A stretch of DNA of 29,047 bases from a virus, in the IMG/VR virus record IMGVR_UViG_3300025598_000126, positions 1-29,047 of that record; one strand, 5' to 3'. The notes under the pieces were generated by a model. The model saw nothing but the letters and a program-made list of their open reading frames with translations. It ran no database searches and was not told the DNA's origin. Shown here piece by piece: positions 1 through 29,047 of this stretch. The translations under genes were made by a program, and so were the position numbers. How positions within the stretch are numbered: the stretch's first letter is position 1; each line of letters begins with the position of its first letter.

Positions 1-358
1 GGATAATGTGGTCGACATGCCAATCAATACCAAATAAGTTTGTTCTTAATTGAGCCAATGAATATGCTTCTTCAATAATCCATAAATCATCTTTTGTGAG
101 CCATTTTGGTGTGCGTTGGAGTTGTGATGCTTTTCTTTTTGCTTGATATGATGCTCTTTTATCTTTATTGCTAGACCACCATAATTTATTATATTCATTA
201 TGTTGTATTAAATTAGCGTGTCTATATTTTGTCCGTATTTTTGCTTTTTGTTCTGGATTATTTAATTGCCATAGACGAGCACGTTCTTTTACCAAATCTT
301 TATTTTTTTGGTACCATTCTTTTTGTAATCTTTTTATATTTTCTTTATCTCTAGCCAT
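1..358 (-). CDS. HNH endonuclease, partial (C-terminus beyond window)
   Basis: The reading frame is open from an ATG at 358 to the left edge, 119 codons with no stop. The N-terminal half is rich in Lys, Arg and Gln (KEWYQKNKD, QAKRKASQLQ). It is followed by RTPKWLTKDD, a helical stretch IIEEAYSLAQL, and GIDWHVDHII at the edge. The HVDH pattern is the start of the HNH active site seen in many phage HNH proteins, which cut double-stranded DNA with a single metal ion. The gene is separated from the capsid gene by a strong hairpin terminator. A TATAAT lies about 10 nt before the ATG, so it may have its own promoter. It could be a homing nuclease or a packaging-associated HNH; the missing C-terminus prevents a choice. 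Confidence 0.8.
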   Translation of the reverse strand, partial: MARDKENIKRLQKEWYQKNKDLVKERARLWQLNNPEQKAKIRTKYRHANLIQHNEYNKLWWSSNKDKRASYQAKRKASQLQRTPKWLTKDDLWIIEEAYSLAQLRTNLFGIDWHVDHII

Positions 359-374
359 AATGATATTATATAAC

Positions 375-401
375 AAAAAAGCCAGCGTGTGCTGGCTTTT
401 T
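375..401 (-). terminator. Rho-independent terminator after the major capsid gene
   Basis: A perfect GCCAGC / GCTGGC stem with a four-base GTGT loop is flanked by an A tract on one side and a T tract on the other, so it could work in both directions. It lies 18 bases past the stop codon of the capsid gene and closes the leftward structural operon. Confidence 0.9.
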
Positions 402-418
402 CGCAATCATCTTAATGA

Positions 419-1336
419 TTATAGACCTGCTGTACCATAAATGTTACGAGCGTCGTGCCAGCCGGTGGCGTAACGTTCTGTAGCTTTATAGCGCATTGAA
501 TCAGTCTCGAAATCGCCTTCCATAGATTTTTCCATGGGGCGACGCATTACTAACATGAGACCATTCTCAGCATCAGTTTGAATCCACCAAGCTTTAGATG
601 AGCTTAGACGAGTCACAACGTGTGCACCTTTTGGTAACATACCTGTTGACTTGATTGGGTTCAAATCGTTGTCTGCAGTACCTGAACGTAAAACTGATTT
701 AAGAATAACTTCAGCTTGGAATTCAAGTGCTGGTGGAACAACTAATTGTTCAGCTTTTAATCTAATACGTTTGCCATTGTTGTCAACTGCAGAACGGATT
801 TGAATTAACATTTGCTCAACTGATGTTTGTGATAAAGAAGCAGCTGTGCTTAATTGATTACTGTATGAACCGCCGTTAGCGATTGGGTGTGCAGTATTGA
901 TCAATGTTACACCGTCGCCACCAACATAACCGCTTGTGAAAGCAAAGTTAAGTAAGTTAGCGCATAATGTTTCTTTAGTTTCAATCATAGATTGAGCTAA
1001 GTGTTTAGCAAATGTTGAACCGATACGGATATGATCACCGTCTTCCATCAAAACTTTAGTTAAAGCATATGCTAAACCATAGATTTGGTAGATGAAACGT
1101 GTGATATATAATGTACCGCCTTGGTCGTAGCTTACTGGAGTGCCGTCAGGCATTGCAGGTGCAGCATTCATACCAAATAACATTACTTCTTCGTGATAGT
1201 TACGTGGAATACCTTGGATTTGTTCTACAAAGCCTTTCCATTCGTCGTCACGTTGTTCATAAACACCATCAAAGACTTCGTTGATAATCGGTTCGACTAC
1301 CGCACGAAAGTCCGTACTTCTCATTGGGGTTGCCAT
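419..1336 (-). CDS. Major capsid protein
   Basis: This 305-residue protein forms the shell of the phage head. It resembles major capsid proteins of environmental phages, with an N-terminal segment (MRSTDFRAVVEPIINEVFDG), a central acidic and amphipathic region (residues about 60-120) and a C-terminal part containing VVPPALEFQAEVIL and WWIQTDAENGLMLVMRRP. The last is typical of phage coat proteins of the HK97 type. It is the last gene of the leftward structural block, directly before a strong terminator, and follows the scaffold-like and accessory structural genes. Its ATG is preceded by AAAGGAA. No maturation cleavage site can be read from sequence alone. The call rests on position and overall resemblance rather than on a single motif. 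Confidence 0.82.
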   Translation of the reverse strand: MATPMRSTDFRAVVEPIINEVFDGVYEQRDDEWKGFVEQIQGIPRNYHEEVMLFGMNAAPAMPDGTPVSYDQGGTLYITRFIYQIYGLAYALTKVLMEDGDHIRIGSTFAKHLAQSMIETKETLCANLLNFAFTSGYVGGDGVTLINTAHPIANGGSYSNQLSTAASLSQTSVEQMLIQIRSAVDNNGKRIRLKAEQLVVPPALEFQAEVILKSVLRSGTADNDLNPIKSTGMLPKGAHVVTRLSSSKAWWIQTDAENGLMLVMRRPMEKSMEGDFETDSMRYKATERYATGWHDARNIYGTAGL

Positions 1337-1357
1337 CTAAGAGTTCCTTTCGTTACG

Positions 1358-2020
1358 TTACACTGACACTGAAGCGGCAGCGAACTGGTTATTAGAAATT
1401 TGTACTTGAACGATAGTGTAAGCATCACCCCATTGATTTGTGTTACCTGCTGGGTATGCTACTTCACGACCTAATCCAACTACACGTACTTGACCTTGAT
1501 TACCTGTACCAACTGCTGTTGCAAGCAATGCAGTAGTAGAGAAACCAGCACCACCGTTACCGATAGCAATACCATCAGAAACTGTAGAACCAGAAGTTGT
1601 ATCAAAGTTGTATTCTGTACCGATTGCTGCTGTTGTAGCTGAGCCGTTAACTTGCGCTTCATATACTAATGCAGGATCAGAGAAAATCCAGAATACGATG
1701 TTTGTTGAAGCATCAAGTGTTAACTTAGATGCATATTTTGCTACTGAACGACGACCGTCAGAGTTTGTGTACTCTACGCCATCGAACACGCCGTATACCT
1801 TACCGCTTGCAGCAGTTTGGTTAGCGATTGTTAATTGACCTGTTGTAGTGATCGCTACAGGTTGATACTGGTAAAATGATTGACCAGTACTTAAGCTGTA
1901 AGGAGCAGTGTATGTCACGCCAGGGATGTATGTGTTAGTACCTACGAATGGTACAGCACGGTCCAAACCACTTGGGTGATACGCTGGCTTCAGGCCAAAG
2001 GGTTGAAATGTTGCTGACAT
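1358..2020 (-). CDS. Structural protein, possibly head decoration
   Basis: This is a 220-residue protein rich in Thr, Ser, Gly, Ala and Val with almost no Lys or Cys, a composition typical of beta-rich virion surface proteins. It begins MSATFQPFGLKPAYHPSG, a start commonly seen in uncharacterised structural proteins next to capsid genes in aquatic phages. It lies 21 nt upstream of the major capsid gene and is translated from an ATG preceded by AAAGGA. The position fits a decoration or cement protein, but no domain was recognised. The structural role is inferred from neighbours and composition. Confidence 0.6.
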   Translation of the reverse strand: MSATFQPFGLKPAYHPSGLDRAVPFVGTNTYIPGVTYTAPYSLSTGQSFYQYQPVAITTTGQLTIANQTAASGKVYGVFDGVEYTNSDGRRSVAKYASKLTLDASTNIVFWIFSDPALVYEAQVNGSATTAAIGTEYNFDTTSGSTVSDGIAIGNGGAGFSTTALLATAVGTGNQGQVRVVGLGREVAYPAGNTNQWGDAYTIVQVQISNNQFAAASVSV

Positions 2021-2050
2021 AATTGTCTTTTCCTTTGTGATTGAAGATTG

Positions 2051-2608
2051 TTATTGAAATCTAATATTTTTGTTATTAGCTTTTGCAGTATCTTTTTCCA
2101 TTTCCAATAATCCGCCTTCAAGTAGGGAACGACCACCTTTTCTTTCCTCTGCAGTATTACGTACTTGCGCAGTAATATTGCGTTGATGCTCAAGAGGATC
2201 TTCTAAGTGAAGCATTCTCATAACTTCTTGATACACGTCTTCTGGTAATTTAAAAAGTACCATTTCATTACAACTAATACAGCCTTCAAACTTGCCTGAG
2301 CTCATCTTGCCTAGTCCTTCAAAGCCTAATCCTAATTCTCCGGCTTTAACTGGCTCATAACCCAACGCCATACGTTTGTCGATACTGTCATATGTATTGG
2401 TTGTTGATAACCAACACAAGTGCATTCCAGGGATTGCTCCAGCTGGGATGTCAGGCAGTGCACTATTTGCCCATTTGTCTCTAAACGCATCAAGGCGTTC
2501 ACGACGTGCGATATCATTCGGATCTGCTGTTGTAGCGCGATCCATAACTTCTTGTGCTCGATCGGCTAAGCGATCGTCTAAATCTCTTTTTACTCTAGTA
2601 TTTGCCAT
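2051..2608 (-). CDS. Hypothetical protein in the capsid operon
   Basis: This is a 185-residue, mostly soluble protein. The N-terminal 60 residues are highly charged and helical (VKRDLDDRLADRAQEVMDRA). The middle contains a Cys pair (EGCISC, near residue 118) after a Gly-rich segment. The C-terminus is again charged, with RNTAEERKGGRSLLEGGL. It starts from ATG 2608 behind AAAGGA and lies 5 nt downstream of the scaffold-like gene. Proteins of this kind occur between scaffold and capsid genes in related environmental phages, but the function is not known to me. A head assembly or head completion role is possible from position only. Confidence 0.65.
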   Translation of the reverse strand: MANTRVKRDLDDRLADRAQEVMDRATTADPNDIARRERLDAFRDKWANSALPDIPAGAIPGMHLCWLSTTNTYDSIDKRMALGYEPVKAGELGLGFEGLGKMSSGKFEGCISCNEMVLFKLPEDVYQEVMRMLHLEDPLEHQRNITAQVRNTAEERKGGRSLLEGGLLEMEKDTAKANNKNIRFQ

Positions 2609-2613
2609 GATTA

Positions 2614-3609
2614 TTATCCTTTGTTAGCGCGATCATACGAAGCGTATGCGCGGATCATTTTATTTCGTCTTTCTACATCGTCCCATGCACCAGCATCTTT
2701 AATAGCCTGAACACGATCTTTACTTAATGTGATTGTGTTAGGTCTTGCTGTTGCAGTATTTGACACTCGACTTGAAGCGGTTGGTCCCGCTGATCGTCTT
2801 GGTGTCGTACCTTTAGCCGCACTATAGCGGTGAGGTAGACGTGCAGATAACCTATTATCTAACTCATCCCAATACTCAGGATCTGCTGGATCCCAACCAT
2901 CGGAAACAAGTTCCTGATCGATTACCTTGGCAATTCTACTATCTGTATCTCTAGCATCTGGATCATACCAAGAATTTTTCTTTAACCAGTTTGTTGCATT
3001 TCTTTGTACTTCTTGCGCCATGGGCGTAGGTACATTTTGTACTGGTTTTTTGGCTGCTTCGAGTTGTTGCTTTTTAAAATGTTGGATTTGTTGTAAGCGT
3101 TGTTTTGCTTCTGTCAACTGTTCCAAATATTCAACTTGAGCTGCGTGATCATTAGCTTGAGCAGCTTGTAACATTTTCATTTTAGTATATTCGACTCTTG
3201 TTGCTTCATCTTCAAGTGTTTTGTCGATTTGATTGAGTCTAAATGATGTTACGCCGCTTTCTAATTTCATTAAACGTTGAGCAAGCTCTTCGTTTCGTCT
3301 CTCAAGCGCACTAATCTTGTGTTTAGCAGAAGCTTCACGTTGTTTTGCTAACTCTTTTTTGAGTCTGCGTTCTTCACGACGTGCTTCACGAATTTTTTCA
3401 CGTTCATCATCAGATTCTTCTTCCTGATGTTCACTTTCTTCTTCATGATCTTCATCTTCTTGCTCGGCTGACGCTTCTACTTCGCCACCTTCTTTTAGTT
3501 CTTCTTTTGGGGCTTCATCTTCAAAGTCATCTTGAAGATCTTCCACTTTGGCTAGAACTGAGCCATCTTCTTGTTCCTTAATTGGAACGTCTTTTTCTTT
3601 ATCTGCCAT
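2614..3609 (-). CDS. Scaffold-like acidic coiled-coil protein
   Basis: The first 80 of 331 residues are dominated by Glu and Asp (EDEDHEEESEHQEEESDDE). A long predicted coiled coil follows (about residues 70-190, with heptad-like EERRLKKELAKQREA and EELAQRLMKLESG). The C-terminal part holds a WLKKNSWYDPDARD segment and ends in a basic helix. An acidic start, long helices and a position just before the major capsid gene are what scaffolding proteins of tailed phages look like; these organise capsid subunits during prohead assembly and then leave. No protease domain is visible. The role is inferred from composition and gene order. Confidence 0.65.
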   Translation of the reverse strand: MADKEKDVPIKEQEDGSVLAKVEDLQDDFEDEAPKEELKEGGEVEASAEQEDEDHEEESEHQEEESDDEREKIREARREERRLKKELAKQREASAKHKISALERRNEELAQRLMKLESGVTSFRLNQIDKTLEDEATRVEYTKMKMLQAAQANDHAAQVEYLEQLTEAKQRLQQIQHFKKQQLEAAKKPVQNVPTPMAQEVQRNATNWLKKNSWYDPDARDTDSRIAKVIDQELVSDGWDPADPEYWDELDNRLSARLPHRYSAAKGTTPRRSAGPTASSRVSNTATARPNTITLSKDRVQAIKDAGAWDDVERRNKMIRAYASYDRANKG

Positions 3610-3631
3610 GTTATACTTTCTTCAAAGTTAA

Positions 3632-4075
3632 TTAATCTACAAACGCTTTCATTTTCTGCGCATATTCAAAATTCTTAATGCGAGAAATGATTTCACGAGC
3701 CTGTAATGTAATAAACACTACCGGAGCACCTTCATCACCTGCGTCAACTACAAAGCGATCACCACCATATTTGATAGTTCTCACTAAGTCGCCTTCTTTA
3801 CACCATGGGCCTTCAGGCCATGATTCAAGTGTAAATGGATCCTTGTATGCCAAAGGTCCAACTTGGATAACTTTAGCTACAGTTTCGTTAAACTTAATCG
3901 TTTGTCTTGTTTCGTCTACCAAAATAATACCACCCTTGCTTGTTACCTTTTCTCTTCTTAATTGAACGAGTACTCGGTCACCTGCAACTTCAATACCTGG
4001 GTCTATTACTGGAAAACATTCTATTTCAGAGCGTAAATCTGGCTCTGACTTTGCTACAACGTCAAATGCTGCCAT
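3632..4075 (-). CDS. GroES-like co-chaperonin (Cpn10 family)
   Basis: This 147-residue protein has the Cpn10 barrel signature: VAGDRVLVQLRREKVTSKGG near residues 31-50 followed by GIILVDETRQ, then VAKVIQVGP and, after an insertion, KEGDLVRTIKYGG. GroES proteins cap the GroEL chamber in the cytoplasm. Phage versions such as T4 gp31 let host GroEL fold the phage coat protein. The segment corresponding to the mobile loop, around TSKGGIILVDETRQT, contains the hydrophobic patch expected for GroEL contact. It is longer than the usual 95-100 residues, with extra segments at both ends. It lies between portal-side and scaffold genes, which supports a role in capsid folding. A strong AAGGAGG precedes the ATG. 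Confidence 0.82.
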   Translation of the reverse strand: MAAFDVVAKSEPDLRSEIECFPVIDPGIEVAGDRVLVQLRREKVTSKGGIILVDETRQTIKFNETVAKVIQVGPLAYKDPFTLESWPEGPWCKEGDLVRTIKYGGDRFVVDAGDEGAPVVFITLQAREIISRIKNFEYAQKMKAFVD

Positions 4076-4102
4076 TCGGCAAACCTCCTTAAACTTTACA
4101 GT

Positions 4103-4297
4103 TTAGTTGTTAGTGTCTTCGTCATCTTCAGACATGATATTATCAAGCAGATTTAACGCCGCTTGTAAACCTTGATGGTTACCAACAAGACGTTGGTAAC
4201 TTTCAATGTTAATAGCATGTCCTGCGGTTAACGATTCCGCAATTTTCGTTTGCTCAGTCTTTATCTGACCGATTAATTCAGTTATGATATCTTTCAT
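4103..4297 (-). CDS. Small acidic-tailed hypothetical protein
   Basis: This is a 64-residue, helical protein (MKDIITELIGQIKTEQTKIA) with an acidic tail (MSEDDEDTNN). I chose the ATG at 4297 rather than an upstream TTG at 4336, because a promoter motif (4303-4312) lies inside that longer frame and the extra N-terminus looks unnatural. There is no Shine-Dalgarno, and the predicted transcription start falls within a base or two of the ATG, so the message is probably leaderless. It is the first gene of the unit that goes on to GroES, scaffold and capsid. Function unknown. Confidence 0.6.
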   Translation of the reverse strand: MKDIITELIGQIKTEQTKIAESLTAGHAINIESYQRLVGNHQGLQAALNLLDNIMSEDDEDTNN

Positions 4298-4302
4298 GCG
4301 AT

Positions 4303-4333
4303 TACTAATGCATGACTTTGAGGCAATCCGCCC
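4303..4333 (-). promoter_or_regulatory. Phage promoter motif TGCATTAGTA with GGGCGGAT box
   Basis: Reading on the minus strand, GGGCGGAT (4333-4326) stands 21 nt before TGCATTAGTA (4312-4303), and ATG follows 5 nt later. The promoter at 7775-7805 has the same box, the same 21-nt distance and the same 5-nt gap to its ATG. It is the start of the GroES, scaffold and capsid unit. Confidence 0.75.
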
Positions 4334-4339
4334 CAAATA

Positions 4340-4558
4340 CTAATAAAAGTTGCCGCCGCCGATTTCGTTAAGATTTTTATCTGGACCGATTTTTTCGCCT
4401 TTAGCTAATTTAGCTTGTTTAGCGCCAATTTTCCAGTTATTGTCTCTGTGTGAACCAGATGGGCCTTCTTCTACTTTTTGATCAGGACCGCCAGCGTAGC
4501 CAGGTGTGCCTGTCATCTTGTATGCTTTTCTAAAGCCTAATTCTTTTTCTAATGCCAT
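4340..4558 (-). CDS. Small Gly/Lys-rich hypothetical protein
   Basis: This is a 72-residue protein with little predicted fold: Gly-rich stretches (TGTPGYAGGPDQKVEEGPSG), a Lys-rich middle (IGAKQAKLAKGEKIGPD) and the end NEIGGGNFY. It starts 2 nt after the portal stop codon, so the two are translated together. The ATG is followed by a conventional frame and the stop lies just before the promoter box at 4326-4333. Likely a small virion or assembly factor, but this rests on position only. Confidence 0.6.
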   Translation of the reverse strand: MALEKELGFRKAYKMTGTPGYAGGPDQKVEEGPSGSHRDNNWKIGAKQAKLAKGEKIGPDKNLNEIGGGNFY

Positions 4559-4560
4559 GA

Positions 4561-7428
4561 TTATTCCTCAGTGGATGGTTGTTGATCTTGTTGTTGCATT
4601 TGTTGCTGTGCAGAAAGCTGTTGGCTTTGTTGTTGATTTTGAGCTTCTAAATCAAATTTTTGTTTAGCCAAGTCAACGATGTGTTGCTTTCTTTGTTGAT
4701 CCGCCTGTGCGGCTTGTTGTGCAGCTTGTTGGTCTTGTTGCGCCAATTGAGTAAATGCTTGCTGCTTTATTTCTAAGCCATGTTGACGAATATCTGATCT
4801 AGCTTCTTGAGATGCCTCTAAAGCTGTTAAATCTTGCTCATGTTGCATTGCCATTTGATCTGCTGTTAAGCCAGCACGTGCGGTAATTTCTGCAATTCTC
4901 TCACGTGATGAATTATTAAGATCAGCCATTGCAATATTTGTAGCATTTCTTTGTGAATCGACCGTAGACTGAGTAGAATACTTAGTTTGTAAGTCTGCCA
5001 TTTTTTGTTGAAGCTCTGCCACTTTGATTTGATAATCTTGTTGGGTTTTTTGAAGTTCAAATTGTAAGCGTGATTGAGATTCTGCCGCTTTACGTTGTGT
5101 TTCTGCCATTTGAGTTTTAAGTAATACTTGAGCAGTTGGGTCAGCTTCAGCAGCTTGTTGCTGTTGAGATTGATGCATTTGTGAAACTTTTTGAGCTAAT
5201 TGACTAATTTGTTGATTATATTGTTGCATAACCATTTGTGTGTCTTGATCAACTAATTGTGATGCAATTGCAAGCGCTTGTTGTGCTTCAACATCAAGTG
5301 GTTTCTCTTCATGTAAGTCAAATGCATCTTTTCCACCTGCTGCTTGAGCCACATAAGCACGCATAGATTGTAAATAATGTAATGTTAAATGTTGTTTTAA
5401 ATGATCTAGTGCTAATGGAGAGAATGCTGGTCCAATAACAGGGCTTGCACCATAAGATGGATTGTTTGCGTACTCTAAATGCACTTTAATATGAGAAATA
5501 TGATCTTGATCAGGATATGCCGCCGCTGGACGACCCATTGTCATAGCCACGTTTTCTAACGCAGGATTAGATTCTGATGCACCTTGTGGGTTTGGTAAGA
5601 TTTCATCAATACTTGGTACTTTTAATTGTTTTAATACACGACGATACATGGCACGAATATCAAACATGCCTGGAGGTGCTGACTTCGCCATCTCTAAAAT
5701 AGCTTGGTTTTGTGCTAATCTTTGCGTTTCCGAAAAGATGTTAGGATCAGAAACAGGACGTACATCGTTATTGTAAGCAAAGTCCCTAACTTCAATCTCT
5801 TCTCCTGATTCATTATCCATCTCACTCAAGTACCAATGATTGATACGTGAAATAATTGCTAAGGATTTAGCTTGTGATCTATGTAATCTTGCGTGAATGC
5901 TTGAAAATACTTTAGCACCCTGTTCAATTAGTGCTTGTGCAGTACCAACAGGCATATTATTGTTGGCTTCACCAATTTTTTCTTCTGCTGTTGTTACAAC
6001 ACCTTTAGCAGCGTCAGTTAACCAGCCAAGTAAATTGAAAAGTACTGATGATGGTGGATTGAATGGCATAGGCATTGCAATTTTACGCACATCATCGACG
6101 CCAGGGGCGCCCTCAATTTCCATTACTTGCGTTGGTTCTATTCTGTCTGATTGTCCACTGATGCGTCCACCTTTAAGTTTAAGCATCGTTTGGCTGTTAG
6201 AAATGTGTGCTGCATCAAGAAGAGCACGTAACGAACCAGTAAGTGCAGCAGACAAACCACCAATAAGGTGAGGAAGACCAATAGCATAAGCGCCACGCCA
6301 AGGAATAAACTTAAACTCGACGTACCAGTCCAATTTTTCCAATTTTTCATCGTTTGCTTCCCAGTTTCTATAAAGGGCTAATACTTTTCCACTAGATTCA
6401 TCAATGGTTAAAATGTAAGGTGCGCGTTTTCCTTCAGTAAGGGGGTCATCATCCAAACGAATGAAACATGTAATTTCATAAACGCGACGCAATCCATCAA
6501 TATTTTTTGAAGGCATATCTTTACCTTCAATTTTATTGTTAGCTTTTTCAGCTTGCGTTTGATCGTTAAGTGGTGTATCTGAAGAATAGTTTGCGTCTAT
6601 ATCACGATAGATACCTTGTTCTATTCTTTGTAGGTATGTATCTTCTGTAATATCTTGAACTTCTGTAACTCGTGGGGAAGTATAGAAGTTAGTTGAAGAA
6701 TATGGAAGTAAGATATTGTCAATCGGAACCCACTCGCACGTTGGGCGTTTTTGTTCGCTATCATACCGCCATTTTAAAAATTGTGATCCACCTAATGGTA
6801 GTTGTGTGAGAAGTTGTTCCATCTCATCACGGTATTCTTGGACTTGTTCTGTAAGTTGCCAGTTAAGAAAATTAACTTTACGATCTGCCGTTGCTTCTTT
6901 AACTGTGTCTGCTTCACCTTTGATGTTTGATTTTACAATACCGTCAGGTGGTAGTAACTCTTTTGAGGAAGAAGCTGCGAAGTCAACACAGCTCTCAGCC
7001 ATAACAGGGTGGACGACTTTAGACGCGCCGTCAAAGGTGGCCCCGCCAGGCGCGTCCTTGCCTAAACCGGTACGACGTAAACCTTCTTCATATTGTTTGT
7101 CGCGTTGTTTTCTTGATTCACGGTCAACATCAATGAAATCTAAATACTCATAAGCAAGAGTATCTAAAATACTTTCATCAAAATTTTCAGCTAAGTTTTC
7201 ATAAAACTCAGGATCTTTTTGTGGTCCAAATTTATTTTGGTAATTAATAACAACTGAACCATCATCTAACTCAATAACTTCTTGTTCAGCATCATCCGTT
7301 TCTAATCCAAGTACTTCAGCAATTTCTTCTGTATCTTCTGTTTGATCAGTCGCTTCATGAATTTCTTGCTCACGATCTAAAGAAGCTAAAGTATCACCTT
7401 GCTGTAATGGAATGATTGGTTGAGCCAT
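4561..7428 (-). CDS. Portal protein with long Gln-rich C-terminal coiled coil
   Basis: This 955-residue protein forms the dodecameric ring at the head vertex through which DNA is packed and ejected. The N-terminus is acidic (about 1-80). Residues about 90-560 resemble P22-type portal proteins of environmental podovirus-like phages (YEEGLRRTGLGKDAPGG, FDGASKVVHPVMAESCVDFA, WLTDAAKGVVTTAEEK). From about residue 740 to the end the protein is a very Gln-rich, Ala-rich coiled coil (QQYNQQISQLAQKVSQMHQS). This barrel or extension makes it longer than usual portals. Its ATG overlaps the stop of the upstream gene (TAATG) and it follows the terminase in the standard order. Confidence 0.82.
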   Translation of the reverse strand: MAQPIIPLQQGDTLASLDREQEIHEATDQTEDTEEIAEVLGLETDDAEQEVIELDDGSVVINYQNKFGPQKDPEFYENLAENFDESILDTLAYEYLDFIDVDRESRKQRDKQYEEGLRRTGLGKDAPGGATFDGASKVVHPVMAESCVDFAASSSKELLPPDGIVKSNIKGEADTVKEATADRKVNFLNWQLTEQVQEYRDEMEQLLTQLPLGGSQFLKWRYDSEQKRPTCEWVPIDNILLPYSSTNFYTSPRVTEVQDITEDTYLQRIEQGIYRDIDANYSSDTPLNDQTQAEKANNKIEGKDMPSKNIDGLRRVYEITCFIRLDDDPLTEGKRAPYILTIDESSGKVLALYRNWEANDEKLEKLDWYVEFKFIPWRGAYAIGLPHLIGGLSAALTGSLRALLDAAHISNSQTMLKLKGGRISGQSDRIEPTQVMEIEGAPGVDDVRKIAMPMPFNPPSSVLFNLLGWLTDAAKGVVTTAEEKIGEANNNMPVGTAQALIEQGAKVFSSIHARLHRSQAKSLAIISRINHWYLSEMDNESGEEIEVRDFAYNNDVRPVSDPNIFSETQRLAQNQAILEMAKSAPPGMFDIRAMYRRVLKQLKVPSIDEILPNPQGASESNPALENVAMTMGRPAAAYPDQDHISHIKVHLEYANNPSYGASPVIGPAFSPLALDHLKQHLTLHYLQSMRAYVAQAAGGKDAFDLHEEKPLDVEAQQALAIASQLVDQDTQMVMQQYNQQISQLAQKVSQMHQSQQQQAAEADPTAQVLLKTQMAETQRKAAESQSRLQFELQKTQQDYQIKVAELQQKMADLQTKYSTQSTVDSQRNATNIAMADLNNSSRERIAEITARAGLTADQMAMQHEQDLTALEASQEARSDIRQHGLEIKQQAFTQLAQQDQQAAQQAAQADQQRKQHIVDLAKQKFDLEAQNQQQSQQLSAQQQMQQQDQQPSTEE

Positions 7429-7769
7429 TATTGATTACCTAATGATTGAGAATAGTATTGTTCTAAATGTTTATAAAAATCTGGATGAGATAATATTTTT
7501 AATAATATGGAAGTTTCCACAGATCCACCGTCAGCATATTTAAATTTTGGAGGTTCGTAGCCATTAATAATTAATGCGGCCATCATTTGTTCTGGGGATA
7601 ATTGTTGTTCTATAGATTTTACTTGATTACCTTCAGCATATTTAGGAAGTATACCCGCTTCTTGGAATAACATTTGCTTTGGGGTATTTAAAATTCCAGG
7701 GGATGGCAAAGGAGAAGCGCCAGCCTCTTCTAAGATCTTTTGGTGTGGTGTTTTTAATAATTCCATCAT
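7428..7769 (-). CDS. Hypothetical protein with repeated TPxQ...EAG motif
   Basis: This 113-residue protein lies between terminase and portal. The N-terminus carries two copies of a short motif: LKTPHQKILEEAGASPLP (about residues 5-22) and LNTPKQMLFQEAGILPK (about 27-43). The rest is QQLSPEQMMAALIINGYEPPKF and a Tyr-rich end. Similar short proteins with TPHQ-type motifs sit at this position in other environmental phages, function unknown. The ATG at 7769 follows the promoter motif by 5 nt with no Shine-Dalgarno, so translation is probably leaderless; a second ATG follows at once. Its stop overlaps the portal start. Confidence 0.65.
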   Translation of the reverse strand: MMELLKTPHQKILEEAGASPLPSPGILNTPKQMLFQEAGILPKYAEGNQVKSIEQQLSPEQMMAALIINGYEPPKFKYADGGSVETSILLKILSHPDFYKHLEQYYSQSLGNQ

Positions 7770-7774
7770 GTTTG

Positions 7775-7805
7775 TACTAATGCATATCTTTTTAACTATC
7801 CGCCC
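7775..7805 (-). promoter_or_regulatory. Phage promoter motif TGCATTAGTA with GGGCGGAT box
   Basis: The motif TGCATTAGTA lies at 7784-7775 (minus), with GGGCGGAT at 7805-7798, 21 nt upstream. The first G of the box is the last base of the terminase TAG stop. The next ATG is 5 nt downstream of the motif, so the predicted start site falls at or within two bases of that ATG. It opens the portal transcription unit. Confidence 0.78.
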
Positions 7806-9244
7806 TATACGGCGTACGGATTTTCAAATCTCTTATGCCCATCATCAGCATAAGAATAATCCCGCGGTGGAAGAGGATCTAATTGAATCCAGCCTGAATC
7901 ACGGAGCACTCGAAGGGATTGAGATAAGGAATCTACATAGTCATCATGACCGCCTGCTTCAGGGAAAGAACAAACCTGACGCAAAAAACGTTTAGCCCAG
8001 TCTGCAAATTCACCAGGACGTTCTGGATCTTCTGGAATAAATACTTTGCCTTTTGCAATTAATGGTGCTACAATGTTTAATCGCTGGACTTTATCAGCGC
8101 GACCTGGATTGTATCCACGAACTTCGATACCTGATCCTTGGAGCTCTTGAATAAGGGAGATACCTGCTGACTTATCTTCCATCAATACGAGATCGGCTTT
8201 CCTTCCTTTACCGAAATCGTTATCAGCTCCATAGACCATTTCTTTAAAGTCCTCAACGACTTTGCGTCGAAGTTCTGGATAGGCTAGGTGTCCATCCCAT
8301 GCATCCAATAATATAATGGACGTGCCTGCATCTTCGCGCTCAAACACTCCCCACACAGTACATGCCGTTGGGTCATTCATTGTTTTTTCTGATGTGGCTG
8401 GATCGTATGAAGCAATAACGTATTCTAAATCAGGTGTTGGTTTATCTGCTGGCCACATACGGAAATGTTTACGCTTGATGATACCTGCCTGTTCAGGATC
8501 TAAGATCTCACCATAAATTTCTTGACGACCAATATCTGTACCATCGTAAGTTTCTAACTGTTTAAAGAACGTAGCAGATAAATTATCTTTGTTATCGTAC
8601 GACGATGCATTTACCACATAAACATCGCCACCTACTTTGCCTTCATTAAGATCAACAATAAGTTCTTTAGGTTTTGGTGTTGTGGTAATGATTTGTTGCA
8701 CACGAGGAATGCGCGGATCTTTAAGACGTAATGTAAACTGAACACCATCATAGGCATCGTCTAAGTATTCAAATGCACACAACTCATCAAACCATGCACC
8801 ATGAAATTGTTTACCTCGGTAACGTTCAGGTTCTGATCCAGGGATACCTTGGATTAATGATCCGTTGGTTAGAGTAATTTCAAATAGAGACTTGTTGTAA
8901 TCTTTAATGAGAGATGGTGGTATGATATTGAGAAGACCAGAGTCTCCTTCAAAACAAGTGGCTCTGATATCATTTGATGTTGGTGCCGTGACTAACCAGC
9001 GGGTGTTGTCATACTTCCAAGCACGTATACCAATCCAATGGGATGCTGTATGTGTTTTACCTGAACCCCGGCCCGCTAACATGAGGAATGTATCAAACTC
9101 TCCGTCATCAGGTTCGCGTTGATGGGGGAGTGCCTGTAGTGACCATTTGATTTGCCAGATAGCAGCATCAAGTTGGTTCTTTGGCCAGTGTCGGTTTTTA
9201 TTTGCAAAATCTGCTAAGATTTTTTCTTGCTTAAGTGTTAACAT
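7805..9244 (-). CDS. terL: Terminase large subunit (packaging ATPase and nuclease)
   Basis: The 479-residue motor cuts phage DNA and drives it into the prohead at the portal. The ATPase domain has Walker A AGRGSGKT (residues 57-64), Walker B WFDE (151-154) and a coupling motif ITTTPKP (186-192). The C-terminal RNase H-like nuclease shows SYDPATSE (acidic D281), LVLMEDKSAG (E356, D357) and GGHDDYVDSL (D434, D435, D438). The length is normal for the family. No intein interrupts the ATPase. The ATG overlaps the stop of the Hint-like gene (ATGTTAA), so the two are translationally coupled. The candidate small subunit is far away, at 25126-25509 on the other strand. Confidence 0.93.
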   Translation of the reverse strand: MLTLKQEKILADFANKNRHWPKNQLDAAIWQIKWSLQALPHQREPDDGEFDTFLMLAGRGSGKTHTASHWIGIRAWKYDNTRWLVTAPTSNDIRATCFEGDSGLLNIIPPSLIKDYNKSLFEITLTNGSLIQGIPGSEPERYRGKQFHGAWFDELCAFEYLDDAYDGVQFTLRLKDPRIPRVQQIITTTPKPKELIVDLNEGKVGGDVYVVNASSYDNKDNLSATFFKQLETYDGTDIGRQEIYGEILDPEQAGIIKRKHFRMWPADKPTPDLEYVIASYDPATSEKTMNDPTACTVWGVFEREDAGTSIILLDAWDGHLAYPELRRKVVEDFKEMVYGADNDFGKGRKADLVLMEDKSAGISLIQELQGSGIEVRGYNPGRADKVQRLNIVAPLIAKGKVFIPEDPERPGEFADWAKRFLRQVCSFPEAGGHDDYVDSLSQSLRVLRDSGWIQLDPLPPRDYSYADDGHKRFENPYAV

Positions 9245-10230
9245 GTAGATATGAATCCTTCGCCAACAAGTATGCTGTTGTCTTTTCCCGTTGTTTCAAT
9301 GTGCACACACATTTGGGATTGAATGGGTGTGATTTGTTTTATGTATCTTCTACCAAGATAAACTTTTATTGGTGGGGAGTTTTGAATATCCATGATCTTA
9401 ATCCTAAACTTAAAATACAATGTGTATGTATTTCGTCCTGGATTAAAGTTAATGTTAGTCTTTGCTCCTAATGATTCAACTAAAGCTTGAATCTGCCTGA
9501 CTACGTTTAAGTTCCTTGATGAGAATCTAAACGTATCTGTTTTCTTATCATACTGATCTGACTTTGCATGCATGATACCAGTCAATAATTCGATTCGTTC
9601 TTCCACAGAAGCAAACAAATAGTTTGCTGGTATGCGAGAAGGAATGTTGGGTGCCAATTGTAAATGGATCGCTGGTTCTGTTTTAAAGACCCGTTTGCCA
9701 TTTTTTCTTTTAGGCCCTTCAATAATTTTATATCCATGGCTTCTAAACTTTTCATAGATGAAATCTTGGTAGCCTGGAATGGTAACTAAGTTATACTTTG
9801 AGTTTTTATTATAAAGCCAGAACCCAAAAAGAAATGGCGGTATACTTAAAGCTTGGTGAGGAAACTCAATCGGCTTTGTGGTTGGGATCGAATACTTTGT
9901 TCGACCACGTTTATCTTTTAAAGATTCATTCAGGATGTTAGATAGTTTAGTAAACTTTAACTTCCTCATAAACGGCCTGACGTTTTTATAAGCGTCTAAC
10001 TGTTTCCTATGATTTCTGTCTTGGATTAAGAAACCAAGATTAACATCTCCCTCTATGGTAAGATGATCATCAAAAGTTACTTCATAACATTTGTCAGAAA
10101 AATAATGCTGGACCAATTTAACCTGAACGATCTTGCCATTTTGGTTAAATACATAGTCTCCTATTTTTAATTTGTCTGCTCGCTTCCAATAGTCAAGCGT
10201 TAATACTTTTTGAATTGCCGTTATGGCCAT
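9238..10230 (-). CDS. Free-standing intein-like (Hint) protein with degenerate LAGLIDADG domain
   Basis: The 330-residue protein reads like an intein without exteins. Residues 10-72 match the N-terminal Hint block (TLDYWKRADKLKIGDYVFN, then CYEVTFDD and GDVNLGF). The middle resembles a LAGLIDADG endonuclease, but both catalytic motifs are decayed: PPFLFGFWLYNK (131-142) and ERIELLTGIMHAKSD (211-225), where an intact enzyme has an acidic residue after LLGLWLGDG or LLRGLMDTDG. The C-terminus (CVHIETTGKDNS, LVGEGFISTC) resembles the final intein block but ends ST-C where an active intein has His-Asn then Cys, Ser or Thr. It overlaps the terminase start. Splicing and DNA cutting are therefore unlikely; a domesticated role near packaging is a guess. 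Confidence 0.75.
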   Translation of the reverse strand: MAITAIQKVLTLDYWKRADKLKIGDYVFNQNGKIVQVKLVQHYFSDKCYEVTFDDHLTIEGDVNLGFLIQDRNHRKQLDAYKNVRPFMRKLKFTKLSNILNESLKDKRGRTKYSIPTTKPIEFPHQALSIPPFLFGFWLYNKNSKYNLVTIPGYQDFIYEKFRSHGYKIIEGPKRKNGKRVFKTEPAIHLQLAPNIPSRIPANYLFASVEERIELLTGIMHAKSDQYDKKTDTFRFSSRNLNVVRQIQALVESLGAKTNINFNPGRNTYTLYFKFRIKIMDIQNSPPIKVYLGRRYIKQITPIQSQMCVHIETTGKDNSILVGEGFISTC

Positions 10231-10250
10231 CTAAACTTATCCAAGTCTAT

Positions 10251-10279
10251 AAAAAAGAAAGGGACGTTTTAAGCCCCTT
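10251..10279 (-). terminator. Rho-independent terminator downstream of pqqA
   Basis: On the minus strand AAGGGGC pairs with GTCCCTT (one G-U pair) around a 7-base loop and is followed by TCTTTTTT. It lies 26 nt past the pqqA stop and before the Hint and terminase genes. No promoter motif follows it, so those genes would depend on read-through. Confidence 0.8.
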
Positions 10280-10304
10280 CCAAAAAGTTATACAAAAATA
10301 TAAC

Positions 10305-10379
10305 TTATTTGTTCATCACGTACATAGTTACTTCAAAGCCAAAACGCATTTCTGTAGCTGCTGGTTTAGTCCAAGCCAT
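10305..10379 (-). CDS. pqqA: PqqA, coenzyme PQQ precursor peptide
   Basis: This 24-residue peptide starts MAWTKPA and ends GFEVTMYVMNK, the layout of PqqA proteins (W-T/K-K-P-A, then L/M-R-x-G-x-E-V-T-x-Y). Glu16 and Tyr20 have the E-x3-Y spacing. In known PqqA peptides these residues are cross-linked by the radical SAM enzyme PqqE with the chaperone PqqD, and then excised to build PQQ, the cofactor of methanol and glucose dehydrogenases. No other pqq gene is in the window, so the host must supply the rest. AAGGAG stands 7 nt before the ATG. Two tandem phage promoter motifs precede it and a terminator follows, giving a short monocistronic message. The gene was too short for a normal ORF search. 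Confidence 0.9.
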   Translation of the reverse strand: MAWTKPAATEMRFGFEVTMYVMNK

Positions 10380-10425
10380 GTTGTTCTCCTTTTTAGATCA
10401 AATGTACTCGATATGAGCACATCTT

Positions 10426-10435
10426 TACTAATGCA
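10426..10435 (-). promoter_or_regulatory. Proximal phage promoter motif of pqqA
   Basis: TGCATTAGTA reads on the minus strand. Transcription would begin near 10419. Exactly there a GTGCTC / GAGTAC hairpin (10420-10404, one G-U pair) would form the 5' end of the pqqA message. The AAGGAG follows it. No GGGCG box is present 21 nt upstream. Confidence 0.72.
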
Positions 10436-10483
10436 GTAATCAAAATTGTTTGGCTACGCAAAACCATGAACGTTGTCTACGTA

Positions 10484-10493
10484 TACTAATGCA
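10484..10493 (-). promoter_or_regulatory. Distal phage promoter motif of pqqA, outward end of repeat A
   Basis: AAATTTGCATTAGTA reads on the minus strand, 51 nt outside the repeat core at 10544. The same distance separates the other repeat from its outward motif at 17834. It is tandem with the motif at 10426-10435. Confidence 0.72.
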
Positions 10494-10815
10494 AATTTGC
10501 GCAAATTATTGCCAAAAATTTGCAGTATTAACAAAAAAGTATATGTAAGTCATTGATTTATAACAGTTTGTCATACTTCTTTTTATGTAAGTCATTGAAT
10601 ATAAAGGATTGTTACAATTTGTAACAATTGTGTGTCACACTTTACCCCTCTGTAACCCATTGATTAATAACACATTGTCACACTTGCCACACTTCTTTGT
10701 CTATTTTTCTATTTTAAAAAATAAAAAATAAAAATTAGGGTGGGGGGTAATATGCGTTTTAAGTGTGACAAGTGTGACAAGTGTGACAACTTGTTTAAAA
10801 TCAATAACTTACAAA
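10484..10815. repeat. Inverted repeat A: iteron-bearing regulatory or origin region
   Basis: The core 10544-10815 (272 bp) is a diverged inverted copy of 17512-17783, also 272 bp. It holds seven 9-bp iterons: GTCACACTT-type at 10570, 10634, 10677 and 10686 (two with one mismatch) and AAGTGTGAC at 10761, 10770 and 10779. It also has a palindrome with ATTGTTACA arms (10608-10628), repeated TGTAAGTCATTGATT-like words, and an A/T-only centre near 10705-10735. Direct and inverted iterons face each other across that centre, as in replication origins or divergent operators. No gene lies in it. Confidence 0.8.
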
Positions 10816-11451
10816 GGTCAAAATTGCCAGATTTTTAAAAAAAATTTTTTAGGAATCGACTTTTTTAAAAATTGACGCGATTTATAAAAACTTGCGGTCT
10901 GTGGGGCCCCCGCCGCCCCCCTCAGGTAGGGGACCCAAATTGGGGTATCGCCTCGATCGAAATACCCCTACTGCAAGGAGGGTTATTTGATTCGCTAGTC
11001 TAGCAAGGGTTGCAAGGCATCGTGCCTCGCCTCGCCTTGCTATGCCAGCGAGGCGCGATGCTCGCTCGATCGCATCGGTGCGAGGCATGGTGCTCACTCA
11101 ATCGCGAGGCATCGAGGCAAGGTGCGAGCAAGGGGCGCGCATCATCAAGGCATCGAGGCAAGGTGGCAAGGTGCGAGCGAGGCAAGGTGGCAAGGTGCGA
11201 GGCGTGATGATCGAGCATCGAGGCATCGTGCGACGCGATCGAGCCGATCGGGCGAGGCATCGTGCGTGATCGATGCGCACGCGAGGGCTCGGGGGTGGCG
11301 TGACCATGATATGTAAAACTTATCAGAGGGGCGCGCCTGATATGAAATGACAATCAAAAAGAATCGAGATATATATAGTATTTGAAAATGATCTCGGGTT
11401 ATAATCGGGCGTGCGCAATCTCGCGCATATTTAAAAGAAAGGTTATTGATT
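10816..11451. other. GC-rich, repeat-rich noncoding segment
   Basis: About 10890-11320 is built from few words (GCGAG, GGCATCG, AAGGTG, CGATCG). A 14-bp hairpin joins 11017-11030 to 11048-11061 with one G-U pair. A 23-bp direct repeat lies at 11155-11177 and 11179-11201, beginning GAGGCAAGGTGGCAAGG. GGGGTAT and ATACCCC pair around 10945-10975. Open frames exist on both strands but are low-complexity products of the repeats. I see no tRNA and no convincing gene. The last 100 bases are AT-richer and carry the leader of the next gene. Confidence 0.6.
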
Positions 11452-13104
11452 ATGAATCTCGCTATTTCATCACCACATCAATCGACACCACGCCTCGCCA
11501 CGCTTAATGCGATCGCGCGAGGCTTGCTCGAATCAGACGAAACGGGGCGATACAATTACATCGACACGATTCGATCATTCATTCGGGGCAATCTACAATC
11601 GCCCCATAAATACAATGTCGCAAGCGCATCATCTCGCGCCAATGACAAGCGCATCGGGCATACGTTATCGACACGCATCGCCACGATCAAAAAGCACCCG
11701 AAAGACATCGAATTTGCTTTTCAATATATTTCATTGATTCATCAGATGAATGAGGCGCAAGCGATGCGATTCGAGCCCTCATTCGTGAAAGCACGCGAAA
11801 AGATGAGATCGGGTGAATGGCAAGCGATAAGATTGACGGGCATCAATGCTAATATCGAGGGCGATCACCTTGAAAAATTCGATCGATTCAATTTTATCTA
11901 CAATTTGCATTTTTCAGTAAGCGAGCCGTCACTCGTCGCGTATTATCCGAGCCTTGAGCATATGCGACGCCAAAAAGAAACGAAATTGCGATTCGGTAAA
12001 TTCTTAACCAATATAAAAGACGAGATCGGCATCGAATCAGAATCGATCATTAAATCGTATGTCGATTCATATAATGCGATTCTCGAGGCGCGAAATGGTT
12101 GGAAATTGGATTTTATCGGCTCGAATGATCGCGAGGGTTGGCTCGATGTTTATCGCGACGATCGCCACGTCAATTCATGTATGAGCGATTGTGATTCGGT
12201 GAAATTATATGCGCACGATCTATCAGTTTTAAGATTGGCGTATTTAAGCGATCGCGACGATCACGTGCTCGCTCGATGTATCGTGCGTGATGATGTGAAA
12301 GAGTATATTCGCGTCTATCCAGCCCCCGAGAATAGCACGACGGGAAAATGGTTGCAGTCACTATTGATCGATCAAGGTTATAAGCATGGCACGCTTAATG
12401 ATGTGCTTATTAAAACTTTTGATAGCGATGAGGGTTATAAAGCACCATATATCGATCGAGGCAATTCGAGCGATTGTCAATTCGCCGATCTCGAAACGAT
12501 CGACGGGAAATTATATTTCCGAATCGGAAATAGTGGCAATCATCACCTTGTATGCACGAATGGATTCGATCGCGAAATCGACGAATACGACGATAATTCG
12601 GTGTATTGTGAATGGTGTGGCGATTATCATCATGAAGATGACACGCGATACCACGATCATCTCGGTTATTCAGTATGCGACGGGTGCGCCGATAATGATG
12701 GTGTGCACGCGATCAATGAAAATGGCGATCAAGAATTTATTCATCTCGATGACGCCTTTTACTGTGAAAGTGATAGCGAGTATTACACGCGCGACGCACA
12801 CGACGAGAATGTCATCATTTGTGATGATGTTTCGTGTCAATATTTTCTCGCCGATGAAATGATCGAAACGTCGATCGAGGGCGTGTGGATTCATCGAGAA
12901 AATGCAATAACCCCGATTATCGAATATGTGCGATCTCATACCACGTATAAATCGGGCGTCACCGAAACCCATTTTCAAAATTATATCGATGTGAGCGAGG
13001 CGCGATTCTTGCCGAATGGCGAGGCGATTCATTTCACCCAATATGATGACATGATCGGCGTGCTAAATTCTTATAAAATTGAAAGCGAGGCAATCGATGC
13101 GTAA
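11452..13104 (+). CDS. Large hypothetical protein with zinc-ribbon motif
   Basis: This is a 550-residue protein. I start it at the ATG at 11452, with AAAGG about 10 nt upstream, rather than at a TTG two codons earlier. Residues about 1-330 contain helical, charged sequence with VNSCMS and ARCIVRDDVKEYIRVYP. Four cysteines C386-x2-C389-x19-C409-x2-C412 (CEWCG ... VCDGC) make a zinc ribbon. A second, weaker copy follows (FYCESDSEYY ... IICDDVSC). The protein is acidic. Arg codons are largely CGA and CGC and the DNA is full of GATC and TCGA, unlike the flanking phage genes, which suggests a separate origin. Function unknown; nucleic acid or protein binding through the ribbon is possible. Confidence 0.7.
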   Translation: MNLAISSPHQSTPRLATLNAIARGLLESDETGRYNYIDTIRSFIRGNLQSPHKYNVASASSRANDKRIGHTLSTRIATIKKHPKDIEFAFQYISLIHQMNEAQAMRFEPSFVKAREKMRSGEWQAIRLTGINANIEGDHLEKFDRFNFIYNLHFSVSEPSLVAYYPSLEHMRRQKETKLRFGKFLTNIKDEIGIESESIIKSYVDSYNAILEARNGWKLDFIGSNDREGWLDVYRDDRHVNSCMSDCDSVKLYAHDLSVLRLAYLSDRDDHVLARCIVRDDVKEYIRVYPAPENSTTGKWLQSLLIDQGYKHGTLNDVLIKTFDSDEGYKAPYIDRGNSSDCQFADLETIDGKLYFRIGNSGNHHLVCTNGFDREIDEYDDNSVYCEWCGDYHHEDDTRYHDHLGYSVCDGCADNDGVHAINENGDQEFIHLDDAFYCESDSEYYTRDAHDENVIICDDVSCQYFLADEMIETSIEGVWIHRENAITPIIEYVRSHTTYKSGVTETHFQNYIDVSEARFLPNGEAIHFTQYDDMIGVLNSYKIESEAIDA

Positions 13105-13396
13105 ATATCCGATCGGTGTTTTATTGCCCTATCAAAATCATTTTAATAAGCCTCTCGAGAGCGATATTAAATCGGGCGAGATTATGAAATTGATCGAGCA
13201 TCTCGATTTAAGAAAATGCAATTATGACGGGCTCTATTATCCACGCGCATATATGATTCTTACAAGTTTCGGATTGATTGCCGAGCAATACGCAATTAAG
13301 ATCGATGAAAGCGAGTATTCGTGCATGGATAATGAGTATCTCGGATTTATTTTAAATCCAATTTTTAGAAAAGAAAGCGAGGCAGTAAATGGATAG
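13097..13396 (+). CDS. Hypothetical protein
   Basis: This 99-residue protein starts MRKYPIGVLLPYQNHF, with its ATG overlapping the previous stop (ATGCGTAA). A run of hydrophobic and aromatic residues (DGLYYPRAYMILTSFGLIAEQYAI) sits in the middle, too polar for a clear membrane segment. It shares the CGA/GATC-rich composition of its neighbours and overlaps the next gene by 8 nt, so the three form one operon. No family recognised. Confidence 0.65.
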   Translation: MRKYPIGVLLPYQNHFNKPLESDIKSGEIMKLIEHLDLRKCNYDGLYYPRAYMILTSFGLIAEQYAIKIDESEYSCMDNEYLGFILNPIFRKESEAVNG

Positions 13397-14489
13397 ATTA
13401 TTAAACATTTTGTCATACAGGCGCGAGCACAATTCGATCGGCGAGTTGTCATTCGCTTTAAAATACTTGAGCCAATTCGAGCCGATGCACAATCTCGACG
13501 GCGATGTCATCGCGTATCGATTCGATAATACGCACCCCGAGGATAAATCGCGCGTGCTCTTTTCGTGCCACATCGACACGATGCACCGATCGAATCCCGA
13601 TCGCGCATTTCAAGAGGTGTATCTCGATTCATTCTCGAATCAAGTATTCATTGATTCAAGCGATGATTGCCTCGGTGCCGATGATGGCGCAGGCGTCTTT
13701 TTATTGCTCGAGATGATCGATCGAGGCGTGCATGGTGCCTTTATATTTCATCGAGGCGAGGAGAAAGGGGGCATCGGCTCGCGTGCCATGGTTGAGTATC
13801 ATTCCGATTGGTTATCTACTTTCACCCATGCGATAGCTTTCGATCGTCGAGGCACGCAATCAATCATTACGCATCAAGGCACGTGTCGAGGCGCATCGGA
13901 TACGTGCGCGCAATTCATCATTGACACGATCGGCATGAATCACGTGCTCGATGATACGGGCACTTATACTGACACGCGCGAATATTTCGGGCTTATTCCC
14001 GAATGTTTTAATTTCTCGATCGGGTACGATCACGAGCATTCATCGCGTGAAATACTCGACGTCGATTATTTGATGCGATTACGCGATCGCATTACATCGA
14101 TCGAATGGGGCGCGCTTGAATTGCCGATCGATCGCGAGCCAAAATATGCCGATTACGATGACAAGTATTCTAGCTATTATTCGGGCGCATATTATTCGAT
14201 CTATGACAATCCCGATTTAGATGAGGTGCTATACATGGATAAACGCGAGCTCGCTCGATTCATTAAGAAAAGCAAGCCCGAAAAAATCGCCGATATTATG
14301 AGCGATCTTATTAATCATGTATTCGAGCTCGACGATTATATTGCGCAAGGCAATTCACAATACGCGCGCGACGATTACGCCGATTATTATTCTTTTAATG
14401 ATTCGCGCATCGATGAGCGCGCGTCACTATTGAAAGCACCAATCGAAAATACTCTCGAGCGCGATCTCGAAACCGATTATTCGGGGTGA
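13389..14489 (+). CDS. Di-zinc peptidase of the M20/M28-like clan
   Basis: The 366-residue protein has the metal-ligand series of co-catalytic zinc exopeptidases in order. These are FSCHIDTMH (H61, D63), LGADDGAG (D98, bridging metal), HRGEEKGGIGS (E124 catalytic, E125 ligand), AFDRRGT (D152) and IGYDHEHSSRE (H216 or H218). Such enzymes remove amino acids from peptides or deacylate small substrates in the cytoplasm. The last 120 residues are acidic and Tyr-rich (YDDKYSSYYSGAYYS) and look unlike the family, so they may be a phage-specific extension. It closes a three-gene operon before a strong terminator and shares that operon's odd base composition. The substrate cannot be told; cell-wall peptides or peptide nutrient recovery are possible. 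Confidence 0.8.
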   Translation: MDRLLNILSYRREHNSIGELSFALKYLSQFEPMHNLDGDVIAYRFDNTHPEDKSRVLFSCHIDTMHRSNPDRAFQEVYLDSFSNQVFIDSSDDCLGADDGAGVFLLLEMIDRGVHGAFIFHRGEEKGGIGSRAMVEYHSDWLSTFTHAIAFDRRGTQSIITHQGTCRGASDTCAQFIIDTIGMNHVLDDTGTYTDTREYFGLIPECFNFSIGYDHEHSSREILDVDYLMRLRDRITSIEWGALELPIDREPKYADYDDKYSSYYSGAYYSIYDNPDLDEVLYMDKRELARFIKKSKPEKIADIMSDLINHVFELDDYIAQGNSQYARDDYADYYSFNDSRIDERASLLKAPIENTLERDLETDYSG

Positions 14490-14516
14490 AGATTTAATTT
14501 TTATTTAATCATTCGA

Positions 14517-14543
14517 GCCCCGATCTATTCGGGGCTTTTTTTT
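14517..14543 (+). terminator. Strong Rho-independent terminator
   Basis: GCCCCGA pairs with TCGGGGC around a 5-base loop and is followed by eight T residues. It lies 28 nt past the stop of the peptidase gene and ends the 11452-14489 operon. Confidence 0.95.
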
Positions 14544-14680
14544 GAGTGCTATTCGAGCGATTAAATAAGTATTAAATCAGCGATCGATTCGATCGAATTA
14601 AATCGATTTTAAGGGGCTTTTTATATTCATTGAGCGAGGCGATTCTCGGGGTAATGATATTACATCAAGCACCAAAAAAT

Positions 14681-14702
14681 AATCGCTTATAGAGCGATTG
14701 TG
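14681..14702 (+). repeat. Hairpin repeat copy 1 (second copy 14789-14810)
   Basis: AATCGC, a short loop containing TATAGA, and GCGATTGTG are repeated 108 bp downstream with a single base change (T to G after AATCGC). The change lies in the loop, so the stem is intact in both copies. Confidence 0.75.
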
Positions 14703-14889
14703 AGAGCCATATATTAAAAAGGGGCTTTTTAAAGCCATTGAATCACGATCATTTTTTGAAAGGGGGTAAGTATAGGATAGATAAAAAGAATCGCGTATAG
14801 AGCGATTGTGCGATGAATTGCACACTATTTCAGAGCTCAAGCATTGATTTGATGCGAGATTAAGGGATTTTTTAGAATAACCCTTTTAC

Positions 14890-14941
14890 CATTATGGTTA
14901 TTTAATAACCATAATGAGAGTATGGGTATTTATTACCCATA
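14890..14941. repeat. Two adjacent palindromes
   Basis: The first is a perfect palindrome with 13-bp arms starting CATTATGGTTATT (14890-14916). The second pairs TATGGGTA with TACCCATA around five bases (14921-14941). Both share a GGKTATTTA core that recurs imperfectly at about 14951-14973. There is no T tract after them, so operators are more likely than terminators. Confidence 0.7.
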
Positions 14942-14973
14942 ATCTTAACAAGGTTATTTAATTAAAAACCCTC

Positions 14974-15161
14974 ATGTACATAAGCATTCTTTTACTTTGA
15001 AATCTGGAAAATCACGATGTACATAAGCATTCTTTTAGAGCAAAATCTGGAAACCATGATGTACATAAGCATTCTTTCATAGCAAAATCTGGAAACCACG
15101 ATGTACATAAGCATTCTTTCAGAGCAAAATCTGGAAACCACGGTGTACATAAGCATTCTTA
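14974..15161 (+). repeat. Five-copy 42-bp tandem repeat
   Basis: Copies begin at 14974, 15017, 15059, 15101 and 15143 (periods 43, 42, 42, 42). Each starts with a palindrome, ATGTACAT, and reads ATGTACATAAGCATTCTTT. Copies 1-4 go on with AAATCTGGAAA. The last copy is truncated after the first 18-19 bases. It ends 55 bp before a sigma70-type promoter, which suggests operator sites or origin iterons. Confidence 0.85.
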
Positions 15162-15215
15162 AATTCCAAAATTTACACATCAACTATAATAAAATAATAT
15201 TTGGGTAAATTTTGC

Positions 15216-15244
15216 TTGACACCCCCCTGGTAATTTGAGACAAT
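15216..15244 (+). promoter_or_regulatory. Sigma70-type promoter of the short-gene block
   Basis: TTGACA (15216-15221), a 17-bp spacer and GACAAT (15239-15244) give a near-consensus host promoter. The start would be near 15251 and the first gene begins at 15279. The leader resembles that of the promoter at 16059. Confidence 0.8.
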
Positions 15245-15278
15245 TAGGATGCAATACTTAACCACTAAGGAGAAACAA

Positions 15279-15662
15279 ATGTTAATGTCAATGCAATATA
15301 GAACACACAACGATACCAAAAATATCGATGTAACCGGAACCTCATTACGAGGCACGATTGATTGTAGCTTTGATCAATTAGTAAAAGCTTTTGGTATGCC
15401 AATGTTTGATACAAGTGGAGATGAAAAAGTCAAAGCTGAATGGCATATTGAATTTGATGATGGCACTATCGCTACCATCTACGATTGGAAATCTCTCATT
15501 GATCCAGAAAAGAATACCGACTGGCACATTGGTGGATTTGCAAAAGGTAATCCAAAAGATAATGTATTATCAGTATTAGCTTTAATCGCGTTGGATAATG
15601 TACCTATCGATAATGATACTACGTTAAAAGCAGTATTAGAATTTTCACCATTAGCACATTAA
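15279..15662 (+). CDS. Hypothetical early protein
   Basis: This 127-residue protein starts at the ATG with AAGGAG upstream. An in-frame ATG at 15249 is rejected because it falls at the predicted transcription start. The sequence contains DVTGTSLRGTIDCSFDQLVKAFG, then WHIEFDDGTIATIYDWKS and DWHIGGFAKGN. Phage proteins with this FGxP ... F.DGT.AtIYdWK ... W.IGG layout are widespread and uncharacterised. As the first gene behind a host-type promoter it is probably made early. Confidence 0.75.
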   Translation: MLMSMQYRTHNDTKNIDVTGTSLRGTIDCSFDQLVKAFGMPMFDTSGDEKVKAEWHIEFDDGTIATIYDWKSLIDPEKNTDWHIGGFAKGNPKDNVLSVLALIALDNVPIDNDTTLKAVLEFSPLAH

Positions 15663-15672
15663 GGAGAATAGC

Positions 15673-15825
15673 ATGAGCAAGAAAAGAATCGTAACACATA
15701 GGCAGTTAGCCAGACATAATGGTTGGCATAATGAATATAGTGACCCTATCGATCATGACCCAATCGATGCTGCAGCTTGGATTGTGATTGCAATCTGCTT
15801 CATTGTATTTATCGTGGCGTTCTAA
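15673..15825 (+). CDS. Small single-pass membrane protein
   Basis: This 50-residue gene has a clear AAGGAG 7 nt before its ATG. The N-terminal 30 residues are polar and basic (MSKKRIVTHRQLARHNGWHN). The C-terminal 18 are hydrophobic (AAWIVIAICFIVFIVAF), one membrane segment reaching the very end. It lies 10 nt after the previous gene and 2 nt before the next. Role unknown; small early membrane proteins often alter the host envelope, but nothing here proves it. Confidence 0.7.
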   Translation: MSKKRIVTHRQLARHNGWHNEYSDPIDHDPIDAAAWIVIAICFIVFIVAF

Positions 15826-15827
15826 TC

Positions 15828-16085
15828 ATGATTACAATCTCAGTAGAAATCACACGTGACCAATATGACTCAATCATCATTGATGCATTGAGTCATAGTT
15901 TCACCACCTTATATAAAGAATATGAAAAGACCAAAGACGAGTCATTGATGGAATACATTACGGCTTATCGTGTAGTCTTAAATGATTATATGAGACCAAG
16001 TGAATTTGAATCTTTACTTGACAAAATTAAAAAGACCAAAAAATATGACAGCAAAAGGTTGACTGATGCTAATAATGGTCTATAA
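15828..16085 (+). CDS. Hypothetical early protein
   Basis: This 85-residue, helical and charged protein starts MITISVEITRDQYDSIIIDA. The ATG at 15828 is chosen because an upstream in-frame start would overlap most of the membrane-segment coding part of the previous gene. Its stop lies inside the next promoter, whose TTGACT and TATAAT flank the last codons. No family recognised. Confidence 0.65.
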   Translation: MITISVEITRDQYDSIIIDALSHSFTTLYKEYEKTKDESLMEYITAYRVVLNDYMRPSEFESLLDKIKKTKKYDSKRLTDANNGL

Positions 16086-16086
16086 T
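16059..16086 (+). promoter_or_regulatory. Sigma70-type promoter upstream of the sigma-factor operon
   Basis: TTGACT (16059-16064), a 16-bp spacer and a perfect TATAAT (16081-16086). The start would be near 16093. The leader has the same CTTTAACCACCAAGGAGAA type of sequence as the one after the promoter at 15216, which reads CTTAACCACTAAGGAGAA. Confidence 0.78.
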
Positions 16087-16120
16087 AGATCTTGCAACTT
16101 TAACCACCAAGGAGAATAAA

Positions 16121-16402
16121 ATGAATGACGATTTAGTTAAAACCATTGACACTTTAGGCATGATCGATAAACAGATCAAAGACCTTGAAGCATCTGCACG
16201 TAAATTAAAAGATGCTTTGATTGCCAGAGGTGTGGGTAAGTATGATGGCAACTTATTCCAAGTCAATGTGCAACAGTTTGATCGCGCGGCAATTAGTCCA
16301 ACGCTTGTGCGTGAATTAGGTGACGATGACTTTGTATCATCTGTGACCGAAGTCAAAACAGTCAATGCCGTTGTCGTTAAACCTTTAACACTACACGTTT
16401 AA
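16121..16402 (+). CDS. Hypothetical early protein, coiled-coil start
   Basis: This is a 93-residue protein. Residues 1-37 form a short coiled coil (LVKTIDTLGMIDKQIKDLEA), followed by KYDGNLFQVNVQQFDRAAISP and a beta-like end (VSSVTEVKTVNAVVV). This layout, helix then YxGxxFxxxVxxxDR, is common in uncharacterised phage proteins. AAGGAG precedes the ATG. It is the first gene of the operon that carries the sigma factor. Confidence 0.75.
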   Translation: MNDDLVKTIDTLGMIDKQIKDLEASARKLKDALIARGVGKYDGNLFQVNVQQFDRAAISPTLVRELGDDDFVSSVTEVKTVNAVVVKPLTLHV

Positions 16403-16584
16403 TGAAACAACCCGCATACGAACTACGAGATGAAACCGGCGAAGCAATTCGTCGGTTTTATTCTATGGAGTTTGCAGAAAAGTTTTTATGTCAAGGATAC
16501 ACCATCACCAAATTAAATCTTCCTAAACCACCACACCCATTTCAGCAATTACTTTCACTCAACTTAGGAGATCCCCCATTTTGA
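16402..16584 (+). CDS. Small hypothetical protein
   Basis: This 60-residue protein starts at an ATG that overlaps the previous stop (TAATG) and ends in a TGA that overlaps the TTG start of the sigma gene. Sequence features are an RDETGEAIRRFYSMEFAEKF segment and a Pro/Leu-rich end (LPKPPHPFQQLLSL). Function unknown; it is part of a tightly coupled translational chain. Confidence 0.6.
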   Translation: MKQPAYELRDETGEAIRRFYSMEFAEKFLCQGYTITKLNLPKPPHPFQQLLSLNLGDPPF

Positions 16585-17162
16585 CAGAAGATTATCAACC
16601 CAATGATATACTCACCGACTACTTACAATCGCTCTATGGGGTAGACATCTTACCTACGGAAGAAGAGCACCGCCTTGCTTATCGTATTGCAGAGGGTGAC
16701 CAAAAAGCCCTGGACAAATTGATTAAGCACAATTTGAGATTTGTCGTTTACATCGTACGCAAAATGACAGCGTGGAAATATAGTCGCATGCCACTTGAAG
16801 ATCTACTTGCCATGGGTAATGAACAACTCACTATTGCAGCACGTCGGTGGACACCTACAAACAACGCACGCTTTGCAACCTATGCCAGATCATTTATTGA
16901 AAAAGGTGTTCGTCGAGAGCTTGACAATACGGCTAACCTCATACGACTGCCCGTAAATATTATGGAAGCAGTCAAGAAAATGAATTATAATGAACGTGCT
17001 TTATCACAAGTTTTAGGTCGCAAACCAAAAATAAGTGAAGTAGCCACAATGATGGGTGTCGATGAGGAAAGAGTGAGACTGCTTCAATCTTATCTCACAC
17101 GTGAACCCGTATCACTCGAACATTTAAATGAAGAAAGATTTTTGGAGGAACAAGATGACTAA
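16581..17162 (+). CDS. RNA polymerase sigma factor, regions 1.2-3 only
   Basis: The 193-residue protein has region 1.2 (LPTEEEHRLAYRIAEGDQKA), region 2.1 (KLIKHNLRFVVYIVRKM), region 2.2-2.4 (MPLEDLLAMGNEQLTIAARR, then ARFATYARSFIEKGVRRELD) and region 3 (ERALSQVLGRKPKISEVATM). It stops after VSLEHLNEERFLEEQDD, where region 3.2 and the -35-binding region 4 would follow. The -10-reading helix differs from host sigma70, so an unusual -10 sequence is expected. The start is a TTG at 16581 with TAGGAG about 10 nt upstream. Sigma factors of this type redirect host RNA polymerase to phage promoters. The likely target is TGCATTAGTA (inference). Confidence 0.88.
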   Translation: MTEDYQPNDILTDYLQSLYGVDILPTEEEHRLAYRIAEGDQKALDKLIKHNLRFVVYIVRKMTAWKYSRMPLEDLLAMGNEQLTIAARRWTPTNNARFATYARSFIEKGVRRELDNTANLIRLPVNIMEAVKKMNYNERALSQVLGRKPKISEVATMMGVDEERVRLLQSYLTREPVSLEHLNEERFLEEQDD

Positions 17163-17415
17163 CATCATAGAATTAAAACGTCGTACTAAAGACATAGAAA
17201 AAGAATTGGCATCGGAAAAAGGATTAGCACTGCCTACAGATGTCTTTGACAAAGAGGGTAATTTTAAAAAGATAGACTTTCATAATAGCGCAGGCAATTT
17301 TATCTTAGAAGCAGTATGGGACGATCGCGATGCACAAACAGAAGAGAATCGTATTGCTTTTAGAAAATGGGCATATCACATGATGAAAAATAAGGGGTAC
17401 TCAATTGAACTTTAA
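17155..17415 (+). CDS. Hypothetical protein
   Basis: This 86-residue acidic and basic protein is translated from the ATG at 17155, behind GGAGGAACAAG, overlapping the sigma stop. It contains IIELKRRTKDIEKELASEKG and a C-terminal aromatic-rich end (RKWAYHMMKNKGYSIEL). No family recognised. It is co-transcribed with the sigma factor. Confidence 0.65.
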   Translation: MTNIIELKRRTKDIEKELASEKGLALPTDVFDKEGNFKKIDFHNSAGNFILEAVWDDRDAQTEENRIAFRKWAYHMMKNKGYSIEL

Positions 17416-17518
17416 TGATGAAAAGACATGGTGGCAAGTTGCAAAATGGTACGTAATTATCTTATCTGCTTACTTTTTTGGCAGAATTGCCTATGATTAC
17501 ATCATTTGCTATTTGTAA
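17405..17518 (+). CDS. Small membrane protein (TTG start)
   Basis: This 37-residue frame starts with TTG overlapping the end of the previous gene, with AAGGGG upstream. Residues 13-37 are mostly hydrophobic (AKWYVIILSAYFFGRIAYDY), consistent with one membrane segment. The stop lies 6 nt into repeat B. The small size and TTG start lower confidence; the coupling, ribosome site and hydrophobic profile favour a real gene. Confidence 0.5.
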   Translation: MNFNDEKTWWQVAKWYVIILSAYFFGRIAYDYIICYL

Positions 17519-17843
17519 CTCATTGATTATTAACACATTGTCACACTTGTCACACTTGTCACACTTAAAACGCACATTACCCTGCCTCTATATTTTATTT
17601 TATTTTATTTTAAAAAAGAATATAAGACAAAGAAGTGTGACAAGTGTGACAACTTGTTTAAAATCAATGGGTTACAGAGGGTCAAAGTGTGACACAAAAT
17701 TGTTACAAATTGTAACAATCCTTTATAATCAAGCACTTAGCTCAAAAGAAGTGTGACAATGTGTTATAAATCAAGGACTTACAGCATCATTTGACACACA
17801 AGAAAAAATATATTTATAATTTTGTATAAAATTTGCATTAGTT
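17512..17843. repeat. Inverted repeat B: iteron-bearing regulatory or origin region
   Basis: The core 17512-17783 is the inverted, diverged partner of 10544-10815. Seven iterons mirror it: GTCACACTT at 17540, 17549 and 17558, then AAGTGTGAC at 17633, 17642, 17685 and 17749. The ATTGTTACA-arm palindrome is at 17699-17719 and the T/A-rich centre near 17590-17625. The outward motif TGCATTAGT starts 51 nt outside the core, as in copy A. The location directly before the primase gene suits a replication origin. No gene lies in it apart from the last codons of the small membrane protein. Confidence 0.82.
17834..17843 (+). promoter_or_regulatory. Phage promoter motif TGCATTAGTT of the primase unit
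   Basis: AAATTTGCATTAGTT lies 9 nt before the primase ATG. The predicted start (about 17850) is only a few bases from the ATG, so the message would be leaderless or nearly so, although AGGA lies in the gap. There is no GGGCG box upstream. Confidence 0.68.
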
Positions 17844-17852
17844 AGGACGAAT

Positions 17853-20177
17853 ATGGAAAACACCACCAACAATAAACCACAATGCTTGCCCGTTAATATG
17901 GCAAACATTCCACTCGAACTCAAAACGATACCGCGTTGGGTATTATGGCGCATGGTTCAGATGGGCGATGAAAATGCACCACGATGGTCAAAGATGCCCG
18001 TACAACCAAACGGCCAATCTGCCTCATCAACCAATGTAGAACAATGGACAGACTTCATGACTGTCGAACACGCATACAACTCCAACCCAGGCAAGTTTGA
18101 TGGCATCGGTTTCGTCTTTTCTAAAGATGACAACCTCGTTGGCATAGACTTAGACGACTGCTTAGATCCGACCACACACGAATTCATCAACGACGCATCC
18201 GCCCAAATTGCGACGCGACTCAACGGGTATATGGAAGTCTCACCCTCTGGCACTGGTGTCAAGATATTTACACGCGCCACACTTCCATCTGCACACGTCG
18301 ATCACTCGATCGGATTAGAAGTATATCCGCACTCACGTTACTTTACCGTGACGGGTCATCACATCTCAGGCACAATCCCAACCCAAGAACAAGACGTAAC
18401 GTCCATAGTGCCACCGAGACAACTTACCAAAACAGGTGACGCATTCTCAGATTACACACCGCCATTAGAAGGATATGATATTGCCAAAGTAGAATCGGAA
18501 ATCCTACCGCACTACTCACCCGATACAGGCTATGCAGAGTGGTTAAAGATTGGTGCGATTCTTCATCATCAAGGTCAAGGTGACATTGAATGGTGTGAGT
18601 TGTGGGATCGTTGGTCATCTCAGTCACATAAGTATCAATCGACAGGGCTTAACTCTTGCGAATCCAAATGGAAAACATTTAAAGGCAGCGGTGCCACGTT
18701 GCGTTCACTCGTGTTTGAAGTGAATCAGCAATTACTAAAGCAAGCGCTCGCCAACGGGGACACGATTTTAGACAACAACGTGATGGCGCACGCTCGAGTA
18801 TTCCTCGATAACTTTTACTCATCGGAAGAAGGATATAAGTTAGTACATTATGCCGATGACTTTTATATTTATGTAGGCACACATTACGAGATCATAGAAG
18901 AACTAACTGTTCGCGCTGATCTTTATAAGTTTTTAGATAAGTGTAAAAAGCTTGATCGTAAACAAAACATCTTACCATTCAATCCAACACCGGCCAGTGT
19001 CTCGGCTGCATTGGACGCGATCAAATCGATTACGCACTTACCCAATCACCCAAATACAAAACCGCCGATATGGTTAATGCAGCATCGTGCCAATAAACCA
19101 CCGGCATCTAAATTAATCTCGTTGCAAAATGGTATATTCCACGTTGAAGATAATGTGATGATCCCACATTCATTAGGGTTCTTTACACAGAACTCACTTG
19201 CGTTTATGTATGATGAATCAGCATCATGTCCAACGTGGATGAATTTTTTAAAATCAGTATGGGAGGACGACAATGAATCCATCGAAACCTTACAAGAAAT
19301 GTTCGGCTACATCCTCAGCGGGGACACACGTCAACAAAAGTTTTTTAACATCATTGGCCCTAGAAGATCAGGCAAGGGAACGATCAACAAGGTGCTCGTG
19401 TCTCTCCTCGGACAACACAACACTGTGGCTCCCGAGTTGGGTGAACTATGTGATAGCTTTGGTTTACAGCCTTGGCTTGGCAAGCTTCTTGCTAGCTTTA
19501 CTGATGCCAGGGCACCCGAGAGGAATCGTAATGCTGTTGTGTCTCAACTCCTTCGTATCGTTGGTGGTGATACCATTACTGTTAATAGGAAGAACAAAGA
19601 AGCTTGGAATGGTTACTTGCCCACACGAATTGTCATATACTCCAATGAAGTCTTACAGCTCACGGAAAACTCAAACGCGCTCACAGGACGAATGGTGGTA
19701 TTAAAAATGACTAAATCCTTCTACAATAAAGAGGACACAGAGTTAGCTCACAAATTAGAATCAGAGCTTTCTGGTATCTTTAATTGGGCGATGGAAGGAT
19801 TGCAAAGACGATTAGCACGTGGTGGATATTTTGTACAACCTAAATCGGGCGCATCTTATTTAGATTTGATGACTGAATTGGGTAACCCTATTGGTTTATT
19901 TGTAGAAGATGCATTAGTATTTGATCCAACGGCATCGGTATCCAAAGATGATGTGTTTACATGCTACTCACGTTGGGCGATTAAAAAGAAATTGCCACCA
20001 GGTACTGAGTTTTCATTCAAGCGTCGATTCTTGGCAGCAACGCAAGAACATCGTATTGAAGTCGGACTACTACGCCAAGATGGAAAACGAGACCATGTTT
20101 ACATGGGCATTAGACTTAATGACGAGGCACAGAAATATATTAATAGTGTTATTACATTTGAAGAAGGAGCATTTTAA
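17853..20177 (+). CDS. Primase-helicase (archaeo-eukaryotic primase-like N-terminus, PriCT-2, SF3 helicase)
   Basis: The 774-residue replication protein has three parts. Residues about 15-190 resemble the primase-polymerase domain (ELKTIPRWVLWRM, then GIDLDDCLDP at about 97-105, the acidic metal site). About 207-285 is a PriCT-2 domain (YDIAKVESEILPHYSPDTGY). About 420-710 is a D5/P4-type superfamily 3 helicase with Walker A GPRRSGKGT (about 501-509) and a downstream TRIVIYSNEV. Such proteins make primers and unwind DNA at the fork. It is the first gene after repeat B and starts from an ATG 9 nt after the promoter motif. A chance TGCATTAGTA lies inside it at 19910. Confidence 0.88.
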   Translation: MENTTNNKPQCLPVNMANIPLELKTIPRWVLWRMVQMGDENAPRWSKMPVQPNGQSASSTNVEQWTDFMTVEHAYNSNPGKFDGIGFVFSKDDNLVGIDLDDCLDPTTHEFINDASAQIATRLNGYMEVSPSGTGVKIFTRATLPSAHVDHSIGLEVYPHSRYFTVTGHHISGTIPTQEQDVTSIVPPRQLTKTGDAFSDYTPPLEGYDIAKVESEILPHYSPDTGYAEWLKIGAILHHQGQGDIEWCELWDRWSSQSHKYQSTGLNSCESKWKTFKGSGATLRSLVFEVNQQLLKQALANGDTILDNNVMAHARVFLDNFYSSEEGYKLVHYADDFYIYVGTHYEIIEELTVRADLYKFLDKCKKLDRKQNILPFNPTPASVSAALDAIKSITHLPNHPNTKPPIWLMQHRANKPPASKLISLQNGIFHVEDNVMIPHSLGFFTQNSLAFMYDESASCPTWMNFLKSVWEDDNESIETLQEMFGYILSGDTRQQKFFNIIGPRRSGKGTINKVLVSLLGQHNTVAPELGELCDSFGLQPWLGKLLASFTDARAPERNRNAVVSQLLRIVGGDTITVNRKNKEAWNGYLPTRIVIYSNEVLQLTENSNALTGRMVVLKMTKSFYNKEDTELAHKLESELSGIFNWAMEGLQRRLARGGYFVQPKSGASYLDLMTELGNPIGLFVEDALVFDPTASVSKDDVFTCYSRWAIKKKLPPGTEFSFKRRFLAATQEHRIEVGLLRQDGKRDHVYMGIRLNDEAQKYINSVITFEEGAF

Positions 20178-20314
20178 TGCTAGATTTTTTAACCGCTTTT
20201 TTGCTATATCATTTTGACGCTAACTATAAATGGTGGATTGGTTTTATTGTTGTCGTCCTTATTGAAACAATACAAGATATAAATTATAAATATGGAGATG
20301 ACAATGGCAACTAA
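20177..20314 (+). CDS. Small membrane protein
   Basis: This 45-residue frame begins at an ATG overlapping the primase stop (TAATG), with AGAAGGAGC about 8 nt upstream. Residues 1-12 are hydrophobic and residues 19-33 form a membrane segment (WWIGFIVVVLIETIQD). It ends by overlapping the next gene's start by 11 nt. Short, but well coupled and with a credible ribosome site. Function unknown. Confidence 0.6.
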   Translation: MLDFLTAFLLYHFDANYKWWIGFIVVVLIETIQDINYKYGDDNGN

Positions 20315-20612
20315 AGAAGAGATGATAAATAATTTGTTAGAAGATATCAAAATGAAACCTTCTACCATTTTAAAACTTAAAATAGAAATTGATGATAGTG
20401 GTTATTACTATGAACTTGATCCAGAACGCGATATTACTGCATACGAAACCACACTCATTTTTAAATTGGTCATGGTGGCGCTAAACTCCGCGACCGAGCC
20501 GTCTATGTTGTGGCGTTTCATTACGATGAATAATCTGCAGCGTCATTTTAAAAAGACAAATGAGATTGCTGAATTAGACGAAGAGGAAAACGACGAAGAG
20601 TTTGATGATTAA
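20304..20612 (+). CDS. Hypothetical acidic-tailed protein
   Basis: This is a 102-residue protein. The ATG at 20304 is chosen because GGAG lies 8 nt upstream; two earlier ATGs in frame lack a site. It has an N-terminal helix (MATKEEMINNLLEDIKMKPS), then a beta-like middle containing YYYELDPERDITAYETTLIF and an acidic tail (ELDEEENDEEFDD). The acidic tail recalls single-strand-binding partner proteins but no family is recognised. Confidence 0.65.
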   Translation: MATKEEMINNLLEDIKMKPSTILKLKIEIDDSGYYYELDPERDITAYETTLIFKLVMVALNSATEPSMLWRFITMNNLQRHFKKTNEIAELDEEENDEEFDD

Positions 20613-20763
20613 TTTATTTAGCATATTTTATCCACTGGTCATGTTGATGTTTGCATTTATTGGGTTTGTAGCAGGATGGATTTTACATAAGGAGTTTGGA
20701 GATGGCGAGAGTACTGATGAATGCACACAGGAACATTGCGATCGAGATATCGAGGAAAGATAA
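20605..20763 (+). CDS. Small membrane protein overlapping the next gene
   Basis: This 52-residue frame starts at an ATG overlapping the previous stop (ATGATTAA). Residues 1-28 are strongly hydrophobic (LFSIFYPLVMLMFAFIGFVA), followed by a charged tail rich in Glu, Asp and Cys (ESTDECTQEHCDRD). The last 62 nt are shared in another frame with the gene at 20702. The hydrophobic profile and coupling support it; the overlap reduces confidence. Confidence 0.5.
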   Translation: MINLFSIFYPLVMLMFAFIGFVAGWILHKEFGDGESTDECTQEHCDRDIEER

Positions 20764-20962
20764 GTGGACAATCATTGTGACAGGGTGGACACCCACGCAC
20801 CGTGAAAAAATACTTAATACCGAGATCGATCGCGAATGGGATACTTATAATTACCCATTTCACGCCGCGATACAACGGTTTCTTTCACCCACATTACCAT
20901 CATCATTTATTGATGAAACAGCACAACGAGATTTAAAGGAGATACTAAAACATGCAGGTTGA
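20702..20962 (+). CDS. Hypothetical protein
   Basis: This 86-residue protein starts at the ATG at 20702, with AAGGAG 7 nt upstream; a TTG two codons earlier is less likely. The sequence contains NIAIEISRKDKWTIIVTGWT, then HREKILNTEIDREWDTYNYP and FHAAIQRFLSP. Its stop overlaps the next ATG. No family recognised. It lies in the replication operon. Confidence 0.65.
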   Translation: MARVLMNAHRNIAIEISRKDKWTIIVTGWTPTHREKILNTEIDREWDTYNYPFHAAIQRFLSPTLPSSFIDETAQRDLKEILKHAG

Positions 20963-21455
20963 TCAATTCAGGAAATGGTGGTTTGAAAACAAACGACCCT
21001 TTAAGCCACCATTTAAGAATGCGGTATATTTTACAGACACCACGCACTCACTCTGCATATTTAGAGATAAACGCTATCAAGTATTATTGATCACAGTTAA
21101 ACCAAATGTAAATGTGCCTAAACACTCACATCCAAACGTTGAGAGTTGTGCGACGTATGTCACAGGCTATTTGCAGTTAGGTTTAGAGCATGATGATTTT
21201 AAGAAGACGGAGTACTGGAACACACTGCAAAAAGAAAATCCAACAACGGGCATGCACGCATTATTCGGCACATCAACATCAGCGGGTTATATGGGAGAGC
21301 CCCACAGTCTACAATCCAAAGATGGTGGTGGCGCGTTCTTAGTATTTGAGAAATGGTTGAATGATGTAGAGATGACGACCGCACTCATTGATTGGGTGGG
21401 TGAACCCATTGACGAAGGACACAGGAGGTTACTGGATGAAAACAAAAAAGTATAG
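20952..21455 (+). CDS. Cupin-like hypothetical protein
   Basis: The 167-residue protein shows a cupin-type metal pattern: KHSHPNVESC (H58, H60, E64) followed about 55 residues later by EPHSLQS (H118). Between them are YVTGYLQLGLE and a Gly-rich loop (GTSTSAGYMGEPHS). Cupins are small beta-barrels that bind a metal and act as oxygenases, isomerases or sensors. No substrate can be read from sequence. It is translated within the replication operon, overlapping both neighbours. The assignment rests on the spacing of the metal residues. Confidence 0.6.
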   Translation: MQVDQFRKWWFENKRPFKPPFKNAVYFTDTTHSLCIFRDKRYQVLLITVKPNVNVPKHSHPNVESCATYVTGYLQLGLEHDDFKKTEYWNTLQKENPTTGMHALFGTSTSAGYMGEPHSLQSKDGGGAFLVFEKWLNDVEMTTALIDWVGEPIDEGHRRLLDENKKV

Positions 21456-22059
21456 TTATTACAATGTTGATCTGGGATTTTTTCCTCGTTGCGTAAAGTT
21501 ATGTTTTAACGACGAACAATTCCAAGAGATACTCATTGATCAAAAGATGACCAACGTAGATATTAAGGCACTTCAGTTAGGTGTAGCCGAGGTTCATTAC
21601 ATTGGCGAAGGTAAAAAAGGTGTCATCATCGCAGTATTTAATTTAGATGATATGAAAGATAGTGTAGAAGAAATGGTGGCAACAATTGCACATGAGACAG
21701 TGCACATCATTGAACGTCTTAGTGAGTACATTGAAGAAGAAGAGATACTCACAGAAGAGACTCGAGCGTACCTTACCGAATCAATCGTTCGTCAAATATT
21801 TAAAGCTTGCGTTATAGAAAAGGAAAAACATGTTGGAAAAACACTTGGAACAGTACTTGAAAACCTCGGTGGAAAAATCAGGGGGCTTAAGCTTCAAATG
21901 GATAAGCACAGTGACCGGCGTGCCAGACAGAATCGTATTCCTAAAGGGGAAAGTATACTTAGTGGAACTAAAGGCAAAGTCCGGCCGACTATCTCCAAGA
22001 CAATTAGTCGTATTCCGACTACTGGAAAAACAAGGGTTCATCGTAACAGTGATATTTAG
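21436..22059 (+). CDS. HExxH metallopeptidase-like protein, unusual C-terminus
   Basis: This 207-residue frame starts at the ATG at 21436, with AGGAGG 7 nt upstream. The zinc-binding HETVH (residues 86-90) lies in a helix (VATIAHETVHIIERLSEYI), with acidic residues downstream and the family-like EETRAYLTESIVRQIF. Related short phage proteins usually end soon after such a helix. Here the frame runs on for about 75 residues of basic, low-complexity sequence (RIPKGESILSGTKGKVRPTI) that overlaps the nuclease gene by 230 nt. The tail may reflect loss of an original stop codon. Protease activity is not shown by the sequence alone. Confidence 0.68.
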   Translation: MKTKKYSYYNVDLGFFPRCVKLCFNDEQFQEILIDQKMTNVDIKALQLGVAEVHYIGEGKKGVIIAVFNLDDMKDSVEEMVATIAHETVHIIERLSEYIEEEEILTEETRAYLTESIVRQIFKACVIEKEKHVGKTLGTVLENLGGKIRGLKLQMDKHSDRRARQNRIPKGESILSGTKGKVRPTISKTISRIPTTGKTRVHRNSDI

Positions 22060-22114
22060 TGAGGAAGAGGTCGATGCGTTTATCAGATTTATCACCCAAG
22101 CAAAAACAGATTAG
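21830..22114 (+). CDS. VRR-NUC domain nuclease
   Basis: The 94-residue protein is a minimal VRR-NUC, a PD-(D/E)XK nuclease fold. It has VPDRI (D33), VELKAK (E46, K48) and SGRLSPRQLVVFRLLEKQG (Q58), the usual catalytic and substrate-positioning set. Stand-alone phage VRR-NUC proteins act on branched or single-stranded DNA during replication and recombination. It starts from an ATG with AAAAGGAA upstream, inside the 3' end of the metallopeptidase-like gene, and overlaps the HNH gene by 41 nt. Length is normal for the phage form. Confidence 0.88.
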   Translation: MLEKHLEQYLKTSVEKSGGLSFKWISTVTGVPDRIVFLKGKVYLVELKAKSGRLSPRQLVVFRLLEKQGFIVTVIFSEEEVDAFIRFITQAKTD

Positions 22115-22442
22115 ACAAAGATTTTATTACAATGCAAAATCACGCGCTCGTAAAAATAATCTTCCGTTTAATTTAACCGTGGAATACTTGGAATCTATTG
22201 CAACTAATGAATGTCCAATATTTAAAATTCCATTTGAATGGGGACAATCAGGTTTAGGTAAAGGTAATACGAAAGAAAACGCACCCACACTCGATCGCAT
22301 ACTACCACACAAAGGATACGTTAAAGGTAATGTGGCATTCTTATCATATAGAGCCAATCGTATTAAAGATAATGCATCAATGGAAGAAATGTATAAAATA
22401 GCAGATTGGATATGGGAACACTTACATGCTGAACAGAAATAA
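22074..22442 (+). CDS. HNH/endonuclease VII-like nuclease
   Basis: This 122-residue protein starts at the ATG at 22074, preceded by GAGGAAGAGG. It has a basic N-terminus (RQRFYYNAKSRARKNNL), NECPIF, then PTLDRILPHKGYVKGNVAFL and SYRANRIKDNAS. This D-R-I-x-P-x-x-GY-x-x-GN-V-x-x-x-S-x-x-A-N series is typical of phage HNH and endonuclease VII-like proteins, where N and H or D coordinate the metal. Likely cuts DNA during recombination or packaging. It overlaps both neighbours. Confidence 0.8.
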   Translation: MRLSDLSPKQKQIRQRFYYNAKSRARKNNLPFNLTVEYLESIATNECPIFKIPFEWGQSGLGKGNTKENAPTLDRILPHKGYVKGNVAFLSYRANRIKDNASMEEMYKIADWIWEHLHAEQK

Positions 22443-23775
22443 CTTACATCAGTATCAAAAAGATATTGTAGATAAAGCATCATCCATTCCATGTATTGGA
22501 TTACTATTAAATCCGGGACTTGGTAAAACCGCAACAACGCTCACAATTATTGCAGAGCAATGTAAAGGCCGCACACTCATCATAGCACCTAAAAAAGTTG
22601 CTGAATCAGTATGGTCAGAAGAAGTAACAAAATGGGAACATACCAAACACCTCCGCGTCTCTAAGATATTAGGCAATCCAAAAGAACGTGTTGAGGCAGT
22701 ACAAAAAGATGCCGATATATACATCATCAATTTAGAAAATGTAGTGTGGTTAACTGAGTTAAAAATACCCATGACAAAGTTTGATAATCTTGTCATCGAT
22801 GAGTCATCACGTTTCAAGGACTCATCAACAAAAAGATTCAAAGCGATTAAACCTTTTCTTAAAACATTCAAACGCCGTATCATTCTAACAGGTACACCCA
22901 CACCTCAAGGTTACCAAGACCTATGGTCACAAGTTGCCATATTAGATCTCGGCCAAAGATTAGAAACATCACTCACTAAGTTCCGTGACAAGTACATGAT
23001 GCCGATCGAACGTAACAGGCACACGGGCGTGATCTATAAGTGGGGCATCATACCCAAGGCGGATGAGGTAATTAATGACAAGATCAAAGACATATGCTTC
23101 TCACTCAAGGCGGAGGATTACCTTACACTCCCAGAAGTCACCAAGGTATATCATACGGTCGAGATTGGTCAAGCTACAAGAAGTGCTTATGATCGATTAC
23201 GTAAAGACATGGTGCTAGAAGTTGAAGCAGAAACCATTACGGCAGTCACCGCCGCGGCTCTAACAAACAAGCTATTACAGTTTACCTCAGGGTCACTTTA
23301 TAAAGAAGACGGCACATGGCTAAAACAACATGATGCTAAGTTAGATTATTTGGAAGATCTTGTAGATGAAAACATACCTACATTAGTCTTTTACCATTAT
23401 AAATCATCACTTGCAGGATTACAGGCAAAATTTTCCCATGCAAGATTATTAGATAGCAATCCACAAACGATAGAAGATTGGCGACAAGGTAAGATTAAGA
23501 TGTTGTTGGCGCATCCACAATCGGGCGGCATAGGAATTAACTTACAATGTAATGTAGCCGATACGGCACAGATGGTTTGGTATGATTTACCATGGTCAAG
23601 TGAAAACTATATCCAAGCAAATGCCAGGGTACATCGCCAAGGTCAAACCAAGCCTGTGATTATCCATCATTTAGTCTTAAGTCGCAGTATTGATAACCAA
23701 GTGATACAAGTTTTGGAAGGTAAAATAAATATCCAAAATGCTGTCTTAAATGCCCTAGATTTTGCATTAGTATAG
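22426..23775 (+). CDS. SNF2-like DEAD/DEAH-box helicase
   Basis: The 449-residue superfamily 2 ATPase has LHQYQKDIVDKA (Q-like motif), Walker A NPGLGKTATT (about 29-38), motif II as DESS (125-128), motif III LTGTPTPQG (154-162) and motif VI ANARVHRQGQ (about 398-407). SNF2-type phage helicases remodel or translocate along DNA, for example clearing proteins from forks. A DESS in place of DEAH is common among phage members. The last codons (DFALV) carry the next promoter motif. Translated from an ATG overlapping the HNH end. Confidence 0.9.
   Translation: MLNRNNLHQYQKDIVDKASSIPCIGLLLNPGLGKTATTLTIIAEQCKGRTLIIAPKKVAESVWSEEVTKWEHTKHLRVSKILGNPKERVEAVQKDADIYIINLENVVWLTELKIPMTKFDNLVIDESSRFKDSSTKRFKAIKPFLKTFKRRIILTGTPTPQGYQDLWSQVAILDLGQRLETSLTKFRDKYMMPIERNRHTGVIYKWGIIPKADEVINDKIKDICFSLKAEDYLTLPEVTKVYHTVEIGQATRSAYDRLRKDMVLEVEAETITAVTAAALTNKLLQFTSGSLYKEDGTWLKQHDAKLDYLEDLVDENIPTLVFYHYKSSLAGLQAKFSHARLLDSNPQTIEDWRQGKIKMLLAHPQSGGIGINLQCNVADTAQMVWYDLPWSSENYIQANARVHRQGQTKPVIIHHLVLSRSIDNQVIQVLEGKINIQNAVLNALDFALV
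23763..23772 (+). promoter_or_regulatory. Phage promoter motif TGCATTAGTA upstream of the region-4-like gene
   Basis: The motif overlaps the last codons of the helicase gene. The next ATG is 8 nt downstream, with no Shine-Dalgarno, so the message is predicted to be leaderless. No GGGCG box is found 21 nt upstream. Because coding sequence can give this word by chance, confidence is moderate. Confidence 0.58.
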
Positions 23776-23780
23776 TACGT

Positions 23781-24101
23781 ATGGAAAATAACAAACTAAA
23801 ACATAAAGTTAACGCTATGATGCCCAGACTATCCGACGAGGACCCTGATCCCATGGAGCGCGATGACTCTAAGGAAGGTAACTTCTCAGCCACACTGATT
23901 GATGGTTGGTTACCCTGGACCGAGGAAGACTTAATAGACATTAGAAAAATCATTGACGCTAAGCTTGACCCAAAACAACAATTTATTTTTGAGGCTTACC
24001 TTGATGGTTTAACTTACAATGATATATCCGTGACAGAAAAATACTGGAGATATCATTTTGGTAAGGGATTAGAGATTATTAAAAAGGAGCTAAATTTATA
24101 A
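23781..24101 (+). CDS. Sigma region 4-like helix-turn-helix protein
   Basis: This is a 106-residue protein. The N-terminal 45 residues are acidic and unstructured (LSDEDPDPMERDDSKEGN). Residues about 62-104 read LDPKQQFIFEAYLDGLTYND, then ISVTEKYWRYHFGKGLEIIK, the helix-turn-helix layout of sigma region 4 (L..KQ..IF..YL.GLTY.DI...Y....GK.L..IKKEL). In sigma factors this domain binds the -35 box and the polymerase flap. Here it stands alone, while the phage sigma at 16581 lacks this part. A two-piece sigma is possible; an unrelated transcription regulator or a terminase-type HTH cannot be excluded. Translation seems leaderless. Confidence 0.6.
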   Translation: MENNKLKHKVNAMMPRLSDEDPDPMERDDSKEGNFSATLIDGWLPWTEEDLIDIRKIIDAKLDPKQQFIFEAYLDGLTYNDISVTEKYWRYHFGKGLEIIKKELNL

Positions 24102-24367
24102 TGGCTATAAGCGAAAAAAATTGGCTTGGAATGGTTAAGGATCAAAATGATCCAGTTAATCATCCAAAGCATTATACGAGTAACCCAGCTAAATGTATTT
24201 GTGGTGAAAATATAGAGTGCATTCAAATTACAGAACATATGAACTTCTGTCTTGGGAATGCCGTGAAGTACATCTGGCGTGCAGATTTAAAACACGATGC
24301 CATAGAAGACTTAGAAAAGGCGATATGGTACATTCAACGAGAACTAGATAAAAGGAGAAAAGTATGA
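24101..24367 (+). CDS. DUF3310 family protein
   Basis: This 88-residue protein has the family signature: DPVNHPKHYTSNP near residue 17, CIQITEHMNFCLGNAVKYIW and DAIEDLEKAIWYIQREL. DUF3310 proteins are widespread in phages, sometimes labelled nucleotide kinase without evidence, and their role is unknown. The ATG overlaps the previous stop (TAATG) and the gene overlaps the next by 4 nt. Confidence 0.88.
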   Translation: MAISEKNWLGMVKDQNDPVNHPKHYTSNPAKCICGENIECIQITEHMNFCLGNAVKYIWRADLKHDAIEDLEKAIWYIQRELDKRRKV

Positions 24368-24576
24368 CCGATATTAGCAAAGAAAAAATAACATTAACTT
24401 TAACAGTGGATCAAGTGAACGGATTGCTTAATGTATTAGGTAATGCACCATTTGTGGCTTCTGCAAATTTAATTAATGAGATTCAAACTCAAGGTGGCCC
24501 ACAAGTAGCTGCATTACAAGCTGCATGTGAACCTGCTGATACACAACCAGCACCTGATGCTACGGCAGACGCATAA
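24364..24576 (+). CDS. Hypothetical protein
   Basis: This 70-residue protein starts MTDISKEKITLTLTVDQVNG with an ATGA overlap to the previous stop. The middle resembles short phage proteins of the form LTVDxVNxxLxxLGxxPFxxxxxLIxxIxxQ, found in many phages without assigned function. The tail is Ala/Pro-rich and disordered (DTQPAPDATADA). Confidence 0.75.
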   Translation: MTDISKEKITLTLTVDQVNGLLNVLGNAPFVASANLINEIQTQGGPQVAALQAACEPADTQPAPDATADA

Positions 24577-24773
24577 TGGCATCCGATCTTTTAAATAAGA
24601 TGATGGATAGGGGCGGATTTTCAAACTCAGATGCTATTGAGAAAAAGCGCCAAGAACTTGCTGCAGCAGTGACCCGAGTCGTTATTAATGAGGCCATGGC
24701 TGAGATGAGGGCTCGCAAAGCTGAGATTGAGCGCATGTCAGTTAAGACCGACGATGGGGCGAAAAAAGACTAG
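24576..24773 (+). CDS. Hypothetical protein
   Basis: This 65-residue, helical and charged protein contains AAAVTRVVINEAMAEMRARK and a Lys/Asp-rich end. TAATG overlap with the previous gene. Its last codons contain the GGGCG box of the next promoter. No family recognised. Confidence 0.6.
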   Translation: MASDLLNKMMDRGGFSNSDAIEKKRQELAAAVTRVVINEAMAEMRARKAEIERMSVKTDDGAKKD

Positions 24774-24787
24774 TTTGTGCATTAGTA
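24757..24787 (+). promoter_or_regulatory. Phage promoter motif TGCATTAGTA with GGGCG box
   Basis: GGGCGAAA starts at 24757, exactly 21 nt before TGCATTAGTA (24778-24787), the same spacing as at 4303 and 7775. The next ATG is at 24803, with an AGGG in the 15-nt gap. Opens the unit with the DUF1289 and possible small terminase genes. Confidence 0.75.
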
Positions 24788-24802
24788 GGAATAGGGAAAC
24801 CT

Positions 24803-24976
24803 ATGCCTACTAATAGCCCTTGCATCGGTGTTTGTCGATTAGACAATGAGTATTGTCGTGGATGTAAACGACATGTATCCGAAATAGTAGACTGGTATAA
24901 CTACACCAATAAACAAAAAGAAGAAGTCATTAGGAGAATACAAGATGGCAGAAAAGTGGATTCAGAAAGCAATTAA
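24803..24976 (+). CDS. DUF1289 family small Cys-rich protein
   Basis: This 57-residue protein has the DUF1289 signature: SPCIGVCRLDNEYCRGCKRH, then EIVDWYNYTNKQKEEVIRRI. Four cysteines at residues 7, 11, 18 and 21 suggest a metal-binding site. Family members are usually bacterial proteins of unknown function, so this may be a gene picked up from a host. AGGG lies before the ATG. The next gene overlaps its 3' end by 32 nt. Confidence 0.85.
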   Translation: MPTNSPCIGVCRLDNEYCRGCKRHVSEIVDWYNYTNKQKEEVIRRIQDGRKVDSESN

Positions 24977-25121
24977 AAAACCAGGTGCATTAAAACAATC
25001 TCTTGGTGTTAAAAAAGGTGAAAAGATTCCCGCTGGCAAACTTGCAGCTGCAGCAAAGAAACCTGGTGTGACAGGTAAACGCGCAAGACTTGCAGAAACA
25101 TTAAAAGGTTTAAAGAAATAA
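24945..25121 (+). CDS. Small basic conserved phage protein
   Basis: This 58-residue, strongly basic protein contains WIQKAIKKPGALKQSLGVKK, then GEKIPAGKLAAAAKKPG and ARLAETLKGLKK. Very similar short proteins occur in many unrelated phages, often near structural genes, and have no known function. ATG 24945 lies inside the previous gene, 31 nt before its end. Confidence 0.75.
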   Translation: MAEKWIQKAIKKPGALKQSLGVKKGEKIPAGKLAAAAKKPGVTGKRARLAETLKGLKK

Positions 25122-25125
25122 CATA

Positions 25126-25509
25126 ATGGCAACAAACAAAAAATATAAGTTTAATGAAGAAGATGCTAAGAAGATTTTACTTCTTGGGCAGCAAGGTGCA
25201 TCACAAAAAGCGATGTACGCCGCAATTGGCATAAGTAAAACAACTGCGCTTAAACTTAAAAAAGAAGATCCTGTATTTGCAGAAGCTATGGATTTAGCAA
25301 CAACCTATGGTCAAGCATATTGGGAAAATTTGATGTTAGCCAATATCGAAAACAAAGCATTCAATTCCCGTGTTGCAGAGATTGCATTACGAGGCCAATA
25401 CCCCGATGATTACAAAGACTCAAGAGAACAAAAGATTGATCTCAAAGCAGAGGTTGTAGTCGACTTTAATAAAGAAATAGCTAACCTAATTTCCGCCTTA
25501 AAGCAATAA
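25126..25509 (+). CDS. terS: Possible terminase small subunit
   Basis: This is a 127-residue protein. The N-terminal HTH-like part (ASQKAMYAAIGISKTTALKL) is followed by EAMDLATTYGQAYWENLMLA, then FNSRVAEIALRGQYPDDYKD and an end with VVDFNKEIANLISALKQ. This order (HTH, W-rich helix, then a C-terminal helix) resembles small terminases that recognise packaging sites. The large subunit is at 7805-9244 on the other strand, so the two subunits are not neighbours. A transcription regulator is the main alternative. Ends just before a strong terminator. Confidence 0.6.
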   Translation: MATNKKYKFNEEDAKKILLLGQQGASQKAMYAAIGISKTTALKLKKEDPVFAEAMDLATTYGQAYWENLMLANIENKAFNSRVAEIALRGQYPDDYKDSREQKIDLKAEVVVDFNKEIANLISALKQ

Positions 25510-25535
25510 AAATATTTTCAATTTAGTTAAAAAAT

Positions 25536-25560
25536 AATGCCCCGAAAGGGGTATTTTTTT
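25536..25560 (+). terminator. Rho-independent terminator after the possible terS
   Basis: AATGCCCC pairs with GGGGTATT (one G-U) around a GAAA tetraloop and runs into seven T residues. The last T is the first base of the next promoter motif, so termination and initiation are fused at 25560. Confidence 0.92.
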
Positions 25561-25569
25561 GCATTAGTA
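25560..25569 (+). promoter_or_regulatory. Phage promoter motif TGCATTAGTA
   Basis: Lies immediately after the terminator and 32 nt before the next ATG at 25602. Transcription would start near 25576. At 21 nt upstream there is GCCCCG rather than GGGCG. It drives the nuclease, SSB-like and nucleotide genes. Confidence 0.8.
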
Positions 25570-25601
25570 TAAGTAACTTTTTAACGAATTGAAAGACTAA
25601 A

Positions 25602-26738
25602 ATGACTGCACACGCATTTCTCTCAGCCTCCGGATCCAAAAGATGGCTAACATGTACTCCTTCCGCAAGACTCGAAAGTACACTCCCCGATACTCCAAGA
25701 AACCCAAATGCATTTGATTATTCAGCAGAAGGCACAACAGCCCACACTTTATCTGAAATCAAACTGCGTCTCCATTATGGGCAGATTAGTAGTGAGGAAT
25801 ATAAACGAGAGCTTGAGATTATTAAACTCACTCAATACTATAATGAAGAGATGGAAGTTTATACAGATAACTATGTTGTCTATGTAAGATCGCAGATTGG
25901 TGCCAACGATGAGCCTATGTTTGAACAAAAGGTAGACTTTTCAGAATGGGTAAATGACGGCTTCGGAACTGCAGACGTTGTAGTATTATCAGAAAATTCA
26001 ATTCATGTCATGGATTTAAAATATGGTGCAGGCATTCCTGTATCAGCTATAGATAATCCACAATTAAGATTGTATAGTTTAGGCGCATGGAATAAATTTA
26101 AAGTCAAGTACCCAAATATCAAAGAAGTTAAATATACAATCATCCAACCTCGATTGGATAGCATTACAACAGATAGCACAACCCTTCATAAACTTGTGGA
26201 TTGGGCAGAGTATTTTGTAAAACCCAAAGCAGCAAAAGCTTGGACAGGATCGGGTAACTATGTACCTGGAAATCATTGCCAATTCTGTAAGGCAAAAGCT
26301 TTGTGTCGTGCGCGAGCTGATTATAATAATGAGCTAGCTAAACTCGATTTTAAAGAACCTCCTTTATTAACAGAAGATGAGCTTAATATTGTATTATCAA
26401 AAGCGCAAGACTTACGCACATGGGTAAATGATGTAGAAACTCACGCACTTGATCGAGCTGTCAATGAACATAAGATCCCGATCGGTTTTAAATTAACAAC
26501 GACAACAACACATCGCAAGATCACTGATACTGAACTTGCTGCCAAAGTGCTACTTGAAAAGGGTCTTCCTAAAGATACCATTTATGAACCTGTCAAACTA
26601 AAATCTATCGCAACGCTAGAAAAGTTAGCGGCCAAAGGTCAAGTGGTAGCTTGGTTAGGTGAATTAGTACAACGCCCCGAGGGATCACCTAAATTGGTCC
26701 GCGATACAACAGCTAATGCGGCAGAGGACTTCAAATGA
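25602..26738 (+). CDS. DUF2800 family Cas4/RecB-like nuclease
   Basis: This is a 378-residue protein. The PD-(D/E)XK fold shows GTADVV (D125) and VMDLKYG (D138, K140), with QLRLYSLGAW downstream. Cysteines C18 (RWLTC) and C226, C229, C235 (CQFCKAKALC) could hold a 4Fe-4S cluster as in Cas4-type exonucleases. DUF2800 proteins are usually encoded next to the DUF2815 SSB-like gene, which follows after two short genes. Likely degrades or processes DNA ends during phage recombination. Length is typical. Confidence 0.88.
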   Translation: MTAHAFLSASGSKRWLTCTPSARLESTLPDTPRNPNAFDYSAEGTTAHTLSEIKLRLHYGQISSEEYKRELEIIKLTQYYNEEMEVYTDNYVVYVRSQIGANDEPMFEQKVDFSEWVNDGFGTADVVVLSENSIHVMDLKYGAGIPVSAIDNPQLRLYSLGAWNKFKVKYPNIKEVKYTIIQPRLDSITTDSTTLHKLVDWAEYFVKPKAAKAWTGSGNYVPGNHCQFCKAKALCRARADYNNELAKLDFKEPPLLTEDELNIVLSKAQDLRTWVNDVETHALDRAVNEHKIPIGFKLTTTTTHRKITDTELAAKVLLEKGLPKDTIYEPVKLKSIATLEKLAAKGQVVAWLGELVQRPEGSPKLVRDTTANAAEDFK

Positions 26739-27298
26739 TTGTTTCTTCAATAGGACGTTGTGGGTCAACAAAGTTTTGTTATGATTTAGCCAAACAATTA
26801 AAGGTACCTCTTTACGATGAGATACTTAACATGGATATTAAAAAGCCACTCAAGCATTTAATCCATGAAATAAAAGTGCCGGAGCATAATCCAAAGAACC
26901 CTGCATTTTTAAGAACGATTGATTTTGATAGAGCAGTTATAAACAATCACTCAATTAACTTTTTTAATTTACAAAAAACAAACATATTCCTAACAAGAGA
27001 AAATGTTCAGGATTCTTTTTGGTCTTTTGTAGAAATCACAAAACGCTACTTCGCTGTTGAGAATCCAAAATTAAAGGGAGACGCCCTGGACAGTATGATA
27101 AGACAAATACTTCAAAGAGAGTTGGTGCACGCTCAATTCTTTTATGAGTACTGTTACGTGTACAATGTTCAGCTAGTTATTCCAGATCTCAAGTTCACCG
27201 ATTCAAAAGTTTACAGAGAACGCTACGAACAATTTACCAATCAGATAGAGAACTTTAAAGAAAAAATAAAGCTTCCGTCTTACTTAAGATATGAATAA
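26735..27298 (+). CDS. Hypothetical protein, possible sulfotransferase fold
   Basis: This is a 187-residue protein. The N-terminus IVSSIGRCGSTKFCYDLAKQ resembles the phosphate-binding loop of sulfotransferases (xxSGSTxxxxxLA), and TNIFLTRENVQDSFWSFVEI resembles the segment with the conserved Arg and Ser. Enzymes of that type move sulfate from PAPS to a sugar or other acceptor. The phage also has an APS-kinase-like gene 1 kb downstream, which makes the idea attractive but not proven. ATGA overlap with the previous gene. Confidence 0.55.
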   Translation: MIVSSIGRCGSTKFCYDLAKQLKVPLYDEILNMDIKKPLKHLIHEIKVPEHNPKNPAFLRTIDFDRAVINNHSINFFNLQKTNIFLTRENVQDSFWSFVEITKRYFAVENPKLKGDALDSMIRQILQRELVHAQFFYEYCYVYNVQLVIPDLKFTDSKVYRERYEQFTNQIENFKEKIKLPSYLRYE

Positions 27299-27557
27299 TA
27301 TGCTTGTTAAATGCTATGAAAAAGTGTATTCTGTACCAGATAGTTTGATTGGAAAATATACAAAAGAGTTTGAACCGTTGACTAATAGTGGATTACGTGA
27401 TGAGATCAATTTGCTCCGCGACTCAGTGTATCAGATTTTATTATTGGTATCTGTAGATCCCGAAATGCTTGAAGAAGAATCATATAAAAAAGACTTTATT
27501 AATGCATTAGCTATTAAAAAAGCTATGCAAAATAATAAAATCTTGCATGATGATTAA
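27291..27557 (+). CDS. Hypothetical protein
   Basis: This 88-residue helical and acidic protein contains PDSLIGKYTKEFEPLTNSGL, then RDEINLLRDSVYQILLLVS. It could begin at the ATG at 27291 or at 27300; the first overlaps the previous stop (ATGAATAA). A candidate promoter starts in its last codons. Function unknown. Confidence 0.6.
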   Translation: MNNMLVKCYEKVYSVPDSLIGKYTKEFEPLTNSGLRDEINLLRDSVYQILLLVSVDPEMLEEESYKKDFINALAIKKAMQNNKILHDD

Positions 27558-27571
27558 AAGTAGTGTAATAT
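27543..27571 (+). promoter_or_regulatory. Weak sigma70-like promoter before the SSB-like gene
   Basis: TTGCAT (27543-27548), a 17-bp spacer and TAATAT (27566-27571). The leader to the next gene is about 60 nt and could form a CGGG / CCCG hairpin. A single candidate with a weak -10, so tentative. Confidence 0.35.
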
Positions 27572-27634
27572 GTTTTTTACGGGTAGACGAATCAGCCCCG
27601 ATTGAAGTTTGATTCTAACGTTAAGGAGTAATAT

Positions 27635-28153
27635 ATGGCAGCAACTAATAAAATTAAAATTGTAACTGGTAAAGTACGTTTCTCATATGCGCATGTGTTT
27701 CAACCACAAGCTGCTGTTGAAGGCGGTACACCAAAGTATTCAGTATCAATTATCATTCCAAAATCTGATACTGAAACAGTTGCTAAGTTTCAAAAAGCTT
27801 TCGAAGATGCGGCAAATACAAACGCAGCTTTCTTTGGTGGCGCAGTACCAAAAGGTTTAAAAGGTGGTTTACGTGATGGTGACGCAGAGAAGGATGATCC
27901 GGCTTATGCTAATTCATACTTTGTAAATGCTAACTCAGCTAATAAACCAGGTGTTGTAGATGCAGATATGAATGCGATCATTGATCCATCAGAATTCTAT
28001 AGCGGTTGCTATGGTCGTGCATCTGTAACACTCTATCCATACAATGCCTCAGGTTCTAAAGGTATTGCGGTTGGATTAAACAATGTTCAAAAAACAGAAG
28101 ACGGTGAAAAACTTGGTGGTGGTACATCCGCCGCTGCAGACTTCGCAGTTTAA
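27635..28153 (+). CDS. DUF2815 single-strand DNA-binding-like protein
   Basis: The 172-residue protein starts with KIVTGKVRFSYAHVFQPQAA and PKYSVSIIIPKSDTETVAKF, then contains GLRDGDAEKDDPAYANSYFV and the end VGLNNVQKTEDGEKLGGG. This is the DUF2815 layout, an OB-fold family that acts as the phage single-strand DNA-binding protein in several systems. It is commonly paired with DUF2800, as here. A strong AAGGAG stands before the ATG. The C-terminal tail is Ala- and Gly-rich. Confidence 0.9.
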   Translation: MAATNKIKIVTGKVRFSYAHVFQPQAAVEGGTPKYSVSIIIPKSDTETVAKFQKAFEDAANTNAAFFGGAVPKGLKGGLRDGDAEKDDPAYANSYFVNANSANKPGVVDADMNAIIDPSEFYSGCYGRASVTLYPYNASGSKGIAVGLNNVQKTEDGEKLGGGTSAAADFAV

Positions 28154-28581
28154 TGAAAAAGATCCTAATTATGGGGCTTCCGGGTGCGGGTAAGACGACA
28201 CTTGCTCGTGCCCTCTTGAAGCAGTTAATTAATCACAAACAATCTGTGAAATGGTTTAATGCCGATAAGATTCGTGAAGACTTTAATGATTGGGATTTCA
28301 CTGACAAGGGTAGGTTAAGGCAAGCAGCGCGCATGTATTACTTAGCACGTGATGAAAATACGGACTTTGTGATATGTGACTTTGTTTGCCCTACACTACT
28401 TATGAGAGCACTGTTTGAACCACAGGTAACGATATGGATGGATACCATAAAAGAAGGTCGTTTTGAAGATACAAACAAAATTTTTACACCACCCACTCAG
28501 TATCAATTTCGTATTCAAGAAAAGGACGCGAACAAGTACGCTGAGTCTATTGCAAGAAAGATAATAAATGGATCAATATAG
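28153..28581 (+). CDS. APS kinase-like P-loop kinase (CysC family)
   Basis: The 142-residue protein has Walker A GLPGAGKT (8-15), FNADKIREDFNDWDFTDKGR and ICDFVCPT, then VTIWMDTIKEGRFEDTNKIF. These match the adenylylsulfate kinase family, which phosphorylates APS to PAPS in the cytoplasm, a donor for sulfation. Phage proteins of this type are common, and their real substrate is uncertain. TAATG overlap with the SSB-like gene. Confidence 0.85.
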   Translation: MKKILIMGLPGAGKTTLARALLKQLINHKQSVKWFNADKIREDFNDWDFTDKGRLRQAARMYYLARDENTDFVICDFVCPTLLMRALFEPQVTIWMDTIKEGRFEDTNKIFTPPTQYQFRIQEKDANKYAESIARKIINGSI

Positions 28582-29047
28582 AGAGTACATTGCAGCGAGT
28601 CGATACGCTAGATTTATCGATGAAAAAGCCCGTCGTGAGACATGGGGCGAAACCACGCAAAGATTTGTAGACTACATATTTAGTCACACTGAACCTATTA
28701 AAGACAACGAAGAGTTAAAGAAAGAAATCTTTGACGCTATTTTTAACCATCAACTGATGCCTTCCATGCGTGCCATGATGACGGCAGGAAAGAGTGCTGA
28801 TCGTGATAACACATGCGTTTACAACTGTTCTTACTTACCCGTCGATGATCCTAAATCATTTGATGAAGCCATGTTTATTTTATTGTGCGGAACAGGAGTT
28901 GGTTTTTCAGTCGAAGCAAGTAATATTAACAAGCTGCCCGAAGTGCCAGACACTCTATATGAATCCAATCACACGATTGCAGTCCATGACTCGAAAGAAG
29001 GTTGGGCAAAAGCATTAAGATTAATATTGGCTCATTTATGGGCAGGC
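28568..29047 (+). CDS. nrdJ: Class II (B12-dependent) ribonucleotide reductase, partial N-terminus
   Basis: The frame is open for 160 codons from the ATG at 28568 to the window edge. It shows the N-terminal class II signature: YIAASRYARFID, RRETWGETTQR, then LMPSMRAMMTAGKSADRDN, CVYNCSYLPVDD and FILLCGTGVGFSVEASNINK. Such enzymes reduce ribonucleotides to deoxyribonucleotides using adenosylcobalamin, and so feed phage DNA synthesis. The catalytic Cys and radical site lie beyond the window. The ATG overlaps the previous stop. The host must supply or import B12. Confidence 0.9.
   Translation, partial: MDQYREYIAASRYARFIDEKARRETWGETTQRFVDYIFSHTEPIKDNEELKKEIFDAIFNHQLMPSMRAMMTAGKSADRDNTCVYNCSYLPVDDPKSFDEAMFILLCGTGVGFSVEASNINKLPEVPDTLYESNHTIAVHDSKEGWAKALRLILAHLWAG

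Follow-up and report, generated by a model that had tools for sequence, protein, structure and literature searches.

A class 3 intein derivative lacking its splicing and nuclease residues is maintained by purifying selection as a free-standing gene before terL in a phage lineage

The stretch of DNA analysed here, referred to as the window, comprises 29,047 nt of a viral record (IMG/VR IMGVR_UViG_3300025598_000126, positions 1 to 29,047). Two overlapping genes are located on its minus strand. The downstream gene, terL (7805–9244), encodes a large terminase subunit (TerL) that matches the Pfam profiles Terminase_6N (E 1.1e-15) and Terminase_6C in a profile search. It is uninterrupted: its Walker A motif (GRGSGKT) is without insert, i.e., the intein site corresponding to GK^T is empty. 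Directly upstream, an unbroken open reading frame (ORF) of 330 codons plus stop occupies exactly positions 9238–10230; full-length homologues of its product, P0001, were found. The stop codon of this ORF overlaps with the start of terL by 7 nt (ATGTTAA, 9238–9244), and in the family ORFs examined, the overlap measures 7 to 10 nt. The first-pass annotation had described a free-standing intein relic, the stop codon of which overlaps the terminase ATG, fused to the start of terL. The overlap, the intein origin (see below) and the free-standing state before terL are borne out, as P0001 has its own ORF and an intact terL lies in another frame. The fusion must be abandoned, however, since the two genes are in different frames with an overlap of 7 nt.

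P0001 does not reside in frame within a host protein. A hidden N-extein upstream is ruled out in the window, where an in-frame TAG precedes the ATG, and in relatives, many of which have an upstream gene that overlaps by 38 nt in another frame; an in-frame stop precedes the ATG in several loci. At the other end, family proteins are followed by a stop codon instead of a C-extein. The C-terminus of P0001 reads GEGFISTC, and the earlier reading of ST-C in place of HN-C was correct inasmuch as the His-Asn (HN) is absent. The terminal Cys is not a +1 nucleophile, though: it is dictated by the terL ATG with which it overlaps, as ACATGT encodes T-C in one frame and harbours ATG in the other. The Gly-Glu-Gly codons just ahead (9256–9264, minus strand) hold the Shine–Dalgarno-like GAAGGA. 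All 66 unique family ORFs have such a core (GARGG in the GEG codons) at most 20 nt from the terL ATG, since GEG codons yield it nearly automatically. Over 57 sequences, terL codons 1–12 show raised synonymous conservation (+3.7 sd).

In the window phage, the intein-like gene is preceded by a 24-amino-acid ORF (MAWTKPAATEMRFGFEVTMYVMNK; 10305–10379, minus strand) that matches Pfam PqqA with 42.8 bits (cut-off 21.1), i.e., a gene for the precursor peptide of PQQ. PqqA is reported in a phage of methylotrophs from Lake Baikal (PMC7678222). With a regular expression that misses the window's own spelling, pqqA-like peptides were found in at least 26 of 169 loci. Three consecutive hairpins are predicted at 10228–10310 on the minus strand, from pqqA to the intein-like ATG (z −3.69), one terminator-like and one directly ahead of the start codon; an intrinsic-terminator-like hairpin lies at 10257–10281, between the two genes. 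There is no Rfam match within window positions 9000–11500. A different arrangement, absent from the window's clade, exists in 28 relatives, where two hairpins precede the intein-like start by about 65 nt (e.g., L040:1104–1170). These hairpins overlap the coding end of the upstream gene and show compensatory changes in 17 cells, versus 5.2 ± 1.7 in shuffles; an RNA control element is possible. In L040 (897–1205) and many other relatives, the upstream gene, which extends 38 nt at its 3′ end into the intein-like gene, encodes a protein of about 102 amino acids with no match in PHROG or NCBIfam. Elsewhere in the window, CGATCG is strongly over-represented (35 copies versus 5.2 expected), most copies being within 10954–14595, and a GC-rich, repeat-like stretch lies near 11000–11300.

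The AlphaFold2 model of P0001, built on an alignment of 42 sequences, has a pLDDT of 94.2 and a pTM of 0.90, and its fold is that of a full intein with Hint and LAGLIDADG domains. The best match of the whole model to a solved structure is PI-SceI (1jva_B; Z 24.9, 318 residues, 3.7 Å). The Hint part alone matches the class 3 intein MchDnaB-1 (6rix_B; Z 18.8, 128 residues, rmsd 1.9 Å) and the Msm DnaB intein (6bs8_A; Z 18.4), and the LAGLIDADG part matches I-DmoI and PI-SceI. The Hint-type terminal parts suspected from the sequence are thereby confirmed. Matches in viral structure libraries include inteins of terminases and DnaB, among others, and one BFVD entry (A0A6J7WN65; 293 amino acids, 26% identity) may be a further family member. 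Foldseek and further structure comparison of P0001 did not indicate a function. In the PHROG profile search, P0001 matched phrog_15, an intein-bearing profile of the large terminase subunit (E 2.4e-14), and no TerS family. A tblastn search with P0001 gave matches in 453 phage records, with at least 80% query coverage in 364; the similarity thus exceeds what chance would produce. Among PDB sequences, class 3 DnaB inteins come closest, though with weak E values (0.0075–0.018). Pfam returned no match for P0001 even at E 10, and NCBIfam none at E 1, so that normal annotation would list it as hypothetical; among the 42 aligned relatives, Pfam at E 0.01 finds LAGLIDADG_3 in three and Hom_end in two.

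We aligned 61 unique family proteins with 13 live class 3 inteins drawn from phage records and a motif scan. Class 3 inteins are described as having no nucleophile at position 1 and as bearing a WCT motif (PMC5050341, PMC7664689), consisting of the block B Trp, the block F Cys and the +1 Thr. The live relatives mostly have Ala1, His and Trp in block B, Cys in block F and HN before Ser or Thr, and several interrupt TerL or DnaB at the Walker A GK^T. The WCT motif is absent from the family. In the N-terminal Hint part of P0001 (residues 1–112; 9895–10230, minus strand), Ala2 takes the position of the class 3 Ala1, while Leu65 and Phe67 replace the block B His and Trp. The C-terminal Hint part, residues 290–330 (9241–9363, minus strand), has His310 (9301–9303) where the block F nucleophile Cys stands. 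These features are general: all 61 proteins have Ala at class 3 position 1 and never Cys or Ser (seven Ala and two Gly in nine deep-branching members); the block B His is Leu or Met and the block B Trp is Phe or Leu in each of the 61; and the block F Cys, kept in 13 of 13 live inteins, is His in every one. Across a broader set comprising 99 full-length proteins, 93 have His at the block F position and six have Tyr. The C-terminal HN occurs in none of the 61, nor in any of 77 further loci. Blocks F and G align without gaps to those of the live inteins, H standing in place of C; this puts His310 at the nucleophile position. Cys308, considered as a retained block F Cys, was rejected; it is Val in two of the 61.

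P0001 is thus derived from a class 3 intein, and, given such a source, the relevant losses are those of His and Trp in block B and of Cys in block F, not of a Cys1. The alignment with terL inteins and the structure prediction agree: the Hint fold is present and the active splice residues are absent. In trees, the family forms one group among the class 3 inteins with a support of 0.302, or 0.783 when the nine deeper members are included, which backs a single origin among live class 3 inteins weakly to moderately. Of the live C-terminal blocks found, that of L273 is the nearest (CIETDSPDNLFLVGEGFIPTHN against HIETDGPDGSFLVGEGFITCR), suggesting that little change separates the C-terminal end of the family from a live one; it does not tell the route to the place before terL.

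The LAGLIDADG domain (residues 122–285; 9376–9867, minus strand) is catalytically dead and net basic. In P0001, the catalytic Asp of the first motif is Asn141, followed by Lys142 instead of Gly (9805–9810), and that of the second motif is Lys223 (9562–9564). None of the 61 proteins has Asp at either place, which agrees with the previously noted loss of both catalytic motifs in a LAGLIDADG-like middle. Position 141 is N in 40, S in 11, A in four, G in four and T in two; position 142, Gly in live inteins, is R in 33, K in 20, H in six, E in one and T in one; position 223 is K in 50, R in seven, Y in two, Q in one and S in one. The two acidic residues of an active LAGLIDADG homing endonuclease are consequently absent, and every catalytic position examined, for splicing and nuclease alike, is lost in 61 of 61 proteins. 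The nine deeper members show an intermediate decay: one keeps Asp141, and four retain the first of the Asp residues in the second motif, position 223 being Lys or Arg in seven and Gly in two. The mean net charge of the domain is +9.4 in the family versus +1.1 in live inteins, and the median pI of the proteins is 9.56 versus 8.64 in the 13 live inteins. Among 27 window proteins examined, mostly acidic ones, P0001 ranks second in basicity. From the basic charge together with the replacement of catalytic residues, we infer that the protein probably binds nucleic acid without cutting; the charge by itself is also compatible with RNA binding.

The family is large, with 335 relatives confirmed in IMG/VR. 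INPHARED phage records hold no close relative, the best identities being about 25%. In GTDB, searched with one genome per species, one beta-proteobacterial MAG (Umea2p1_bin-1447) contains the family, on three contigs (L274, L275 and L276) with one member each, which suggests that several related phages were binned together.

In 77 of 80 TerL loci found with the TerL of the window (P0002), the intein-like gene is directly upstream of terL, and the three others hold merely 17, 17 and 55 nt before terL. A search with the family alignment added 77 new loci: terL is present in all of these and directly adjacent in 76. As a further sample, we used 80 TerLs among the matches listed, picked by a TerL motif and not by similarity to the window phage. 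Among these, all 33 TerLs that are at least 76% identical and have at least 150 nt upstream are accompanied by the gene, i.e., no loss was seen within the carrier lineage, and none of the 40 at 49–56% identity is; no TerL among the matches listed falls between the two groups. It is likewise absent from 82 sister-clade loci, where no family-like live intein was found either. Presence limited to close TerLs, with none in distant or sister loci, indicates acquisition in one TerL lineage. Two differently placed insertions separate the gene from terL: L150 has 654 nt with an HNH/EndoVII-like ORF (1700–2360), and L329 and L340 have about 343 nt with such an ORF, its type being judged by eye from the translation. 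The intein-like ORF is intact in L150 and L329 (the copy in L340 is cut by the contig end), which speaks for a function of the protein itself, and not just of its reading frame. In Caulobacter phage GB2A (L098:2445–3113) and in L194, the full TerL is directly preceded by a second TerL-like protein, or a piece of one, that comprises the ATPase only.

Purifying selection acts on all three parts of the protein. The dN/dS ranges between 0.035 and 0.118 in 26 close pairs, which overlap and are not independent, with a highest bootstrap upper bound of 0.224; pooled over nine pairs, it is 0.115 for the N-terminal Hint part, 0.045 for LAGLIDADG and 0.049 for the C-terminal Hint part, so the dead endonuclease domain ranks among the parts under the strongest constraint. 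Full-length ORFs account for 85 of 92, the other seven being cut by contig ends, and a premature stop occurs in one of the 77 further loci (L120). The divergence of the family protein tracks that of TerL (Mantel r 0.631, 0 of 2000 permutations), at a much faster rate: the mean distance is 0.50 in the family protein versus 0.14 in TerL. Unequal dS between the intein-like gene and terL in some pairs suggests that recombination may take place near their junction. The selection analysis in relatives that had been proposed as a check hence supports a retained function. As in domesticated homing elements of the HO or WhiA type, purifying selection goes together with a fixed, non-mobile position. Of the options left by the first-pass annotation, a domesticated protein is the favoured one, and we regard domestication as highly probable. 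A splicing element that has moved may lie at the origin, but the protein now has a fixed place next to terL and is not mobile.

Other explanations account for some of these data. The ORF could be a translational leader that brings ribosomes to the overlapping terL start, the protein being unimportant; the short start–stop overlap, the GARGG core and the conserved first terL codons would all suit it. A leader, however, has no need of a 330-amino-acid sequence under a dN/dS of about 0.05, nor would it be expected to stay intact where another ORF splits it from terL, and we consider it improbable. That P0001 is a functionless, decaying relic, as the first-pass annotation had also allowed, accords with the loss of all examined catalytic residues and the single premature stop, and is contradicted by the strong purifying selection, the full-length ORFs and the presence in all 33 related TerL loci with room among the matches listed; the chance of this is minimal. 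A better case can be made for a protein partner of TerL, i.e., an assembly factor, chaperone or extra terminase subunit acting otherwise than by DNA binding. Its place beside terL is strict (33 of 33 loci with room among the matches listed; three loci have an ORF between), the terL start codon lies within the gene, and both proteins diverge in a correlated manner. Yet co-inheritance alone accounts for the correlation, the LAGLIDADG domain, which has turned basic, belongs to the most strongly constrained parts, and a TerS-like gene exists elsewhere in the window (25126–25509; phrog_309, E 8.6e-9); we hold such a partnership to be unlikely. Because of that separate gene, a simple replacement of TerS by P0001 was rejected.

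Two further alternatives were considered. Residual chemistry, such as altered cleavage, trans splicing or nicking, could employ His310, invariant in the 61 proteins at the former class 3 nucleophile position, or Cys308, present in 59 of 61, as a new active residue. Against this, Tyr takes the place of His in six of 99 and Val that of Cys308 in two of 61, and neither the His and Trp of block B nor the HN at the C-terminus is present; moreover, a class 3 intein without the Cys in block F and the His in block B is described as failing to splice (PMC3196547). New chemistry is thus very improbable. Equally slight as the relic is the prospect that P0001 shields the empty terL intein site against rival live homing endonucleases. 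Several live relatives do sit at the terL GK^T, and that of the window is empty, but no family-like live intein occurs in the 82 sister loci, and synonymous-codon conservation over 57 sequences is not raised at the terL P-loop (codons 57–68; −0.2 sd), giving no hint of a binding site there, for which reason this shield is kept as a low-probability rival.

We favour the reading that P0001 is a domesticated class 3 intein, dead in splicing and nuclease, which binds DNA and acts in packaging or operon regulation (probability roughly 0.6). In the ancestor of the lineage, an intein of the kind found in phage terL or dnaB would have become a gene of its own immediately ahead of an intact terL. The stand-alone intein would then have lost its splicing and nuclease residues, the acidic catalytic positions being swapped mainly for Lys/Arg or Asn, while a stable Hint–LAGLIDADG protein was kept, whose LAGLIDADG saddle most likely continues to hold DNA without being able to cut it. 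With the ribosome-binding site and start codon of terL inside the last P0001 codons, both proteins are presumably co-translated. DNA binding, suggested by net charge and residue replacement, is probable; the most likely action would be in a DNA-packaging step or as regulator of its own/terL operon. The position next to terL suggests such a role, its packaging part being a tentative and less probable one. More speculative, and rather doubtful, is that the dead protein recognises the packaging/terminase-cleavage site or the terL operon and passes DNA to TerL as an essential part of packaging.

Inteins are usually viewed as parasites, or at most as conditional switches within their host protein. 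Here, in a large family, the element has left the host protein and lost both enzymatic activities, yet it is under strong selection at one fixed place. If the proposed role is true, a selfish element that once attacked terL, the gene class described as the most frequent intein target in mycobacteriophages (PMC5050341), now serves packaging, having been domesticated with both activities lost. Judging from titles and abstracts, we recognised no earlier description of such a protein in the open-access literature searched. With this family, whether and how inteins turn useful becomes an experimentally testable question.

The closest known systems are the class 3 inteins of TerL and DnaB (mycobacteriophage TerL; MchDnaB-1, 6rix; Msm DnaB, 6bs8), with which the family shares the Hint fold, Ala1, the order of the blocks, the place of the LAGLIDADG domain (in full-length ones) and a C-terminal block near-identical up to GEGFI. 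Unlike these, it has no host extein, uses its own start codon, is a vertically kept gene and is without the block B His/Trp, the block F Cys, the HN and the nuclease Asp. The class 3 intein Arth_1007 of Arthrobacter FB24, as described in PMC3196547, is likewise devoid of a real host protein, of the block F Cys and of the block B His, and does not splice; that account presents a single pseudogene, whereas here we find a large family with intact ORFs under purifying selection. The yeast proteins HO and WHO are also intein-derived, stand-alone and non-splicing, being located beside (WHO) or away from a host gene, with HO being domesticated, but they are reported to keep the nuclease and zinc fingers (PMC7282813), while the phage protein is nuclease-dead and has no zinc finger. 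WhiA, as portrayed in PMC11701221, has a LAGLIDADG domain without nuclease activity, retained for DNA binding, and may by analogy serve as a precedent for binding nucleic acid without cutting it; it is a bacterial transcription factor with an HTH and no Hint domain, in contrast to the Hint-containing family protein. Intein-derived domesticated proteins are already known; in the one described here, both activities are gone and the protein is fixed in a phage lineage.

Follow-up and report, generated by a model that had tools for sequence, protein, structure and literature searches.

The question raised by this locus is whether a very short phage gene encodes a working PqqA, the peptide from which PQQ is made, and what a phage would do with it. 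The initial annotation had placed a 24-residue PqqA-type ORF at positions 10305-10379 of the window, that is, of the whole 29,047-nt stretch of DNA that was analysed. These coordinates are exact but the strand had been left unsaid: the gene lies on the minus strand, where 10379..10305 comprises 24 codons and a stop with the product MAWTKPAATEMRFGFEVTMYVMNK, and the plus strand over the same positions translates as LFVHHVH.... In a profile search, which had been named as a possible refutation, the peptide matched Pfam PqqA (PF08042) at 42.8 bits (cut-off 21.1, E 4.9e-11) and the NCBIfam equivalog TIGR02107 at 40.2 bits (cut-off 20, E 2e-10), both scores being about twice their cut-offs, and the assignment is thereby borne out. 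Among the profile families PqqA was the only match with no second family, PHROGs contained no family for the 24-residue peptide and Rfam gave no match at this place. The Glu and Tyr of PqqA are the source of the PQQ atoms and are converted by PqqE/PqqD and then PqqB/PqqC; the corresponding ExxxY arrangement, Glu and Tyr with three residues between them, is found in the window peptide as E16 and Y20. Furthermore, a ribosome-binding site AAGGAG (10386..10391, minus strand) stands 6 nt before the ATG, in a layout common to the relatives. The ORF is far from chance, because the peptide is found at the same place in 18 relatives chosen by their terminase and recurs in at least 120 viral contigs.

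The window belongs to a true phage genome, with terL, portal, capsid and primase present, and pqqA is in it the host-derived metabolic gene that characterises an auxiliary metabolic gene (AMG). The gene had been described as part of a packaging operon, which is correct in so far as it heads the leftward packaging and structural arm, but it has its own upstream promoter-like motif and two hairpins after it, the second of which is terminator-like. The terminase large subunit gene terL (7805..9244, minus strand) served as anchor for the family tree. Between it and pqqA, outside the cassette described below, lies a 330-aa intein-like ORF, putatively of Hint type (9238..10230, minus strand). It overlaps terL at the start of that gene, and in PHROGs it hits long terminase profiles in their N-terminal region. 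Nearly every terL relative with sufficient sequence retains this ORF, which evolves much faster than terL (43-61% identity in most relatives versus 85-93%); it is possibly a free-standing intein relic or a split intein beside terL.

Several other features of the window were recorded. Iteron-like copies of TGTCACACTT / AAGTGTGACAA in inverted arrangement occupy a divergent intergenic region at 10569-10790, a candidate replication origin, and imperfect repeats of 19-29 nt (CGAGGCAAGGTGCGA) form a G+C-rich array at 11009-11267 of this A+T-rich phage. A DUF2815 RNA (Rfam RF03084, 57.8 bits) is found at 27580-27637 on the plus strand, directly before a 172-aa ORF at 27635, and the window also carries a Cpn10 (GroES-type) co-chaperonin gene (3632-4075, minus strand) and a Peptidase M28 gene (13389-14489, plus strand).

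The search of other phage contigs suggested by the initial annotation was productive: a codon-pattern scan of IMG/VR, with a pattern that itself imposes E16 and Y20, found pqqA in at least 120 contigs. The carriers are diverse. They show portal, TerL, helicase and DNA polymerase, and for 99 of these at least 120 contigs the longest proteins were assigned to portal, terminase, primase/helicase, DNA polymerase and recombinase families. Among the contigs listed, 107 distinct DNAs encode 45 peptides, pN/pS is 0.18 overall and 0.27 at codons unconstrained by the search pattern, and R12 and F15 are invariant even though the pattern did not impose them. Judged by these substitution patterns, phage pqqA is under strong purifying selection. 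Because E16 and Y20 were built into that first pattern, their constancy was tested with two opposite scans and a terminase-anchored set. The IMG/VR scan for a codon 16 not starting with G and that for a codon 20 not starting with T each returned zero copies. The independent set consisted of 80 IMG/VR contigs picked by the window's terminase and not by PqqA, and in 18 of them pqqA has the position that it has in the window, immediately ahead of the terL genes; all 18 keep the E and the Y, while K5 is replaced by T or S and V17 by I in some. The conservation of E16 and Y20 expected in homologous phage loci is thus found as invariance in both kinds of data. On the terminase tree pqqA is present in 14/14 informative members of the window's clade and lacking in 49 other relatives with sufficient upstream sequence, a distribution that requires at least 5 gains or losses. 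The relatives without pqqA have a G+C of 0.457 versus 0.401, perhaps reflecting different hosts.

By its sequence layout, pqqA looks like a self-contained cassette, new here, lying between the packaging-operon promoter and terL, with the order promoter-like motif, stem-loop, ribosome site, 24 codons, hairpin and terminator. The putative promoter, of extended -10 type, is the TGCATTAGTA motif at 10426..10435 (minus strand; position -56), and a second copy lies at 10484..10493 (minus strand; -114). The motif occurs in nine exact copies in the window versus 0.06 expected; the nine sites span 1664-25569 upstream of genes in both arms, each on the transcribed strand, and some lie 10-40 nt before start codons. 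In the 80 terminase relatives, 63 copies are on the terminase strand and 0 on the other. The distal copy is also present in 38/48 pqqA-less relatives, in nearly all of them 280-289 nt ahead of the intein-like ORF, and given this shared position probably represents the old operon promoter. The proximal copy belongs to the pqqA loci, in most of which the stem-loop begins 5 nt after it. Ordinary sigma-70 promoters and terminators around pqqA showed no excess over shuffled sequence, and for this reason the promoter claim rests on the repeated TGCATTAGTA. The window encodes a 193-aa sigma-70-like protein (16581-17162, plus strand) in which regions 2 and 3 were matched and region 4 was not; this short protein is a candidate reader of TGCATTAGTA as an extended -10 promoter. 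Downstream, a 9-bp hairpin (10285..10306, minus strand) is located directly at the pqqA stop codon, followed by a terminator-like hairpin and TTTTTT (10257..10281, minus strand) conserved in relatives L269 and L273-L279.

Just upstream of the ribosome-binding site, a 10-bp stem-loop, AGATGTGCTC(atatc)GAGTACATTT, occupies 10400..10424 on the minus strand. From the spacing of the promoter motif, it would stand at the 5' end of the message, as transcription would be expected to start ~7 nt after the ATTAGT hexamer, where the conserved part of the stem begins. In the window's clade both arms of the stem vary at pairs 4, 5 and 6, but those arms were hand-picked and the unbiased evidence is the comparison across the whole class. 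Of 97 non-redundant phage pqqA loci, 42% have a strong stem whose end lies 14-27 nt ahead of the start codon, compared with 7% in shuffled sequence, 8.5% of 129 host pqqA and 8.4% of 249 other phage genes, these being the ones with intergenic upstream regions (Fisher p ~3e-12 versus other phage genes and ~3e-9 versus host pqqA, both indicative as the loci are partly kin). The stem sequences are mostly unrelated between phage pqqA loci. Moreover, in 24/41 loci versus 5 expected the stem follows a TATAAT-like box at a distance of 3-9 nt, which would again place it at the message 5' end. Such 5' hairpins can impede RppH and thereby stabilise some messages (PMC3997798).

Methylophilus, Methylotenera and Methylopumilus encode the PqqA MWTKPAATEMRFGFEVTMYVMNK, to which the window peptide is identical from W3 to K24. 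Given this identity, the window peptide is likely a substrate of PqqE/PqqD and then PqqB/PqqC. A methylotroph host, as initially proposed, is strongly indicated by the same identity to Methylophilaceae PqqA and by the presence of the gene in cultured Methylophilales phages; the window phage would infect freshwater Methylophilaceae. As also anticipated, the gene is solitary. The window record is a fragment, and in the 29 kb present none of pqqB/C/D/E was found, nor was any in the sequence stretches around any of 120 viral copies, while the same search detected them in about a third of 117 host stretches. The usual but non-defining linkage to pqqBCDE is therefore missing from the window, which does not bar membership of PqqA because orphan pqqA copies are normal in hosts. 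Eight methylotroph genomes, mostly of Methylophilaceae, have 2-12 pqqA each, and published genomes have 3-12 with typically a single pqqBCDE set (PMC4109929). In Methylovorus MP688, PqqA availability has been reported as rate-determining (Ge 2015, cited in PMC11317620). With many pqqA but typically one pqqBCDE in the hosts, and PqqA supply reported as rate-determining, a lone precursor gene is a sensible means of raising PQQ flux.

Other functions of a solitary pqqA were weighed against this. The orphan PqqA could have a second job, either lanthanide handling for XoxF-type methanol dehydrogenase or that of a regulatory peptide, rather than increasing PQQ; orphan pqqA responds to the form of lanthanide in M. 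extorquens, where a link to lanthanide uptake has been proposed (PMC11317620), and many orphan copies are kept by hosts. We consider this unlikely, as the invariant E16 and Y20 are precisely what PQQ synthesis needs and independent support for a second job is absent. More doubtful still is that the phage peptide acts as a decoy which occupies PqqE/PqqD, lowers host PQQ and shuts down methanol oxidation. A decoy would be solitary, as this gene is, and would need the leader residues that are kept, yet it would need neither of the PQQ-forming residues, which never change, and the peptide is identical to the host substrate. It is very improbable that the gene is a functionless passenger, either host DNA captured recently or an attachment site, for although its coding DNA differs by no more than 3 changes of 66 from some host copies, it is under strong purifying selection, its RBS, motif, stem-loop and terminator are conserved, for 112/125 phage copies the nearest of the copies compared is from another phage and not from a host, and none of the 14 informative members of the window's terL clade lacks it. 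The attachment site was rejected in its own right: copies vary at synonymous sites yet keep the peptide, the RBS and the start.

Feeding the host pathway, as the initial annotation had it, remains the best reading of a solitary gene under purifying selection in phages of hosts with many pqqA and typically one pqqBCDE. Hence, we think it probable that phage pqqA is a working copy of host PqqA, made from a short independent message and supplying substrate so that host enzymes make more PQQ. The phage would contribute only the consumed substrate; transcription would begin at the TGCATTAGTA motif, the stem-loop would protect the mRNA, and host PqqE/PqqD followed by PqqB/PqqC would turn the phage peptide into PQQ. 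A single host enzyme set would in this way yield more of the cofactor, and methanol dehydrogenase would stay charged while the cell becomes phage. Higher PQQ and methanol oxidation in infected cells would be the expected outcome. What the sequences support directly is the identity of the peptide, the selection on it, the invariance of E16 and Y20, the lack of nearby pqq genes and the recurrence in unrelated phages. Beside the suggested lanthanide function, two points count against this role. pqqA has been reported as dispensable for PQQ in Methylobacterium extorquens AM1, in work outside of which the orphan copies fall, and one extra pqqA beside the 2-12 of the host might matter little unless it is highly made. 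A broader proposal, which we put forward tentatively and would not yet favour, is that phages of methylotrophs have repeatedly built the same minimal cassette (promoter, 5'-terminal stem-loop, ribosome site, 23-25 codons, terminator), controlling the flux of a ribosomally made cofactor pathway through its consumed peptide; the stem-loop, unrelated in each lineage, would protect the tiny message and allow PqqA to be made in large amounts during infection.

A tblastn search of phage records with the peptide matched nine Methylophilales/Methylophilaceae records (Venkman, P19250A, MEP301, MEP401, MEP402 and four Melnitz), a count of matches and not a share of all such phages, as well as one spring-water phage genome. 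Matches to an 'Acinetobacter phage' were excluded: the record concerned (CAKLQF020000010.1, 'Acinetobacter phage MD-2021a') carries a whole bacterial pqqABCDE operon together with ppk and is probably bacterial sequence wrongly labelled as phage. As had been predicted, the gene is short enough to be overlooked: in five of the matched phage records pqqA is unannotated, in the OM43/LD28 isolates it is either without annotation or merely 'hypothetical', and the gene annotated at its place in Melnitz-2 and in the spring-water phage runs on the opposite strand. The published papers on Melnitz, MEP301, MEP401/402 and Venkman leave PqqA unmentioned. One earlier account of phage PqqA with a methylotroph host was found in the literature consulted, that of the Lake Baikal phage population VP_266 in 2020 (PMC7678222), and a 2026 reservoir study names pqqA among virus-encoded genes, with no detail in its main text. 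The window pqqA is thus not the first phage PqqA, and its occurrence is far wider than reported, annotation having missed a gene of only ~24 codons. Since the same overlooked gene is present in many unrelated viruses of methanol-eating bacteria, these viruses probably push the PQQ-precursor step of methanol metabolism routinely. This suggests that phages commonly control PQQ supply in methanol-oxidising bacteria, which are one sink of marine and freshwater methanol. Cultured pairs carry the gene (Venkman on strain H5P1, MEP301 on an OM43 host), so that phage reprogramming of methanol oxidation and PqqA limitation of PQQ are directly testable, and the stem-loop cassette indicates how a phage might strongly express a very short peptide.

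Among known systems, the peptides of Venkman, P19250A, MEP301, MEP401/402 and Melnitz are 75-95% identical to the window's over the matched part, but they belong to other phage lineages and other genome positions, and in Melnitz-2 the sole annotated gene at this place is the one on the opposite strand. VP_266 shares with the window a phage PqqA, an inferred Methylophilaceae host and the same proposed role; that phage is T4-like and also encodes a methanol dehydrogenase, whereas the window represents a different lineage with pqqA alone, and the portion of the account available describes no promoter, stem-loop or distribution (PMC7678222). Compared with the Methylophilaceae host gene (TIGR02107/PF08042, orphan copies included), the phage gene has the same W3-K24, RBS and downstream terminator hairpin, but it encodes an extra Ala2, has no pqqBCDE beside it and resides in a phage genome; the upstream stem-loop is a property of the phage copies as a class, host copies being without it. 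AMGs of phages, such as psbA, phoH and the like, are host-derived and prop up a host pathway during infection. Phage pqqA resembles them in being host-derived and in the support it would give to a host pathway, but it differs from the usual ones in providing a consumed peptide substrate rather than an enzyme, from 24 codons that fall below usual gene-caller limits.
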